A stretch of 64,000 nt of DNA from Leucobacter musarum subsp. musarum. GTDB lineage: Bacteria; Actinomycetota; Actinomycetes; Actinomycetales; Microbacteriaceae. Below, in pieces: positions 1-64,000 of the stretch. The translations under genes and the position numbers were made by a program. Within the stretch, counting starts at the first letter, position 1; every line of letters begins with the position of its first letter. The stretch is taken from contig NZ_JHBW01000068.1 in the NCBI RefSeq assembly GCF_001273845.1, forward strand, positions 62,001 through 126,000, in the 5' to 3' direction. The notes below the pieces were generated by a model, which was not told where the DNA came from, ran no database searches, and was given only the letters and a program-made list of their open reading frames with translations.

Positions 1-1
1 C

Positions 2-2113
2 GCAGTGCGCCTCTTGAAAGCACTGTTTTTGGTCAAGTACGTCGACAGCTTCAAGGCCACAGCTCGCAACCTCACCGTCTTGGTCTACGACCGATTCGGT
101 ACAGATCTCATCCAGCTTGGCAAGGACGTCAACGAAGCCCTCAACGCACTCGAAGCGCAGACGTACATTCAGCGCAACGGCGACCTGTACGACTACCTGA
201 CGAACGAAGAGCAGAAGATCGAGCAGGAGATCAAGGATGTCGACATCGATAACTCGGAAGTCTCCGCGAAGCTTAACAAGCTTCTTTCAGAGTCGGTCGT
301 GAAGGCAACAAAGACCGTCGCGAAGAACGGTCAGAATTTCTCATTCGGGTACAAACTTGATGGCACCCCGTATGGCAAGCAGCACGAGCTGGCGCTGCAC
401 TTCACTAGCCCCGAGACTGAGTTCAGCCTGGACCAGATCAAAGCGCACAGCGCGGGCCTCGATGAACTGCGCGTTGTTCTCCATGCCGAAACGAATCGGA
501 TCCTCGCTGATCTTCGTTTGCTGCTGAAGACCGAGAAGTACGTCAAGCGTGCGCAGGGGTCGAGTCGCACCGCGATCGAAACCCGCATCCTCGGCGAGAA
601 GGGCACCCAGAACGCCGAGCGCGAGAAGGAGATCATCGAAAGGCTCCGCACCGCGGTCGGCAGCGCGACGCTGATCCACAACGCTGCAGTGATCGACGTT
701 ACCGCCAGCGATGCACAGACCCGAATCAACGACGGCTTCGCGAAGGTCATTGCGGCCACGTACACCAACCTGAACATGCTGGGCGGCAAGACTTTCAGCG
801 AGCAGAGTCTGAACGGACTGGTAAACCCAGCAGGCGGCATGTTCGACGAGAGTCTCAGCATCCTGGAAGTGCCCGCCGATGATGTGCTCGGGCACCTGGA
901 GATGCGTAGCAAGCGGCATGAGATGGTCACGATGAAGCAGCTCGTCGATAGGTACTCCGCCAAGCCTTTTGGTTGGGACCAGTGGTCAATCGCGGCGGTG
1001 GTTGCACACCTCGCCGGACAGTCGAAGATCGAACTGCAGCTCGACGGCAAAACGCTCGCCCGCACCGAGATCACCGGGACGCTGCGCAACACGCAGCGAT
1101 ACCCGAATCTCGTCGTCGCCCCACAACGGGTCTACGACCAGAAGATCGTAAACGCTTTCCGCAAGTTCGTCATCGAGTTCACCGACGACGGAAGCCTCAC
1201 GAAGGACACTGCCGAGCTTGGCCGTATCGGGAAGGAGCATCTCGATTCCAAGCTCGCCGAACTGAAAGCACTGAGGTCCGGTGCTGCCGCGTATCCGTTC
1301 ATCGATCAGTTGGACGAGCCAATCCGACTGCTGAGCGGACTGACGGCAAACAATGCAGACTGGTACCTGGAACATTTCAACGAGGCTGACACTACTGCGA
1401 ATGAGCTCCTTGATGCGAAGGACAACGCGATCGATCCGATCAAGGCATTCCTCAACGGCAACCAGCGCAGCATCTATGACGGGGCGACTAAGTTCATGCA
1501 GCTCAACCGTACGAACCTTGCGTTTCTTACGGCGAGCGTTTCGGACGGAGTCGAGACCGCACTCGAGGATCCACATATCTTCCGAGGCAACAGGACGACG
1601 CAGCTCGGAACGGCGATTGCCGCACTACAGGCGCAGCTGAACGGCATCGTTTCCATGGAACGAGACGCTGCCATCGGATCGATCAACGACTACTGGAAGC
1701 AGGTGCCGGTAAGCGCCGCTTTTGAGGCTGCGACCGAGGCCGCACGTGGGTCTGTGGCACGCAAGGCCGACGCTGCGCGGGCGCGAGTGCAGCAGGAGAC
1801 GCAGATCCCGGCGATCCGCAATCTCGCGGCGCAGTTCGCCGACACGACCTACCCGGCCATCCTGGACGAGCTGGAATCGACGCGACAGCCGCAGCCGGAC
1901 CCGGCCCCTTCAGCGGAACCCGGCGTTGAGCCGACATCGCACGGCACCGTCCCTCCGATGCAACCACTCAAACAGAGCATCTCTATCAAGAAACTCTCGC
2001 TTCCGATGGCCGGGGGACTGCTCGAAACCGAGGACGACATCGATACCTACCTCGACGAGCTCCGCTCGCTGCTCGTCAACACGATCCACAACAACAAGCG
2101 CATTACTCTCTAA
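2..2113 (+). CDS. brxC: BREX system P-loop protein BrxC, C-terminal part (5' end outside window)
   Basis: The reading frame is already open at the first bases, so this is the last ~703 residues of a protein that is usually about 1200 residues long. BrxC is the large ATPase-family component of type 1 BREX, which modifies host DNA and blocks phage replication. The N-terminal P-loop part is off the window. What is visible is a long, mostly helical, charged region with the YDYLTNEE...IEQEIKD stretch found in BrxC proteins. The C-terminus has a Pro-rich linker near 1890-1950. Family identity rests on this motif and on the genes that follow (pglX 9 bp downstream, then pglZ and brxL). The internal GTG at base 5 is not a real start. 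brxA and brxB should lie just upstream, outside the window. Confidence 0.85.
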   Translation, partial: AVRLLKALFLVKYVDSFKATARNLTVLVYDRFGTDLIQLGKDVNEALNALEAQTYIQRNGDLYDYLTNEEQKIEQEIKDVDIDNSEVSAKLNKLLSESVVKATKTVAKNGQNFSFGYKLDGTPYGKQHELALHFTSPETEFSLDQIKAHSAGLDELRVVLHAETNRILADLRLLLKTEKYVKRAQGSSRTAIETRILGEKGTQNAEREKEIIERLRTAVGSATLIHNAAVIDVTASDAQTRINDGFAKVIAATYTNLNMLGGKTFSEQSLNGLVNPAGGMFDESLSILEVPADDVLGHLEMRSKRHEMVTMKQLVDRYSAKPFGWDQWSIAAVVAHLAGQSKIELQLDGKTLARTEITGTLRNTQRYPNLVVAPQRVYDQKIVNAFRKFVIEFTDDGSLTKDTAELGRIGKEHLDSKLAELKALRSGAAAYPFIDQLDEPIRLLSGLTANNADWYLEHFNEADTTANELLDAKDNAIDPIKAFLNGNQRSIYDGATKFMQLNRTNLAFLTASVSDGVETALEDPHIFRGNRTTQLGTAIAALQAQLNGIVSMERDAAIGSINDYWKQVPVSAAFEAATEAARGSVARKADAARARVQQETQIPAIRNLAAQFADTTYPAILDELESTRQPQPDPAPSAEPGVEPTSHGTVPPMQPLKQSISIKKLSLPMAGGLLETEDDIDTYLDELRSLLVNTIHNNKRITL

Positions 2114-2122
2114 GGAACAGGC

Positions 2123-5100
2123 ATGGACACGAAACCCCTAGAGAGCTTCGCGAAAGCCGCACGCCGCGAACTGATCGCCGCGGTCTCGGCGCAGGCGTCG
2201 GCAGCGCTCGCCCTCGGATCCGTCGCACGGACTGAACGAGCGGAGACAGTGCGCCGACTCGAAACCGAGATAGCGGCGCACGGCCACGAGCACGTGATCG
2301 ACAAGGTGGCCTACACCTGGTTCAACCGACTCATAGCACTGCGATTCATGGATGCGAAGGGCTACACAGGCGCGGGGATCGTCTCGCCCGCGCAAGGCCA
2401 AGCACACGGACAGCCCGAGATCCTCGCCGATGCGAAGCGCGGAGACATCGATGCTGATGTCGTCACGAGCTCCGCTGCGAGGGGCGCCATTCTCGGCCTG
2501 CTCGATGGCACTCGCCGCAGCACCGATGCGGAAGGCGAAGCGTACGCGCTGCTACTCACCGAGTACTGCCGATATTGGCACAAGTCCATGCCATTCATGT
2601 TCGAGCGCGAAGGCGATTACACCGAGTTACTTGTTCCCGCGGGTCTGCTCGCCGACGGCGGCATCGTGGCCCGCGCCCGTAACGTGCTCACCGAAGACGT
2701 CTGTGACGACGTCGAGGTCATCGGCTGGCTCTACCAGTTCTACATCTCCGAAAGAAAGCAGGAAGTGTTCGACGGGTTTAGCGCTAAGGGCGACGATCGG
2801 AAGCTCGCGGGGGCGGCGGAGATCCCCGCGGCCACCCAACTCTTCACGCCGCACTGGATCGTCCGATACCTCGTCGAGAACGCCATTGGCCGGTTGTGGG
2901 TGCTCAATCACCCGTCTTCCAGACTGCTAGAGCACATGGACTATTTCATTGCACCCGTCGGTGACGAGATCGAGTTCTTGAAAATCTCGAGGCCAGAGGA
3001 ACTCACTGTTCTTGATCCCGCTTGCGGTTCAGGCCACATGCTCACGTACGCATTCGATTTGCTCTACGCGATCTACGAGGAGTCAGGCTATGCGCCCTCT
3101 GAGATCCCGAGCTTGATCCTGTCTCACAATCTCCGCGGTGCTGAGATCGATCCACGTGCGGGTGCGCTCGCTGCGTTTGCTCTCACAATGAAGGCGCGAG
3201 ACAAGGATCGTCGGTTCTTTGGCCGAGGTACGAAGGCGAAGATCTGCGTGATTGAGCCGGTTTCGTTCCGACCCGACGAACTCGACCATTTGGCAACGCT
3301 CGACAGTGGCGCGGATGTGCGGGAAACATTCTGGACCATTTTTGAAGAAGCCGACACCCGCGGATCGCTAGTTGGGGCACAGTCGGGCGTCACGTCCGAC
3401 ATGGTTGATCGGCTGCAGTCTACGACTGATGAAGCAGGCCTGCTATGGGGTCCAACTCTTGAGAAGGCTCAGACCGTCGTAATGCAAGCGGGATTCCTTG
3501 CGCAAAAGTTCGCTGCAGTCGTGGCAAACCCGCCATACATGGGCTCTGGCAATATGGGTGCGTCGCTGACAGAGTTTGTAAAGGCTGAATACCCGGAGTA
3601 CCGGCAGGATCTCTATGCTTGTTTTGTGCGGAGATCAATGGACTTTGCACATGAGCACGGCATCGTCGCAGCGGTGACTGGAGACACTTGGATGTTCCTG
3701 CAGTCGTTTGAGAAGCTGCGTACGGACCTAATTGCGAGAGCATCATTCGCGAGCATGGTTCACGTGCGGGACTCAGGTAACCTGCCATCCAAATTTGGAG
3801 CAAACTCGGCCTTCGTGCTTACAGTTGCCGGTGCTGCGCTATCGGAGGCCGTGTTCGTACGCACGTCGGTGACGGGAGTCGACGCAAAAGGTCGTCAGGT
3901 GCTTGAGGCCTTGCGGCTTCGCGAGAGCAGCTCGGCTTGGTTTGAATGTTCGACCAATGATCTTGCGAGGATTCCGGGCGCTCCTATCGCCTACTGGCTG
4001 CCTGAGCCTTTGAGAGATGGGTTCAGCGCGTACCCCGCTTTGAGCCGGTCAGTCCCGCCAAAGCAAGGCATCAAGACAGGCGACAATGATCGCTTCCTGC
4101 GTTACTGGTTCGAAGTTTCGAAGGCATCGATAGGTGATGGTTGCACTAGAGACTCCGCGGCGCAATCGTCGTTTAGATGGTTCCCTTGTCAGAAGGGCGG
4201 CCAGTTCCGGCGTTGGTATGGGAACGACGAGTATGTGGTCAATTGGGCACGCGACGGTGAAGAGATCAAGGGTTTCCGTGACCCCGTTACAGGTCGTCAG
4301 CGCTCAAGGCCACAGAATCTTGGCTGGCTTTTCAAGGGAGGAGTCACTTGGGGCACAATTTCGTCGGGCCCAAGCTCGTTTAGGTTGAGCCGACCTGGTG
4401 CTATATCGGAATCGAAGGGGGCAATAGCATACGCGGCGAGCCCTGCTTTGGCCGCGGCGGCTCTCGGATTCCTGAATTCCACGGTCAGTTCTGCGCTCCT
4501 GTCCGCGATATCGTCCACGATAGATTACGGCGAGGGTGCTATCGGCAAGTTGCCGTTCGATGTGAGTCTTGCTGACGGAGAGCTAGTGGATTTGGTTACC
4601 AATTGCGTCGAAATCTCCGAGACTGATTGGCAAATGACTGAGACGGCGCCTGGATTTCAAAAGAACGAGTTGGTGACTGCGTCCTTTAGATCGGAAAATC
4701 TGGCGGCAAGCGTCGCGGCGGCGCGGAATCAGGCGCTCAGGCGCACTAATGAACTGCGTTCGAGTGAGAGGCTCATTAACGGCTTGGTTGCGTCACACTA
4801 TCGGCTTGAAGGCGAAGTCGAGATTGATGTTCCATTGGAACGAATTGCTCTCAACGGAAATGACGCATTTCGGTTCGGACGAGATAAGGCACCTTCGGCT
4901 CTGGAAGCTCGCAGACACTACGAGATGATGGTTGATCTGGTCGCGTACTCGATTGGTTGCATGTTCGGTCGCTACAGCCTCGACGTGCCCGGTCTGATCC
5001 TCGCGGATCAGGGTTCAACGCTTCAGGACTATCGCGCCAAGATTTCATCGCCATCGTTCCGGCCGGATGCTGACAACGTGATCCCGTTCGTTGATGATGG

Positions 5101-5656
5101 GTGGTTCGAAGATGACATCGTCGAACGGTTCCGTGAGTTCCTGCGGACGGCGTTTGGTGCAGAACACTTCGAGGAGAACCTGCGCTTCGTGGAAGAGTCG
5201 TTGGGAGTGAAGACGATGCGCGACTACTTCATCACGAAGTCGGGCAAGTCGAAATTCTACGACGATCACGTCCAGCGATACAAGCAGCGACCGATTTACT
5301 GGATGTTCTCTAGCCCAAAGGGGGCGTTCAATGCACTGATCTACCTGCACCGCTACACCCCGTCGACGGCCTCGACGGTGCTCAACGAGTACCTGCGCGA
5401 GTATGAAGCGAAGCTTACGGTCGCCCTTCAACAGGCCGAAGTGGCTGCCGTCGGTGGCGGGTCAGTCAAGGATCAGAAGGAGGCCGATCGACTCCGTAGG
5501 GTGCTTGCCGAGCTGCGCGACTACGAGCATGACGTGCTCTACCCGATCGCAACTAAGCAGGTTGCGATCGATCTTGATGATGGCGTGAAAGTGAATTACC
5601 CGAAGTTGCGTCCAGCGGTGAAGAAGATCGCAGCGCTGGAGGCGAGCGGTGGGTGA
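2123..5656 (+). CDS. pglX: BREX-1 adenine-specific DNA methyltransferase PglX
   Basis: At 1177 residues this matches the usual size of BREX-1 PglX, the N6-adenine methyltransferase that marks host DNA and sets BREX specificity. SAM motif I DPACGSG begins at residue 298 and the catalytic NPPY motif at residue 469, in the order typical of gamma-class (type I/IIG-like) enzymes. The part after about residue 560 would hold the target-recognition region. The C-terminus has the charged helical end seen in the family. The ATG has AAGGAA just upstream, overlapping the brxC stop, so the two are probably co-translated. Base composition drops noticeably in the middle third (about 3.0-5.0 kb), as expected for a recombining specificity region. 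The identity is well supported by motifs plus operon. Confidence 0.93.
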   Translation: MDTKPLESFAKAARRELIAAVSAQASAALALGSVARTERAETVRRLETEIAAHGHEHVIDKVAYTWFNRLIALRFMDAKGYTGAGIVSPAQGQAHGQPEILADAKRGDIDADVVTSSAARGAILGLLDGTRRSTDAEGEAYALLLTEYCRYWHKSMPFMFEREGDYTELLVPAGLLADGGIVARARNVLTEDVCDDVEVIGWLYQFYISERKQEVFDGFSAKGDDRKLAGAAEIPAATQLFTPHWIVRYLVENAIGRLWVLNHPSSRLLEHMDYFIAPVGDEIEFLKISRPEELTVLDPACGSGHMLTYAFDLLYAIYEESGYAPSEIPSLILSHNLRGAEIDPRAGALAAFALTMKARDKDRRFFGRGTKAKICVIEPVSFRPDELDHLATLDSGADVRETFWTIFEEADTRGSLVGAQSGVTSDMVDRLQSTTDEAGLLWGPTLEKAQTVVMQAGFLAQKFAAVVANPPYMGSGNMGASLTEFVKAEYPEYRQDLYACFVRRSMDFAHEHGIVAAVTGDTWMFLQSFEKLRTDLIARASFASMVHVRDSGNLPSKFGANSAFVLTVAGAALSEAVFVRTSVTGVDAKGRQVLEALRLRESSSAWFECSTNDLARIPGAPIAYWLPEPLRDGFSAYPALSRSVPPKQGIKTGDNDRFLRYWFEVSKASIGDGCTRDSAAQSSFRWFPCQKGGQFRRWYGNDEYVVNWARDGEEIKGFRDPVTGRQRSRPQNLGWLFKGGVTWGTISSGPSSFRLSRPGAISESKGAIAYAASPALAAAALGFLNSTVSSALLSAISSTIDYGEGAIGKLPFDVSLADGELVDLVTNCVEISETDWQMTETAPGFQKNELVTASFRSENLAASVAAARNQALRRTNELRSSERLINGLVASHYRLEGEVEIDVPLERIALNGNDAFRFGRDKAPSALEARRHYEMMVDLVAYSIGCMFGRYSLDVPGLILADQGSTLQDYRAKISSPSFRPDADNVIPFVDDGWFEDDIVERFREFLRTAFGAEHFEENLRFVEESLGVKTMRDYFITKSGKSKFYDDHVQRYKQRPIYWMFSSPKGAFNALIYLHRYTPSTASTVLNEYLREYEAKLTVALQQAEVAAVGGGSVKDQKEADRLRRVLAELRDYEHDVLYPIATKQVAIDLDDGVKVNYPKLRPAVKKIAALEASGG

Positions 5657-5737
5657 CTGTGAGCGCGCCCAGACGAAACGGCCGGAGAACGTCACAGACC
5701 GTGAAGTCGGTATTGGCCGTGACGACGAGGACGACGA

Positions 5738-8242
5738 ATGAGCAAGACGCCAACCATTGCTGATCACCTCGCGGATCGTTTCGAAGGCGCGCGCATCGTT
5801 GTATGGCACGACGCTGACGGCAGTTATACTGACGAGCTCGAAGGTCAGTTGCCCGTCGGGGTCAGGGTGCTGTGCGTTGCCGGCAACGAGTTCGCCGTCA
5901 AACATCGAATCTTGCGCGAGGACAAGGTGTCGAAGTTCCTGATCTATCGCACCGGCAGCGTGCCCGAGGGCGTGGGGAACTGGCTGCTGGACATTGAGCT
6001 CGCGAACGGCCCGATCTTCACCGCAGACCGCAGCGCGCTTATGGTGGCTACCCTCGGCCTGACTGGACCGGGTGCCGTCGAGCTCGTTGCGCAGCATTCC
6101 AGGTTCTTCGGGGACAGCAGGTTGGTGTCAAGGTTCCGCGCACTGCTCTCGCCTGGAGATGACCCGACTGTCGTACGTGCGAAGATGTGCGCGGCGTTGC
6201 TAGGGCAGAAGGAGCACAGCTTCTCCGAGCTCACCCGCACGCTACTGATCCAGTACGCAGACGGTAGCGCTGCCGGGATCGATGCCCTTCGGAAGCACGA
6301 GCTTGCTGACTTCCATTGGGGCGGCGCCGAGCACATCTACGGTTATGCAACGGAGGCCCCGACTATCGCGGGCTTCGCTCTTTGGATGTTCCAGCGCGCT
6401 GCCGAGGGCTTTGACACCGCCTCCTCGAACAAGGCACGAAATCTTGCCATCGACTTCCGCAGCTTCCGTGATTCCAAGCGGAGCGCGCCCGCGATGAAGG
6501 TACTTGCGCGAAAGATTGAAGACGACCTCAGCTACAAGGACGTCACTACGCAGCTGCCCTGGGAGACGCTCCAAGACTCAGATGTCTTCGAGGCATCCGA
6601 GCGTGAAGTTATCCACCGTCTCGTCGAGAGCATCGTGTCGCAGAGGATGTCGACGCGAGACGTCCTCGACACGATCAGCGCGCGACGCCGCGAAAGTTTC
6701 TGGTCCGACGACTACGCGACGCTATACGACGGACTGAGCGCCGCGGCAGAGTTGATCCCTGCGATCCGAACCGCGAAACTCGAGGTCGCATCCTTTGACG
6801 ACGGGCTGACGCGGTATCGCGATGAGTGGTTTCGCATCGATCAGCTCTACCGACTGTTCACCCATGCTTACCTGACCGCGGAGTTCAAACAGCCGCTCGA
6901 AGCGTTGGGTGACCTTGTGGAGAACGCGTACGTTACCGACTTCCTGGCGAAGCTCGGCGCGAGCTGGCAGGCGCAGGTCGACGGGGTCGAGCGTTGGCGC
7001 GCTATGAACGTCCCTGCGCAATCATTGTTCTACGAGCACTACGTAGCCAAGGTCCTTAAAGGTCGTAAGAAGGCAGTCGTCGTCGTCTCGGATGCTCTGC
7101 GTTACGAGGTCGCTGAAGAGCTCACTTCGAGCATCCGTGGTGAGAACAAGTTCGAGGCCAAGATCGAAGCGATGCTGGGCGTGCTTCCGAGCTATACGCA
7201 GTTGGGAATGGCGTCTCTGCTGCCGAACCAGACGCTGGCACATTCGCCAAACGGCGATCCCGTGTTCGTCGACGGGCAGAAGTCAGACGGCACTGCGAAC
7301 CGGACGAAGATTCTTGGCTCTGTTGGCGGAGCAGCGATCCAGGCTAAGACCTTCATCGAGATGAAGCCGGGCGAGCGCCGAGATCTGTACGCATCCCACC
7401 AGGTGCTCTACGTCTACCACGACACGATCGACGCCACCGGTGACAAGGCGGTGTCGGAGCATCGCACATTCGCTGCCGCAGCGGACGCGATCCGCGAGCT
7501 GCTCGACATCATCAAGAAGCTCGCGAGCGCGAACGCGACGAATATCTTCGTGACCGCAGACCACGGCTTCTTGTACCAGCGGTCGAAGCTGGCGCCACAG
7601 TTCAACCTCACCGTGAAGCCGCAGGGTGAGAAGATCGTGGCTGAGAAGCGACGCTACGTGCTCGGACGAGGTCTGAAACAAGATCCAGCATTGCGCACAT
7701 TCCAGCCGGAGCAGATCGGGCTTTCGAGCGACCTAGAGGTGCAGATTCCGAACTCGATTCAGCGCATCGTGCAGCCCGGTGCCGGGTTCCAGTTCGTGCA
7801 TGGGGGAGCGTCACTGCAGGAGATCGTCGTGCCCGTCATCTCAATCAACAAGGGTCGCAGCGACACAGTCGAGTCCGTCAACGTTGATATCCATCCGGAG
7901 TCTGACAAGATCACGACCGGGCAGGTCGTGGTGAAGCTGTACCAGTCGACCAAGGTGGAGCCGAACCGGCCCGCGCGGCGGCTGCGCGCTGGGCTCTACT
8001 TCGGGGAGCAGCTGATTTCGAACGAGCAGGAGATGACTTTCGACTCGGACAGCGCGGAAGGACGCGACCGGTTCCAACGTGTGACGCTCTTGCTGAGTAA
8101 GGACGCCGACAGCGCAAATAACCAGAGTGTTGAGTTCCGGCTGTCGGAACCGATCGAAGGAACCGACCAGTGGAAGAAGTATCGAGGTGTGCCGTACACG
8201 GTGAAGCGCGCCTTCGCGAGTGACGACGGATGGGATTTCTGA
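5738..8242 (+). CDS. pglZ: BREX-1 PglZ alkaline-phosphatase-fold protein
   Basis: 834 residues, a normal size for BREX-1 PglZ. The C-terminal half carries the alkaline-phosphatase-superfamily core: VVVVSDALRYEV with metal-ligand Asp452, and TADHGF with Asp608/His609. PglZ is required for BREX host methylation and phage exclusion and belongs to the metal-dependent phosphatase/nuclease fold. The N-terminal half is the family-specific region without recognisable catalytic motifs. The gene follows pglX after an 81-bp gap that holds no convincing gene. The ATG is preceded by a purine-rich GAGGA about 8 bp upstream. The 3' end overlaps brxL. The metal-binding residues look intact, so the protein is probably active. 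Confidence 0.92.
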   Translation: MSKTPTIADHLADRFEGARIVVWHDADGSYTDELEGQLPVGVRVLCVAGNEFAVKHRILREDKVSKFLIYRTGSVPEGVGNWLLDIELANGPIFTADRSALMVATLGLTGPGAVELVAQHSRFFGDSRLVSRFRALLSPGDDPTVVRAKMCAALLGQKEHSFSELTRTLLIQYADGSAAGIDALRKHELADFHWGGAEHIYGYATEAPTIAGFALWMFQRAAEGFDTASSNKARNLAIDFRSFRDSKRSAPAMKVLARKIEDDLSYKDVTTQLPWETLQDSDVFEASEREVIHRLVESIVSQRMSTRDVLDTISARRRESFWSDDYATLYDGLSAAAELIPAIRTAKLEVASFDDGLTRYRDEWFRIDQLYRLFTHAYLTAEFKQPLEALGDLVENAYVTDFLAKLGASWQAQVDGVERWRAMNVPAQSLFYEHYVAKVLKGRKKAVVVVSDALRYEVAEELTSSIRGENKFEAKIEAMLGVLPSYTQLGMASLLPNQTLAHSPNGDPVFVDGQKSDGTANRTKILGSVGGAAIQAKTFIEMKPGERRDLYASHQVLYVYHDTIDATGDKAVSEHRTFAAAADAIRELLDIIKKLASANATNIFVTADHGFLYQRSKLAPQFNLTVKPQGEKIVAEKRRYVLGRGLKQDPALRTFQPEQIGLSSDLEVQIPNSIQRIVQPGAGFQFVHGGASLQEIVVPVISINKGRSDTVESVNVDIHPESDKITTGQVVVKLYQSTKVEPNRPARRLRAGLYFGEQLISNEQEMTFDSDSAEGRDRFQRVTLLLSKDADSANNQSVEFRLSEPIEGTDQWKKYRGVPYTVKRAFASDDGWDF

Positions 8243-10371
8243 TGAGCGACGACATCGACCTGACCGCAGCCCTGCCTCTAGCGGACGCGGCCGATAGCGA
8301 GGTCACGCAGGAGATCGTCCCGGAGAGTGAACTCGACCGGAAGATCAACGAGCATTTCGCTGGCGCCGTTGTTCGCAAGGATCTCGTCAAGGCTGTCAAA
8401 GGCAACGCGATCGTGCCGTCGTACGTGCTGGAATACTTGCTCGGGCAATACGCGGCATCCGACGACGAGGCGACGATCCAAGCGGGCATCGATAAGGTGC
8501 GGAGCATCCTCGCCCAGCACTACGTGCATCGCAACGAGTCGGAACTGGTCAAGTCGAAGATCCGTGAGAAGGGTCGATTCCGGATTATCGACAAGGTCAG
8601 CGTCACGCTGAACGAGAAGGACGACGTCTACCAGGCGTCGTTCGCGAACCTCGGCATCAGCGGTGTGATCGTCGAGGCGAGTACCGTCAACGCGAATCAG
8701 AAGCTCTTGGTTGGTGGGGTGTGGGGCCTCTGCGACATCGAGTACTCCCACAACGAAGATGCCCGTGTCGTGCCGTGGATTCTCGGGAGCCTGAAGCCTA
8801 TCCAGATGTCGAACTTCGACTACCAGGGCTACCTCGAGTCCCGTGCGAAGTTCACCACCGACGAGTGGATCGACTTGCTCATCCAGTCGATCGGCTTCAA
8901 CCCTGAGACGTTCGGGCGACGTGCCAAGCTGCTGCAGCTCATCCGTCTGATCCCTTTCGTCGAGCGGAACTACAACCTCGTTGAGCTCGGTCCGAAGGGC
9001 ACCGGCAAATCGCACATCTACTCGGAGTTCTCGCCACACGGCATGCTGATCTCCGGCGGCGAGGTCACCGTACCCAAGCTGTTCGTCAACAACGCCAACG
9101 GTCGCCTCGGCCTTGTCGGGTACTGGGACGTCGTGGCCTTTGACGAGTTCGCGGGCAAGAAGAAGCGCACCGATAAGGCGCTCGTCGACATCATGAAGAA
9201 CTACATGGCCAACAAGTCGTTCTCTCGTGGCGTCGAGACGCTGGGCGCCGAAGCATCGATGGTGTTCGTCGGCAACACGTCACACACGGTGCCCTACATG
9301 CTTAAGCACTCCGACCTGTTCGACGAGCTGCCTGAGAGCTACCACGACTCGGCGTTCCTCGATCGGTTGCACTTCTACATCCCGGGATGGGAAGTCGACA
9401 CGATCCGCAGCGAGATGTTCTCGAACGGCTACGGGTTCGTCGTCGATTACATCGCGGAAGTGCTCAAGTCGATGCGGAACTTGGACTACTCCGATAGGTA
9501 CCAGCAGTACTTCACGCTCGGCTCGGATATCTCGACCCGAGATCGCGACGGCATCCACAAGACCTTCTCGGGTCTCATGAAGTTGCTCTACCCGCATGAG
9601 CAGGCAACGCCTGAAGAGATCGAGGAGATACTGCGCTTCGCGATCGAGGGACGAAAGCGCGTCAAGGACCAGATCCTCCGGATCGACGACACGATGGCCG
9701 TCGTGAACTTTGGGTATATGTCGCTAGCCTCGGGATGGACCGCTGTCACGACGCTGGAAGAGGAAGAGTACCCGTCGCACTACTATCGTGGTCGGCCTGT
9801 TGTCGCTGGTGTTGAGCCCCCGGCAGAGGCTCCCGCGGTCGTGCCCGACCGCGGGACGTCACCGGAGTCGATACCAGTGGAGCTGTTCCAGGGGCAGCGT
9901 GACTTCGTCGAGAACCAGCGAGGCGTCTCCTATGAGAACCTGTTGATGCCTTACCTGCAAGGTGCGGCCGAGATCGAGTTCCATGATCCGTACATCCGCC
10001 AACCTCACCAGGGTCGCAACCTCGTGGAGCTGCTGGCTCTGATTGCTGCGGCGAAAGACCCCGCGGACGAAGTCACGTTCAAACTCTTCACCCTGCTCGA
10101 AGATGACGCGGAGTACCAGAAGCGCCAACTTCAGATGCTCAGTGAGATCGTGAACGGCGCAGCGCAGCAGGGTATCAAGGTCGACGTTGGGAAAGACCCC
10201 GGCGGACACGATAGATGGATCCGTACCGGCACTGGTTGGCGGATCAACCTCGGCCGCGGACTCGACATCTTCCAGAAGTCCGACGGCGGCTGGTTCGACT
10301 TTGGGACGACGCGGCAGGAGTTCCGCCAGGTGAAAGCCTTCGGTGTGACCTACATTCGCACGGACAGTTGA
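8242..10371 (+). CDS. brxL: BREX protein BrxL, AAA+ core with MITD1-like C-terminal domain instead of a Lon protease domain
   Basis: BrxL is the AAA+ effector of type 1 BREX. Walker A GPKGTGKS lies at residues 250-257 and a Walker-B-like VAFDEFAG follows about 40 residues later. The core ends in a PSHYYRG segment near residue 510. The usual C-terminal Lon-type Ser/Lys protease domain was not found. Instead, residues ~555-709 read like the phospholipase-D-like C-terminal domain of eukaryotic MITD1 (MIT_C): DPYIR at 582-586, then HDRWIR at 656 and GRGLDIFQ at 671-678. I chose the ATG at 8242, which shares TGATG with the pglZ stop. An in-frame ATG at 8230 would add four residues. Last gene of the operon; no T-rich terminator was seen after it. 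Confidence 0.88.
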   Translation: MSDDIDLTAALPLADAADSEVTQEIVPESELDRKINEHFAGAVVRKDLVKAVKGNAIVPSYVLEYLLGQYAASDDEATIQAGIDKVRSILAQHYVHRNESELVKSKIREKGRFRIIDKVSVTLNEKDDVYQASFANLGISGVIVEASTVNANQKLLVGGVWGLCDIEYSHNEDARVVPWILGSLKPIQMSNFDYQGYLESRAKFTTDEWIDLLIQSIGFNPETFGRRAKLLQLIRLIPFVERNYNLVELGPKGTGKSHIYSEFSPHGMLISGGEVTVPKLFVNNANGRLGLVGYWDVVAFDEFAGKKKRTDKALVDIMKNYMANKSFSRGVETLGAEASMVFVGNTSHTVPYMLKHSDLFDELPESYHDSAFLDRLHFYIPGWEVDTIRSEMFSNGYGFVVDYIAEVLKSMRNLDYSDRYQQYFTLGSDISTRDRDGIHKTFSGLMKLLYPHEQATPEEIEEILRFAIEGRKRVKDQILRIDDTMAVVNFGYMSLASGWTAVTTLEEEEYPSHYYRGRPVVAGVEPPAEAPAVVPDRGTSPESIPVELFQGQRDFVENQRGVSYENLLMPYLQGAAEIEFHDPYIRQPHQGRNLVELLALIAAAKDPADEVTFKLFTLLEDDAEYQKRQLQMLSEIVNGAAQQGIKVDVGKDPGGHDRWIRTGTGWRINLGRGLDIFQKSDGGWFDFGTTRQEFRQVKAFGVTYIRTDS

Positions 10372-10798
10372 TGCTGGAGTCCTATGTGAAAGGTGATTGT
10401 CGCCCCCTGTAAGGCTAGTCATGAATAAGCTCTGGTTAGTGTCACGAGAATGGTCGTTGGAGTAGTCTTCCGAAGCTCCAAAATCGGCCCACAGTGGCAA
10501 CAAACAGTTGGTACTTGGGCCTCTGCCAAGGTAATTCCATCAGCAGTCGTTATGTGGCTAGATTTCTGGGGCCGGAGGATTTTCAATAGATCAATCAGCA
10601 TTTCCTGATCTGGAACGGAATGCCTCCAAGCGAGGAGACGATGCCAGAGAATGCAAAGCATTCGCGAACTTCCGACTGTGAGTTGTAGGGATGAAGCTTT
10701 CTTGACTGTGCGCGATATCCCTTGGTGCAGGCATCGAGGGAATGGCACCGGTGTTGCTGGGGTGACCTCAAAGGCTGACACTGAGTAGGCGGCTCAAA
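10372..10798. other. Gene-poor, lower-GC gap after the BREX operon
   Basis: These 427 bp separate the BREX operon from the next minus-strand genes and are clearly richer in A/T than the flanking chromosome. The only open frame is a 120-codon minus-strand frame (10419-10781) with no recognisable motif, no convincing ribosome-binding site, and Cys/Thr/Leu-rich composition. I do not call it a gene. No tRNA, integrase, terminal inverted repeat or clear terminator was found. The segment could be the edge of the transferred defence region or a decayed gene. Confidence 0.4.
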
Positions 10799-11737
10799 CT
10801 ACCACGCCAGATAGTGCACCCCCCCGCGCTGCATGCGCTCGATCTGGTCCATTCGCGCCATCACGACAACTCCGGTGCCGGTGGCGTTCGCGCCGAGCGG
10901 GGTGAAGTGTTCTCGGGCGGTACATTCGCGGCCGTCAGCCGAGCGCACCTGAGTCTCGAAGTACGCGCGCCCGTCGCCGTGATCGACGACCAACTCTGAC
11001 ACCGGCCCGGCCGCCGCCGCTTCGACGAACTCGCGGGCAAGTGCGGCGTTCTCGACGTTGGCGTCGCGCCACCACTCGCCGTCGCCGACGTGCAGTCCGA
11101 TGCTGTCGGAATCGCCCGTCGTGCGTACCCAGTGCACGGCGGTCGCGCCCTCGCGATGCGGCACGATCGAGAGCGCCGAGCGATCGGAGCCGCGCCTGAT
11201 CGTCGTCACGTCACCGAAGGTTGCCTCGGCGAAGTCCGCGGCCTGCTCGAGAATCTGGCCAACGGGGTCGAGCATCCGAGCGAGATCGCGGGCGCGGTGG
11301 CGTTCTTGGGCTTCTCGCCATTCGCGGGCGCTCGTGCTTTCCACGTAGGTGGGGAGCTCGGTGGAGTCGGGCACTTCGAGTTCGACGAGGTATTCGGAGT
11401 GGTGGTGATCTGCCGTATCTGCATCTGACCCCGGGACATTGACGAGACTCGTCACCCGCGGGTGTGCGGAGTCGCGCTCGAATGTCATCGGTTCGCCGGG
11501 GACCGCGAGATCCGGATAGGTGATGCCCTGAATCGCAATCACGGTGCCGGCAACCGACCAGTGCGGCACCTCGTCGGGGGTCTCGTCGTGGCGTTCGTCG
11601 GTGAAACGGGGGAGAGCTCCCGCGGGGGTGTGTGCCGGATCCGCCGCGACAAGATTCCATCTCATCTCGTCACCGATCGCGAACGCGTCGCCGCAGCAGA
11701 CCTGCTCCCACCCGCTGACCATGACTTCGATGCGCAT
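10799..11737 (-). CDS. Uncharacterised protein with N-terminal Cys-Cys-Gly motif (DUF6578-like)
   Basis: 312 residues from the ATG at 11737; the frame stays open upstream, but that stretch is Arg-rich shadow sequence. The start region reads MRIEVMVSGWEQVCCGDAF, and this GWxxxCCGxxF pattern recalls the DUF6578 family of actinobacterial unknowns. The middle is acidic and has a run of His (DHHHSEYLVEL). The C-terminal half looks like a compact alpha/beta domain with no catalytic motif I recognise. There are no membrane segments or signal peptide, so it is probably cytoplasmic. It is followed on the same strand by nothing obvious and preceded by another small unknown gene 74 bp upstream. The function is unknown. 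Confidence 0.6.
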   Translation of the reverse strand: MRIEVMVSGWEQVCCGDAFAIGDEMRWNLVAADPAHTPAGALPRFTDERHDETPDEVPHWSVAGTVIAIQGITYPDLAVPGEPMTFERDSAHPRVTSLVNVPGSDADTADHHHSEYLVELEVPDSTELPTYVESTSAREWREAQERHRARDLARMLDPVGQILEQAADFAEATFGDVTTIRRGSDRSALSIVPHREGATAVHWVRTTGDSDSIGLHVGDGEWWRDANVENAALAREFVEAAAAGPVSELVVDHGDGRAYFETQVRSADGRECTAREHFTPLGANATGTGVVVMARMDQIERMQRGGVHYLAW

Positions 11738-11811
11738 GCGTTCGAGTCTACGGACGGGTTGAGTGGTGGCCTGGGTGGGGGGGGTGCAGGCACGGCGGGC
11801 CCTGCGTCCCG

Positions 11812-12264
11812 TCACTGCGCGCGCAGCTCGATGGGGTCGGTGGCGCCGTCGGGGGTTTCGAGCGTCCACAGCTGGTCGGCGCTGGCCTCGGGCAGCAGCT
11901 GAGCGATCCACCCCGTCACCGCCGTGAGCACCGCGTGTTCGAGCTCGATGCGCCCCCAACCGCGAGGCGATGGCGGGACGTCGGGATCCCAGCCGTCTTC
12001 CGTCCACTCCACGCCGATGATCTGGCGCTCGTCGCCTACGCGGTGCTGGGTTTCGAATACCGACTCTTCGGGGAAGCGGGCCCAGATGTCGAACGGTCCC
12101 TCGGCGTCGTCGTCGACGAACACGTCGAGCACGACCTCGGTGAGGCCCGCCGCGCGTGCGGCGTCGGCGACGATCGCGAGTCTGCGTTGCGCGTCGGGGG
12201 CCATGGTGTCGAGCACCTCGCGGAGAGCGGCGGGGTAGTGGGCTGGGGTGGGTGCTGGTGGCAT
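11812..12264 (-). CDS. Hypothetical protein, 150 residues
   Basis: A small acidic, soluble-looking protein starting at the ATG at 12264 (MPPAPTPAHYPAALREVL...). Although the frame is open further upstream to about 12552, that part has shadow-like Arg/Pro/Ser composition. The body contains an Asp-rich stretch (FVDDDAEGPFDIW) and ends in a hydrophobic helix plus a short tail. No known domain was recognised. It probably forms a two-gene unit with the unknown gene immediately downstream on the minus strand, 74 bp away. Confidence 0.55.
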   Translation of the reverse strand: MPPAPTPAHYPAALREVLDTMAPDAQRRLAIVADAARAAGLTEVVLDVFVDDDAEGPFDIWARFPEESVFETQHRVGDERQIIGVEWTEDGWDPDVPPSPRGWGRIELEHAVLTAVTGWIAQLLPEASADQLWTLETPDGATDPIELRAQ

Positions 12265-12313
12265 GTGGGCAGTGTATGAGATGGCCGGGGTGAGTGGAAA
12301 GTGCGTGCGAAAC

Positions 12314-13609
12314 TCAGTGAACTGAACGCTCGGCGTTTTCGCTGCCTGATTCCGGCAACTCGGCCTCCGGTAACTCGGCCTGCGATCGTGATCGTTGCCC
12401 GGTAACCCGCTGCGAGACCTCTTCGGCAGCGGCCGCGGCGTTCTGCACCAACGTCCGGCCAAGCCTGCCGACTGCGGAGGCGCCTCCGGCCCCGGTTGCC
12501 ACCGCTCGATCCTTTGCTTCGCCCACGGCTGCACCCCAGCTCCTGGCTTCAAGCGCCTCCCGGTTCATCTCGATGCCGATACGCCCGTTGAACTCTGAAA
12601 CATCCTCAGTGATTTCGTTGCGGGCATGCACGACCGACTTCGCCGCGACCGGGTGCAGAATCACGTGCGTGTTCGCGACGTCAGCGGCGGCATCCATCCT
12701 TTCTAGAAGACGTTCAGTCGTCGTGGCAATGAGATCGCGGCGACGCGCTCGACCTGCGCGGATAGCTTCTCGGTGTCCGTCCCAATCGTCACTGGACGCG
12801 TCCAGAACACGATCGAGTTCAAGCACCGCGAGAGCGTCTTGAAGTTGAAAGCAGCGCGCGAGTACCGCGAGCCATTCCTCGACCTGCTGTTCCGCATCCT
12901 CTGTCAGTCGGGCGAGTTCGCCGACCTTGCGCTTCTTTTCGAGCTTCTCGGCGAGGGCGTCTAAGCGGCGTAGCGCGTACGACTGCGTAGTGGCGATGGT
13001 CTGCGCAGCACCGTGCAAGCTGGACCAGGTCACCTCGGAAACTCGACCAACATGTTCACGCTTGAACGTCGCATCATCGATCACGAGACCGACGCCGATC
13101 ATTTCAGCCAGCGCCGCATCCTTCTGAGCGCGCAGTACATCGTCGACTTTCTCGTCGATGATTTTCAAGTACTGTGTGATTTCTTCCATCGTCTGCTGCA
13201 TTGCCAGCTGCGCCATGATCCCAGCAGCACCCGCGAGCATCGCCGGGTTCGTGAGCATCGAGCCAACGGAGCCCGGCTTCACGAACTCCAGGATCTTCGT
13301 GACTTTACCCTTGCTGGTGGTGACGATGGCGCGGCTGATACCTTCGGTCGAGCCTTTCATCGCAGTACCGAGTTTGAGTGCTTTCGCGGATTCCTCGGTC
13401 AGTTTCACCCAGCGTCCCGAGTTCGCCGCAATCTGAGAACCCGCTTGCGCAACACTGGAACTCGCATGCAGGGCAGAACTCACGGGCGCGCGGAACGACA
13501 ATTCCCGCGACGGCACGCCTGCAGCAGAGAGGAAGCGTTCGACCTCGCGAGGGTCGCCGAAGAGGGCGACGCCATCGCCGTCGCTGACCAGCTCGATGTC
13601 GTGGCTCAC
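12314..13609 (-). CDS. Hypothetical helical protein, 431 residues
   Basis: Starts at the ATG at 13609 (MSHDIELVSDGDGVALFG). The N-terminal ~60 residues look like a small alpha/beta domain. A Gly/Ala/Met-rich hydrophobic stretch around residues 118-140 (MLTNPAMLAGAAGIMAQLAM) could insert in a membrane or pack as a helix pair. It is followed by a long, highly charged helical region likely to form coiled coils (EKLEKKRKVGELARLTEDAEQQVEEW). The architecture, a soluble head, one hydrophobic hairpin and long amphipathic helices, is reminiscent of pore-forming or membrane-remodelling proteins, but I recognise no family. It sits between defence genes, so a defence role is possible but is inference only. 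Confidence 0.65.
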   Translation of the reverse strand: MSHDIELVSDGDGVALFGDPREVERFLSAAGVPSRELSFRAPVSSALHASSSVAQAGSQIAANSGRWVKLTEESAKALKLGTAMKGSTEGISRAIVTTSKGKVTKILEFVKPGSVGSMLTNPAMLAGAAGIMAQLAMQQTMEEITQYLKIIDEKVDDVLRAQKDAALAEMIGVGLVIDDATFKREHVGRVSEVTWSSLHGAAQTIATTQSYALRRLDALAEKLEKKRKVGELARLTEDAEQQVEEWLAVLARCFQLQDALAVLELDRVLDASSDDWDGHREAIRAGRARRRDLIATTTERLLERMDAAADVANTHVILHPVAAKSVVHARNEITEDVSEFNGRIGIEMNREALEARSWGAAVGEAKDRAVATGAGGASAVGRLGRTLVQNAAAAAEEVSQRVTGQRSRSQAELPEAELPESGSENAERSVH

Positions 13610-13799
13610 GTTGCTTCTGCTCTCTGAGGTGGAGACACCTCGCAGAACCTACGTTAAGGGCTGACGTTGCAACTTCCAAGGTGTGACGGGTCGTGGAGCG
13701 CGCTCAGAATGCGTCGTCCGCGATAGGTATTTTCTTCGTTTCTGTCCCGCTCTATTCGCACGTGTGCTCAATGTCGGTGGCTGCTGGTTGAGTGAACGT

Positions 13800-15416
13800 A
13801 TGGCATCCGTCACCATCGCACCGCTTGCATCGCTCTCGCTGAGCGCGATGCCTGACGCGGCTGCGGGTGCTCCGGGCGCCTCCGGGGCGGGCGCTGGCTC
13901 GGGTGCGGTGACGCAGATTATGTGGTGGATCGAGCGGCTCGAGCAGCAGCAGCGCGCCCTCGACGCTGCCCGCCTCGAACTGCTGAACGCAGCACTTGAA
14001 GCGGCGACTGGTTTGGGCGCTGGCAACGATGCATCCCGTTGCGATGCGGGTTCGCGCAACAGAGAGCTCGAGTATCGGGCACTGCGAGCCGACCTCGCCG
14101 GCGTGCTCGGCGCGAGTGAGCGTACCGCCGAATCGCAACTTGATACTGCCTGGCGTGTGCGGCACGACTATCTCGCGGTGCACGAAGCCTTGGCAATCGG
14201 CGAGATCACCGTCGGTCATGCGCGCGTGATTGCCGACGCTGGGGTGCGCGTCGGGTCTGGATCCGCCCCCGACGTCGTCGCGCGGCGCTCAGCTTACGAA
14301 GCCGAAGTGCTGACGCACGCGCGCGTCGAATCTGTGAACCGGTTACGACCGATCGCGCGCCGCATTGCTGAGCAGCATGCCGTCGAATCTCTCGACGAAC
14401 GACACCGCGAGGCCGCGCGCGAGCGGCGCGTGATGGTGCACGAGCGTGAAGATGGCATGTCTGACCTCACCGCATACCTGCCGACCGTTGAGGCATTCGC
14501 GATTCACGATCGGCTGACGCGTATCGCTCGTGAGGCGCAGCGTGTGGAAGCTGCGCGGGTCGACGGTGAGGCGCAGGATTCGGTGCATGAGGTCGGCGAA
14601 GCGCCGGATGCACCCGTGCGGCGGCGCGATGAGGTGCGTGCCGACGTCTTCGTCTCACTGCTCCTCAACTCTGACCTGATGGAGGTCGACTGCTCGAAAT
14701 CGACCGCCGGGTCGATGCGTGCGCGCGTGCAGGTGATCGTTCCGGTCGAGGGGCTTGCAGGGGTCGCGGCTGAAGTTGGTGCCGGCTTGGGAACGAGCTT
14801 CGCGACGAACGGTCGTGAAGGGCGAGGCGCCGAGCGCGATCATGACGTCGCGGAGCTCATCGGTGCGGGGCCCGTGCCGGTTGGCAGCGCTCGAGAAATT
14901 GCGGCCGAAACGCCCGTCTGGGAGCGAGTCACGGTCGAGTCCACGACCGGAAGCGTTCTCTCGGTCAACCGATACCGTCCGAGCGAAGAGATGCGGCGTC
15001 GACTCGGTGCCCGCGACCAGCACTGCCGGTTCCCCGGGTGCCGGGTTCCGCTTTCTCGCTGCGATCTTGATCACACTGTCGATGCGGCGCTGGGCGGGGC
15101 GACCGCCACCGACAACCTGGCGCACCTGTGCCGCGGGCATCACACGCTCAAACATCACACCGGGTGGCTCGTGGAGCAGCGCGATGGCGGCGACTTACTC
15201 TGGACGAGCCCGACGGGTCGCAAGATCCCCGACCGGCCACCGAGCCGGGTGAGGTTCGCGCGAGTTCGAAGCGGAGACGACGATGACGGGGACGATAACC
15301 CCCAGATAACTGCGGGCGGAGCAAGACGTGCGTTGCAAGGCGAACGACCGTGGACAGGTTTGCCCTCGAAAAACTCGGGCGGGGTGACCGGCCAGGATTC
15401 TCAGCATCCTTTTTGA
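13800..15416 (+). CDS. DUF222 / HNH endonuclease-signature protein (13E12 repeat family)
   Basis: 538 residues from the ATG at 13800; a GTG-started frame is open from 13683 but that stretch looks non-coding. The N-terminal and middle parts are the DUF222 helical region. The C-terminal HNH motif occupies residues ~400-455: CRFPGC, then the catalytic DLDHTV, then NLAHLCRGHHTLKHH. Actinobacterial genomes carry many copies of this family, often associated with mobile or repeat regions. The cellular function is not established, although HNH nucleases cut DNA. Codon use is like the host chromosome, unlike the BREX genes, so it may not belong to the same acquired block. Confidence 0.85.
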   Translation: MASVTIAPLASLSLSAMPDAAAGAPGASGAGAGSGAVTQIMWWIERLEQQQRALDAARLELLNAALEAATGLGAGNDASRCDAGSRNRELEYRALRADLAGVLGASERTAESQLDTAWRVRHDYLAVHEALAIGEITVGHARVIADAGVRVGSGSAPDVVARRSAYEAEVLTHARVESVNRLRPIARRIAEQHAVESLDERHREAARERRVMVHEREDGMSDLTAYLPTVEAFAIHDRLTRIAREAQRVEAARVDGEAQDSVHEVGEAPDAPVRRRDEVRADVFVSLLLNSDLMEVDCSKSTAGSMRARVQVIVPVEGLAGVAAEVGAGLGTSFATNGREGRGAERDHDVAELIGAGPVPVGSAREIAAETPVWERVTVESTTGSVLSVNRYRPSEEMRRRLGARDQHCRFPGCRVPLSRCDLDHTVDAALGGATATDNLAHLCRGHHTLKHHTGWLVEQRDGGDLLWTSPTGRKIPDRPPSRVRFARVRSGDDDDGDDNPQITAGGARRALQGERPWTGLPSKNSGGVTGQDSQHPF

Positions 15417-15566
15417 CCACGCACTCCGGCCGAAGGAAAGGAGCGCCACCTTCATGCAGCCGGGACCCAGATCGACATAGGTAAACGACGGCGAACACTG
15501 GTGTTTCGGTAAGCTCGATGTGCGTATTGGTTTGTGATTCAAATTTCCCGTTTGGAGGGATATCCC

Positions 15567-17420
15567 GTGGGTTTCCAGGCTCCGTTGTATGAGTTGAGTG
15601 ACTATTTGAAGCGCACAACATCGGGCAAGATCCAACTCCCTGATTTCCAACGAGGATACAAATGGGAAGACGAACGAATCCGTCAGCTACTCGTCACCGT
15701 TCTGAGTGGACACCCGCTTGGTGTCGTGATGCTTCTGAAAACGGGCAACGATCAGATTCGCTTTAAGCCTCGGCCAGTTGAGGGAGCTGAATCGACAGCA
15801 ACGGTAGCACCTGAAACGCTCCTTCTTGACGGTCAGCAGCGTTTGACTTCCCTGACTCAAGCCCTGACGGGGTCAGGCGTTGTCCGAACGATGGACAGCC
15901 GTGGAAAGCTCATGGACCGCAAGTACTACATTGACATCCAGACTGCAATCCAAGGCCACGAACGACTCGATGAGGCGGTGCTCTCGCTGCCGGGCGACGG
16001 CGTCGAGCGCACGAACTTCAATCGTGACGTCGTGCGTGATGTATCGACTCCGGAAAAGGAACGCGAAGCCGGACTGTTTCCGGTCAGCCTGCTCTTCGGA
16101 GACGCGATGAGTTGGCTGCTCGCGTATCCGGACCGCGATGCACTGATCGCCTTCAACGATCTCATTGTGAAGCCCGTGGGCACCTACAACATTCCCGCGA
16201 TCGAGCTTGATCAAGAAACGAGCAAAGCCGCGGTTGCGACAGTCTTCGAGAAGGTGAACGTTGGCGGGCTGCCTCTCAATGTGTTCGAACTGCTCACGGC
16301 GACCTTCGCTGGCGACGCCGAGTATTTCGCTCAGCACGGAACAGACTTTCGTCTCAATGACGATTGGAAAGTCACACAAGAGATGTTCGCCGTTCATCCC
16401 GTGCTTACGGGAATTGAGAATACGGACTTCTTGCAAGCGGTGACACTGCTCGCATCGCGCAAGCGCAACATGGAGCACACTGGCAGTCGCCGTCCAGCAA
16501 TCACAGCGAAACGCGAAGACGTGCTGAAACTCTCGCTCGCAGAGTACTTGGAATGGGTGCAGCCGCTGCGTGACGCATTCGAATGGGCAGCAAACTTCTT
16601 GGCCGATCGTCACATATTCGATTCGCGTTTTCTTCCATATCCGAAGCAGCTCGTTCCGTTGGCGGTTATTCGCGTCATCATGGGGAAAGACGCCGATCTC
16701 ATCGAACCACGGCAAAAGATCGTGCGATGGTTCTGGTGCGGGATCCTCGGGGAGCTCTACGGCAGCACGATCGAAACTCGGTTCGTTCGCGACGTCGAGC
16801 AAGTGCCGAATTGGGCAAATGGTGACACGGGCGCAGGCACGCCCAACACGGTCAACGATGCGACCTTTGTTGAGTCACGACTGCACTCTCTAAGAACCCG
16901 AAACGCTGCAGCCTATAAGGCCATCTACGCCCTGCTTTTGGGAAATCGTGCGCGTGATTGGATGGAGGACAAAGCCCTCGACCAAGCCCACTATGCGAAT
17001 GCCGCCGTAGACATTCACCACATCTTCCCGAAGCGTTGGTGTGACGACCATGGCATTGACAGTGAACATCGAGAAAGCATCGTCAATAAGACCGCGATTT
17101 CGGCAGTTACCAACCGCACGATCGGGGGTGTCGCGCCGTCGATCTACCTCTCTCACATTGAACGCAAAGCACAGATCGAGAGCGATCGGCTCGATGTGCT
17201 TCTTGAAGCTCACCTGGTTCCTGCCCGAGAGCTTCGAACCGACGACTTCGCGAAGTTTTTCAGTGTGCGGCGTTCCCGGTTGTGCGATCTCGTTGCGGCC
17301 GCGATGGGTAAAAACGTGCCCCGAGATGTCGAGGACGGGCTGGCTGCGGAAGACTCGTCCCAATTCGAGCCATCGCGGGTCGCTGAAGAGGTGTCGGAAC
17401 TCGATATCTCGATCAACTAG
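15567..17420 (+). CDS. GmrSD-like restriction protein: DUF262 domain plus C-terminal HNH (DUF1524-type)
   Basis: 617 residues. The N-terminal DUF262 domain shows LPDFQRGYKW (residues 24-33) and the conserved DGQQRLTSL motif (88-96). The C-terminus carries DIHHIFPKRW (from residue 482) followed by NKTAISAVTNRTIGG, an HNH/DUF1524-type nuclease signature. GmrSD enzymes are modification-dependent restriction systems that cut phage DNA with modified bases. Related DUF262 proteins act as stand-alone defence nucleases. The start is the GTG at 15567 because a strong GGAGGGA lies 6 bp upstream. A GTG at 15534 in the same frame has no such site. Composition is lower in GC than the following genes, which fits a mobile defence gene. 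Substrate specificity cannot be read from sequence. Confidence 0.88.
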   Translation: MGFQAPLYELSDYLKRTTSGKIQLPDFQRGYKWEDERIRQLLVTVLSGHPLGVVMLLKTGNDQIRFKPRPVEGAESTATVAPETLLLDGQQRLTSLTQALTGSGVVRTMDSRGKLMDRKYYIDIQTAIQGHERLDEAVLSLPGDGVERTNFNRDVVRDVSTPEKEREAGLFPVSLLFGDAMSWLLAYPDRDALIAFNDLIVKPVGTYNIPAIELDQETSKAAVATVFEKVNVGGLPLNVFELLTATFAGDAEYFAQHGTDFRLNDDWKVTQEMFAVHPVLTGIENTDFLQAVTLLASRKRNMEHTGSRRPAITAKREDVLKLSLAEYLEWVQPLRDAFEWAANFLADRHIFDSRFLPYPKQLVPLAVIRVIMGKDADLIEPRQKIVRWFWCGILGELYGSTIETRFVRDVEQVPNWANGDTGAGTPNTVNDATFVESRLHSLRTRNAAAYKAIYALLLGNRARDWMEDKALDQAHYANAAVDIHHIFPKRWCDDHGIDSEHRESIVNKTAISAVTNRTIGGVAPSIYLSHIERKAQIESDRLDVLLEAHLVPARELRTDDFAKFFSVRRSRLCDLVAAAMGKNVPRDVEDGLAAEDSSQFEPSRVAEEVSELDISIN

Positions 17421-17485
17421 CGGTCCAGCACCAGCGCTTCGCCGCGGTGAGTGTGAGTCGCGGCATGTCTCTGCAATGCCCGGAG

Positions 17486-18649
17486 TCAGTCCCGAAGCGC
17501 GGCGATCTCGCGTGCCACATTCGCGCGGGCTCGATGTTCCCAGAGATCACGGGCGGCCTGGGTGGCGTACAGGTGTGGGCGGGCGAGATAGGTGTCCAGG
17601 ATCGCCGCACGCCCGCGGGCGAAGGCCTCGTCAGGCACGTGGGCGTACTCCACCCGCACAGCGGCCGCGTACTCGGCGTAGCGTGTGGGATGAGATGCGA
17701 AGATCCAGAGGTCGGCGTCGAGCAGGTGCGCGAGGGGCGGCAGTGGATCGCCAGCGGCATCCGTGTCAGGAACGGAGACCACGGGCGTCGTCGCGATGAT
17801 CTGCGCGCGCACGGACTCGATGACGTCGGGAGTGAGATCCGGGAACGCGGAAAACACGGTGTGCGCGGAAGACGGTTCCGTGGCGAGTCGCGTGAGCTCG
17901 GTGACGGCGAGGTCGGCGGACTGCTGTTCGTCAGTACGGGGTTCGCCGGTCTGAGTTGTGGGGACCTGGGTGCCACCAGTTTGAGCGGCGCCAGCCTGAG
18001 CCGCGCCAGTCTGAGCAGCGCCGTTCTGAGCAACATCGGCCGGCGGCGCGTCTGTCTGAGATGAAGCAGCCGGCACCGCTCCGGTGTACACCGCATCGTG
18101 GAACCACGCCGCGAGCAGGGTCTCGGGCGCGATGTGCTCGCCGCGCGACCCGAGATGATCAAGTGCGAGGAGCACGTCTTCGAGATGGCGCTCTGAATGA
18201 TAGCTGCGGTGCGGCTCGTTCCAGCGCGCCAGAAGTGACTCGCCGAGTGCGGCCCACGCGGGGTGGGGAGGTACGTCCGGGCGATCCTGCGCACGCTGTA
18301 TGTGTTCGGTTCCGTGCGTGAGCAACTCGCCAAGCAGGGCCCACTCGTCGCGGAGGTACTGCTGCCGCCGCACCGGGGTCACCGCGGCGCGGTCGACCTG
18401 CCGCACGCGCAGTCCGGTGTTGCGCAGGCGGTGCACCACCTCGCGACCCGACACCGGCAGCGCGCCCAGCGCTACCGCACGGTCGTAGTTCGCGGCTGAC
18501 ACGTCGTAGTGGTCGAGGTCGAAACTGCGCCGCGGAAACCCGAGCCGCCGGGCGAACGCATGCAGCTCGTCGTAGCTGGTGTCAGAGACGAGGTGGCTCC
18601 AGATGGTGCCGTGCGCGGGCCAGGCCGGCGGGTCGATGAGGATCGCCAT
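17486..18649 (-). CDS. DUF4031 - HD-type phosphohydrolase fusion
   Basis: 387 residues from the ATG at 18649. Residues 1-85 are a DUF4031 domain (MAILIDPPAWPAHGTIWSHL, FDLDHYD, VSGREVVHRL). Residues ~130-387 are a COG4339-like predicted metal-dependent HD phosphohydrolase with RWNEPHRSYHSERHLEDV and AAWFHDAVY (HD pair 184-185), plus a distal DADLWI segment. Between the first HD half and the rest is a low-complexity Ala/Gln/Thr/Gly linker with short repeats (AAQTG/TQTG, residues ~190-242). The substrate is unknown; HD proteins of this group are presumed nucleotide or phosphoester hydrolases. It converges on the GmrSD gene with a 65-bp gap. Confidence 0.8.
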   Translation of the reverse strand: MAILIDPPAWPAHGTIWSHLVSDTSYDELHAFARRLGFPRRSFDLDHYDVSAANYDRAVALGALPVSGREVVHRLRNTGLRVRQVDRAAVTPVRRQQYLRDEWALLGELLTHGTEHIQRAQDRPDVPPHPAWAALGESLLARWNEPHRSYHSERHLEDVLLALDHLGSRGEHIAPETLLAAWFHDAVYTGAVPAASSQTDAPPADVAQNGAAQTGAAQAGAAQTGGTQVPTTQTGEPRTDEQQSADLAVTELTRLATEPSSAHTVFSAFPDLTPDVIESVRAQIIATTPVVSVPDTDAAGDPLPPLAHLLDADLWIFASHPTRYAEYAAAVRVEYAHVPDEAFARGRAAILDTYLARPHLYATQAARDLWEHRARANVAREIAALRD

Positions 18650-18699
18650 GCGTTCAGCGTACTGCGGTGGTGGGCGGCTATCGCCGGACGATAGGCCGG

Positions 18700-19263
18700 T
18701 TACGCCGCGGGCGTTTTCGGCGTATCGAGCTCCCACGCATCGGCGACGCGCGAGACGGCGGTTGTCCAGGATTCGTGCTCGAGGTGTTCGGGGTGCCCGT
18801 CGGCACCCGCCCCGTGCCCCCAGGTGATGCGGGCGACCGCGCACGTCGGCATCTCGGTGATGCCACCCCCAGTGAGGCGCGCGGCGAGCTCGGAGAGCCC
18901 GGGTTCATGAGCGACGAGCAGCACGGTCGACGCGGGGGAGTCGCCGCCGCGATCGGCCGCGGTTCCAGCGGAGACGGCCGCGCCGGTGAGGGTCTCGGGG
19001 CTGGCGAGGTAGAGCTCCGGGTCGAGTTCGAGTTCGACGTCGAGCGCGTCGGCGAACACGGCGGCGGTCGTGCGGGCGCGCAGCGCGGTGCTGGAGATCA
19101 GGCGATCCACCGGCCCGCCGAGGGCGCGGAGCTGTGAGGCCAGGCGATCCGCCATCACCGGCGCATCGCGCTGCCCGCGGGCATTCAGTGAGCGATCGTG
19201 GTCGGGCAGACCCGGGTCGCCCCAGTCGGACTTCGCGTGACGAACGAGAATGAGCGTGACCAT
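18700..19263 (-). CDS. SixA-like histidine phosphatase
   Basis: 187 residues from the ATG at 19263. The N-terminal LVRHAKSDW is the RHxK/RHG phosphohistidine signature of histidine-phosphatase-superfamily proteins of the SixA type. DRSLNARGQRDAP and LLVAHEPGLSELAARL provide the second conserved His. The size is normal for this group. The target is probably a phosphohistidine protein or a small phosphoester. It lies 50 bp after the permease that ends iron operon 1, on the same strand, so it could be read through, but no functional link to iron is known. Confidence 0.85.
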   Translation of the reverse strand: MVTLILVRHAKSDWGDPGLPDHDRSLNARGQRDAPVMADRLASQLRALGGPVDRLISSTALRARTTAAVFADALDVELELDPELYLASPETLTGAAVSAGTAADRGGDSPASTVLLVAHEPGLSELAARLTGGGITEMPTCAVARITWGHGAGADGHPEHLEHESWTTAVSRVADAWELDTPKTPAA

Positions 19264-19313
19264 GCGGCCAGGATACGGGGGAACACTGGGTGGCGAAGTG
19301 CGCACACCACCAG

Positions 19314-20453
19314 TTACGCTCGGCGCCGGGTCTCGCGGAACAGCAGCCAGATGAGATAGAGCCCGCCGACGCACACGGTGATGAGTCCGACGGGAACCGG
19401 ACGGTACACCTGGGCGAGCGACAGTGACAGTAGATGCGCGGACGACAGGAGCGCCGCGCCCATAGTCGCCGCCCCCATGAGCGAGACGCCCGGGCTGCGG
19501 GTGAGCCGCCGCGCGAGTTGGGGTGCGGCGAGTGCGATGAATCCGATGGGTCCGGCGGCAGCGGTGACGAGCGCCGACGTGGCGACCCCGGCGACCAGCA
19601 ATCCCGCGCGTGCCCGGCCCACGCTGACGCCCTGCGCGAGGGCGGCGTCATCGCCGAGCTCGAGCTGCCGCAGCGCCGGCGAGAGCACCCCCGCGCCGAT
19701 GAGAATCACGATCCCGAGGGCGAGCGACGGCACCAGGCTGGGCCAGGTGACGCGCGTGAGTGATCCGGCGCCCCAGAACCCGACGGAGATCGCGTCGGTG
19801 AGATCCGCGCGCGTGATGAGGTACGCATTGATTGACCCGAGTAGCGCAGACACGGCGATGCCGACGATGATTAGGCGGAAGCCTTGCACCCCGCGCCGAA
19901 ACGCGAGCGCGTACACGACGACCGCCGTCGCCAGCCCGCCCACGATCGCGGCGCCCGCGACGATCCAGTAGCCCGATGCGCCGATCCAGAGAATCGTGAC
20001 GACGACAGCGGTGTAGGCGCCGGCGTCGAACCCGATGACGTCGGGGGAACCGAGCGGGTTGCGCGTCAGCGACTGAAAGATCGCGCCGCCCACACCGAGC
20101 AGTGCGCCGAATGCCACCGCCGCGATTGCTACAGGCAGGCGCCACTCGATGATGATCGTGCGCGTGAACTCCTCGCCCCCGCCGAACAGCCCCTCGACGA
20201 CCTGCGCGGGCGACAACGGGTAGTCGCCGATCCCGATCGCGAGTACCGCGGGCACCACGGCGATGACGAAGAGCACGCTGTGCACCACGATGCTGCGGGT
20301 GCGCACGCGCAGCGCCACGACGCGCCCCCAGCGGAGGTCGCGGTAGGCGTACCCGGGGTCGATGGCCTGCGTCTGGGTCGACAGTGCCGGGGCGGCTGGT
20401 GCCGGGGCCGTCGGGACCGAGGCGGCTCGTGCCGAGGCCGACTCCGCGCTCAC
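19314..20453 (-). CDS. Siderophore ABC transporter permease, FecCD family (operon 1, second permease)
   Basis: 379 residues. The GTG at 20453 overlaps the stop of the upstream permease in a GTGA junction, which decides the start; the longer open frame is shadow. After a Pro/Ala-rich cytoplasmic tail of ~55 residues it has the FecCD pattern of about ten hydrophobic helices and the signature RNPLGSPDVIGFDAGA that contacts the ATPase. FecCD permeases form heterodimers that import Fe(III)-siderophores, haem or cobalamin. It pairs with the permease just upstream and with two binding proteins further upstream. No ATPase gene belongs to this operon. Confidence 0.9.
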   Translation of the reverse strand: MSAESASARAASVPTAPAPAAPALSTQTQAIDPGYAYRDLRWGRVVALRVRTRSIVVHSVLFVIAVVPAVLAIGIGDYPLSPAQVVEGLFGGGEEFTRTIIIEWRLPVAIAAVAFGALLGVGGAIFQSLTRNPLGSPDVIGFDAGAYTAVVVTILWIGASGYWIVAGAAIVGGLATAVVVYALAFRRGVQGFRLIIVGIAVSALLGSINAYLITRADLTDAISVGFWGAGSLTRVTWPSLVPSLALGIVILIGAGVLSPALRQLELGDDAALAQGVSVGRARAGLLVAGVATSALVTAAAGPIGFIALAAPQLARRLTRSPGVSLMGAATMGAALLSSAHLLSLSLAQVYRPVPVGLITVCVGGLYLIWLLFRETRRRA

Positions 20454-21568
20454 AGCCCGCTCGTCTTTCCGCGCCGCACGAGCGCGATGAGCGCCGGTGC
20501 GCCGATCACCGCGGTGACAATGCCGACCTCGACCTCGCCGGGGCGCGCGATGATGCGGCCCAGCACGTCGGCTGCCAGTACGAGTACGGGCGCTGCGACG
20601 AGGGTGATCGCCAGGATCCATCGCTGATCGGGGCCCGTGAACCAGCGCACAATGTGCGGGATCATCAGGCCGACGAACGCGATGCCGCCGGTCAATGCGG
20701 TCGCGCCACCGGCGAGCAACGTCACCGCGACGATGCCGAGCGCCCGCGTGCGCAGCGGGTGTGCGCCGAGCGACGAAGCGAGGTCGTCGCCGAGGGCGAG
20801 TGCGTTGAGCGGCCCCGCCACGATTGCCGCGACGAGCAACCCGGCCCCGAGGAAGGGGAGCACGAGCAGGGCGTCGTCGAGGCTTGTGCGTGCAATTGAT
20901 CCGACGCCCCACGAGCGGATCGCGCGGAACGTGTCTTCGTCGATGAGGGTGAGAAACGTGGAGATGCCGGTGAGTACCGCCGAGAGCGCGACCCCGGCGA
21001 GCACCAGGGTGACGGGCGAGCCGCCGCCGCGTGCGGTGCCGCCGATGAGCGAGACCAGCACCGTCGCAGCGATGGCGCCGAGAAACGCGAACCAGATGTA
21101 GCCCGAGATGCTTGAGACGCCGAAGACGCCGACGCCGAGCGTCACCGCGAACCCAGCCCCGGCATTGACGCCGAGAATGCCCGGGTCAGCGAGGGGATTG
21201 CGCGTGAGCGCCTGAATCAGCGCGCCCGCGAGCCCGAACGCGGCGCCCGCGGCGATGCCGACGACGGTGCGCGGAATGCGGAGGGTCCACACGATGATCG
21301 AGGCCTCGCTCGAGTCAGGATGCCAGAGCCCGCGCCAGACCTCGGGCAGCCCGAGCGGGTTCGCGCCCACGGCGAGGCTGAGCAGCACGACGACGATGAG
21401 CGCGCCGACGGTGACGAGCAGCGCGAGCAGGCGGCCGCCGACGCGCTGCCGTGCTGGTGCGGGCGCCTCGGGAGCAGCGGGGGCCTGCGCTGATGCTCGC
21501 GCAGGAGTGGTTTCGGAGCTCAGGAGACGGCCTGTTCCGCGAACCCGGTGAGGCGGTCGATGAGCCAC
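20450..21568 (-). CDS. Siderophore ABC transporter permease, FecCD family (operon 1, first permease)
   Basis: FecCD-type integral membrane protein with the signature RNPLADPGILGVNAGA and multiple hydrophobic helices. It has an Ala/Pro-rich N-terminal tail. The start is uncertain. I give the in-frame GTG at 21568, which overlaps the binding-protein gene by 49 bp. A CTG at 21523, sharing CTGA with the upstream stop, would match the 4-nt-overlap style of this locus but needs a rare start codon. It is probably the partner of the permease encoded by the next gene, forming the channel for ferric siderophore brought by the lipoproteins encoded upstream. Confidence 0.88.
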   Translation of the reverse strand: MAHRPPHRVRGTGRLLSSETTPARASAQAPAAPEAPAPARQRVGGRLLALLVTVGALIVVVLLSLAVGANPLGLPEVWRGLWHPDSSEASIIVWTLRIPRTVVGIAAGAAFGLAGALIQALTRNPLADPGILGVNAGAGFAVTLGVGVFGVSSISGYIWFAFLGAIAATVLVSLIGGTARGGGSPVTLVLAGVALSAVLTGISTFLTLIDEDTFRAIRSWGVGSIARTSLDDALLVLPFLGAGLLVAAIVAGPLNALALGDDLASSLGAHPLRTRALGIVAVTLLAGGATALTGGIAFVGLMIPHIVRWFTGPDQRWILAITLVAAPVLVLAADVLGRIIARPGEVEVGIVTAVIGAPALIALVRRGKTSGL

Positions 21569-22623
21569 GGCACGCTCAGCGCGCTCTGCACGTTCAGGCC
21601 CCACGCGAACGCATTTGTGCCGGTGTCGGGGTCTGCCGCATCGAATACGGCCCGCCCCTCGGCGACGGCGGGAACGGCGGTAAACAGTGGCGACTCGGTG
21701 ACGTACGTCTCGGTGCCCGCGTCGAACGTGCTGACGAGCAAGAAGCCGGCGTCGATCAGCGAGATGAGCTCGCCACTCACCACATCGTTGTCGACGAAGC
21801 GTGCCGCCGGCTCGGGCAGTGCGAAGCCGAGCTGCTCGAAGAGCGCGGCGGTGTCGGTTCCGGGAGCGCTGGCGTACGCGACGCCGTACTCCTCTTCGTA
21901 GACGATGACGTGCGTCGCGGTCTTCCCGGCGAACTCAGGGTGCTCGGCACGTGCTGATGTGACGGCGTCTTCGGCTGCGTCGACCGCATCCGTGGCCGCC
22001 TGCGACAGGTCGAGCGCGGCTCCGAGCTCGGCGGTGGTCTGCTGCCACGACAGCGAGTCGCTTTCGGCGTACAGCACCGGCGCGATGGCGCTCAACTGCT
22101 TGAATCGGGTGCGGTCGACCGCATCAGTGGCGTAGAGCGCCACGATGAGATCGGGATCGCTGGCGGCGACCTGCTCAGCCGACACCTCGGCACCGGCCTC
22201 CGAATCCCAGAGGGTTTCGATGCCCTCGATGGTCTCGGGAGAGATCCAGGCGTTGCGCTCCACCGTGGACGGCGCGAACACCGGAGTACCCCCGAGCGCA
22301 ATGAGCGCATCGGTGTCGATCGTGGATGCTGTGACGATCGCGATGCGCTCGGGGCGCTGCTCGAGCACGGTTTCGCCGAACGGTGTGTCGAGCGTGAGCG
22401 GGTACTCGGTCGTGCCCTCGGCTGCGGGGAGCAACGGGGCATCGGGCGCGCCGGAGCCAGAGCCAGCGCCGGTGTCGCTCGATGCGGCCCCGGCGCACCC
22501 GACGAGCAGGAGCGTTGCCGCGGCGACGGCGGCGAGACCGGCAAAGCCCCGTCTGCGTCGCGCGGTGCGGGGCGCGACGGGCGACGCGGTACCCGGGGCA
22601 TTGATCGGTGAGTGGTGCAGCAT
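21520..22623 (-). CDS. Iron-siderophore substrate-binding lipoprotein (operon 1, binding protein B)
   Basis: 367 residues from the ATG at 22623, with AAGGAT upstream. A twin-Arg-like, basic N-terminus, hydrophobic helix and lipobox LLVGC (Cys43) mark it as a membrane-anchored lipoprotein. The body is a FecB/FhuD-type (cluster A-III) binding protein: RPERIAIV near the start, SDPDLIVAL in the middle, and a long connecting helix. It resembles binding protein A at 24586-25632, sharing the LLPAAEG-T-YPLTLDT pattern after the lipobox, so the two are paralogues. The ligand cannot be read from sequence; an Fe(III)-siderophore is most likely, given the siderophore-interacting protein 9 bp upstream. 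Confidence 0.9.
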   Translation of the reverse strand: MLHHSPINAPGTASPVAPRTARRRRGFAGLAAVAAATLLLVGCAGAASSDTGAGSGSGAPDAPLLPAAEGTTEYPLTLDTPFGETVLEQRPERIAIVTASTIDTDALIALGGTPVFAPSTVERNAWISPETIEGIETLWDSEAGAEVSAEQVAASDPDLIVALYATDAVDRTRFKQLSAIAPVLYAESDSLSWQQTTAELGAALDLSQAATDAVDAAEDAVTSARAEHPEFAGKTATHVIVYEEEYGVAYASAPGTDTAALFEQLGFALPEPAARFVDNDVVSGELISLIDAGFLLVSTFDAGTETYVTESPLFTAVPAVAEGRAVFDAADPDTGTNAFAWGLNVQSALSVPWLIDRLTGFAEQAVS

Positions 22624-22632
22624 GTTGGATCC

Positions 22633-24570
22633 TTATTGGGGAAGAGCGATGGAGTAGAGCGCGGCGCCCCAGCCGACCGTGCGTCGGTCGGGAGCCGGGA
22701 GCGCCGCCGAGGCGAACCGTGCGCGCAGTTCGGGATCGGTGCGCGCACCGCCGCCCGTGAGTGCGAAGTCGATGAGATCGTCTTCGAACTCGTGCTCGTC
22801 GGCGAGGTCCAGATCGAGCGGCTCCTCGAGCACGAGCAGCGCGCCCCCAGGGGTGACCGCGGCGGCGGCCCGCTGCAGCGTCAACTCGGCGTCGGCATCG
22901 GCGAGCGGAGCCAGCACCGTCGCGAGCAGCACCCGGTCGGCGGGGTTCGCGGGTGTCGCGAAGCTGCCGGCGGGCTCGTAGGCGATGCGGTCGTGGGCGT
23001 CGTGCAGACGCTGCAGCACGGCGATCTCGGAGGGCGCCGCGAGCACGGTCACCCGCAGCTCTGCGTGGTGCGCCACCAGGGCCGCGGCGAGCACGCCGGT
23101 GCCGGGGCCGATGAGCGCGGCGCTCGAGCAGTCGTCGAACGCTGGCGACTCCGCGAGTGCGCTGGCCACGTAATCGGCCTCCTGCGCCTCACCCGCGACG
23201 CGGTCGTCGAGCGCGGTGCCCGGCCGCGACGCGTGAGATCGCCAGTCGGTGCCGAACCAGCCCGTGAAATCACCGGTGCCGGTACGCACCGCCGAGAGCA
23301 GCGCGAGTGCGCCGCCGAGTTCCCGCTGCGCGCGCAGACCATCGAGATCGAGATCTTCGACAGTGTCTTCGTCGTCGAGTTCGCTGCCGAGCTCGGTGAG
23401 GCGGTAGGTCGTTCCGGGCTCCACCGTCTCGATGAGCTCGAGCGCTTCCAGGTAGCGCAGCAGTTTGGCGAGCCCGTGCGGGTGGGCTCCGGTGCGCCCC
23501 GCGAGCGCTTCGAGGGTGCGCACGGCGCCGCCGAACGCGGCGGGCAGCCCGATGGTTGCGGCGATCCTCACCGCGAAAGCCGGCAGCAGCTCGGTGAGCT
23601 CGTGGAAGCGGTCGCTTGGATCGAGCGCATCCGCGAGCGTGTCTGCGGTATCGGCAGTGTCAGTCTCAAGAGTGGCGGCTGCTCCGGGAGACGGTGCGGT
23701 CTCGCGGTCGACCGCGACCTGCGCCGAGGCACCAGCCACGGTGTGCTCAACTGCCCCCGACTGCCGCCGCCAGTACCCGGTCACTTCGACCTGCGCCTTC
23801 GCGAGACCGCGCTCGCCGCGCAGCCAGCGACGAATCGGAATCAGCGTGAGCGTTTCGCCGGCGACCCAGGCGAACGGGGTGCCCGGCCACCACTCGGCGG
23901 CGCGGATCGCGTCGAACAGCAGCGACGTCGTGCCAGGCTCGGCACCGTCACGACTGAGCCAGGTGATCTCGACGCCGTCGGGGCACGGCAGCGGCTGGCG
24001 GTGCGCCTCGACGGCGACCTCGATGAAGATCTGCGCGCGAGCACCGGTCGGCCACTCGTCGAGCCAGCGGGCGATCGCGGGGAGCGCGGTCTCGTCGCCG
24101 ACGATCAGCGTCCAGTCGGCTCCCACGGGGTGCGGCGCCGACATCTTGGGGCCCGCGATCTGCAGGCGGTCACCGACCTGTGCCTCGACGGCCCAGGTGG
24201 AGGCGGCGCCGGTGCCGTGCACGACGAAGTCGACGTCGAGCTCGCCGGCCTCCGGATCCCACCGGCGCACCGTGTAGGTGCGCAGCACGAGGTGCTCGTC
24301 GCCGCGGGGCCAGTTCAAGACGCCGTCGGCCTGGGTCGGCCCGACGATCTCGGCGGCATCGGGGTGAGGCAGCAGCACTTTGAACTCGTCGTCGAACCCG
24401 TCCGAGCGAAATGCGGCGACGGGAAACCCGTTATTGGCAGTGTGCGCGGCGAGGTCGGCGCCGCCCAGCGTCACTCGGCGCATGCCTGGGGTGACGTCGG
24501 CGACGCGCAGCACTTCGAGCGTGCGCGTGGTAATCGGATAGATCGACAGGGGGCGTATCGAGTGAGCCAT
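22633..24570 (-). CDS. Siderophore-interacting protein (FAD/NAD(P)H ferric reductase) fused to a methyltransferase-like domain
   Basis: 645 residues, more than twice the usual SIP length. Residues 1-~280 are a SIP: FAD-binding RTYTVRR (97-103), GDETALPA (158-165), and a C-terminal VTGYWRRQ. Such enzymes reduce and release iron from siderophores in the cytoplasm. After an Ala/Thr/Asp linker (~285-305) the rest looks like a winged-helix plus class I methyltransferase region of the O-methyltransferase type: a helical N-part with LLRYLEALELIETVE, a SAM-like GPGTGVLAAAL near residue 487, and LVLEEP beyond. Whether it still methylates is unclear. Lies 15 bp downstream of binding protein A and 9 bp upstream of binding protein B, so it is co-transcribed with both. 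Confidence 0.85.
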   Translation of the reverse strand: MAHSIRPLSIYPITTRTLEVLRVADVTPGMRRVTLGGADLAAHTANNGFPVAAFRSDGFDDEFKVLLPHPDAAEIVGPTQADGVLNWPRGDEHLVLRTYTVRRWDPEAGELDVDFVVHGTGAASTWAVEAQVGDRLQIAGPKMSAPHPVGADWTLIVGDETALPAIARWLDEWPTGARAQIFIEVAVEAHRQPLPCPDGVEITWLSRDGAEPGTTSLLFDAIRAAEWWPGTPFAWVAGETLTLIPIRRWLRGERGLAKAQVEVTGYWRRQSGAVEHTVAGASAQVAVDRETAPSPGAAATLETDTADTADTLADALDPSDRFHELTELLPAFAVRIAATIGLPAAFGGAVRTLEALAGRTGAHPHGLAKLLRYLEALELIETVEPGTTYRLTELGSELDDEDTVEDLDLDGLRAQRELGGALALLSAVRTGTGDFTGWFGTDWRSHASRPGTALDDRVAGEAQEADYVASALAESPAFDDCSSAALIGPGTGVLAAALVAHHAELRVTVLAAPSEIAVLQRLHDAHDRIAYEPAGSFATPANPADRVLLATVLAPLADADAELTLQRAAAAVTPGGALLVLEEPLDLDLADEHEFEDDLIDFALTGGGARTDPELRARFASAALPAPDRRTVGWGAALYSIALPQ

Positions 24571-24585
24571 GAAGGTACCTTCTGC

Positions 24586-25632
24586 TCAGTAGAGATCGGC
24601 GAACGCGTCGGTCAGCTGATCGACCGTCCACCGATTGGCCAGCACGTTCGGGTAGGCGAAGGCCCACGCGAGGTCGAGGCCGTCGGTCTCGGGATTCGGA
24701 TCGACGAATGCAACCTTGCCCGCCTGCACGGCGCCCAGCTGCTGGTAGAGCTGATTGCTCTCGAGCCAGGTGGTCGCCTCCGCAACGGTGCCCTCGCCGC
24801 CGTGGCGAGCGATGAGCAAGCCGTCGGCATCGACGAGCCCGATGTTTTCGAGGCTGATCTCGCCCCAGTCGAAGCTGCTCAGCTCCTCGACGTGCGGGTG
24901 CTTCGCGAACCCGAGTTCGTCGAGGAGCTCCTCGGCGGGCGATCCGTCGATGTTCACGAACTGGAGGCCGGTCTCCTGCCCACGGTTGATCACGATGCCG
25001 ACGGTCTTGCCGCTGAACTCCGGGTGATCCTGCGCCGCTTGCGTGATGCGGCTCTCGGTCTCGTCGATCTGCTGCTCGGCGCGCTCGGAGAGGTCGGTGG
25101 CCTCGCCGACGCCGCGCACGAGTTCGCGCCAATCCCAGGCGAAATCGCCGCTCGGTGCGACGGCGAGTACCGGGGCGATGCTCGACAGCCGCTCGTAGTC
25201 GTTCTCGAGATTGCCGTACGTGCTTGCCACGATGAGGTCGGGCTTCGCGGCGAGCAGCTTCTCGAAGGCGAAGCTGTCGGCCCACGGGTCGATGAACGTC
25301 TCGACCTCGTCGAGCCGCGTGCCGTCGTTCCAGAAGTAGCCGTCGTTGTCTGACGTGACTACGGGTGCGATGTCGAGCGCGAGGGTCGACTCCTGGTCGC
25401 CGAGCCCGCCGATCACGGCGATGCGCTGCGGGCGCTCGTCGAGCGTCGAGCTGCCGTATTCGGTGTCGAGCGTCAGCGGATACGCGGTGTCTCCCTCGGC
25501 GGCGGGAAGGAGCACGGCATCACTCTGTGCAGACGTGCTCTGTGCGGCATCGGCCTGACCGGCGCAGGCGGTGAGCGCGAGTGCGCTCAGTGCGAGCAGC
25601 GCGATGGTGCGGGTTGCGGGGAGAAGTTTCAC
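24586..25632 (-). CDS. Iron-siderophore substrate-binding lipoprotein (operon 1, binding protein A)
   Basis: 348 residues. The start is the GTG at 25632, which has GAAAGG upstream and gives a proper signal peptide with lipobox LTACAG (Cys23); the longer frame is not coding. The rest has FecB-type features: RPQRIAVIGG, AKPDLIVASTYG, and a long middle helix. First gene of iron operon 1, it is preceded by a DtxR/IdeR-like box at 25680-25698 and divergent from an AraC regulator. It is paralogous to binding protein B. Two binding proteins sharing one permease pair would widen the range of siderophores taken up. Confidence 0.9.
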   Translation of the reverse strand: MKLLPATRTIALLALSALALTACAGQADAAQSTSAQSDAVLLPAAEGDTAYPLTLDTEYGSSTLDERPQRIAVIGGLGDQESTLALDIAPVVTSDNDGYFWNDGTRLDEVETFIDPWADSFAFEKLLAAKPDLIVASTYGNLENDYERLSSIAPVLAVAPSGDFAWDWRELVRGVGEATDLSERAEQQIDETESRITQAAQDHPEFSGKTVGIVINRGQETGLQFVNIDGSPAEELLDELGFAKHPHVEELSSFDWGEISLENIGLVDADGLLIARHGGEGTVAEATTWLESNQLYQQLGAVQAGKVAFVDPNPETDGLDLAWAFAYPNVLANRWTVDQLTDAFADLY

Positions 25633-25679
25633 GGTGCCTTTCGGGGACGCGGCCCACGACGGGCCAGCATACGTGTGAT

Positions 25680-25698
25680 CTAGGTTAGGAAACACTAA
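25680..25698. promoter_or_regulatory. Probable DtxR/IdeR/DmdR iron-box operator
   Basis: The 19 bp in front of iron operon 1 match about 14 of 19 positions of the classic actinobacterial iron-box consensus TTAGGTTAGGCTAACCTAA: the left half TAGGTTAGG is nearly perfect and the right half ends in CTAA. It lies ~48 bp upstream of the GTG of binding protein A and ~105 bp upstream of the divergent AraC gene, so Fe-loaded repressor could control both. The comparison was made by eye. Confidence 0.6.
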
Positions 25699-25802
25699 AC
25701 TTCTGCATGGTGCAGAATACGACACCATTGGTGCCGGATACGTCACCACATGTGCGGGCTGCGGCAGTGCGCACAGGCATGGAGTTGGGAGGAGAGTGAC
25801 GA

Positions 25803-26576
25803 ATGAGAACGGAAGGTGCACGTCGTCGCGCGACCACACGCCCCATGGTGCAGATACCTGCGGTGCGGCTGACGGCGCGCGTGCACCACGGCGACCACCT
25901 GCTGCTGTGGCAAGCGCGCGGCAGCTCGGATGTGCGTGCCGGCACCGAACGCCACGTACTCACCGAGGGCACCGCCGTCTGGGTGCCGGTGGGCACGCGA
26001 CACGCGCTGCAGGTGCACGAGAACTCGGTGCTGCTGCCCATGTTCTTCGGGCTCGAAGACACCGAGACCACGTTGCAGCGCGTCACGGTGTTTCGCGTCG
26101 ACGACGATCTCTCCACCCTGTTTCTCGCGTGCATCCAGGCGCAGCAGACTGCGCTTCAACCCGACATCGACCTCAGCCGGCAGCTGCTCGCGCTCATCGA
26201 GCTGCAGCCCGCGATCACCAGCGCCCTCACCATGCCGCGCACGCCCGAAGCCGCGGCGGTCGCCTCGGCGCTGCGCGCCAATCCCGGCGACCGGCGACCG
26301 GCCGCGGCGCTCGCCGCAGCCGCGCACGTCTCGCTGCGCACGATCGAACGGGCGTTCGTGCGCGAGACCGGCGTCACCCTGCGCGAGTGGCGGATCCGCA
26401 ACCGTATGGAGTCCGCCGCGACGCTGCTGAGCTCCGTTCAGCGCATCGAGACCATTGCGCATCGTGTCGGCTATACCGACGTGAGCGCGTTTCGGCGGGT
26501 GTTTAAAGCGCACTTCGGAGCGACGCCGGCGAAGTACCGTGCCGGCCTCGGTGAAGCGGTGCCGCACGCCGTGTGA
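25803..26576 (+). CDS. AraC-family transcriptional regulator
   Basis: 257 residues from the ATG at 25803. The N-terminal half is a cupin-like sensing domain (VHHGDHLLLWQARG, VPVGTRHALQVH). The C-terminal ~100 residues form the two helix-turn-helix AraC DNA-binding domain: AAAAHVSLRTIERAFVRETG, then IETIAHRVGYTDVSAFRRVFKAHFG. Divergent from iron operon 1 with an iron box between them, so it likely activates siderophore uptake when it senses the cognate ligand, as other AraC regulators next to siderophore loci do. Confidence 0.9.
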   Translation: MRTEGARRRATTRPMVQIPAVRLTARVHHGDHLLLWQARGSSDVRAGTERHVLTEGTAVWVPVGTRHALQVHENSVLLPMFFGLEDTETTLQRVTVFRVDDDLSTLFLACIQAQQTALQPDIDLSRQLLALIELQPAITSALTMPRTPEAAAVASALRANPGDRRPAAALAAAAHVSLRTIERAFVRETGVTLREWRIRNRMESAATLLSSVQRIETIAHRVGYTDVSAFRRVFKAHFGATPAKYRAGLGEAVPHAV

Positions 26577-26632
26577 CCAGCGTCACCCGACGAGCACGCA
26601 GCGTCACCCGTGCTACCCGCCGACCACGCGCG

Positions 26633-27580
26633 CTACCCGACGAGCGCCCCGCCGATGCGCCAGTAGCCGAGAAACGCGATGCGATCCTTCGCGATGCCGA
26701 GTTCGCTGGTGAGATACCGGCGGATGCGGGTCGTCGCCCCTGACTCGCCGGCGAGCCAGACGTACCAGCGCGGGTCGTCTCGGGCGGCCGCGCCGTGTTC
26801 CGCGCCCCAGCGACGAACGGCCCGCTCGACACCGATGAGATCATCGGGCCCCGTGGTCGTGCCGCGCTCGGCGACGACGAGGCGCACGGTGGCAGCAGGG
26901 GTGGTGGTTTCGGTGCTCCCTAAAGCAGATACAGCGCCGGCCACCGCGAGATCGCCTGAGACTAGATCATCGGCGGCGTCGTCGATGTCGAGTAGCAGGT
27001 CGGCCTCGGCCCCCGGCGCCAGCGACGCGACGATGTTGCGGGCGGCCGGGAAAGCGGTTTCGTCGGCGACGATGAGAAAGCGATCGTGCGCATCGGGCTG
27101 CCAGTGGATGCCGTACCCCGTCCAGCCGTTACGCGCATCTGGGCCGGTGATGACGAGGTGATCCCCGGGCCGAGCGGCGAGCGCCCACGCCGAAGCCGGG
27201 CCGGCGGGCTCGTGGATGAATACGTCGACGTCGAGCTCGCGCACCTTGGGGCGGGTCGCCGCGGGGGTGTAGGTCCGCAGTACATTGCGCTCGCCCTCGG
27301 GCAGCAGGCGCCAGCGCTGATACCAGTCGGACGGGTGGGGTGTGGGCTGCTCGAGCAGCCCGAACTCGGCCAGCCGAAAGTCGCGCGGCGCGTCTCCGGG
27401 CAGGGGGAGCACCAGCTTGATGCGCTGGTCGAGACCCCACGGAGCGAAGTGCTGCAGCGCTTCGCCGAAGAACGTGACGCGCAAAAAATTTGGGCTGAGG
27501 CGCCGGATCGCCCCCACTGTCACGGGGAACGCGCTGTAGGCCCACGGGCGCTCGCCGAGCGGCGGCTGCGGGCTGCTCAC
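26633..27580 (-). CDS. Siderophore-interacting protein (ferric-siderophore reductase), operon 2
   Basis: 315 residues, standard SIP length. FAD-binding segment RTYTPAATR (102-110), NAD(P)H-side motif ADETAFPA (172-179), and the C-terminal FLGYWRIGGA typical of the ViuB/YqjH family. It reduces Fe(III)-siderophore to free Fe(II) in the cytoplasm. The GTG start at 27580 overlaps the stop of the ATPase gene by 4 nt (GTGA), so it is the last gene of operon 2. The 56 bp after it contain short direct repeats of CAGCGTCACCCG. Confidence 0.9.
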   Translation of the reverse strand: MSSPQPPLGERPWAYSAFPVTVGAIRRLSPNFLRVTFFGEALQHFAPWGLDQRIKLVLPLPGDAPRDFRLAEFGLLEQPTPHPSDWYQRWRLLPEGERNVLRTYTPAATRPKVRELDVDVFIHEPAGPASAWALAARPGDHLVITGPDARNGWTGYGIHWQPDAHDRFLIVADETAFPAARNIVASLAPGAEADLLLDIDDAADDLVSGDLAVAGAVSALGSTETTTPAATVRLVVAERGTTTGPDDLIGVERAVRRWGAEHGAAARDDPRWYVWLAGESGATTRIRRYLTSELGIAKDRIAFLGYWRIGGALVG

Positions 27581-28473
27581 GCGTGCGCTCCCACGCTCGG
27601 TTCTGCTCCCGGGCCTGTGCCTGTGCCTGTGCCCCGGCCGCTGCGCACCGCGCTCCCGCGCAGTGGCACGACGAGCGGCCCGCCCGTCACCGGATCTTCG
27701 ATCACCATGTTCGGCAGGCCGTACACCTCGTGCACGCGCTCGCTCGTGATGACCTCGGCGGGGGAGCCCTCGGCCACGATCGCGCCGTCGCGCATCGCGA
27801 TGATGTGGCTCGCGTACCTGGCCGCATGGTTCAGGTCGTGCAGCACTGCCACGACGGTGCGCCCGTCAGCATTGAGTTCGGCGAACAGCTCCATGAGTTC
27901 GACCTGGTGGGCGACGTCGAGGAAGGTCGTCGGTTCGTCGAGCAGCAGCAGGTCGGTCTGTTGCGCGAGCACCATCGCCACCCACACACGCTGCCGCTGC
28001 CCGCCCGAGAGCGCGTCGACCGGGCGCGGTGCGAGATCGAGTGTGCCGGTGGCCTCGAGCGCCTCGTGCACGGCGCGCTCGTCGGCATCGGACCACTGCC
28101 GAATGAATTTCTGATGCGGAAACCGGCCGCGCGCCACGAGATCGGCCACGGTGATGCCGTCGGGAGCCGACGCGCTCTGCGGCAGCAGCCCGAGGCGCCG
28201 CGCAACTTCTTTCGCGGGGTACTCCGAGATCGCCCGCCCGTCGAGCACCACGCGGCCGCTGCTCGGAGCGAGCAGGCGCGAGAGACCGCGCAGCAGCGTG
28301 GATTTGCCGCAGGCGTTCGGGCCGAGAATTACGGTGAACGACCCTGGGAGGATCGCGACGCTGAGGTCGGTGACGATCGGGGTGCGGTCGTAGCCGAGCG
28401 TGATGGCGTCGGCCTTGAGGCGCGAGGAAGCGGGGCGCGACGAATCGGGGAGGGGCGGAGTGAAATCAGGCAC
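27577..28473 (-). CDS. Iron-siderophore ABC transporter ATP-binding protein (operon 2)
   Basis: 298 residues. Walker A GPNACGKS (51-58), ABC signature LSGGQRQR (155-162) and Walker B LLLLDEP (175-181) are intact. The QxFxxQW and THFLDVAHQ-like region are of the FepC/FecE type that powers FecCD permeases. Start: the GTG at 28473, overlapping the permease stop by 8 nt. The C-terminal tail is low-complexity (Thr/Gly repeats). Because operon 1 has no ATPase, this subunit may also energise the operon 1 permeases. Confidence 0.92.
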   Translation of the reverse strand: MPDFTPPLPDSSRPASSRLKADAITLGYDRTPIVTDLSVAILPGSFTVILGPNACGKSTLLRGLSRLLAPSSGRVVLDGRAISEYPAKEVARRLGLLPQSASAPDGITVADLVARGRFPHQKFIRQWSDADERAVHEALEATGTLDLAPRPVDALSGGQRQRVWVAMVLAQQTDLLLLDEPTTFLDVAHQVELMELFAELNADGRTVVAVLHDLNHAARYASHIIAMRDGAIVAEGSPAEVITSERVHEVYGLPNMVIEDPVTGGPLVVPLRGSAVRSGRGTGTGTGPGAEPSVGAHA

Positions 28474-29530
28474 GGCGGCGAATCTCCAGAATGATCATGA
28501 GGACGAGGTAGGCGCCGCCGACCGACACGGTGACGACGCCGACGGGCAGCGCGACCGGCAGCACGTGCTGTGCGACGAGGTCGGAGCCGAGGAGCAGCAG
28601 GGCGCCGATGAGCGCCGACGCGGTGAGCGACAGGTATGGGGTGCCGGTAAGGCGCCGGGCGATCTGGGGTGCCGCGAGGGCGACGAACGCGACCGGACCG
28701 GCGACCGTGGTCGCCGCCGCGACGAGAGCGACGCCGATGACGAGTGCGGCGGTGCGCACCGTATTCGGGCGCACCCCCGACGCCGCCGCCATGTCGTCGC
28801 CGAGATCGAGTTGCCGCAGTTGGGGAGTGAGCAGCGCAGCGGCGGCCACGAACGGCACCGCGGCGAGCACCGCGCCCGCGAGGGGTGGGGCGGTGACTCC
28901 GTTGAGCGATCCGGCGCCCCACGACGACGCGAACATCGCGGTCTCGAGTTCGATCTGCAGCAGCATCCACGTATTGATCGAAGCGAGGATCGCCGAGACG
29001 CCGATGCCCACCACGATCAAGCGGAAGCCCTGGACCCCGCCCCGGAGCGACAGTGTCCAGACGATCGCGGCCGTGGCGATGCCGCCGACGAGTGCACCGA
29101 CGGTGAGCGCGGGCCAGCCGCTCGACACGAACACGAGCGCGAGCAGCATGCCGGTGAACGCGCCGTTCGAGAGGCCAAGAATGTCGGGGCTCGCGAGCGG
29201 ATTGCGCGTGACGGTCTGGAAGAGCGCGCCGGCGATCGCGAGCAGCGCGCCCATCGTGATCGCGGCGAGGGCGCGAGGCAACCGCCACTCAAGCACGACG
29301 GTGCGCTCGAGCGGGCTGCCGCCGCCGAACAGCGTGCGCACGACGTCGGCGGGAGCGACCGCGAACGTGCCGAGGCCGAGTGCGAGCACGAGCAGTACCG
29401 CGATGACTCCCACCGCGAGCGCGCCCACGACGAGACCGCGTGTGCGCACCGTCGCCGCGAATGGCCCGGCCTGCAGCACGATGCGGCGGTATCCGATGTC
29501 GATCGAACGGTCGTGCCTTGCCCCGCTCAC
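28466..29530 (-). CDS. Siderophore ABC transporter permease, FecCD family (operon 2, second permease)
   Basis: 354 residues with the FecCD signature RNPLASPDILGLSNGA and about nine or ten hydrophobic segments. It starts at a GTG (29530) in a GTGA overlap with the upstream permease stop. It forms the heterodimeric channel of operon 2 with the permease encoded just upstream. Confidence 0.92.
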   Translation of the reverse strand: MSGARHDRSIDIGYRRIVLQAGPFAATVRTRGLVVGALAVGVIAVLLVLALGLGTFAVAPADVVRTLFGGGSPLERTVVLEWRLPRALAAITMGALLAIAGALFQTVTRNPLASPDILGLSNGAFTGMLLALVFVSSGWPALTVGALVGGIATAAIVWTLSLRGGVQGFRLIVVGIGVSAILASINTWMLLQIELETAMFASSWGAGSLNGVTAPPLAGAVLAAVPFVAAAALLTPQLRQLDLGDDMAAASGVRPNTVRTAALVIGVALVAAATTVAGPVAFVALAAPQIARRLTGTPYLSLTASALIGALLLLGSDLVAQHVLPVALPVGVVTVSVGGAYLVLMIILEIRRRA

Positions 29531-30606
29531 AGTGCGCTCGCGTTTCTGCGGCGCGCGAGTGCGATCAGCACGGGTGCACCGATCACGGCGGTCACGATGC
29601 CGACGGGCACCTCCGCCGGAGCAATGATGATGCGTCCGAGCACGTCGGCGAAGAGCACGAGCACCGGTGCCAGCAGGGCTGAGAGTGGCACGATGATGCG
29701 CTGGTCGACGCCGAAGGTCCAGCGCACGATGTGCGGCACCATGAGCCCGACGAACGCGATGGGACCGGCGAGCGCCGTGGCGGCACCGGCGAGCAGCGTG
29801 ACGGCTGCGATGACGCCGATGCGAATCGCCGTGACATTCGCGCCCTGCGACTTCGCGACGTCGTCGCCGAGCGCGAGCGCGTTGAGTCCCGGGGTGAGCA
29901 GCAGAGCGAGCAGGAGCCCGACGACGATGAATGGCGCAATCGGGCCCGAGACGTCGAAGCCGCGACCGAGCAGCGATCCCGCATTCCAGCTGCGCATCTG
30001 GTCGAACGCATCAGGGTTGCTGAGGGTCATGCCCGTGGTGATTCCCGAGAACACCGCGCCGAGTGCGACCCCTGCGAGCGTGAGACGAATCGGATCGGCC
30101 GCGCCCCGTCCCGAGGAACCGATGAGGTAGACCGACACCGTGACCACGAGTGCGCCGAAGAACGCGAGCCAGACGAATGAGGCGGCGCCCTGCAGCCCGA
30201 GGAACGCGACGCCGATCGCCACGGCAAGCGCGGCGCCCGCGTTGACTCCGAGAATGCCGGGATCGGCGAGCGGGTTGCGGGTGAACGCCTGGATCAGCGC
30301 GCCGGCGACGCCGAGCGCGGCGCCCGCGAGCACGCCGGCAACTGTGCGCGGAACGCGGAGCGTGAACACGACGTATGAGGTTTCGGTCGTGCCGTCACCC
30401 CGCAGGGCCTCGAGTACCGTTCGTGGTGAGAGGGCATTCGCGCCGACGGCCAGCGAGAGCACGACCGCCAGCGCGAGGGCGGCGAGCAGCGCGATCGCGC
30501 CCCACGCCGCTCGCGAGGAATACCGGGAGGTCGTCGGTCGTCGGTCGGGAGCTGGTCGGTGGTGGATCGTGCCGGTGCGGTCGCCCACCGAACTGCGGCG
30601 GATCAC
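29527..30606 (-). CDS. Siderophore ABC transporter permease, FecCD family (operon 2, first permease)
   Basis: 359 residues, FecCD signature RNPLADPGILGVNAGA, preceded by a basic, Pro-rich cytoplasmic tail. It starts at a GTG (30606) in a GTGA overlap with the binding-protein stop, which argues for translational coupling throughout the operon. Partner of the second permease immediately downstream. Confidence 0.92.
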   Translation of the reverse strand: MIRRSSVGDRTGTIHHRPAPDRRPTTSRYSSRAAWGAIALLAALALAVVLSLAVGANALSPRTVLEALRGDGTTETSYVVFTLRVPRTVAGVLAGAALGVAGALIQAFTRNPLADPGILGVNAGAALAVAIGVAFLGLQGAASFVWLAFFGALVVTVSVYLIGSSGRGAADPIRLTLAGVALGAVFSGITTGMTLSNPDAFDQMRSWNAGSLLGRGFDVSGPIAPFIVVGLLLALLLTPGLNALALGDDVAKSQGANVTAIRIGVIAAVTLLAGAATALAGPIAFVGLMVPHIVRWTFGVDQRIIVPLSALLAPVLVLFADVLGRIIIAPAEVPVGIVTAVIGAPVLIALARRRNASAL

Positions 30607-31550
30607 TGTGCCGCGGCGAGGAACTTCTCGATGTCATCGAGCACGACCTGCGCGCCCTTCGGGCCGACGCCCGCGACCCAGGTGCTGGTGTCGACGAGGG
30701 TGACCGACGGGAACGCGTCGGCGTTTTCAGTGATGGCGCCGGGAATGGTCGACTGGTCGTCGACGTCGGCCGTGGTGACGAAGACCTCATCGGCCGCGGC
30801 GTCGACGATGTTCTCGGGGGAGATGTCGGCCTGCAACCCGTCTTCCCATTCCCGGTCGGGAATCATGTAGCCGGCGCACTCGATGAGGCTGCCGGCGAAC
30901 GATACAGGGCCATACAGGCTGAGCGTGGTCTCGTCGCGCGGGCGCACGATCTGCGCGGTGGCGCCGTCGACGTCGTACTCGTCGCCGATCGCGGTGCAGC
31001 GGGTGTCGACGTCGTCGATGAGCGCGGTGACCTCGGCCTGCTGGCCGAGCGCCTCGCCGATGAGCTCGGCGTTGTCGCGCCAGGGATCCGCCTGGGTGCC
31101 GATGAAGACGGTGGGGGCGATGCTCTCGAGCTGGTCGTACAGGCTTGAATGCCGTGATTCGGTGCCGAGAATGAGGTCGGGCTGCAGCGCGGCGATGGCC
31201 TCGAGGTTGGGTTCGGGCACGGTGCCGACCGGCTCGACGCCGTCGACGCCCAGGTACTCCGGAACGCCGGCCACGTTGCTGGCGACTGCAGCGCCGACGG
31301 GAGTGACGCCAAGTGCGACGGCGGTATCGAGCTCGAGCGGTTCGAGGGTGACGACGCGTTGCGGGGCGTCGGGCACCTCGGTGGTGCCGCGAGCGTGTGT
31401 GATCGCGTGTGTTCCGGCGGCGGTGTCGGATGCGTCCCCCGCACCCGATGCATCGGCGTTTCCGGAAGCGGCGCAACCGGAGACGAGCAGAACGGCGGCA
31501 GCGGCTGCGGCGGTGACGGCGGCAGCGCGGCGCGTACGAATCGAGGGCAT
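30603..31550 (-). CDS. Iron-siderophore substrate-binding lipoprotein (operon 2)
   Basis: 315 residues from the ATG at 31550. Signal peptide with Ala-rich core and lipobox LVSGC (Cys26). FecB-type body: APQRVVTLEP, LQPDLILGTESRHSSLYDQL, and two extra Cys in the C-terminal lobe (DTRCTAIGD, IECAGYM) that could form a disulphide. First gene of iron operon 2. The ligand is probably a ferric siderophore, but a haem or cobalamin ligand cannot be excluded from sequence alone. The region upstream shows only a half iron box (CCCTAAC near 31602-31608), so I do not call an operator. Confidence 0.9.
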   Translation of the reverse strand: MPSIRTRRAAAVTAAAAAAVLLVSGCAASGNADASGAGDASDTAAGTHAITHARGTTEVPDAPQRVVTLEPLELDTAVALGVTPVGAAVASNVAGVPEYLGVDGVEPVGTVPEPNLEAIAALQPDLILGTESRHSSLYDQLESIAPTVFIGTQADPWRDNAELIGEALGQQAEVTALIDDVDTRCTAIGDEYDVDGATAQIVRPRDETTLSLYGPVSFAGSLIECAGYMIPDREWEDGLQADISPENIVDAAADEVFVTTADVDDQSTIPGAITENADAFPSVTLVDTSTWVAGVGPKGAQVVLDDIEKFLAAAQ

Positions 31551-31785
31551 GAAGAGGCCTTTCGGTCGAGACGTGCGCCGTTCCCCCGGCGCACCGATCC
31601 GACCCTAACAAAGATCAGATGAAGGCGCGAAGTGAAGTGTGCGCGATTCGTCAGACGACATTTTCGTGAACACGGTGCAGAACGGAACGGCGTCCCACTA
31701 GTGTTAGATCGTTCTGCATGTAACTCTCCGAGTCCGAGGCGCCTGCCTGGGGACGGCCTTGGAGCACTGGAGGGGTGTCACAAGG

Positions 31786-34700
31786 GTGGGTAGTACAGGC
31801 GTGCGCGGAAAGCGCATACTCGCAGGTTCGGCAGTGGTCGCGTTGGTCGGAGGGGCGCTCATCGCGAGTGCCGCGGCCGGCAACAGTGCTCCGCAGACGC
31901 AGGTCGTCTCGTTCGCGTACTCGGCGACTGCGCAGTCGTGGGTCGTACCGGCCGGGGTGACGTCGATCGACGTCGAGATCCGCGGCGGCGAGGGCGGCAA
32001 TGGCGGCAAAGATGCCACGCCCGCTCCCGATATCGGTACGTTTCGCGGACTGGTGACCGGCACCGTTGACGTCGTGCCGGGCTCGACACTGACCGTCGTT
32101 CCCGGCCAGGGCGGCGCGACCGGCGCCAGCACCACGAACGCGTCGACGGCCGCCGCGGTCGGCGGCAACAACCCCCTCGACGGCTACAACGGTGGCCGCG
32201 GCGGCAACGCAGGATCGCGTGGTTCGTCAGGGCAGGGTGGTGCCGGTGGCGCTGCCAGTGTGCTGCGTATCGGCGACATCGACATCGTCGCCGGTGGTGG
32301 CGGCGGCAACGGCGGCTCGGGCCAGTACGCACCGACGCGCGGGCGTGCTGCGGACAGCGTCTTCGTCGCGCGCACGGTCGACCCGACCTCCACCGACGGG
32401 CAGGGCGGGCAGAATGCCGCAGACGCCTGCGCGGCGTCGACCTGCAACAACGACGACGGCGGCGGCGGCGGCGCGGGCGGCGGCGGCGCGATCGGCGGCA
32501 AGCACGGAGCGATCGAGTTCGGTGCCGGCACCTCGAACGAGTGGTTCGGGTACGGCGGCTCGCTCGGACAGAACTCCACGGCGTCGCAGCCGGGACTCAC
32601 GGAGTCCATCGAGTACGTCGCATCGAACTCGGCGAACGGCTCGATCAAGATCTCGTACACGACCGGCACTGCGAGTGCGCCGACGGCGCCGCAGGCCGTC
32701 GCCGGCTCGGGCAGCGCCGCGCTCAGCTGGACGGCTCCGACCAGCGTTGGTCAGGGGCCGCTCGAAGGCTACGCCGTGCGCGTCACCCCCGTTGGCGGCA
32801 CTGCATGGACCGAGCCGATCCTCACCGGGTCGACCGACACCGTCGTCACCGTGCCCGGCCTGACGAACGGCACTGCCTACCGGTTCGAGGTCGCAGCGGT
32901 GACCCCGGCCGGCATCGGCACGTACTCGACGCTCTCGAATACGGTCACGCCGCTCGCGGTTCCGTCGGCGCCGCGCATCGAGCAGCTCGAAGCGCGGGAT
33001 GGCGGGCTCGCTGTCACGTTCGCGGCTCCCGAGTCGGGTGCTGCGGCGACCGGCTACCAGTACCGCGTCGACGGCGGTTCGTGGGTGCAGCTCGACACCA
33101 CGGCACGCCCCGCGGTGATCTCAGGGTTGACCAACGGCGTCTCGGCGCGCATCGAGATCCGCGCGACGAGCGCTGTCGGCATCGGCGAGACGAGTGACCC
33201 GGCCACGGCGACGCCGCGTGCGGTGCCGGGTGCGCCCACGGTCACGAGTGCCGCAGTCGAGGGCGGCTCCGCGGCGATCGCGTTCACCGAAGGATTCGAC
33301 GGAGGCACGGCGATCACCGACTACCAGGTGCGCGTCGACGGCGGCATGTGGGCATCGACGGGATCGACGACCAGCCCGGTCGCGGTGGCGGGCATTGCGG
33401 CAGGATCGCAGGCCTCGATCGAGCTTCGCGCCGTCAATGCTGCGGGCCCCGGTGCGGCTTCCTCACCCATCATCGTCAGCGCGCCCGGTGTGCCGGCAGC
33501 GCTGATCGATGCCGCCGCCGAACGCCGTGACGGCTCGATCGTCGTGTCATGGCAACTCGGAGCCTCGGGTGGTGCACCCATCACCTCGGTCGAGTACTCG
33601 CTCGACGAGGGAGCGCGCTGGGAGACGTTCTCGCCGAGCGCGCCGCAGAGCATCAGCGGTCTTGAAAATGGCACCGAGCAGCGCATTCTGCTGCGCGCGG
33701 TCAACGCGATCGGGGCGAGCGAAGCAGTCGAGGTGACGGCCGCTCCGGCCGGAGTGCCCGGTGCCCCCGCCATCACCCGCGTGCGTGACACCGGTACGGG
33801 TGAGCTTGAACTCGCGTTCGCGGCGCCCGCCTCGAACGGCGGCGCACCGATCACCGCATACGACTACACCACCGATGGTGGGCTCACCTGGCGCGCACTC
33901 GGCGCGACCGAGTCGCCCGCAGAACTGACCGAGTCGAGCTCGGGGGCAACGCTCGACGCCGACGTCGAATACACCTTCGTCATCCGTGCGGTGAACGAGG
34001 TCGGTTCCGGCCCCGCTTCGGCCGGTGCTACGCGCAACGGGCCGGTTCCCGTCGCGCTTCCAGGGGCTCCGGTGATCGATCAGGTCGTGTCGCGACCCGG
34101 AGCGGTGCAGGTCGACTTCACGCCCGCCGATCGCGGCAGCGTGCCCGTTGACTACTACGAGTACTCACTCGATTCGGGGGCGACCTGGCAGCGCACGCCG
34201 AGCCTGACCCCCAGCTTCGTCATCACCGAACTCGCGGATGGTGTCGCCGTGGACGTGCGGGTGCGCGCGGTGAATTCGCAGGGCGAGGGCGCTCCGTCTG
34301 CCGCAGTGTCGGCGACGCCGGCATCCGCGCCGAGCGCCCCCGACCTCACCCGCGTGGCGCGGGCGAACGGGTCGCTCTCGGTCGACTTCTCGGTCGCAAA
34401 TGACGGGGGATCGACCGTGACCGCGATCGAGGCCAGCGTCGACGGCGGCGCGACGTGGCACGGGGTGGAGGTCGTGGCCGGATCATTCACGATCAGCGGG
34501 CTCGAGAACGGCACGGCCTACACGGTGCAAGCGCGCGCCGTGAACGCGGCGGGCACCAGCAGTGCGTCGAATGTGCTCACTGCAGCGCCGGCATCGGCAC
34601 CGCCCGCACCGGCCGTGACGCTCGTTCCGGGCGATGGCACCGTCGGCGTCCACGCGGAGTTCTCAGGCGACGGCGGTGCGCCACTCACCGCCATTGAGTA

Positions 34701-37700
34701 CTCGATCGACGGCGGGCAGACCTGGATCGATACGCGCAGTCTGTCAGGTGAAGCACTGATCACCGGCCTGCCGAACGGCACTCCCGTGACCGTCGCGGTG
34801 CGCGCGGTCAACGCGATCGGCGCGGGCGATGCGGCCATGCGCACGTCGACGCCGCGCACGGTGCCCGGGGCACCCCGCAACGTGTCGGTGGTTGGCGGAT
34901 CCGCAACGGCCACCGTGCGCTGGGAGGCCCCGGAGTTCGATGGCGGAAGCCCGATCACCGACTACACGGTCACGATCACCTCGGCCGATGGCAGTGCCGC
35001 GCAGCACCGCGGTATTGCGAACACGGGGCCGTTCACCGTCACCGCGCTCACCAATGGCGAGACCTACACGGTCTCCGTGACCGCGACAAATGCGGCGGGC
35101 GCCGGCCCGGAGTCGTCACCGCGCCCCGCCGTCACGCCGCTCGCCCGCGCCGCCGCACCGACCATCGCCCTCGCGGCGCGCGGTGACGGTCTCCTGCGTC
35201 TGACGTTGACCGCGGGGAGTGGCAACGGCCAGACGATCACCGGGTACGAGTACACCGTCGACGGTGGCACCACGTGGCAGGCGTCGCCCGGTATCGGTAC
35301 GTCGAAGACGATCTCAGGGCTCACGAACGGCACCGCCACCTCGGTGCAGATGCGCGCCCTGACCATCGCCGGCGCCGGCGCAGCGTCAAACACGGTGACA
35401 GCGACCCCGTACGGATACCCGAAGGTGCCCACCGGCATCTCCGTCGCTCCCGGAACGAACAGCGCCGTCGTGAGCTGGCAACCTGCCGACTTGAACGGCA
35501 ACGCGATTTCGAACTACTTCGCAACGGCCTTCAACGCGGTCTCGGGCGGAGCGACCGTGCAGACCTGCTCCTCCGCGAACACGAGCTGCACGATCTCGGG
35601 TCTGACGAACGGCACCACGTACTACGTCTCGCTGCAGACCGAGGCGACGCAGACCGGAGTGACCGACAAGCTCTACTCCGAGCGCTCGAACCCGCGCGTC
35701 GCCGTCACGCCCGCGGTCGCGGGCACGGCGCCGACCTTCGGCGCGGTGACGCGCACGGCGAACGGGTTCCAGGTGCCGATCACGAACTTCGCTTCGACCG
35801 CGCAGTACGCGGTGACCGCGAGCGGCGACGTGTCGGGTACGGTCGACGCGAGCGGTCTGCTCACGGTCACCGGCGTTGCCTCCGGCACTCCCGCCTCGGT
35901 CGAAGTGCGGGTCACGCGCTCAGGGGCGCTCGATGCGACGGCGACGGTGCAGGGCACCGCACTCGACGCGGGTATCGCCCCAGTCTTCGGGGAAGTCGTG
36001 CGTCTCGCAGACGGTTTCGAAGCCGCGATCACCAACCTCGACGCGGGAGCGACGTACACGGTGACGTGGCCGGGTTCCGATGCATCGATCAACGCGCGCA
36101 TCGACAACGGGAAGTTGCGCGTCACCGGATTGCAGCCGGGCGTCTCTCTCGAGGTGACTCTGGGCGTGGCGAAGTCGGGAGCCACTCCGGCTTCGAGCCG
36201 GTTGACCGGCACCGCCCTCGACGCGGGGATCGCGCCCACGTTCGGTGATCCCGAGCGCACCGTCGACGGGTTCAGCGCCGTGATCAGCGACTTCGACGCC
36301 GCCGCCCGCTACGACCTCGAACTGGTCGGGCTGCCGAGCGGCGCCGCAGCCGTGCTCGACGGCGACACCGTCGTGGTCACCGGACTCGCACCTGACGCCT
36401 CGGCGACCGTGCCCGTCACCGTGCACCGAGACGGTGCGGTTGCCGCCCGCGCAGATCTCTCGGGCCGGTCGCTGGCGACGGGAGTCGCTCCGACGTTCGG
36501 CTCCGTCACGCGAACAGATGACGGTTTCTCCGTCGACATCGAGAACTTCGACGCCGACGCCGTGTACACCGTGCTGCCGACCGTGCTCAGCCCGCAGGCG
36601 GAGGTGATTCTGAACGGAGCGACGCTCACCGTTCGCGGGCTCGACGCTGGTGCGCAGGGCAGTGCCGTCGTCACCGTGTCGCGCGCCGGTTCGACCGATG
36701 CTCTTGCGACGGCGACCGGCTCGGCGCTCGAGGCGGCGCCCGAGGTACGTTTCGGGCCTGAGACGCGCACCGTGGACGGGTACGTGGTCACGCTCGAAGA
36801 TCTCGACCCCCGGGTTCACTACGTCGTCTCGTTCACTGATGCGCCAGAAGGTGCTCGGGTCGTATTCGACGCCGAGACCGGCACGGTGACGGTGACCGGG
36901 CTTCCGGCGGGCGCAACCGCGACGGTGCTGATCGAAGCGAACCAGGCCGATCACGCGGTCGGAAGCGAGACGTTCACGGCGTCGGCGCTGTCGACCGGCA
37001 GTGCGCCGCAGTTCGGTGAGGTCGTGCGCACTATCGATGGCTTTACCGTCGAGGTGACCAACTTCGTCGACGCCGGCAGCTATGCCTTCGACACGACGGC
37101 GCTCGACGCCGCGGTTCGGGTGGTGCGGAACGGGTCGGTCATCACCGTCACCGGTCTGCAGCCTGGGGAACGCCTCACAGTGCCCGTCAGCGTGCAGCTC
37201 GCAGGTTCGACGGAGGCGACGGCGTCGGTGACCGGCGTCGCGCTGCTCGCGGGGATCTCGCCCGAGTTCGGTGCCGCAGTGCGCACGCCGGACGGCTACA
37301 CGGTCGAAATCACGAACTTCGACGCGGCGGCCAGCTACGCCGTCGATGACGCGCAGCTGCCCGATGGGGTGCACGCAGCACTCGACGGTTCGCAGCTGTC
37401 GGTCACGGGCCTCGCCGCGGGCGAAGGCGCGGAGATCGCCGTCACCGTCGAGCTCTCGGGCTCCGCGCCGGCCACGGCGTCAGTGACGGGGGCCGCGCTG
37501 CTCGCAGGCATCGCCCCCGAGTTCGGCACTGCGGTGCGCACGCCCGACGGCTACACGGCGCAGATCAGCAACTTCGACGCCGACGCCCAGTACCGGGTCG
37601 ACGCCGTCGAGGGTGTCGAAGGAGTGTCGGCGCGACTGGACGGTTCGCTGCTCATTGTCAGTGGCCTACAGGCGGGCGCAACGGCAGACGTTGCCGTTGC

Positions 37701-38412
37701 GGTCATGCGCGATGATTCGACCAGTGCAAGCAGCACCGCCCAGGGGCGTGCTCAGGAGCGCGGTTATGCGCCGATTCTGACGACGACGCAGTCGCTCGTC
37801 GACGGGTTCGAGTTCCGCATCGAGAACTATGACGAATCGCTCGAGTACACCGTCGCGCCCGCGGGCATCGAGCTCGATCGTGCGGCGCGCGTCGCGGCAA
37901 ACGGTGCGAACACGCCGACGGCGGCAGCCGAAGCCCCACGCGCCACTGCTGCCGCCACGGTGCCGCAGCTCGATCGCTCGGGTGCGCTCGTCAGAGTCTC
38001 CGGGCTCGAGCCAAGCGAATCCGCGACGATCGTCGTCTCGTCATTCAACGCCGACATCGCGGTGGCGACCGCCGAGGTCACCGGTTCGGCGCTGCCGGCC
38101 GAAGCCGGTGCTGGTGCGAGTGCTGAAGCTGATGCCGATGCCGATACTGAAGGCGGTGCCGGGGCAGGAACCGACGGGTCGAACGATGCGACGGGCAGCG
38201 GCACGGCTGCGGGTTCGGGCTCGGATGGCGGCGCGGGTGCATCGGGTTCGGGCGCAGGCGGCTCGACCGGAGCATCGGGATCCGCCGGCGGAGCGGGCAC
38301 GGGTGGCCTCACCGCAACCGGCGGATCGGGCGTGATGGGTGGTGTCGCGCTCGGCGCGCTGCTGCTCGCAGCCGGTGCCGTGCTCGTCGTTCGACGGCGG
38401 CGCGTGCACTGA
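31786..38412 (+). CDS. Giant secreted surface protein: Gly-rich head, 11 FN3-like modules, nine ~85-residue repeats, LTATG sorting signal
   Basis: 2208 residues from the GTG at 31786, chosen because GGAGGGG sits 10 bp upstream; a TTG at 31759 in frame is less likely. Order: signal peptide (RKRILAG...ASAAAG); Gly/Asn-rich domain with many GGxGG turns (~residues 65-285); 11 fibronectin-III-like modules of ~90 residues (~298-1312), most opening with PGAP or PSAP and carrying ISGLTNGT...RAVNAAG; nine repeats of ~85 residues (~1313-2105) opening GIAPxFGxxxRTxDGF; Ala/Gly/Ser-rich wall linker; LTATG (2175-2179), hydrophobic helix, RRRR tail. It should be anchored to the wall by a class E-like sortase; none is in the window. 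Adhesion or matrix binding is likely. Confidence 0.85.
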   Translation: MGSTGVRGKRILAGSAVVALVGGALIASAAAGNSAPQTQVVSFAYSATAQSWVVPAGVTSIDVEIRGGEGGNGGKDATPAPDIGTFRGLVTGTVDVVPGSTLTVVPGQGGATGASTTNASTAAAVGGNNPLDGYNGGRGGNAGSRGSSGQGGAGGAASVLRIGDIDIVAGGGGGNGGSGQYAPTRGRAADSVFVARTVDPTSTDGQGGQNAADACAASTCNNDDGGGGGAGGGGAIGGKHGAIEFGAGTSNEWFGYGGSLGQNSTASQPGLTESIEYVASNSANGSIKISYTTGTASAPTAPQAVAGSGSAALSWTAPTSVGQGPLEGYAVRVTPVGGTAWTEPILTGSTDTVVTVPGLTNGTAYRFEVAAVTPAGIGTYSTLSNTVTPLAVPSAPRIEQLEARDGGLAVTFAAPESGAAATGYQYRVDGGSWVQLDTTARPAVISGLTNGVSARIEIRATSAVGIGETSDPATATPRAVPGAPTVTSAAVEGGSAAIAFTEGFDGGTAITDYQVRVDGGMWASTGSTTSPVAVAGIAAGSQASIELRAVNAAGPGAASSPIIVSAPGVPAALIDAAAERRDGSIVVSWQLGASGGAPITSVEYSLDEGARWETFSPSAPQSISGLENGTEQRILLRAVNAIGASEAVEVTAAPAGVPGAPAITRVRDTGTGELELAFAAPASNGGAPITAYDYTTDGGLTWRALGATESPAELTESSSGATLDADVEYTFVIRAVNEVGSGPASAGATRNGPVPVALPGAPVIDQVVSRPGAVQVDFTPADRGSVPVDYYEYSLDSGATWQRTPSLTPSFVITELADGVAVDVRVRAVNSQGEGAPSAAVSATPASAPSAPDLTRVARANGSLSVDFSVANDGGSTVTAIEASVDGGATWHGVEVVAGSFTISGLENGTAYTVQARAVNAAGTSSASNVLTAAPASAPPAPAVTLVPGDGTVGVHAEFSGDGGAPLTAIEYSIDGGQTWIDTRSLSGEALITGLPNGTPVTVAVRAVNAIGAGDAAMRTSTPRTVPGAPRNVSVVGGSATATVRWEAPEFDGGSPITDYTVTITSADGSAAQHRGIANTGPFTVTALTNGETYTVSVTATNAAGAGPESSPRPAVTPLARAAAPTIALAARGDGLLRLTLTAGSGNGQTITGYEYTVDGGTTWQASPGIGTSKTISGLTNGTATSVQMRALTIAGAGAASNTVTATPYGYPKVPTGISVAPGTNSAVVSWQPADLNGNAISNYFATAFNAVSGGATVQTCSSANTSCTISGLTNGTTYYVSLQTEATQTGVTDKLYSERSNPRVAVTPAVAGTAPTFGAVTRTANGFQVPITNFASTAQYAVTASGDVSGTVDASGLLTVTGVASGTPASVEVRVTRSGALDATATVQGTALDAGIAPVFGEVVRLADGFEAAITNLDAGATYTVTWPGSDASINARIDNGKLRVTGLQPGVSLEVTLGVAKSGATPASSRLTGTALDAGIAPTFGDPERTVDGFSAVISDFDAAARYDLELVGLPSGAAAVLDGDTVVVTGLAPDASATVPVTVHRDGAVAARADLSGRSLATGVAPTFGSVTRTDDGFSVDIENFDADAVYTVLPTVLSPQAEVILNGATLTVRGLDAGAQGSAVVTVSRAGSTDALATATGSALEAAPEVRFGPETRTVDGYVVTLEDLDPRVHYVVSFTDAPEGARVVFDAETGTVTVTGLPAGATATVLIEANQADHAVGSETFTASALSTGSAPQFGEVVRTIDGFTVEVTNFVDAGSYAFDTTALDAAVRVVRNGSVITVTGLQPGERLTVPVSVQLAGSTEATASVTGVALLAGISPEFGAAVRTPDGYTVEITNFDAAASYAVDDAQLPDGVHAALDGSQLSVTGLAAGEGAEIAVTVELSGSAPATASVTGAALLAGIAPEFGTAVRTPDGYTAQISNFDADAQYRVDAVEGVEGVSARLDGSLLIVSGLQAGATADVAVAVMRDDSTSASSTAQGRAQERGYAPILTTTQSLVDGFEFRIENYDESLEYTVAPAGIELDRAARVAANGANTPTAAAEAPRATAAATVPQLDRSGALVRVSGLEPSESATIVVSSFNADIAVATAEVTGSALPAEAGAGASAEADADADTEGGAGAGTDGSNDATGSGTAAGSGSDGGAGASGSGAGGSTGASGSAGGAGTGGLTATGGSGVMGGVALGALLLAAGAVLVVRRRRVH
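32677..35720 (+). repeat. Eleven tandem FN3-like modules in the surface protein
   Basis: Each module is about 88-100 codons long and ends in the conserved pattern isGLtNGt.y.v.vRAVNaaG.g.aS. Modules differ enough (roughly half identical by eye) that this is an old expansion rather than fresh duplication. Modules 2-8 share a short YsvDGGatW-like strand. Boundaries are approximate. Confidence 0.8.
35722..38100 (+). repeat. Nine tandem copies of an unusual ~85-residue repeat in the surface protein
   Basis: Copies start near 35722 with the pattern GxAPxFGxVxRTxDGFxVxIxNFDaxAxYxV and end with VTGLxxGxxxxVxVxxxxxGsxxAxAxvtGxAL. Copies 6-8 are the most alike (GIAPEFG.AVRTPDGYT). Copy 9 is degenerate and carries an Ala-rich insertion. 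I do not recognise this as FN3 or another named Ig-like family. Confidence 0.75.
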
Positions 38413-38421
38413 TCGCTGAAT

Positions 38422-38466
38422 CGCACGCGGCACGCGGATCCTGAACGGACGCGCGGGCCGCGTGCG
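38422..38466. terminator. Hairpin between convergent genes, probable bidirectional terminator
   Basis: CGCACGCGGC at 38422-38431 and its exact complement GCCGCGTGCG at 38457-38466 form a 10-bp GC-rich stem with a 25-nt loop. It sits in the 63-bp gap between the stop of the surface protein gene (+) and the stop of the operon 3 ATPase gene (-). No T-tract is present, as is common for actinobacterial terminators. Confidence 0.5.
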
Positions 38467-38475
38467 TTGTGGGCG

Positions 38476-39372
38476 TCAGCTGAGCGTGCCGGTCTCGGTT
38501 CTCGTGTCGGCGACTGCTGCGGTCTCAGTGCTCGCGGGGCCGACGACCACTGCGCTGTCGACCGGCACCCCGTCGCGCACGTGGTGCCGCCCGCGCGGCA
38601 GCATCAGCGGCCGCCCTGAGACGGGGTCGGTGACGATCGTGCTCGGCATGCCGAACACCGACGCGACGAGTGCCTCGGTGAGTACCTCATCGGGCGAGCC
38701 GGCTGCGTGCACGGTGCCGTCGGCGATCGCGACGAGGTGGTCGGCGTACCGTGCGGCGAGGTTGAGATCGTGCAGCACCATGACGACGGTCGTGCCGCGC
38801 GATCGGTTCAGATCGGTGAGCAGGTCGAGCACCTCGACCTGGTGCGAGACATCGAGAAACGTGGTCGGTTCGTCGAGTAGCAGCACGTCGGTGCGCTGCG
38901 CGAGCGCCATCGCGATCCACACGCGCTGCCGCTGCCCGCCCGAGAGCTCGTCGACGGCGCGGTCGGCGAGCGAAAGCGTGTCGGTGGCCTCGAGTGCTTC
39001 GGCGACGGCGGAGTCGTCGTCGTGACTCCACCGGGCGAAACGACTCTGGTGCGGGTTGCGGCCGCGGCCGACGAGGTCGGAGACCGTGATGCCCTCGGGT
39101 GCGATCGGCGACTGCGGCAGCAGCCCGAGTGCGCGCGCGAGCTCCTTGGCGCGCATCCGGTGCACGGAGGCGCCGTCGAGCAGCACCTGGCCCTCGCGCG
39201 GCGCGAGCAGTCGCGACATCGCGCGCAGCAGTGTCGACTTGCCGCTCGCGTTGGCGCCGACGATCACGGTGATCTCGCCGGGCGGCACGGTCAGACTGAG
39301 GCCGGTGATGACCTCGCAGTCTCGGTAGCCCAGCGAAACGGCGTCGACGTCGAGAGTGTGGTCGATCGTCAC
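38476..39372 (-). CDS. Iron-siderophore ABC transporter ATP-binding protein (operon 3)
   Basis: 298 residues, with Walker A GANASGKS (39-46), signature LSGGQRQR (143-150) and Walker B VLLLDEP (163-169), all intact and of the FepC/FecE type. The start is the GTG at 39372, in a GTGA overlap with the permease stop. The open frame runs on to 40677 but that extension is antisense shadow of the permease gene. The C-terminal 40 residues are a low-complexity Thr/Ala/Val tail. Last gene of operon 3. Confidence 0.92.
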   Translation of the reverse strand: MTIDHTLDVDAVSLGYRDCEVITGLSLTVPPGEITVIVGANASGKSTLLRAMSRLLAPREGQVLLDGASVHRMRAKELARALGLLPQSPIAPEGITVSDLVGRGRNPHQSRFARWSHDDDSAVAEALEATDTLSLADRAVDELSGGQRQRVWIAMALAQRTDVLLLDEPTTFLDVSHQVEVLDLLTDLNRSRGTTVVMVLHDLNLAARYADHLVAIADGTVHAAGSPDEVLTEALVASVFGMPSTIVTDPVSGRPLMLPRGRHHVRDGVPVDSAVVVGPASTETAAVADTRTETGTLS

Positions 39373-40403
39373 AGCGATCCTCCTGCGCGGTTGGTGCGGA
39401 TGATGAGATAGACGAGATAGGGGGCGCCCAGCGCGCCGGTGATGACGCCCACGGGGTAGCGCGTGTCGAATGCGAACTGACCCACGAAGTCGGCGACGAG
39501 CACGAGCAGCGCGCCGACGAGCCCAGCAGGAATCAATGGCGACCCGTACGGCCCGATGATGCGCACGGCGATCGGCCCGGCGAGGAATGCGACGAAGGCG
39601 ATAGGGCCCGCCGCGGCAGTCGCGAACGCGATGAGCCCCACGGCCGCGACGATGAGCAGAATGCGGGTGCGCTCGCTGCGCACGCCGAGCGCCGATGCGG
39701 TGTCGTCGCCGAGCTGCAGCAGCGACAGGTTGCGGGCCTGGGCGTAGAGCAGCGGTGTGAGCACGACGAACGCGATGAGCACGGGCGAGACATCTTGCCA
39801 GCGCGCGCCGTTCAGGCTGCCCGACAGCCAGCGCATGGCCTCCTGCAGCTCCCACTGCGGCGCCTTCTCGAGCACGTACGACGTCACCGAATCGAGCATT
39901 GCGGCGATCCCGATGCCGATCAGGATGAGTCGGGTGCCCGCCACCCCGCGCCGAAACGCGAGCAGGTAAATGGTGAGCGCGACGATCAGACCGACCGCGA
40001 TCGCGAACGTCGATACCCGTGCGCCCGTGAACCCGAGGATGATGATGGCGAACGCGGCGGCCGCGCCGGCGCCCGCGGTGATGCCGATGATGTCGGGGCT
40101 TGCGAGCGGGTTGCGCAGCATCGTCTGGAACGTGACGCCGCCGAGCCCGAAGCAGAGCCCCGCGATGAGGGCGAGCACGGCGCGCGGCAGGCGCAGGCGC
40201 CCGACCGTGAACGACGCACCCGGCACATCGTGCCCGAGCAGCACGCCGAGCACGTCGGGCGTGGAGTAGGCGGTGCGGCCGAGGTGCAGGCTCACGACGA
40301 AGACGGCGGCGATCAGGATCGCCAGGACGGCGATGACCAGGCCGCGACGGTGGCTCCGCGTGCGGCGCTGCGTCGCGACCGCGGTGATGGCACTCGTGCT
40401 CAT
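39369..40403 (-). CDS. Siderophore ABC transporter permease, FecCD family (operon 3, second permease)
   Basis: 344 residues. FecCD signature RNPLASPDIIGITAGA and about ten hydrophobic helices. ATG at 40403, in an ATGA overlap with the upstream permease stop. Forms the operon 3 channel with the preceding permease. Confidence 0.92.
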   Translation of the reverse strand: MSTSAITAVATQRRTRSHRRGLVIAVLAILIAAVFVVSLHLGRTAYSTPDVLGVLLGHDVPGASFTVGRLRLPRAVLALIAGLCFGLGGVTFQTMLRNPLASPDIIGITAGAGAAAAFAIIILGFTGARVSTFAIAVGLIVALTIYLLAFRRGVAGTRLILIGIGIAAMLDSVTSYVLEKAPQWELQEAMRWLSGSLNGARWQDVSPVLIAFVVLTPLLYAQARNLSLLQLGDDTASALGVRSERTRILLIVAAVGLIAFATAAAGPIAFVAFLAGPIAVRIIGPYGSPLIPAGLVGALLVLVADFVGQFAFDTRYPVGVITGALGAPYLVYLIIRTNRAGGSL

Positions 40404-41452
40404 AGCTCTCGAATCCTTTGCCGGCGCACGATCCAGATGAAGACGGGGGCGCCGATGAGTGCGGTGATGATGCCGACGTCGATCTCGTCGGGTCGGGCGA
40501 TGACGCGGCCGACAACGTCGGCGGCGGTGAGCAGCGCGGCGCCGACGACGGCGGAGAACGGCACGAGCCAGCGATAGTCGACGCCGACGAGCAGGCGGCA
40601 GGCGTGCGGCACGACGAGCCCGACGAAGCCGATGGGGCCCGCGACGGCCGTGGCAGCGCCGCAGAGCAGCACGGCACCGAGTGCGCCGACGCCGCGGATC
40701 ACGGCGACGCGTTCCCCGAGACCGGAGGCGAGCTCATCGCCGAGCGCGAGCGCGTTAAACGAGCGGGCCGAGAGGATGCAGATGAGCGCGCCGACCGCGA
40801 GGAAGGGGAGAACTTGCATGATCGGCTCGAAACTCGCACCGCCGACACCGCCGATCTGCCAGGATCGCACGCCGCCCGCGATGTCGCCGCGGGGCAGCAC
40901 GACCGCGCCGATGAACGAGGCGGCCGTGGCGGAGGTCGCAGCCCCGGCGAGCGCCAGCTTCAGGGGAGTGGCGCCGCCGCGGCCGAGCGATCCGACGATG
41001 TACACGAAGGTCGCCGCGACTGCCGCCCCGAGAATCGCGACCCAGATGAACGCGGTGAACTGGTACATCGCGAACCAGGCCATGCCAATGACGACGGCGA
41101 GGGAGGCCCCCATATTGACGCCGAGCAGCCCCGGGTCTGCGAGCGGGTTGCGCGTCACGCCCTGCATCGCAGCGCCGGCGAGACCGAGTGCGGCACCGAC
41201 GAGGATCGCGAGCGCGGTGCGCGCGATGCGCTTCGATACCGCCGCGGCGCCGAGCCCGTCGACCGAACCGGTGAACGCCGCGCGAATGTCATCGAGGCTC
41301 ACCGCACGCGAGCCCACGACCACTGAGAGCACGGCGAGGCCCGCCAGCACCGCAATCGCCGCGACGAGCCAGAGCACGCGAACGCGGTTCGGCCGCCGCA
41401 CGATGGCGACGGCCGAACCGGGGCCCTGCGGGCCGCGTGTGAGAACGCTCAA
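40400..41452 (-). CDS. Siderophore ABC transporter permease, FecCD family (operon 3, first permease)
   Basis: 350 residues. FecCD signature RNPLADPGLLGVNMGA. The start is a TTG at 41452 directly abutting the TAA stop of the binding-protein gene; no ATG or GTG fits better, and the protein begins sensibly with a Gly/Pro-rich tail followed by the first helix. Coupled to the next permease by a 4-nt overlap. Confidence 0.9.
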   Translation of the reverse strand: MSVLTRGPQGPGSAVAIVRRPNRVRVLWLVAAIAVLAGLAVLSVVVGSRAVSLDDIRAAFTGSVDGLGAAAVSKRIARTALAILVGAALGLAGAAMQGVTRNPLADPGLLGVNMGASLAVVIGMAWFAMYQFTAFIWVAILGAAVAATFVYIVGSLGRGGATPLKLALAGAATSATAASFIGAVVLPRGDIAGGVRSWQIGGVGGASFEPIMQVLPFLAVGALICILSARSFNALALGDELASGLGERVAVIRGVGALGAVLLCGAATAVAGPIGFVGLVVPHACRLLVGVDYRWLVPFSAVVGAALLTAADVVGRVIARPDEIDVGIITALIGAPVFIWIVRRQRIREL

Positions 41453-42520
41453 TTACTCGGCAGACTTCGCGGTCTTGCCCGCGAGCGCGTCGTCGAGCTG
41501 CGTGACGTAGTCGTCGAGCACCCACGAGATCGAGAGCGGGGCCGGGTTCGCCGCGGTGCCCATCGGGCCGGATCCGTCGAGGAAGACGATCGCGCCGTTC
41601 TTGACCGCGGGCATCTGCGACAGCAGCGGGTCGGCCTCGAGGGTATCGACCAGTTCCTGGTCTCCATAGGTCACGATGAGGTCGACATCGTCGAAGCGGT
41701 CGACCTGCTCGGCGCTGATGCTGCCCGAGAACTCGCCCGACTTCGATGCTTCGACGACGGCCGCGGGCTCGGTGAGTCCGAGATCGGTGAAGAATGCCGC
41801 TCGGGTGTCGTTCGAGGTGTAGAAGTTGACCGTGCTGAGATCGGTCGTGTCGACGTGCGTCACGAACATCGTCGAGGCACCGGCCAGGTCGGGATGCTTC
41901 GCGACCGTCTCGTCGATCTCGTTCTCGAGCGAGGTGATGAGTTCATCGCCGGCTTCTTCGAGTCCCATGCCGAGTGCGTTGTAGCGGATGACGTCCTTCC
42001 ATGACGTCGACCAGGGTGCCTCAGGGTAGGCGACGACCGGCGCGATCTCGCTGAGGGTGTCGTAGTCCTCCTGCGTCAGGCCGGAGTACGCGGCGAGAAT
42101 AACGTCGGGGTTCGTGTCGGCGACAGCTTCGAAGTCGATGCCATCGGTTTCGTCGAAGAGTACCGGGGTGTCGGCGCCGAGCTCCTCCAGGCGATCCTCG
42201 ACCCAGGGCAGCACGCCGTTGCCGTCGTCATCGCCCCAGTCGGCGCTGGCCATGCCCACGGGCACGACGCCGAGCGCGAGCGGAACTTCCTGATTGGCCC
42301 AGTTGACGGTCGCGACGCGCTCCGGAGCCTCGTCGAGGGTGATCGTGCCGAGCGCGTGCTCGATGGTGAGCGGGAATTCGTTCGTCGGCGTGGGGGCTTC
42401 GATGACGGAATCCGACGCCGCATCGGTGGCCGATGAGCCGGATGCGCACGAGGTGAGCGCGAGCAGCGCCGCGCCGGCGAGGGCGGCGGCCGTGAGAAGT
42501 CGACGGGGTGAAGCAGACAT
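41453..42520 (-). CDS. Iron-siderophore substrate-binding lipoprotein (operon 3)
   Basis: 355 residues from the ATG at 42520. Signal peptide with lipobox LTSC (Cys25). FecB/FhuD-type fold pattern: APERVATVNW, ALGVVPVGMA, TNPDVILAAYSGL, long central helix, then a C-terminal lobe with PLSISWVLDDYV. It belongs to the same type as the enterobactin/ferrichrome binding proteins of actinobacteria. First gene of iron operon 3. An AraC regulator gene lies 246 bp upstream on the same strand. Confidence 0.9.
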   Translation of the reverse strand: MSASPRRLLTAAALAGAALLALTSCASGSSATDAASDSVIEAPTPTNEFPLTIEHALGTITLDEAPERVATVNWANQEVPLALGVVPVGMASADWGDDDGNGVLPWVEDRLEELGADTPVLFDETDGIDFEAVADTNPDVILAAYSGLTQEDYDTLSEIAPVVAYPEAPWSTSWKDVIRYNALGMGLEEAGDELITSLENEIDETVAKHPDLAGASTMFVTHVDTTDLSTVNFYTSNDTRAAFFTDLGLTEPAAVVEASKSGEFSGSISAEQVDRFDDVDLIVTYGDQELVDTLEADPLLSQMPAVKNGAIVFLDGSGPMGTAANPAPLSISWVLDDYVTQLDDALAGKTAKSAE

Positions 42521-42766
42521 GGGTGGGAAACCCGCTTTCGATGGGGGACATGACGATGCCCTCCGGCCCGGCGCGCTGCCCGAGCACTTCGCGGTGCACG
42601 GCGCCCGGAGTCGGGCGCATGCGTGCGTGACGGGCGAATGCCGGGGCGATCCGAGCTGCTGAGGGAAGGCTTGACTTCATCATATGAACTCGTGGGCAGG
42701 TGGCGCAATCGCGAGAAAGTGACGCGGGATCGCGCAAAATGGACACGGGTGCGCGCGCTGCCGCCG

Positions 42767-43615
42767 TCAGTCGCCGACGAACCCGCGCGCCTGACTGGGC
42801 GTGATGCCCGTGGTGCGACGGAATGCGGCCCCGAATGCGCTGACCGAGGCGTAGCCCGCGCGATCCGCCACCTCATCGACCGGGAGGCCGTCGCTCAGCA
42901 GCAGCATCGCCCACTGCGCCCGCACCGAAGCCAGCCAGGCGGTGTAGCCGTGGCCGGTTTCGGCGAGGAACGCGCGGGCGATCGTGCGCTCGCTGACCCC
43001 GAGGTCAGCTGCCCACGTACCGAGTGCCGGTGCCTCGCCCGGAGCATCGAGCACTGCGCGCGCGATCGGCGCGAGCAGCGCGCTCGTCGGAATGTGCACG
43101 GTCAGACTCGCGCGCGCCGGGGCGAGCACATCGCGCACCATCGCCTCGGTGAGCCGGCGCGACTCGGGGCTCAGGGTCGAACCCGCGGTCGTGCTGTCGG
43201 CCAGCCGCTCGAGCAGCAGGCGTAGCAGGGGCGTCAATGCGATCGCCTCGGGGTGCGCGGCATACGCAGCGAACGCGCTGATGTCGAAGTGCGCGGTGCG
43301 GTACACGGTGCCGCTCGGCGCGTGCCCCGTATGCAGGGTGCCGGCCGGAATCCACAGCCCGACCTGCTGCCCGATGGTCCAACTGCTGCCGTCGACGGTC
43401 GCCACCGACATGCCGCGGTCGTTCCAAAGGATCTCGTGCGTCGGATGCGAGTGCGGCTCCCAGTAGGTGTCTGCGGTCAGCGCCTCGGTCATGCCGTAGT
43501 GCTCGAACGGGATACTCAGCTCGCCCGCGGCGAAACTCGGCAGCTCGCGGCGCTCGATCGCGGCCGCCGTGCGCGGTGAGCGCGAGCCGATCGGGCGAGG
43601 GGAGCTGGTGGTCAC
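42767..43615 (-). CDS. AraC-family transcriptional regulator
   Basis: 282 residues from the GTG at 43615. The N-terminal cupin domain has the HSHPTHEILW motif (metal- or ligand-binding His pattern) and a second half WTIGQQVGLWIPAGTLHTGH. The C-terminal AraC domain shows WAADLGVSERTIARAFLAETG and DEVADRAGYASVSAFGAAFRRTTG. Located upstream of iron operon 3 on the same strand, it probably controls that operon. It is only distantly similar to the AraC regulator of operon 1. Confidence 0.9.
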   Translation of the reverse strand: MTTSSPRPIGSRSPRTAAAIERRELPSFAAGELSIPFEHYGMTEALTADTYWEPHSHPTHEILWNDRGMSVATVDGSSWTIGQQVGLWIPAGTLHTGHAPSGTVYRTAHFDISAFAAYAAHPEAIALTPLLRLLLERLADSTTAGSTLSPESRRLTEAMVRDVLAPARASLTVHIPTSALLAPIARAVLDAPGEAPALGTWAADLGVSERTIARAFLAETGHGYTAWLASVRAQWAMLLLSDGLPVDEVADRAGYASVSAFGAAFRRTTGITPSQARGFVGD

Positions 43616-43658
43616 GCAGCGACGTTACCAAACGCGGCGTTGATAGGGAGGTGCGGGC

Positions 43659-44501
43659 GTGAGCGGGTACGGTGAACCCATGCCGCACTCGACGCCGCAC
43701 CCGCGCGACCCGCACCCCTACTTCGACGGGGCGCGGCATCCGCGCGTGATCGCCCACCGGGGGTTCGTGTCGACCGAGCTCGCCACGCAGGGCATCGCCG
43801 AGAACACCCGTGCCGCATTCGCTGCCGCGCTCGCCGCCGGGGCCGACCTGCTCGAAACCGACTGCCACATCACCCGCGACGGTGTCGTCGTGCTCGCCCA
43901 CGACGCCGACCTCGGTCGCGTCGCGGGCGATCCACGCCTGATCACCGAGGTTGATGTCGCCGAGCTCGCGGACATCTTTGCCGACCGCGGCGGCCTGCTC
44001 ACGCTCGAGCAGGCGCTCGCCGAGTTCCCCAACGCGCACTGGAATATCGACGTTAAGGCGGCCGCCGTCGCGGTGCCGCTCGGGCGTATCGTCGCCCCGC
44101 ACGCCCAACGCGTGCTGGTCACCAGCTTCTCTGAGACGTTTCGTCGTGCGGCGATCGAGGCGGCGGGCTTGGAACGGCCCGCGACGCTGCCCGCCACCCT
44201 GCCTGCCACGTCGCCGGGTCGAGGTGCACTCATCCGTGTGCTGCTCGCGGTGGCGCTCGGTTCGCGACGCCTCACCGCGCGTGCGCTCGTGGGCTTCGAT
44301 GCGCTGCAGATTCCCGAGCGGCAGGGGCCGATTCGCGTGCTGAGCCCGCGCCTCATCGCCGCAGCGCACGCGAACGGCGTCGAGGTGCACGTCTGGACGA
44401 TCAACGATGCCGCGACGATGCGGCGGCTGGCGGCACTCGGGGTCGACGGCGTGGTGTCGGATCGCACGGACGTCGCCGTCGCGGCGCTGCGGGGCGGCTA
44501 G
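43659..44501 (+). CDS. Glycerophosphodiester phosphodiesterase
   Basis: 280 residues. The start is the GTG at 43659, which has AGGGAGG 7 bp upstream; an ATG at 43680 lacks one. GDPD motifs are complete: AHRGFV, ENTRAAF, ETDCHITRDGVVVLAHD (metal and acid/base residues), a WNIDVK strand and VHVWTIND. It hydrolyses glycerophosphodiesters to sn-glycerol-3-phosphate and an alcohol. No signal peptide, so it is probably cytoplasmic. Its TAG stop is shared, within CTAG, with the stop of the convergent HPP gene. Confidence 0.92.
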   Translation: MSGYGEPMPHSTPHPRDPHPYFDGARHPRVIAHRGFVSTELATQGIAENTRAAFAAALAAGADLLETDCHITRDGVVVLAHDADLGRVAGDPRLITEVDVAELADIFADRGGLLTLEQALAEFPNAHWNIDVKAAAVAVPLGRIVAPHAQRVLVTSFSETFRRAAIEAAGLERPATLPATLPATSPGRGALIRVLLAVALGSRRLTARALVGFDALQIPERQGPIRVLSPRLIAAAHANGVEVHVWTINDAATMRRLAALGVDGVVSDRTDVAVAALRGG

Positions 44502-45082
44502 TTCTCGGGGACGGTGACGGCCGCAGAAATCTGTGCGTCCTCTTCGGCCTCGGCAGCGGCGCGCTTGCGCTCTGCCTCGGCGCGCACCAGGGCACGATCG
44601 CGGTGGCGAGCGATCGCTGAGAACGCAGCCCGGTACAGCGCTCCACCGAGCGCAATGATGCCGGCGCCGCCCAAGATGAGCGGAACTAACTGCCACCACT
44701 GCTCATTGGCGAGCATGATGGCGATAGGGGTACCGCCGGCAGGCGGATGCGTCATGCGCAACGCCGCCATTGCCGCCAACGCGACGCCGACGGCGACTCC
44801 GAGGCTCCACGGGGCGATCGGCATCACTAAGCTCGCGCCGATGCCCACAGCGGCAGCGACGATGTGGCCGCCCAGCACGTTGATTGGCTGAGAAAGCGGG
44901 GAGTCGGGCAGCGTAAACACGAGTACGCACGATGAGCCGAACGCTGCGACGAGCAACGGGTGCCCGAGAGTACCGCCATAGACACTGATGAGCGCGACCA
45001 CCGCAGCGCCGGTCAGCGCACCAAACCCGATGCGCAGCCACGAGACGCGCGCCTGCGAACGGACGAAGAATGATCGGAGCAT
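44498..45082 (-). CDS. HPP-family integral membrane protein
   Basis: 194 residues from the ATG at 45082; a GTG at 45091 in frame is the alternative. Four or five hydrophobic helices with the diagnostic MTHPPAGGTP (HPP) motif. The tail is a charged Glu/Ala/Arg coiled coil (RAEAERKRAAAEAEEDAQ). HPP proteins of plastids and cyanobacteria have been linked to nitrite transport; the substrate here is unknown. Confidence 0.85.
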   Translation of the reverse strand: MLRSFFVRSQARVSWLRIGFGALTGAAVVALISVYGGTLGHPLLVAAFGSSCVLVFTLPDSPLSQPINVLGGHIVAAAVGIGASLVMPIAPWSLGVAVGVALAAMAALRMTHPPAGGTPIAIMLANEQWWQLVPLILGGAGIIALGGALYRAAFSAIARHRDRALVRAEAERKRAAAEAEEDAQISAAVTVPEN

Positions 45083-45343
45083 AAGTAGCACTCACTGTAC
45101 CGTTCGGCGAGTTGCGGCCGAGGATCATGGCTGCCGCCAGGTCATCCGCGGTCACACGCCACGAATGTCTGAGTGCGCGGCTATGCTGGCAGCACGTTCA
45201 CGAGTTGCGGCCGTAGGTACCTGGCTGGCCGCACGACAACCCGAATCCATCGATTCCCGGGTGTCCCAGGGGAAGAACGGGCCCGCGAGATCTCGCGGTG
45301 CAAGATCGATGGGGTGGCGTGCCCCAGAGAGGGGATCATCCCC

Positions 45344-45730
45344 ATGTCAACGGCAACATTTCCTGAGTTCACTGCGGCGGCGCCGGATCGCGTCGCCCTG
45401 GTCGATGCTCGCGTGGCCGGCGCGGCCGCGTCGATCGACGCCGAACTCCGCATCACCGACGGCCCGTGGGAAGGGTTCACGCGCGGGCGTGCCATCGCGT
45501 GGTGCTGGAACCTCTTCCAATACGAGCCGCACGGCTTCGTGCATCCCGGATCGGAGGTGCGCGTGCGCGCCTGGTTGCAGCTCGAAGCGGGCGGCCTACC
45601 CGCGGTCTTCGGCTACCCGGCGCGCGCCCGCGAACTCGAGGGCAACGGCGTCACGCCTACGTCGTACCGCGAGCTGCGGAAGGCGCTCGGGTCGCGCACG
45701 TTCAGCCCGGGCGACGTGCGGCGTGGCTGA
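45344..45730 (+). CDS. Hypothetical protein, 128 residues
   Basis: Starts at the ATG at 45344 with AGAGGGG upstream; the frame is open from 45173 but that part looks non-coding. The body has a compact alpha/beta look with Trp-rich strands (ITDGPWEGFTRGRAIAWCWNLFQYEPHGF). No signal peptide or membrane helix. The family was not recognised. The stop codon is the first base of a tandem 18-bp repeat. Confidence 0.55.
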   Translation: MSTATFPEFTAAAPDRVALVDARVAGAAASIDAELRITDGPWEGFTRGRAIAWCWNLFQYEPHGFVHPGSEVRVRAWLQLEAGGLPAVFGYPARARELEGNGVTPTSYRELRKALGSRTFSPGDVRRG

Positions 45731-45782
45731 GGCTGGCTGTGCGGTTGAGGCCGGACGTGCGGTTGAGGCTGGACGTGCGTGA
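45729..45782 (+). repeat. Three tandem copies of an 18-bp repeat
   Basis: Copies at 45729-45746, 45747-45764 and 45765-45782 share GAGGCTGGACGTGCGGTT with one to three changes each. They begin inside the stop codon of the preceding gene and end just before the GTG of the next. Confidence 0.8.
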
Positions 45783-45794
45783 CATCATCGTGGG

Positions 45795-46517
45795 GTGATT
45801 GAACGCCGCCAGACCCCACCGGATGCGCAGCAAGCCCCGTCCGATCTCGACTTCGTGCTCGCCTGCGTGAGCGACGATGCGGCGGCCGGGCGCTTCGCCG
45901 ATTGGGGGCGATCGACGGTCATCGATGAGCACACCGGCGTGGCCTCGTTCGACCGGGGACTCTTCGAGGTGCTGCACACCGCAGCGGGCATTTCGGCGGA
46001 GTTCCCGGTCGGCAACGCCGGCGTCATGCACGTCTACGGGTACTGGTTCTCGGAGGTGCCGACCCCGTTCGGGTTCAAGCGCGACCGCTGGCTGCACGGC
46101 GAGGTAGCGCAGGCATTCGGGCTCGCGTCTGAGGCATTCCACCTCACGCGCGGAGCCGACGACGGCTCGACCCCGCTGCAACGCCTGTCGCGGGTCGCGC
46201 TGCCGGCGCTGCGCTCGCCTGCTCCGGGCACACCGGAGGGAAACGCCCTCATCGGCGACCGTGCGAGTCGTGTCGTGTTCGCGCAGGTCGCTGGTGACGC
46301 CGCGAAGCCTGTCGGCGCCTCGGGGGCGGCTGGCTTCGCGGATGCGGCTGGGCTCACCAGCGGCGGATCGCCGGCGCTCATCTACGGCATCGCACCGACC
46401 GTGGGCGCGCCCCTGCAACTCATCACGGCGTTCCCGTTCGGGGGAGACGTCGCGGCGCTGATCGCCGAATTCGAGGGCGAACCCACCGCGCGTTGGAATG
46501 CCGCCATCGACTCGTAA
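45795..46517 (+). CDS. Hypothetical protein, 240 residues
   Basis: Starts at the GTG at 45795. The N-terminal domain carries SVHPTL-free but ordered alpha/beta sequence with GVMHVYGYWFSEVPTPFGFKRDRWLHGEVAQ, and the C-terminus LIYGIAPTVGAPLQLITAFPF. No catalytic motif, signal peptide or membrane helix was seen. It could be an amino-acid or nucleotide related enzyme, but I make no functional call. Confidence 0.55.
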   Translation: MIERRQTPPDAQQAPSDLDFVLACVSDDAAAGRFADWGRSTVIDEHTGVASFDRGLFEVLHTAAGISAEFPVGNAGVMHVYGYWFSEVPTPFGFKRDRWLHGEVAQAFGLASEAFHLTRGADDGSTPLQRLSRVALPALRSPAPGTPEGNALIGDRASRVVFAQVAGDAAKPVGASGAAGFADAAGLTSGGSPALIYGIAPTVGAPLQLITAFPFGGDVAALIAEFEGEPTARWNAAIDS

Positions 46518-46565
46518 CGGTCTGTTCATGTGCCGATGGCCGTTTCGTCCATATCGCTCCGTAAC

Positions 46566-46584
46566 TTTGGATGCATCGTCCAAA
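46566..46584. promoter_or_regulatory. 19-bp dyad upstream of the phn-like operon, probable operator
   Basis: TTTGGA at 46566-46571 and TCCAAA at 46579-46584 flank the near-palindromic core TGCATCG. It overlaps a possible -10 region (TAACTT at 46562-46567) and lies 17 bp before the ATG of the HAD gene. A regulator binding here could be the RpiR protein encoded at the end of this operon. Confidence 0.5.
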
Positions 46585-46600
46585 CACTCAAGGAGCGCAC

Positions 46601-47302
46601 ATGGCACCGAGCATCGTATTCGACTTCGACGGCACCCTCGCTGTCGGTCACGGCCCGGTGCGCGCGTATGCGCACTGCGTCGCCGCGGCCGCCGCAGCCG
46701 GGTACCTCGATCGGGTCGAAGCCGAGCTCGCTCGCTACGACGCGGGTGACAGCGCCTTCCGTGACGGGTACGACATCGTCGGATCGCTCGCAGTCGCCGA
46801 CGGCGTCACCGCAGAGGCAACGCAGCGCGCGTACGCCGAGAGCCGGGAATTGCTCGGTACCGCGAGCGCACCCGTCGACGCCGCTGACGGACTCGATGAC
46901 ATGCTCGAAACGCTGGGGCGTTCGGCGCGTCTGATTCTCGCAACGAATGCTCCTGAGCCCGGCATCGGCCGCGTGCTCGCGTCGTGGGGCGTGCAGCACC
47001 GTTTCGACGAGCGCCACTTCACCGTCGGCAAGCCTGCCGGGCTCGCGCCGCTCGTCGAGCGACTCCTCGCTGACGGCCCGGTGCTCGCGATCGGCGACAT
47101 CGCCGAATACGACCTCGTTCCGGCGATCACCCTCGGCGCGGATACCGCGCTGGTGGGCGCGACCGCGGCGACCTCCACTGTTCCGGTGACGCTGCGCGGA
47201 GCCTCGCTCGCGCAGCTGCGCGCCGAGATCGAAACCTGGGCCGCGCTCGCGGCTTCCAGCACCTCCGCGCCGCTCGGCGCGGGATCCGGCATCGAAAGGT
47301 AA
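46601..47302 (+). CDS. HAD-superfamily phosphatase, first gene of the phn-like operon
   Basis: 233 residues from the ATG at 46601 with AAGGAG upstream. Motif I is FDFDGTLA (Asp8/Asp10), motif II NAPEP, motif III near FTVGKPAG and motif IV AIGDIAEYD, as in HAD phosphatases. The large cap between motif I and II is helical. It is followed after 8 bp by a phosphonate-type binding protein, so it may dephosphorylate the imported compound. Not a classic phosphonoacetaldehyde hydrolase: the DWAGT motif is missing. Confidence 0.85.
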   Translation: MAPSIVFDFDGTLAVGHGPVRAYAHCVAAAAAAGYLDRVEAELARYDAGDSAFRDGYDIVGSLAVADGVTAEATQRAYAESRELLGTASAPVDAADGLDDMLETLGRSARLILATNAPEPGIGRVLASWGVQHRFDERHFTVGKPAGLAPLVERLLADGPVLAIGDIAEYDLVPAITLGADTALVGATAATSTVPVTLRGASLAQLRAEIETWAALAASSTSAPLGAGSGIER

Positions 47303-47310
47303 CCCCACCC

Positions 47311-48324
47311 ATGCGTTCATCCGTTCTCGCAATCGGCGCCCTCACCGTCGCCGCGCTCGGTCTCGCGGGCTGCAGCGCCAGCGACTCCTCGGCGTCGGCC
47401 ACCGACGAAGCGCAGGCCTGGCCCGACTCCATCACGGTGTCGCTCGTTCCCTCGGTCGAGGGCGAAGATCTCGCTGAGGCGCTCGACCCGCTGACGACGT
47501 ACCTCTCCGACGGTCTCGGCATCGAGGTCGAGGGCGTCGTCGCGAGCGACTACGCCGCGACGGTCGAGGCGCTCGGCGCCGACCAGGCCCAGGTCGTCAT
47601 CACCGACGCCGGCTCGCTCTACCAGGCCATGAACCAGTACGACGCCCAACTCGTGCTGCGCGATGTGCGCTTCGGGGCGACCTCGTATGCCTCGGTCGCG
47701 TACACCAATAACCCCGACAAGTACTGCGAGACCGCCCCGGTCAAGGCGACGTATGCCGCCAGCAACATCGAGCTCTCGTACTGCAACGGCATCGAAGAAG
47801 CCGGGAAGAACGCGACCGGCCAGGGCGAAGCCGGCATCGACGCGCTGAAGAAGATCTCGAAGGGTACGAAGGTCGCACTGCAGGCCGCGACGTCGCCCGC
47901 GGGCTACCAGTACCCGGTCGTCGCCATGCGCGACGCGGGCATCGACACCGACGCCGACATCTCGCAGGTGCCGGTCGAGGGCAACAACAACGCCGTGCTC
48001 GCGGTGGCGAATGGCGACGCCGAGGTCAGCTTCGGCTACTGGGACGCGCGCACCACGGTCACCGCCGAGGCGCCCGACGTCGCCGACACGGTGACCGCGT
48101 TCGCGTACACCGAGATGATTCCGAACGGTGGCGTCGCGGTCGCGAACACCCTCCCCGCTGACCTCGTCGAGCAGCTGACGAAGCTGATGGACGACTACGC
48201 CGACTCCTCGGACGAGGCGAAGACCGTGATGTTCGACCTCGTCGGCCTCTCGGACTGGACCAGCGAGACGGCTGACGACGAGATCTCGCGCTACGGCGAG
48301 ATCCTCACGCAGTTCGCGAACTGA
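47311..48324 (+). CDS. phnD: Phosphate/phosphite/phosphonate ABC transporter substrate-binding lipoprotein (PhnD/PtxB family)
   Basis: 337 residues with lipobox LAGC (Cys21). PhnD-type features: [22 protein letters not shown] near the start, [20 protein letters not shown], and a C-terminal [17 protein letters not shown]. Two cysteines (YCETAP, YCNGIEE) may form a disulphide. It binds a phosphonate, phosphite or phosphorylated small molecule and feeds the PhnC/PhnE transporter encoded next. Confidence 0.88.
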
Positions 48325-48374
48325 CGTCGCGGCAGCGCGGCACCCCACCACACGCAGGAGCACGAAGCACTTCG

Positions 48375-49226
48375 ATGACACACTCACTCGATGAGCACCG
48401 CGGGGCGAGCGGTCGGCAGACGCCGGCCGCCGCCTCGTGGCGCATCGCCCTCGACGGGGTCTCCGTCACCTATCCGAACGGTACCCGTGCCCTGCACGAT
48501 GTGTCGTTGACCATCGAGCCCGGCGAGATGGTCTCGATCGTCGGGCTCTCCGGATCGGGCAAGTCCACACTGATTCGCACGATCAACGGTCTCGTCGGCA
48601 CCACCGGCGGCACCGCCACCACCGGCAGCGTCACCGTCGGCCCGCACCGCATCTCCGAGCTGCGCGGTCGCGCGCTGCGCGAGGCGCGCGGGCACATCGG
48701 CATGATCTTCCAGGCGTTCAATCTCGCCGAGCGCACGAGCGTGTACCGCAACACCCTCGTCGGTCGTTTTGCGCACTCGCCCGCGTATCGCACGCTGCTC
48801 GGGCTGCCGAGCGCCGAGGATCGCGACATCGCGCTGCGGGCGCTCGACTCGGTCGGCATCCTCGACAAGGTGTGGGTGCGCGCCGGTTCGCTCTCGGGCG
48901 GGCAAAAGCAGCGTGTCGCGATCGCCCGCGCGCTGTCGCAGCAGCCGAGTGTCATGCTCGCCGACGAACCCGTCGCGAGCCTCGACCCGCCCACCGCGCA
49001 CGCCGTCATGGCCGACCTCGAGCGCATCAACGCGGAGCGCGGCCTCACCGTGCTCGTGAACATCCACCTCATGGATCTTGCCCGCCAATACACGACCCGC
49101 ATGATCGGGCTGCGCGACGGCCGCGTCGTCTACGACGGGCCTGCGGCATCGGCCACCGACGCCGATTTCGAGCAGATCTACGGCCGGCCGATTCAACCCC
49201 GCGACCGACTGGGGTCTCAGGCATGA
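48375..49226 (+). CDS. phnC: Phosphonate-type ABC transporter ATP-binding protein PhnC
   Basis: 283 residues. Walker A GLSGSGKS (57-64), signature LSGGQKQR (173-180), Walker B VMLADEP (193-199) and the downstream [13 protein letters not shown]-loop region of PhnC are intact. It is coupled to phnE by an ATGA overlap. Energises uptake by the two PhnE permeases. Confidence 0.92.
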
Positions 49227-50035
49227 CGAGCGCTGTGGAAACGCGCCTCGACCTGCCGACGCGCCCGCGCCACACGCTCCGCACGGCGCTGATCATCGCA
49301 GCCGTGGTCGGCTTCACCGTGCTCACCTGTCTGCCGGCGATCGGCGGCATCGAGCTCGACCTCGCCGCGATTGCGAAGAACTGGCGCAACGGCGTGACGA
49401 AGCTCGTGCAGCTGGCGCAGCCCAACTTCGGGTTCCTGCCGCGCACGTGGGCGCCGCTCGTCGAAACGCTGCAGATGGCCCTCGTGGGAGCGGCCGCTGC
49501 GGCGGTGTGCTCGATCCCGCTCACCCTCTGGGCTGCGGCTCCCACGAACCCGAACCGGGTCACTCGCGGGCTGGTGCGCACCCTCAACAACATCAATCGC
49601 GCGGTGCCCGACCTCGTCTTCGCCACCGTGCTCGTGGCGATGGTCGGGGTCGGCGCGCTGCCCGGTGTGGTGACGCTCTTCCTGTTCAACATCGGCATCG
49701 TCGTGAAGCTCGTCTCTGAGGCGATCGATGCGGCGGATCACCGCTACATGGAGGCCGGACGCGCCGCGGGCGGCACGCAGTTCCAGATCAACCGCGCCAC
49801 AGCACTTCCGCAGGCGTGGCCGCTGTTCGCGAACCAGTGGCTCTACGCGCTCGAACTCAATGTGCGCATCTCGGCCATTCTCGGCATCGTCGGCGCGGGC
49901 GGCATCGGGCGGCTGCTCGACGAGCGCCGCGGGTTCTACGCCTACTCCGATGTCTCGGTCATCATCCTCGAGATCCTCGTCGTCGTGATCGCCATCGAAG
50001 TGCTCTCCAACCTCATCCGCCGGAGGCTCGTATGA
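49223..50035 (+). CDS. phnE: Phosphonate-type ABC transporter permease PhnE (first)
   Basis: 270 residues from the ATG at 49223 (ATGA overlap with phnC); the longer frame upstream is shadow. About six hydrophobic helices and the binding-protein-dependent transport loop [24 protein letters not shown], plus GIVGAGGIG. It forms a heterodimeric channel with the second PhnE. Confidence 0.92.
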
Positions 50036-50877
50036 CCGCATCGCTCGACACTCGGCCCAAGGCAAGCCCTGCCATGCAGGCGTACGCGCCGCTGCAGTTG
50101 CCGGCCCGACCGTCGCGTCTCGCACCCACGGCGTGGGCGGTGGTCGCGGGGCTGGTGATCCTCGTCGCCGGGGGCACGCTGCAGATCACCTGGAGCGACC
50201 TCCCCGCCGTGCCGGGGCAGATCGCGCACTACCTCGAACTCATGTTCGCGTCGCCCAACTGGGAGAAGCTGCCGCGGGCGCTTTTCGAGACCTGGCGGTC
50301 GATCTCGATGGCGTGGATGGGCGCCATGCTCTGCGTCATCGTGTCGGTGCCGCTCGGCATGCTCGCCGCGCGCGCCGTCGGCCCGGCCTGGCTGCGCGCG
50401 CTGCTGCGCGGGGTGTTCGCGGTGATCCGTGCGGTGCCCGAGGTGATCATCGCCCTCGTACTGCTCACCGTGACCGGACTCACGCCGCTCACCGGCGCAC
50501 TCGCGCTCGGCATCGCCGGCATCGGCACCCAGGGCAAGTGGGTGTACGAGACGGTCGAGTCGGCGCACGAGGGGGCGTCCGAAGCGGTGCGTGCCGCGGG
50601 CGGGTCGACCGCCGAGGTGACCCGCTGGGCGATTTGGCCCCCCGTCGCTCCGGCGCTGCTCTCATTCGCGCTGTACCGCTTCGAGATCAACATCCGCACC
50701 TCCGCCGTGCTCGGTCTCGTCGGGGCGGGCGGCATCGGAAGTATGCTGTCGAACTACACCAACTATCGGCAGTGGGACACGGTGGGAATGCTCTTGATCG
50801 TCGTCATCGTGGCGACGATGCTCATGGATACGATCTCGGGCGCGATTCGGCGCCGGATCATGAACGGAAGCAGGTAA
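50032..50877 (+). CDS. phnE: Phosphonate-type ABC transporter permease PhnE (second)
   Basis: 281 residues from the ATG at 50032 (ATGA overlap). Six hydrophobic segments, the EAVRAAGGSTAEVTRWAIWP coupling loop and GLVGAGGIGSML. Partner of the first PhnE. The regulator gene begins 2 bp after the stop. Confidence 0.92.
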   Translation: MTASLDTRPKASPAMQAYAPLQLPARPSRLAPTAWAVVAGLVILVAGGTLQITWSDLPAVPGQIAHYLELMFASPNWEKLPRALFETWRSISMAWMGAMLCVIVSVPLGMLAARAVGPAWLRALLRGVFAVIRAVPEVIIALVLLTVTGLTPLTGALALGIAGIGTQGKWVYETVESAHEGASEAVRAAGGSTAEVTRWAIWPPVAPALLSFALYRFEINIRTSAVLGLVGAGGIGSMLSNYTNYRQWDTVGMLLIVVIVATMLMDTISGAIRRRIMNGSR

Positions 50878-50879
50878 CG

Positions 50880-51794
50880 GTGGCCTGGCACGGAGCCCCC
50901 GACGCGCGCCCCAGCGCACGCATCGCCTCGCTCGCCCCCTCGCTGCAGCGCACCGAGCGCCGCGTGGTCGAGGCGATCGCCGCCGACCGCGAGCGCGCCG
51001 TCGCCTGCACCGCGCAGTCGCTCGCCGAGTGGGTGGAGGTGGGGCGCACCACCGTGATCCGCGCCGCGCAATCGCTCGGCTACGAGGGGTACCCGCAGCT
51101 GCGCGTCGCGCTCGTGCAAGAGCTCGCGCTCGAGGGCGCGGCGGCCGAGTCCGCCGGTGGTTTCGGCGGCGGCTCGGGCGGGGGCGATGGTGCCGGATCA
51201 GCGGCGGGCGACGCCACGATCCTCGGTGCGCTGCGCTCGCGCATCGGCCGCCTCGCCGCACGGCTCGACGACACCCTGGCGGCACTCACCGTCGAGGGGG
51301 TCGACGCCTTCGTGCACGCCCTCGACCGCGCCGACCGACTGCTCGTGATCGCGAACGGGCTCTCGAGCCCGCTCGGGCTCGACTTCGCCATGCGCCTGAA
51401 CTCGGCAGGCCGCTCGGTCGAGCAATTCGCCGACCCCATGGCGCAGCAGATCGCCGCGCGTCAGCTCGGCGCGGGCTCGGTCTGCGTCGTGTTCTCGGGG
51501 TCGGGCGCGAACCGCGCCACCCTCGAATCGATGGATGCCGCGAAGCGGAGCGGCGCCCAAGTGCTCGCCATTACCTCGTTCGCGCGCTCCGCCGTCGACC
51601 GCGGTGCCGACGTCTCGCTCGTCGTACCGCCCGTGGGCGGCAGCTTCCACGACGAACTCATCCACACCTCGCGCGCCGCGCTCATGCTGCTCACCGAGCA
51701 CCTCGTCGACGCGTTCGTCGAGCTGCGGGGCGAACGCGGGCAGGCGGCGCGGTCGGCGGTGCTCGACGTGCTCGCGGGCGCGCTCGAGGAGTAG
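50880..51794 (+). CDS. MurR/RpiR-family transcriptional regulator
   Basis: 304 residues from the GTG at 50880; the longer frame is shadow. The N-terminal ~80 residues are the RpiR winged-helix (RTERRVVEAIAADRE, SLAEWVEVGRTTVIRAAQSLGYEGYPQLR). After a Gly-rich linker (~85-105) comes a SIS domain that senses a phosphorylated ligand (LLVIANGLSSPLGLDFAMRL, VFSGSGANRATLES). It ends the operon and probably autoregulates it in response to a phospho-compound. Confidence 0.9.
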   Translation: MAWHGAPDARPSARIASLAPSLQRTERRVVEAIAADRERAVACTAQSLAEWVEVGRTTVIRAAQSLGYEGYPQLRVALVQELALEGAAAESAGGFGGGSGGGDGAGSAAGDATILGALRSRIGRLAARLDDTLAALTVEGVDAFVHALDRADRLLVIANGLSSPLGLDFAMRLNSAGRSVEQFADPMAQQIAARQLGAGSVCVVFSGSGANRATLESMDAAKRSGAQVLAITSFARSAVDRGADVSLVVPPVGGSFHDELIHTSRAALMLLTEHLVDAFVELRGERGQAARSAVLDVLAGALEE

Positions 51795-51834
51795 CTCAGA
51801 GCGGGGAGCGCGGACTGACCCCGGGCGCGCGCCG

Positions 51835-53175
51835 CTACCCGCCGAGGTGATCCCGAAGCGTGACGCCCGAGTAGTCGGTGCGGAAGATGCCGCGTCGCTG
51901 CAGCTCAGGGACCACGCCATTCACGAAGTCCTCGAACGACGAGTGATAGAGCGCCGGCATGATGATGAAACCGTCGGCGGCGTCGCTCTCGAACAGGTAC
52001 TGCAGTTCGTCGGCGATCGTTGCGGGCGAGCCGACGAGTTGCGGGTGCAACTGATTCAGCGCCTGCTCGATCGCGAGATCCGCCACCGTGAACCCGCGCC
52101 GCTCGCTGACTGCGGCGAGCATGTCTTCGAACCCGACGCTGCCGGTCGCCCCGCGGTGGGCGGCGAGCACCTCGGTCGCCCGGGCCGCGGGGTCGAGCGA
52201 CTCCGCGTGCAGCAGTCGACCGAGCTTTTCGAGGGCGCCGGGCAGGTCGATCTGGGCGACGAGGGCCGCGAGCTTCGCCTGCGCCTCGGCATCGGTCCAC
52301 CCGACCACCGGCTGCACGCCCTGCAGCACGCGGATCGCGTCAGGGTCTCTGCCGTGGTCGAGGCGCGCGCGATCCCGAATCTCGGTGCGCAGCTCACGCA
52401 TCGCCTCGGGGGAGTCGCCGATCGCGAACACCACCTCGGCCCACCGAGCCGCGAACGCCCGGCCGCGCGGCGACGACCCCGCCTGCATGAGCACCGGAAA
52501 CCCCTGTGGGCTCTGCGGCAGGGTCAGCGGACCGCGTGAGAGCGACCCCGCGACGCGGTGCACACGGGTGGCATCGGCGAACTCGCCGGTCGCCTGATCG
52601 TGCACCAGTGCTTCGGGTGCCCAACTGCGCCAGAGCTCGACCACGGTGTCGACCACCGCGTCGGCGCGATCGTAGCGATCGGCCGGGGGAGCGATGCCGT
52701 CGTGCCCATGGTTGCGCGCCTCGGCGTCGGTGGTCGAGGTGACGATGTTCCAGGCGGCGCGGCCACCCGACAGGTGATCGACGGAGAGCAGTTGCCGGGC
52801 GACCGTGTACGGCGGTATGAAGCTCGTCGATACGGTCGCCCCCAAGCCGATGCGCGAGGTGGCCCCCGCGACGAGCGACACCTTCGTGATCGGGTCGAGA
52901 TAGATGGCACCCTTGCCCGCGGTGCGCAGCGTCGTCGCGAACTCGCCCGCACCGTCTTCGGGCACCGCCAATGCATCCGCGAAGAAGATCATGTCGAAGC
53001 AGCCGCGCTCCAGCGTGCGCCCGAGGTCGGCGTAGAACGCCCCGCTCAGCCAGTCGGTGCGACCCAGCGGGTTGCGCCAGTTTTCGGAGTACTGGCTCGT
53101 CGGCGGGTTCACCATGCCGACCAGGTGCATGCCGCGGCCGATGCTGGTGTCGGTGCGGGTGCCGGTGCTGGTCAT
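51835..53175 (-). CDS. LLM-class flavin-dependent monooxygenase, NtaA/SnaA/DszA family
   Basis: 446 residues from the ATG at 53175 (ATGA overlap with the YkoF gene). Typical bacterial-luciferase-like monooxygenase of the nitrilotriacetate/sulphur-compound group: FFADALAV, TSRIGLGATVSTSF, YTVARQLLSVDHLSGGRAAWNIVTS, and FPVLMQAGSSPRGRAFAARWAEVVF. It needs FMNH2 from a separate reductase. Co-expression with YkoF next to a thiamine transporter suggests a role in processing thiamine or a sulphur-containing relative, which is inference. Confidence 0.88.
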   Translation of the reverse strand: MTSTGTRTDTSIGRGMHLVGMVNPPTSQYSENWRNPLGRTDWLSGAFYADLGRTLERGCFDMIFFADALAVPEDGAGEFATTLRTAGKGAIYLDPITKVSLVAGATSRIGLGATVSTSFIPPYTVARQLLSVDHLSGGRAAWNIVTSTTDAEARNHGHDGIAPPADRYDRADAVVDTVVELWRSWAPEALVHDQATGEFADATRVHRVAGSLSRGPLTLPQSPQGFPVLMQAGSSPRGRAFAARWAEVVFAIGDSPEAMRELRTEIRDRARLDHGRDPDAIRVLQGVQPVVGWTDAEAQAKLAALVAQIDLPGALEKLGRLLHAESLDPAARATEVLAAHRGATGSVGFEDMLAAVSERRGFTVADLAIEQALNQLHPQLVGSPATIADELQYLFESDAADGFIIMPALYHSSFEDFVNGVVPELQRRGIFRTDYSGVTLRDHLGG

Positions 53176-53930
53176 ACCGTGGGCTCGGGAGCCGGGATGC
53201 CCGCGATCGACGGGCTATTGATCGAGACCGTAAGGTGCGTCACGACGTGCTGCACCGTGGCGCCCACGCCGATCCACGCGTTTGCGGCCGTCTCGAGCAC
53301 CGCCGAGAGGTCGCCGTCGAGCCGGGTGGCGTAGTGGTCGGAGCCGGAGTAGACGCCCTCGTGCTTCGCCTGCTCGATCGCCGCGTAGATCGGGGTCATG
53401 TGGTCGGCGGGCGCGGAGTCGGCACGCGGGCCGTGCGCTCCGTCGGCGCCGTGTGCGTCGAGCAGCGGGTAGAGCGACCAGTGCGCTCGGGCGCGCACCC
53501 CGGTGGGCGCCAGCGCAATGGGTGACGCAGCGAGCGCGTGCACGCCGGGCGGCAGCGCGCACTGCAGCTCGCCGGGGCAGCCGCGCGATAGCAAAATTGC
53601 GGCCGAGAGGTGCGCGCCGCTCTCCGCAGCCGCCGCGATCACGTCGCGCACGTACTCGAGCACCCGCTGTTCGCTGCCGGTGATGAACGTCGAGATGTCA
53701 TTCGTCTCGACGGTGAGCCCATCAGCCGGGGCGCTTGCGAGGGCACCCAAGATGATCCGGACATACTCGGAGTCGTACACGGAGAGCGTGAAGCGCGCCC
53801 CGACGCCGTACTCCACGGGCGTCATCGTCTCGGCTGAGGTCAGAGACCCGGGTGCGCGTGGAACGCCTGATGCGGGCTGAAGGGTCGGCGTGGGCTGCGT
53901 GCTCGGTGAGGTCTGCGTCACGCAGCCCAC
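53172..53930 (-). CDS. ykoF: YkoF-like thiamine/HMP-binding protein
   Basis: 252 residues from the GTG at 53930; an internal ATG at 53825 (MTPVEYGVGARF) would drop a low-complexity Ser/Thr/Pro tail of 35 residues and is quite possible. The body is the duplicated YkoF fold: GVGARFTLSVYDSEYVRIILGAL, VETNDISTFITGSEQRVLEYVRDVI, then a second half with ARAHWSLYPL. In Bacillus YkoF binds thiamine and its pyrimidine precursor next to an ABC transporter. Here it is divergent from the thi transporter operon. Confidence 0.82.
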   Translation of the reverse strand: MGCVTQTSPSTQPTPTLQPASGVPRAPGSLTSAETMTPVEYGVGARFTLSVYDSEYVRIILGALASAPADGLTVETNDISTFITGSEQRVLEYVRDVIAAAAESGAHLSAAILLSRGCPGELQCALPPGVHALAASPIALAPTGVRARAHWSLYPLLDAHGADGAHGPRADSAPADHMTPIYAAIEQAKHEGVYSGSDHYATRLDGDLSAVLETAANAWIGVGATVQHVVTHLTVSINSPSIAGIPAPEPTV

Positions 53931-53974
53931 CCTAGGGGACGACGCGCGCCACTCGCGCGAATGTTGCTAGGGTG

Positions 53975-54068
53975 AGTGCCACACGGGAGTCCGGTAGGCC
54001 GGGCTGAGAGGAAAGTACTCAACTTTCGACCGTCGAACCTGATCTGGATCATGCCAGCGCAGGGAGAC
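53975..54068 (+). ncRNA. TPP (thi-box) riboswitch
   Basis: The leader of the thi operon carries the standard TPP aptamer: CACGGGAGT near 53980-53990, the GGGCTGAGAGG segment at 54001-54011, and GAACCTGATCTGGATCATGCCAGCGCAGGGAGA across 54035-54067. It binds thiamine pyrophosphate and shuts expression off when thiamine is abundant. A downstream hairpin (CGTGCCC at 54081-54087 with GGGCACG at 54102-54108) covers part of the ribosome-binding site AGAAGGG of thiY, so control is probably translational. Confidence 0.95.
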
Positions 54069-54113
54069 GCTCTACGAACCCGTGCCCCATTCACCACAGA
54101 AGGGCACGCTTTC

Positions 54114-55181
54114 ATGCGCAACCACCCCACCCATCCACGCCGCAATATGCGCCGGATCGCCACAGGTCTCATCGCCGCGGCGCTCGCCGCAGGGCTCGCG
54201 AGCTGCTCCACCGCAGCCGATGCGAACGACTCGGCGAACTCTAGCTCCGACGAAGTGACCCCGGTCACCTTCGCGCTCGACTGGGCGCCGAACACCAACC
54301 ACATCGGTGTCTACGTCGCCGACGAACTCGGCTACTTCGACGATGCCGGGCTCGACGTCGAGATTCTGCCCTACGGCACGACGTCGGCGACGCAGCTCGT
54401 TTCCGCGGGCGAGGCCGACTTCGGCATCGGCGGGCAGTCGGGCGTGCAGATGGCCCGCACCGCGGGCCTCGACCTCGTGTCGGTGTACCGCGTCACGCAG
54501 AGCGACTCCGGTCGCATCGTCGCGCTCGCCGACCGAGACGATATCACCCGACCGAAAGACCTCGACGGCAAGACCTTCGGCGGCTTCGGGGCCCCCTTGT
54601 ACTCGGCACTCGCATCGTCCACGATCGCGGGCGACGGCGGCACCGGCGACTTCACCGAGGTCACGCTCGACACCGGAGCCTACGAGGCGCTGTCGCAGGG
54701 CCGCATCGACTTCACGCTGTCAGTGGCGACCTGGGAAGATCTGCAGGCGAAGATCGACGGGCACCCCTACCGCGAGTTCAGCTACCAAGATTTCGGGGTG
54801 CCCGAGCAGCAGTCGACGGGCATCGTCTCGAGCGAGGCCTACCTCGACGCGCACCCCGACGAAGCCCGCGCGTTCGTGCAGGCGGTCGCCCGCGGGTACG
54901 CCTACGCTGCCGAGCATCCGGAGGAAGCCGCCGATCTGCTTATCGAGGCGAACCCCGACACGCTCGGCACCGCGACCGAGCTCGTGCACCAGAGTGCGAA
55001 ACTGCTCGCCGACGAGTACCTCACGTCGCCCGACCGCGAGATCGGTGCGGCGAACCCAGATGCATGGAACGCATTCGGCGCGTTTCTGGTCGATGGTGGC
55101 TTCCTCACCGACGCCGACGGCACGACGGTGACCGAGGCGCCCGACTGGAGCGACTACTACACCGACGAGTACCTCGAGTGA
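54114..55181 (+). CDS. thiY: Thiamine-precursor ABC transporter substrate-binding lipoprotein (ThiY/NMT1 family)
   Basis: 355 residues. The ATG at 54114 has AGAAGGG upstream, inside the riboswitch-controlled hairpin; the longer frame is shadow. Signal peptide with lipobox LASC (Cys31). NMT1/THI5-like motifs: TFALDWAPNTNHIGVYVADELGYF, EILPYGTTSATQLVSAGEADFGIGGQ. Such proteins bind hydroxymethylpyrimidine or a formyl-aminopyrimidine for salvage into thiamine. Position directly behind a TPP riboswitch supports this. Confidence 0.9.
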   Translation: MRNHPTHPRRNMRRIATGLIAAALAAGLASCSTAADANDSANSSSDEVTPVTFALDWAPNTNHIGVYVADELGYFDDAGLDVEILPYGTTSATQLVSAGEADFGIGGQSGVQMARTAGLDLVSVYRVTQSDSGRIVALADRDDITRPKDLDGKTFGGFGAPLYSALASSTIAGDGGTGDFTEVTLDTGAYEALSQGRIDFTLSVATWEDLQAKIDGHPYREFSYQDFGVPEQQSTGIVSSEAYLDAHPDEARAFVQAVARGYAYAAEHPEEAADLLIEANPDTLGTATELVHQSAKLLADEYLTSPDREIGAANPDAWNAFGAFLVDGGFLTDADGTTVTEAPDWSDYYTDEYLE

Positions 55182-55978
55182 CCTTCGCCCGAGACGCGGT
55201 GAGCGTGACGGTGCGGCGGGTGCTCCCGCCCGCCGTCGCGCTCGTCGCATTGCTCGGTCTTTGGCAATGGGTCTCGGTCTCGGGCATCGTTCCCTCCGAA
55301 CTGCTGCCGTCGCCGGCCCGTGTCGCGTCGTCTGGGGCCACCGAACGCGGCGCACTGCTGCACCATGCGTTGCCGACGCTGCTGGCGACGCTGACCGGGT
55401 TCAGCCTCTCGGTCGTCGTGGCGGCGCTCACCGCGACGGTGCTCGACTTCTCACGAGTGCTCCGATCAGCGTTGCTGCCGCTGCTGATCGTCAGCCAGAC
55501 CCTTCCCCTCATCGCGATCGCGCCCTTGGTGGTGCTCTGGTTCGGGTTCGGGCTGGTGCCGAAGATTCTGCTCGTCGCATTCGTCACCTACTTTCCGATG
55601 GTGGTGGGGCTCTTGCGCGGTTTCGCGTCTGCCGACCCCGACGCTGAGCAGCTCCTGCGTTCGATGGGGGCGTCACGTGTTTCGGTCTTCCGTCTCGTGC
55701 GGCTGCCCTCGGCCATGCCGTCCTTCTTCTCGGCGCTGCGCATCTCGATCACGTATGCCGTGGTCGGTGCGATCTTTGCCGAGTACGCCGGGGCCGTCGC
55801 GGGGCTCGGCGTGTACATGCAATCGGCGAAGAATGTCTTCCGCACCGACCTCGTGCTCGCCGCCGTGGGCGTCAGCACCGCGCTGACGTTGGCGCTCTTC
55901 GGGCTCGTCGTGTTCGTCGAGCGCGTCGCGCTGCCGTGGATGCGCATCGAACGCGGCGAGCCGGCGGGTGCGCGATGA
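55178..55978 (+). CDS. thiX: Thiamine-precursor ABC transporter permease (ThiX-like)
   Basis: 266 residues from the GTG at 55178 in a GTGA overlap. About six hydrophobic helices and the coupling loop RSMGASRVSVFRLVRLPSAMP typical of the SsuC/ThiX family. Second gene of the riboswitch-controlled operon. Confidence 0.9.
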   Translation: MTFARDAVSVTVRRVLPPAVALVALLGLWQWVSVSGIVPSELLPSPARVASSGATERGALLHHALPTLLATLTGFSLSVVVAALTATVLDFSRVLRSALLPLLIVSQTLPLIAIAPLVVLWFGFGLVPKILLVAFVTYFPMVVGLLRGFASADPDAEQLLRSMGASRVSVFRLVRLPSAMPSFFSALRISITYAVVGAIFAEYAGAVAGLGVYMQSAKNVFRTDLVLAAVGVSTALTLALFGLVVFVERVALPWMRIERGEPAGAR

Positions 55979-56757
55979 CGGCGGGTGCCGGCAAGGCGAC
56001 GCTCGAGCTCGCTTCCGTCGAGAAGCGCTTCGGCGAGCGCCGTGTGCTGGCCGACGTCTCGTTCACTCTCGACCCGGGTGAGATCGTCGCACTGGTCGGC
56101 GCCAGCGGCAGCGGGAAGTCGACACTGCTCTCGCTGCTCACGGGCGCGCTCCCGCTCGACGGCGGCGAGATCAGGTACGACGGATCACCACTACCGTCAC
56201 CGCGCCCGTTCGCGTTCATGCCGCAGCGCGACGCCCTGCTGCCGTGGCGGCGCGTGGTCGCGAATGCGGCGATCGGACTCGAAGTGCAGGGGGTATCTCG
56301 CGCCGAGGCCCGACAGCGGGTGACGGCGCTCCTGGAACCCTTCGGGCTGGCCGACGCGGCCGATCGGTATCCGCGGCAGCTCTCGGGTGGCATGCGGCAG
56401 CGGGTGTCGTTTCTGCGTGCGGTCGTGCAGGATCGCCCCATCCTGCTATTCGACGAACCCTTCGGGGCGCTCGACGCCATCACGCGCGATGAGCTGCAGC
56501 GCTGGTTGCTCGACATGTGGGGCGTGCACCGCTGGAGCATCCTGTTCGTGACGCACGACATTCGGGAGGCGGTGCGATTGGCTGATCGGGTGCTCGTACT
56601 TGCCAACCGGCCCGCGCCCATCGCAGGGGCGGTCGAGGTCAGCCGAGACATTCCGCGCGACGAACGGTTTCTCGTCGACCCTCGGGTGCCCGCGCTCGAA
56701 GCGGAGCTCCATGCGCTCTTGCGGGCTCAGGCGTCGCGATCGAACCCCATGGCATAG
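55975..56757 (+). CDS. thiZ: Thiamine-precursor ABC transporter ATP-binding protein (ThiZ-like)
   Basis: 260 residues from the ATG at 55975 (ATGA overlap). Walker A GASGSGKS (42-49), signature LSGGMRQR (136-143) and Walker B LLFDEP (157-162) are intact. It belongs to the SsuB/TauB/ThiZ branch. Its 3' end overlaps the convergent monooxygenase gene by 31 bp. Confidence 0.9.
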   Translation: MTAGAGKATLELASVEKRFGERRVLADVSFTLDPGEIVALVGASGSGKSTLLSLLTGALPLDGGEIRYDGSPLPSPRPFAFMPQRDALLPWRRVVANAAIGLEVQGVSRAEARQRVTALLEPFGLADAADRYPRQLSGGMRQRVSFLRAVVQDRPILLFDEPFGALDAITRDELQRWLLDMWGVHRWSILFVTHDIREAVRLADRVLVLANRPAPIAGAVEVSRDIPRDERFLVDPRVPALEAELHALLRAQASRSNPMA

Positions 56758-58004
56758 GCCCGCTCGGGCAGTCGCACGAGCGGAGTGCGCATCGCCGTGC
56801 GCATGGCGGCGGCGATCGTGCCCGTGACCGACCGTGGCCACGGGCGCCCGAGCGCGGTGTTGAGCCCGGCGAGTCGCCCGGCCGTGCGTGCCGACGCGAG
56901 TCGGTTGCGCTCCCAGTGCGCAAGCGCGTGCGGTTCGTCGACCAGAGCGTGCGCGTGGAGGCGCGCGAGCACCGGGGCGAGGGTCACCGCATCGAGCAGA
57001 CCGAGGTTCATGCCCTGGCCCCCGATCGGGCTGACTTCGTGGGCCGCGTCCCCGATGGCGATGACGTAGCCGGATCCGGCGCCGTGCTGCGCCCACGGCC
57101 CCGAAACCATGCGCGAGAGCAGCACCCGACGGATGCCGAACCCGGTCGCCGCCGTGACGCGCGATGCCAGCTCGGCGCGCCCGATCCGCTCGAGTACCGC
57201 AGCCGACAGCCGATCGACATCGGCCGCCTGCGCGGCGCGCGCCAGCGGCCCGGCGAGATCGGAGCAATGTTCGGTTCCGCGATTCGCACGCTCGCGCGCC
57301 TCGTGCGGGCCGGCGGCGGTGACGCGCGCGACCAGTCGCCGACCGCCGTTCGGAAGCGGGAACGATTCGGCGACACCGCTCGCCCCCAGCGTGATGACCG
57401 CCGTGTGCTCGGGTTCCCCCGGAGCATCGGCGAGGTCGGTCATGAGATACCGGTCGGCGTAGGCGTGCGAGCGCACCGGGAGAAACCCGCTCAGCAGTTG
57501 CCGTCCGCGGGCGCCCGCTGCGACCACGACCGTGCGCGCAGCCCACACGGTCGTGTCACCGGCGGCGTCTTCGGCGCGCACCCGCATCAGGTCGCCCGCG
57601 GCGTGCACCCCGATGACCCGCATTCCCCGGACAGGCTCAGGGGCGATCGCCGCGAGCGCCGCCTCCGTGACCTGCTGCGGAGCCGCGGCGATGAACGGGA
57701 AGCGCGGGTGCCGACGATCGAATCGCACCGTCGCGATCGTGCGCCCGGCTGCGCGGGCCATGCCCCGAGGAATGCGGGCGGCACCCTCGAGAATGCGTGC
57801 GGTCGCCCCGCTCGGCTCGAGCGCTGCGAGCACGGGCGGATGCACCCCGATCGCCCGGCTGCCCGGCGCTGAGTCAGTGCGACGCTCGATGAGCAGCGCT
57901 TCCACGCCGAGCCGCCGCAGTTCGGCGGCCAGGAGCGTGCCGCTCGGCCCCGCACCGATGATCAGCACCTCGTGCACCCCGGGGGCCTCGCGTTCCGCGC
58001 TCAT
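56727..58004 (-). CDS. FAD-dependent monooxygenase (SrsC-like hydroxylase of the type III PKS operon)
   Basis: 425 residues from the ATG at 58004. N-terminal FAD Rossmann motif IIGAGPSG (15-22) with Glu40 for ribose, and the FAD-phosphate motif GDAAHEVSPIGGQGMNLGL near residue 316, as in class A aromatic hydroxylases. It follows a methyltransferase and a type III PKS. In the Streptomyces srsABC cluster the matching enzyme oxidises the alkylresorcinol ring to a quinone, so the same reaction is inferred here. Confidence 0.85.
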   Translation of the reverse strand: MSAEREAPGVHEVLIIGAGPSGTLLAAELRRLGVEALLIERRTDSAPGSRAIGVHPPVLAALEPSGATARILEGAARIPRGMARAAGRTIATVRFDRRHPRFPFIAAAPQQVTEAALAAIAPEPVRGMRVIGVHAAGDLMRVRAEDAAGDTTVWAARTVVVAAGARGRQLLSGFLPVRSHAYADRYLMTDLADAPGEPEHTAVITLGASGVAESFPLPNGGRRLVARVTAAGPHEARERANRGTEHCSDLAGPLARAAQAADVDRLSAAVLERIGRAELASRVTAATGFGIRRVLLSRMVSGPWAQHGAGSGYVIAIGDAAHEVSPIGGQGMNLGLLDAVTLAPVLARLHAHALVDEPHALAHWERNRLASARTAGRLAGLNTALGRPWPRSVTGTIAAAMRTAMRTPLVRLPERAYAMGFDRDA

Positions 58005-58008
58005 GGGT

Positions 58009-58755
58009 TCACACCCGCGCCGTCTCGCGCCGCGCCATCGCCCGCTTCGGCCGATGCACGGCGAGCAGTCGGAACGGCCCAACGCGCTCCATGAGCCAAT
58101 CCGCCGGTAATGCTTCCGAGAGCTCAGCGGGCCGGTAGCTCCGCCGAATGCTACGCAGGCCGTCGACGCGCAACAAAGTGCCGGGTGACACCGGTGCCAC
58201 GCCGATGGAGAATGCGGCATAGGCGAACCGCCCGCGTGCGATGTCGGAGTGCACGGCGAGGCGATCCGCCAGCCGCTCGGAGTCGGCGAGCAGCGCCTCG
58301 AGTGCCGGCGACTCGAGGTGGTGCAGCAGATGATTCGAGAGCACCACGTCGAAGCGCGCCCCCGATGCCGCGAGTTCGTCGCTGAAGCACTCCCGGTAGC
58401 GCACGCCGTCGAGCGGCGCTGCGGCGCGGGCGACGGCGATGGCACGCGGGTCAGGATCGATGCCCAGGCCGGAGACGCGGTAGCCGTCGCGTCGCGCCCG
58501 GCGCACCAGGCGGCGCAGCACATCACCGCCTCCGCAACCGATATCGAGCAGACGCTGCTCCGCCCCGCCCGTGGCGCGCGCAGCCGAGAGCGCGGGGCGG
58601 ATGTGCGTGCGGTACACCCGACCCCAGCGCGCGACGGCGGAGTTCACGATGCCGAAACGCTCGAGCGTCCGCCGCAATTGCGCCGGCTCGCACTCGGGGT
58701 CATCCATGATCTCGCGCAGCTGCGTGTTCCGCCGGTCGAGCTCGGAGAGCTTCAT
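58009..58755 (-). CDS. Class I SAM methyltransferase of the type III PKS operon
   Basis: 248 residues from the ATG at 58755 (ATGA overlap with the PKS stop). SAM motif LLDIGCGGGDVL (69-80), acidic loop GLGIDPDPRAIAVARA and the motif near VVLSNHLLHHLE. Probably methylates the polyketide phenol or resorcinol; the exact position is not predictable from sequence. Confidence 0.87.
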   Translation of the reverse strand: MKLSELDRRNTQLREIMDDPECEPAQLRRTLERFGIVNSAVARWGRVYRTHIRPALSAARATGGAEQRLLDIGCGGGDVLRRLVRRARRDGYRVSGLGIDPDPRAIAVARAAAPLDGVRYRECFSDELAASGARFDVVLSNHLLHHLESPALEALLADSERLADRLAVHSDIARGRFAYAAFSIGVAPVSPGTLLRVDGLRSIRRSYRPAELSEALPADWLMERVGPFRLLAVHRPKRAMARRETARV

Positions 58756-59900
58756 GTCGAGCGCGCCGCCCGCCGGGTGAATCGCGCGGTTTCGACGGTC
58801 AGCCCTGGGCCGAAACACAGCCCAGCGATGCTCGCGCCGTCGTGCAGCGCGTCGTCGGCGAGGATGCGCTGCAGAATGAACAGGATCGTTGCGCTCGACA
58901 TATTGCCGTAGTCGCGCAGCACGCCGCGTGAGATCTGCATCGCCGATTCCGGGAGCTCCAGCCCGCTCTCGACGCGATCGAGCACGCTGCGCCCGCCGGG
59001 GTGCACGGCCCACGCGTCGACGCCGTGCGGCTCGGCGCTCTCCACGCCCGCAGCGTCATCGGCGAGCATCGGCCCGACGACGCCGGCGATCTCGCGCCCG
59101 ATGATGCGCGGCACGTTTGCCGTGAGTCGCATCTCGAACCCGTGGTCGCCGATGGTCCAGTCCATGTCGGCCTCGCCCTCCGACGTGATCGCCGTAGAAA
59201 ATGCGCCGACCTCGAGCGTGGGCGTCGCTCGGTGGTGCGGGAATGGGTCTGACGCGACCACCGCAGCGCCCGATCCATCGCCGAACACGGCCGAGGCGAC
59301 GATCTGCTCGGGATCGCGTGACGAGCGGATGTGGAGCGAGCAGAGCTCAGTGCAGACGACGAGGATCACCGAACCTGGCTGGGCGTCGGCAATGCGGGTT
59401 GCGGCGCGCAATGCCGGGAACGCCGCAGCGCAGCCCATGAAACCGATGTGGGTACGTTCGGCGCTCGTCGGAATGCCGAGGTCGCGCACGAGCAGGTAGT
59501 CGGGGCCCGGTGCGAAGAATCCGGTGCACGACGCCGTGACCACGTGCGTCACGTCGGCTGCGGCAACACCGGCCCGGCCAAGCGCGTCGCGGGCGGCGCG
59601 CTCCGAGAGCGGGGGCGCCTCCCGGCGATACACGAGATTCCGCTCGCCGGTCGACGGGGCCCGCAGCACCTCGCGATCCTCCGTGAACAATTCGGCGTGC
59701 GAAAACGAGCCGTCATCGTCATCGAGCCCGCCGATGACCGAGTAGCGCGACTCGATCGCCGATTGATCGAAGGCGGCCGCGATGAGTCTGGCGGCGAGCC
59801 GATCAACCCCCGGCTGGGCGGCGAAGAAGTCCCGGGCACGGGACTGGGCCAGACGAGCGCGCGGCACTGCGGTGCCGATTCCAAGAATCTGCGTGACCAT
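58752..59900 (-). CDS. Type III polyketide synthase (chalcone-synthase family)
   Basis: 382 residues from the ATG at 59900. The catalytic triad of the family is complete: Cys157 in GFMGCAAAF, His300 in AVHPGG, Asn333 in YGNMSSAT. The protein resembles bacterial alkylresorcinol/alkylpyrone synthases that extend fatty-acyl CoA with malonyl-CoA. The next genes (methyltransferase, FAD hydroxylase) match the srsABC phenolic-lipid arrangement of Streptomyces griseus, where the products reside in the membrane and affect beta-lactam sensitivity. Confidence 0.92.
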   Translation of the reverse strand: MVTQILGIGTAVPRARLAQSRARDFFAAQPGVDRLAARLIAAAFDQSAIESRYSVIGGLDDDDGSFSHAELFTEDREVLRAPSTGERNLVYRREAPPLSERAARDALGRAGVAAADVTHVVTASCTGFFAPGPDYLLVRDLGIPTSAERTHIGFMGCAAAFPALRAATRIADAQPGSVILVVCTELCSLHIRSSRDPEQIVASAVFGDGSGAAVVASDPFPHHRATPTLEVGAFSTAITSEGEADMDWTIGDHGFEMRLTANVPRIIGREIAGVVGPMLADDAAGVESAEPHGVDAWAVHPGGRSVLDRVESGLELPESAMQISRGVLRDYGNMSSATILFILQRILADDALHDGASIAGLCFGPGLTVETARFTRRAARST

Positions 59901-60142
59901 GGGGCCAACCTAGCCCCGAGCACTGACTTTGCCCAGGCCTTGACGTGGGGTGCACGGGCCGACGAACACTGGCTGGGGGCGGATTGCGGAGAAAGCTGGG
60001 AACTTACTGCACGTTCGCGGTGTCCCGCAACCCGCTATCGCTTTGGCTCCGAACGATCAACACTGGGGAAACCAGGTGATGCGCGCGGCGTCGACACGTC
60101 AGTCCCACGGCGAACATCACCGCAACAATGAAGGAGAACGTC

Positions 60143-60562
60143 GTGAAGAACTCACCCAACCGCATTCTCGGAGTGATCTTCGGTGCGGTCTATGTATTGG
60201 TCGGTCTGCTGGGCTTTGCCGTGACCGGGGGCGTTGGATTCATCGCTACCGAGGGCGGACTGCTGCTCGGCATCTTCGAGGTCAATCCGCTGCACAACAT
60301 CGCCCACCTGTTGATCGGTGCCGTGCTGCTGCTCGCCGGTCTCGCGAACGTGCGCGCGGCGAAGGGTGTCAATGGCACCGTCGGTGCGGTCTACCTGCTG
60401 CTCGGTATCGTCGGCTTCTTCATCGCGAACACCGCGGCGAATATTCTGGCGCTGAACACGGCTGACCACATTCTCCACCTCGGCAGCGCGTTGGTGCTGC
60501 TCGCCGTCGCCTTCGGCGCCGACAAGCAGGTGGCTCCCGCTGCGCCTCGCGCGGCAATCTGA
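60143..60562 (+). CDS. DUF4383 small integral membrane protein
   Basis: 139 residues. I place the start at the GTG 60143 because AAGGAG sits 6 bp upstream; an ATG at 60128 lies on the wrong side of that site. Four hydrophobic helices with the DUF4383 pattern NPLHNIAHLLIGAVLLLAGL and NTADHILHLGSALVLL. The family is common in actinobacteria and of unknown function. Confidence 0.85.
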   Translation: MKNSPNRILGVIFGAVYVLVGLLGFAVTGGVGFIATEGGLLLGIFEVNPLHNIAHLLIGAVLLLAGLANVRAAKGVNGTVGAVYLLLGIVGFFIANTAANILALNTADHILHLGSALVLLAVAFGADKQVAPAAPRAAI

Positions 60563-60576
60563 TCGTCGCTCCGCTC

Positions 60577-60607
60577 TGAACGGTGCGGTGCACCACCGCA
60601 CCGTTCA
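60577..60607 (+). terminator. Strong hairpin after the DUF4383 gene
   Basis: A perfect 14-bp stem (TGAACGGTGCGGTG with CACCGCACCGTTCA) closes a 3-nt loop 15 bp after the stop codon. No T-tract follows. Probably an intrinsic-like terminator or a 3'-end stabilising hairpin between two same-strand genes. Confidence 0.65.
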
Positions 60608-60634
60608 TCACCGTCGAATGATTCGAGGTTTCTG

Positions 60635-61117
60635 ATGATTCGCGCACTGTGGCCGGCTCTGGCATCGTTCGGAGCCGGCCTCGTGTGGTTCGCGACCGCG
60701 GCCGGGTCACCCCTCGCCGTCGCGATCCCCGTCGGTGCCCTGGGGGCACTGCATCTCGTATGGGCCTTCGCGGTGCTGCGCGCCGAACGTGTGGTGATGC
60801 CTCGCGCTTCAATTGCCGGAGGGCTCATCGGCCTGGTCGCCGCTGCGTTCCTCCTGCTCACCGGGCCTCTGGCGCTCGTGCCGTTTCTCGCGCTCTTCAT
60901 CTTCCAGTGGTCGATCGCGATCGCCGCGGTGATCGAGGTGCGGCGGGGGAGTGCGGCACGCGATGGGAGTCGCGGAACGCGCCGCGCCGGCGTGTTCGCC
61001 CTCGCGCTCGTCGTTCAGGCCATGCTGGTCGCGGCCATTGCGACGCCGGCCCTCGCCGCGAGCGAAGCCGGCGAGTTCGCGGTGCCGCACGGCACGTTCC
61101 ACCACGGCGGGCACTGA
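60635..61117 (+). CDS. Hypothetical membrane protein
   Basis: 160 residues from the ATG at 60635, GAGG upstream. Four hydrophobic helices separated by short loops, the last preceded by a basic stretch (RRGSAARDGSRGTRRAG). The tail AVPHGTFHHGGH is His-rich and may bind a metal. It may be co-regulated with the DUF4383 gene just upstream. The family was not recognised. Confidence 0.65.
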   Translation: MIRALWPALASFGAGLVWFATAAGSPLAVAIPVGALGALHLVWAFAVLRAERVVMPRASIAGGLIGLVAAAFLLLTGPLALVPFLALFIFQWSIAIAAVIEVRRGSAARDGSRGTRRAGVFALALVVQAMLVAAIATPALAASEAGEFAVPHGTFHHGGH

Positions 61118-61183
61118 CGGGCCGGTGAGGCTCGCGTGCGCCCGGCTCGCTCCGGTGTGCGCCCTCGGTGTGCGTCCTCGGTC

Positions 61184-62269
61184 TCAGCCGACGGTGACGC
61201 CGGGCAGCTGGGCCAGCTGTTCCGTGCGCAGCACTGCGCTCATCGGCACGGCCCCGAGCCGGGGCTGATCAGCCGCCGCGATCGCGGCGTGCGCGGCGAT
61301 AATGCCCGTCGCCCGGGATTGCCCCGATCCGGTGGCGATGCGGTGCGCTCCAGTCGCGCGGTCGATCGCACGAATCTCCCAGCGCTCATCACCGATATGG
61401 GGAGCGCGGGCCGCGAGCGATCGCAGCGCGGGCACCCGCCCGACCAACCCGAGGGCCGCCGTTGCGAGACGGCTGCCCGTCGAGAGGTAGCTGCGAATCG
61501 CGGGGGTCGCACCGGGGCGGGGCGGGGTCGCCAGCAGCACATGATCCGGGAAATCGGCCCGCAGGAAGCGGCGCGGCCCGATCGCTGTGGGCAACGTGCG
61601 CCTCTCGATGAAGTTCTGCACGGCGTGCGGTTCCGGCGCACCGTAGACCGCGCGACCGGCCAAGCCCGCGGTCCATGCCAGTGCCGCGGGCCCGTGCACC
61701 TCGCCGGCACCGAGGGTCACGGCGACGTCGATCTCGGGTGCGCCCGTCGTCGGCGCGGTCGCCCGTGAAACGTCGTGCTTCTCGAGCAGATCGGCGACGA
61801 GCGCGGTGCTGAGCCCGGGTGCGATGCCTGCCCCGAGCACCACGGTGGGCCCGGGCTCGGGCTCGGGTGCTGCGGTACTGGGTGCTGCGGTGCGGGCCCC
61901 TGCTCTGCTCGCCGTGGCAAGCTCGTGCAGGTATGCGCCCGTCGCCGAGATGTCGACCAGGGGCGTGCCTGCCGTGGCGAGCACGCCGGCGATCTCGGCG
62001 CGCTCGATGCCCGAGGCATTGATGACGACGTCGTGCTGCCTCGCTGCCGTACTGAGCGCAGTGAGCCCGTGCGTCGCTCCGAGGTCGATGCGTGCCGCCG
62101 GGTCGTCTGCGCGTCGGCTCGCTGCGGTGAAGCGGTGACCGGTGCGGGTGAGTTCCTCAGTGATGGCTCGGCCGACGGCTCCGCTCGCGCCGATGACGAG
62201 CGCGGAGACGGTGCGCCGATGGGTGTCGAGGCGTGCGTGATCGACGGATGGGGTGGGGTGCTGAGACAC
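61184..62269 (-). CDS. NAD(P)-binding, saccharopine-dehydrogenase-like protein
   Basis: 361 residues from the GTG at 62269, with AGGAAAGG upstream; the longer frame is shadow. Rossmann motif VIGASGAVGRAI (26-35) followed by NASGIERAEIAGVLATAGTPLVDISATG, and a C-terminal catalytic-like half with a Thr/Ala/Pro/Glu-rich insert (~160-175). It resembles saccharopine dehydrogenase-like oxidoreductases. The substrate is unknown. Divergent from a TetR regulator with a strong operator between them, so it is probably its target. Confidence 0.8.
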   Translation of the reverse strand: MSQHPTPSVDHARLDTHRRTVSALVIGASGAVGRAITEELTRTGHRFTAASRRADDPAARIDLGATHGLTALSTAARQHDVVINASGIERAEIAGVLATAGTPLVDISATGAYLHELATASRAGARTAAPSTAAPEPEPGPTVVLGAGIAPGLSTALVADLLEKHDVSRATAPTTGAPEIDVAVTLGAGEVHGPAALAWTAGLAGRAVYGAPEPHAVQNFIERRTLPTAIGPRRFLRADFPDHVLLATPPRPGATPAIRSYLSTGSRLATAALGLVGRVPALRSLAARAPHIGDERWEIRAIDRATGAHRIATGSGQSRATGIIAAHAAIAAADQPRLGAVPMSAVLRTEQLAQLPGVTVG

Positions 62270-62324
62270 GTGACTGCTGCCTTTCCTGCGCCGCGATCGG
62301 GCGCTTCGCTGATCCAAATGATTG

Positions 62325-62377
62325 TTTGCAAACGGATCGTTGGGAAAACGGTACCTCCCCAACGGTCCGTTTGCAAA
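62325..62377. promoter_or_regulatory. 20-bp inverted repeat operator between the oxidoreductase and TetR genes
   Basis: Left arm 62325-62344 and right arm 62358-62377 are complementary over 20 bp with one mismatch, each arm beginning or ending in the palindrome TTTGCAAA, with a 13-bp spacer. A third TTTGCAAA lies at 62384-62391. The site fills the divergent promoter region and fits binding by the TetR protein encoded 44 bp to the right. Confidence 0.75.
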
Positions 62378-62420
62378 TGCTCGTTTGCAAATTCAGACGC
62401 TCGCTCGGTAGGGTGGGCGC

Positions 62421-62996
62421 ATGGCTTGGGATACGCGGGCGACACAGCGCAAACTGCTTGAGGCGGGGGTGCGCCAGTTCGCGTTGAACGGGTTCGCCGG
62501 TACGACCATGGACGCGATCGGGCGCGACTCGGGCGTCAATAAAGAGCGGGTCTACCAATACTTCGGCAGTAAGCGGGCGTTCTTCTCCGCGGTGCTCGCC
62601 GACCGTTTGGATCACCTGCTCGACAGCGCCCCGATCGAGGGCAGTGGCCCCGAGGCGGCCGCGAACTACGCGATCGCCCTGTTCGATCGCTATCGCGAGT
62701 CGCCCGAGCTCGCCCGGTTGCTCGCTTGGGAGAGCCTGGAGCTTGAGGAGCCCGCGGCTCCGAGCGATCGTCGGCTGTCGTGCGAGGCCCAGGCGGCGTC
62801 GCTGGTACGGGCGATCCCGACGCTCGATGATGCTGGTGCCGAGCAATTACTGCTCACGATCGTCACGCTCGTGACGGGCTGGTGGACGCTCGAGCGACTC
62901 GCCGAACTCGTGCTCGGGCCCGGCAGCAGCGCCGAAGACCGGCGCGAGGCGCTGCGTCGACAGGTCGCCGTGCTCGCCGAGGCATCGACCGCGTAG
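62421..62996 (+). CDS. TetR-family transcriptional regulator
   Basis: 191 residues from the ATG at 62421. N-terminal TetR helix-turn-helix: RKLLEAGVRQFALNGFAGTTMDAIGRDSGVNKERVYQYFGSKRAFFSAVL. The C-terminal ligand-binding part is helical. It probably represses itself and the divergent oxidoreductase via the repeats at 62325-62391, released by a small ligand. Confidence 0.92.
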   Translation: MAWDTRATQRKLLEAGVRQFALNGFAGTTMDAIGRDSGVNKERVYQYFGSKRAFFSAVLADRLDHLLDSAPIEGSGPEAAANYAIALFDRYRESPELARLLAWESLELEEPAAPSDRRLSCEAQAASLVRAIPTLDDAGAEQLLLTIVTLVTGWWTLERLAELVLGPGSSAEDRREALRRQVAVLAEASTA

Positions 62997-63044
62997 GGTG
63001 GGGGCAGACCCGCCTGCACGGGGCGCGGCCGAAAGGAGTGCACC

Positions 63045-63332
63045 ATGACTGGCATCGACGAACTGGCACAGACCGGCGGCGCGAGCACGCTCCCGTGGGT
63101 CATCACAGCGATCGTCGTCATCGCTCTCGCGGCGGCGCTGCTGATCTTCGGTGCGGTGCGCAAGCGGCGCGCGGCGGCGACCGCCGAGTCGGCTGCCGGA
63201 TCACCGGGCGCCGTGAGCTCCGCAGGCGGTGCGGTGGATGCTGCGGACCCTCTCGGGTTGCACAGTCCGGCTGATCCGACGACCCCGAGTGATCCGACAG
63301 ACCCTGCTGACCCGAGCGACCCCACCCGGTAG
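63045..63332 (+). CDS. Mini-protein with N-terminal LAQTG sorting-like motif, one membrane helix and DPT-rich tail
   Basis: 95 residues from the ATG at 63045 with AAAGGAG upstream. Order: LAQTG (7-11), hydrophobic helix (~18-38), RKRR, then an acidic Ala/Gly linker and a tail of DPTxPSDPTDPADPSDPT repeats. LAQTG-helix-RKRR is the exact layout of a class E-type sortase signal, but it is at the N-terminus and there is no signal peptide. Confidence 0.7.
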   Translation: MTGIDELAQTGGASTLPWVITAIVVIALAAALLIFGAVRKRRAAATAESAAGSPGAVSSAGGAVDAADPLGLHSPADPTTPSDPTDPADPSDPTR

Positions 63333-63417
63333 TCGTCGCTCGCGTCTTCGCTGCATACGCAGTCTTGAGTGCACTCACAGAAACTGTATTGCTGCCGTAA
63401 CATGCCTTCGCTAGCGT

Positions 63418-63447
63418 GAGGTCGTGGTCCACTTGGGCCACGACCTC
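63418..63447 (+). terminator. Strong hairpin between the mini-protein and M1 peptidase genes
   Basis: A 13-bp stem (63418-63430 with 63435-63447, one G-T pair) closes an ACTT loop. It lies 86 bp after the upstream stop and 54 bp before the next ATG. No T-tract, so it may be a terminator or part of the leader of the peptidase gene. Confidence 0.45.
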
Positions 63448-63501
63448 GACCTGACGAGCGCACCGCAGCGCTGCCCTGCGCTCGTCGAGAAAGCGTGACC
63501 C

Positions 63502-64000
63502 ATGCAGATCACCTCTCTGTGGCGTGCTCCCCAGCGCGCCCATCTTCGAACGCGGAGGCGTACCCGCGCGATCGCCCTGGCCGCCAGCCTGGCACTGACG
63601 GCTCCGCTGGGCCTTGCGCTCGGCACCTCCGCGGTGCAGGCTGCCGAGCCCATTGACGGTGGGCAATCCATCGGCGATTCGCTCTTCACGGGCATCGGCA
63701 ACACGGGCTATGACGTCAGCCATTACGACGTGCAGTTGCGCTACGTGGCCGATGGGTCCATCACCGCGACCACGACGATCACGGCGCAGGCGCCCGAGGC
63801 GCTGCGATCCTTCTCGCTCGACTTCGAGGGACTCACCGTCGATTCGGTGCTGGTCAACGGCAATGCTGCGACGTTCACGCGTACCGAGGATCCGGCGACG
63901 AGCGCGTACAAGTTGATCATCACGCCGACGGCACCTGTCGCTGCGGGAGAATTCACCGTCGCGGTGTCGTACTCGGGCACCCCGGTCACGCACACTGACC
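63502..64000 (+). CDS. Secreted M1-family metallopeptidase, N-terminal part (3' end outside window)
   Basis: The frame is open from the ATG at 63502 to the window edge (166 residues). Basic n-region (RTRRRTR), hydrophobic core and an ALGTSAVQAAEP cleavage region form a signal peptide. The next part matches the N-terminal beta-domain of actinobacterial M1 aminopeptidases: GNTGYDVSHYDVQLRY, ITAQAPEALRSFSLDFEGLTVDSVLVNG, FTVAVSYSGTPV. The catalytic HExxH domain should lie beyond the window. Confidence 0.85.
   Translation, partial: MQITSLWRAPQRAHLRTRRRTRAIALAASLALTAPLGLALGTSAVQAAEPIDGGQSIGDSLFTGIGNTGYDVSHYDVQLRYVADGSITATTTITAQAPEALRSFSLDFEGLTVDSVLVNGNAATFTRTEDPATSAYKLIITPTAPVAAGEFTVAVSYSGTPVTHTD

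Follow-up and report, generated by a model that had tools for sequence, protein, structure and literature searches.

Sequence comparison confirmed that the BrxL protein encoded in the window (the whole 64,000-nt stretch of DNA that was analyzed) ends in a MITD1-type domain at the place where other BrxL proteins carry a Lon-like domain. This combination of BrxL with a MITD1-type tail is known and common. The tail is probably neither a protease nor a membrane anchor. The reading that we favor, with a confidence just short of even, is that the tail would be a module acting on DNA phosphates and tethered to the BrxL ring, which would make the tail a DNA-directed effector of BREX. The features concerned are the following.

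9352-9957 of contig segment L137, upstream of the window: brxA (Pfam BrxA, 4.2e-48)
9960-10562 of contig segment L137, upstream of the window: brxB (Pfam BrxB, 7.4e-34)
10568 of contig segment L137, upstream of the window: start of brxC
1..2113, + strand: 3' part of brxC (NCBIfam); the gene starts on the same contig before window base 1
2123..5656, + strand: pglX, BREX-1 methyltransferase (NF033452, 1208 bits)
5738..8242, + strand: pglZ, BREX-1 PglZ type A (TIGR02687, 9e-201)
8242..10371, + strand: brxL, 709 aa, final gene of the type 1 BREX operon (NCBIfam and PADLOC)
8350..8745, + strand: BrxL_N, residues 37-168 (Pfam PF20442, 5.4e-48, 162.7 bits)
8779..9690, + strand: BrxL AAA+ ATPase (BrxL_ATPase), residues 180-483 (Pfam PF13337, 3.6e-131, 437.1 bits)
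9691..9921, + strand: linker (residues 484-560) joining the AAA+ core and the C-terminal domain, of a length that varies among relatives
9922..10359, + strand: MIT_C or MITD1-type domain, predicted to be PLD-like, residues 561-706 (PF16565, MITD1 homology, AlphaFold2 model)
9985..9999, + strand: DPYIR motif, residues 582-586 (conservation in 44 aligned domains)
10207..10230, + strand: HDRWIRTG, residues 656-663, at the place of the PLD HxKx4D motif, with HxR and with G at the D/N position (motif comparison)
10255..10266, + strand: RGLD, residues 672-675 (conserved in every domain compared)

The brxL gene and its C-terminal domain

The genes brxA, brxB, brxC, pglX, pglZ, and brxL lie together as a type 1 BREX system. 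Positions upstream of the window are those of contig segment L137, in which 12001 corresponds to window base 1; brxA and brxB were identified there by Pfam, and no NCBIfam family matched either of them at 0.001. Among 80 loci of MIT_C-type BrxL, pglZ adjoins in 70 and pglX in 64, with some loci cut by contig ends. The brxL ATG shares one base with the pglZ stop, and the reading frame is open from 8242 to 10371; an in-frame ATG at 8230, 12 bases upstream, is an alternative start.

The initial annotation had described the AAA+ core as that of a normal BrxL, and this description holds, with both BrxL_N and BrxL_ATPase matched over their cutoffs. The window BrxL also reached the NCBIfam model TIGR02688 (7.7e-192; 637.9 bits against a cutoff of 329.3), and the PADLOC model PDLC02508 spanned its residues 29 to 707 with 1095 bits. 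It fell short of the Lon-tailed model TIGR02653, for which the match ended at profile position 466 of 675 and scored 607.8 bits against a cutoff of 628.25. When the PDB was searched by sequence, the BrxL structures 8emc and 8emh aligned to residues 27 to 492 only.

For the rest of the protein, residues from about 555 to 709, a match to MITD1 had been claimed, and several lines of evidence agree with this claim. First, Pfam assigned MIT_C (PF16565) over profile positions 1 to 142 of 142, at 2.8e-35 and 121.7 bits against a cutoff of 25. Second, human MITD1 was aligned in PDB sequence searches to residues 554 to 685 (4a5z, E of 1.4e-16) and 552 to 685 (2ymb, E of 4e-16), and the motifs that had been quoted are present in the alignment. 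Third, a profile made from 44 rows of bacterial MIT_C retrieved MITD1 from the PDB at an E of 3.9e-43, with the runner-up at only 0.087. By these comparisons, the MITD1 match is far above chance. The outcome named beforehand as speaking against the claim, a tail aligning to Lon proteases, did not appear: Pfam found MIT_C, and Lon_C was absent from the five families listed for the window BrxL at E values up to 10, a listing in which filters remove most matches above about 0.1. Residues 539 to 709 were modeled by AlphaFold2 (32 rows) as an alpha/beta domain with a mean pLDDT of 94.3 and a pTM of 0.88, and homology with MITD1 points to a PLD fold. The domain is the single MIT_C match in the window's own genome.

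The Lon-like tails of other BrxL proteins were examined for the Ser-Lys catalytic dyad in an alignment of 34 of the 36 C termini labeled Lon-like, those longer than 200 residues. The Lys and Ser columns were placed by the Lon motif. K was found in the Lys column of 0 of 34 tails, S in the Ser column of 1 of 34 (L157), and the two together in none of the 34. The dyad was also absent from the window BrxL, for which Pfam lists no Lon domain. The C-terminal domain of Lon-tailed BrxL has been described as Lon/RadA-like and without the protease motif, and a point mutant in it changes ATPase activity (PMC10164562); Lon-like BrxL C termini are presented as noncatalytic also in PMC12839542. Protease function of the canonical tail was rejected on the basis of the missing dyad in the 34 tails together with the published description. 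The statement that a Lon protease domain had been replaced is thus correct as to position but not as to the word protease, since Lon-like BrxL tails are reported to be noncatalytic (PMC10164562, PMC12839542). The contrast that had been built on it, a BrxL docking to the membrane rather than degrading proteins, fails for the same reason and because the dyad is missing from the 34 tails.

Distribution of the domain and contents of the C-terminal slot

The initial annotation had implied that this architecture is rare, and the counts speak otherwise. A scan of Actinomycetota genome contigs with one motif pattern, which contains RGLD, gave at least 569 confirmed relatives, of which 80 loci were kept; the sampled organisms known to belong to other phyla come from plasmids, and the viral contigs carry no host name. 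BrxL core was found in frame with MIT_C, at least in part, in 80 of the 80 loci. The core stretch was shorter than 400 residues in eight of them (L021, L028, L036, L043, L044, L050, L070, and L081), some of which lie at contig ends and four of which (L036, L043, L044, and L050) are mere remnants. An assembly oddity as the origin of the fusion was rejected, since an in-frame piece of the core is present in all 80.

Among 296 sampled genomes of the phylum, one of them being that of the window, 20 contained BrxL_ATPase matches, 21 in total. Their C termini were Lon-like in nine cases, MIT_C in five, Schlafen AlbA_2 in five, a protein kinase in one, and a short fragment in one (L106, a 58-residue frame that is unlabeled). 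These labels come from home-made profiles, with Pfam run on 14 of the 15 labeled loci without MIT_C; the other one, L090, is among the five with AlbA_2 tails, has an internal stop, and carries its label without a Pfam run. Lon_C scored over the Pfam cutoff in six of the nine Lon-like loci and under it in L093, L095, and L107. On viral contigs, a core-based scan gave 55 loci, of which 27 had Lon-like tails and 18 had MIT_C, 8 were tailless, and 2 were unlabeled. Plasmids contributed 25 records matching the window MIT_C domain, 17 of them annotated as brxL, and phage records gave no match at an E of 0.1.

Judged by these labels, different domains, Schlafen AlbA_2 and kinase domains among them, appear to be swapped in at the BrxL tail, which is possibly a new observation. 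In the literature searched, BrxL and Schlafen occur together in PMC12839542 alone, which links Schlafen proteins to BREX loci without describing them as fused to BrxL, and its kinase passages contain no mention of a kinase-BrxL fusion. The MIT_C domain also occurs outside BrxL. For instance, MIT_C forms the C terminus of a 947-residue protein that is encoded on a Candidatus Thiodictyon plasmid and also has Dynamin_N, and a 349-residue Paenarthrobacter protein joins IF2_N to MIT_C. A scan of viral contigs with the dynamin fusion as the query gained nothing, and the non-BrxL proteins are probably undercounted in the present sampling.

By all appearance, the PLD-tailed BrxL is already in the literature and databases. 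Rakesh and Krishnan (2026) examined 2913 type 1 BREX taxa with BrxL and count 1030 in which the Lon-like domain of BrxL is replaced; they name the replacing domain an "HKD-endoDNase" of the PLD superfamily with K changed to R in HKD, and credit an earlier paper, Menshen (PMC12839542). From its position, its motif, and the full-length PADLOC model PDLC02508, we infer that this HKD-endoDNase is MIT_C. The terms MITD and MIT_C are absent from the main text of PMC12839542, and no literature naming BrxL together with MITD1 was found. PF16565 is named as a BREX-associated family in a 2025 paper, which cites the 2015 BREX paper for it (PMC12715929).

The conserved pocket and possible roles of the tail

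Analysis of 124 distinct MIT_C domains showed that the HxR-x4-[D/N] region is nearly invariant. H was present in 124 of 124 and HxR in 123 of 124, the sole exception being HxC in L111, a broken gene. Position +7 was D in 102 domains, N in 20, G in 1 (the window protein), and S in 1 (L109, a gene annotated in pieces). RGLD was present in all 124 and in 44 of 44 rows of the aligned set (the window, 37 of 113 fetched domains, and six plasmid rows), an invariance that is partly built in because the genome-contig search pattern contains RGLD. Among the 34 domains that were reached without an RGLD-containing pattern, RGLD was present in 34, HxR in 33, and D/N in 32. Within DPYIR, D582 was conserved in 42 of the 44 rows, P583 in 44, and R586 in 43. 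A connection with the PLD superfamily came from L006, a plain PLD protein that matched PLDc_2 at 1.6e-12 and, below the cutoff, MIT_C at 2.1e-4 over the same region; a weak profile alignment (18 bits, E of 0.0084) puts HxR-x4-D on the HxK-x4-D of the PLDc_2 protein. Of the catalytic HxKx4D residues, the window BrxL keeps H, has R in place of K, and has G in place of D.

Two further trends were apparent. First, the window domain showed dN values of 0.09 to 0.16 against seven relatives, with dS at 1.23 to 2.03 in six and saturated in one, and the low dN relative to dS therefore indicates purifying selection. Second, the distance from the core end to the DPY motif varied from 93 to 135 residues in 113 distinct proteins, the linker being rich in A, E, T, and P, whereas the Lon-like tails had a fixed total length of 216 to 222 residues (34 tails). 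The PLD-like domain therefore looks tethered.

These observations are consistent with the DNA-directed reading. The core rings of Lon-tailed BrxL have been reported to encircle double-stranded DNA, with the C-terminal domain linking two rings tail to tail (PMC10164562). The core of the window BrxL would form such a ring, with MIT_C hanging on its variable linker; the PLD-fold tail would bind phosphodiester bonds of the encircled DNA through the conserved His/Arg/Asp pocket; most members would probably also cut those bonds; and unmodified phage DNA would be nicked or held. The near-invariant HxR-x4-[D/N], the purifying selection, and the BREX operon context support this reading, as do the published HKD-endoDNase prediction (PMC12839542) and the DNA rings of BrxL (PMC10164562). 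Several points count against it: 123 of 124 domains have arginine instead of the HKD lysine, glycine takes the D/N position in the window copy, one MIT_C is carried by a dynamin protein, and the C-terminal domains of the Lon-tailed structure sit well away from the DNA (PMC10164562), so that a swapped domain may be structural only. The catalytic power of the window copy is the least certain step because the D/N of the motif is glycine there, and nuclease activity of a BrxL MIT_C domain is not on record in the literature found. Moreover, pocket conservation alone does not point to DNA because MITD1, described as a membrane binder, keeps the pocket. Such tight conservation of the pocket would be surprising in a domain that only sticks to membranes, which is suggestive, no more.

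Alternatively, the tail may be a noncatalytic, possibly dimerizing PLD-fold unit that replaces the Lon-like domain in linking two rings or interacts with other BREX components, with phosphate bound but uncut; we consider this unlikely, although it is the best placed of the alternatives. MITD1 is a dimer. MITD1 crystals contain four chains per entry, the window copy is without the D/N of the motif, and in the solved BrxL it is the Lon-like C-terminal domain that joins the two rings (PMC10164562). However, the variable A/E/T/P-rich linker suits a tethered domain better than a rigidly docking one, and scaffolding alone leaves the near-invariant HxR unexplained.

Membrane docking, as put forward in the initial annotation, in which the tail would bind phospholipids and put BrxL at the site of DNA entry, is improbable. 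It would fit the report that MITD1 binds membranes through its PLD-like fold, a function required for abscission (PMC6015221), and the best hint for membranes is the plasmid protein joining Dynamin_N to MIT_C; but that is a single protein whose branch in the domain tree is very long, the BREX operon is DNA directed, and the conserved residues include the PLD pocket motif, although MITD1 has this motif too. Net charge decides nothing on membranes because the value for the window domain (-4, with a median of -4 for n = 44) nearly equals that for the MITD1 domain (-3). Least probable of all is a sensing or regulatory module whose pocket would respond to a phosphorylated small molecule, a nucleotide, or a DNA end and switch BrxL: domains as different as Lon-like, MIT_C, AlbA_2, and kinase occupy the tail position, as with sensors or effectors, and the point mutant of the Lon-tailed C-terminal domain mentioned above alters ATPase activity, but we know of no ligand, and PLD and AlbA_2/Schlafen folds are often nucleases.

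Relationship to MITD1 and other known systems

Human MITD1 scored 133 bits against L168 and 119 bits against L109, both of a minor second BrxL lineage, in pairwise comparison, compared to 63 bits against the window domain. In the domain tree, human MITD1 grouped with this lineage with a support of 98/92. MITD1 is the sole eukaryotic sequence in that tree, which has several further long rows and a very long branch for the dynamin copy. The MITD1 domain thus appears to be nearest to the minor BrxL lineage, which may be a new finding. The tree of BrxL cores, was made from 64 of 165 cores after thinning and carries a program warning of long branches. Most MIT_C rows form a separate main clade (25 rows, 100/98), and a second MIT_C group, made up of L132, L135, and L168, falls together with two AlbA_2-tailed rows and one Lon-like row (99/94). 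The branch of L105 is long in this tree, two changes are required to account for the AlbA_2 tails, and the nearest neighbors of the kinase-tailed row have Lon tails. In a second tree, built with a simpler model from rows other than L105 and the tailless ones and again with a long-branch warning, MIT_C needs two changes, and MIT_C formed one clade in 0 of 200 bootstrap trees; the AU test leaves a single MIT_C clade unrejected (p of 0.126). A separate second gain of MIT_C by BrxL is the favored explanation of these trees. A viral scan for the second lineage gave 17 loci, one of which is the contig of L168 again. Part of the BrxL core was in frame in 16 of the 17, four of them with 118 residues only, and the remaining locus, L198, has pglZ running into the brxL end.

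It is possible, though we put it forward tentatively, that effector domains (Lon-like, MITD1-type PLD, Schlafen AlbA_2, or protein kinase) are exchanged at the C terminus of BrxL and so attached to a DNA ring, and that the ESCRT-III-associated MITD1 shares its pocket domain with an antiphage BrxL lineage, from which it may have acquired that domain. If this is true, MITD1 would be expected to bind, or even act on, phosphodiesters in its pocket. The shared near-invariant pocket makes a testable prediction, namely, that the pocket of human MITD1 matters beyond its membrane surface alone. The role of BrxL in BREX is unsettled, and if the tails are interchangeable, then comparing PLD-, Lon-, AlbA_2-, and kinase-tailed BrxL proteins would test what the tail contributes.

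The window BrxL can be compared with four known systems. First, the canonical Lon-tailed BrxL (8emc and 8emh) has like N-terminal and AAA+ parts over window residues 27 to 492, whereas its tail is Lon/RadA-like, and that of the window protein is MITD1 type. Second, the BrxL-HKD variant (PMC12839542, PDLC02508) is alike in its N-terminal and AAA+ parts, its tail, predicted to be PLD-like, and the change of K to R; the window copy departs from it in the G at a position that is D or N in 122 of 124 domains, and the link to MITD1 is made here and is absent from the main text of PMC12839542. Third, the HKD proteins of the PLD superfamily (PLDc_2) have a weak sequence link to the tail through L006, with the motif in register. 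They have the K of HKD, whereas BrxL MIT_C domains have R instead, and their GSxN lies, on a reading by eye, at about the position of [GD]RGLD in MIT_C. Finally, human MITD1 (4a5z and 2ymb) is homologous to the BrxL tail across the entire domain, with DPYIR, HQ..N, HDR, GW.I, and GRGLD in common. MITD1 keeps H, R, and N at HxR-x4-[D/N], where the last residue is G in the window BrxL, and it has a MIT domain attached and works with ESCRT-III in cell division, whereas the BrxL tail is attached to an AAA+ core.

Genes downstream of the BREX operon

Beyond brxL, the last gene of the BREX operon, the window encodes the following proteins, the first two of which lie between the operon and the GmrSD-like gene:
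10799-12007, other strand, DUF6578 protein
13683-15416, DUF222 protein that also matches HNH weakly
15534-17417, GmrSD_N (DUF262-type) protein, matching PDC-M55C and HEC-05 in PADLOC
The GmrSD_N gene, 5 kb downstream, is probably a second defence gene.

MIT_C domains in further brxL genes and in other proteins

On the Rhodococcus opacus plasmid pCP135 (L136), AbiEi/AbiEii toxin-antitoxin genes are followed directly by a brxL of the MIT_C type (the PLD-like domain of MITD1, PF16565). No further BREX genes are annotated in the 6.5 kb displayed, for which the gene table is by its own account incomplete. In three propionibacterial genomes (L043, L044, and L050), a brxL remnant consists of the core end plus MIT_C in a 334-residue frame, almost identical between L043 and L050, and no match to pglZ was found within the fetched stretches. 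On one viral contig (L198:2294-4231), a reading by eye shows pglZ fused in the same frame to the end of brxL, probably through a deletion or an assembly error.

MIT_C was also found on plasmid proteins other than BrxL. A Dynamin-family GTPase of Candidatus Thiodictyon syntrophicum pTs485 (L110:4622-7465) carries it at the C-terminus with the motif HDRYVVCD, retaining the D of the family pocket motif HxR-x4-[D/N]. A 349-residue protein of Paenarthrobacter sp. YJN-5 pYJN5-1 (L108:5434-6483) combines IF2_N with MIT_C, and no BREX genes are annotated around it in the 12.5 kb displayed.

Other C-termini of BrxL

A Schlafen AlbA_2 domain forms the C-terminus of BrxL at five loci. Pfam, run on four of these (L087, L099, L104, and L101), gave matches of 5e-10 to 4e-17, while the label of the fifth (L090), whose frame contains an internal stop, comes from a home-made profile only. 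Three of the AlbA_2-tailed proteins are included in the BrxL tree, where they occupy two separate branches. Finally, the BrxL of Actinomycetota genome G289 (L103:1015-3480) has a C-terminal protein kinase domain of the Ser/Thr type, matching Pkinase at 1.3e-33, at the position where other BrxL proteins have a Lon-like or PLD-like domain.
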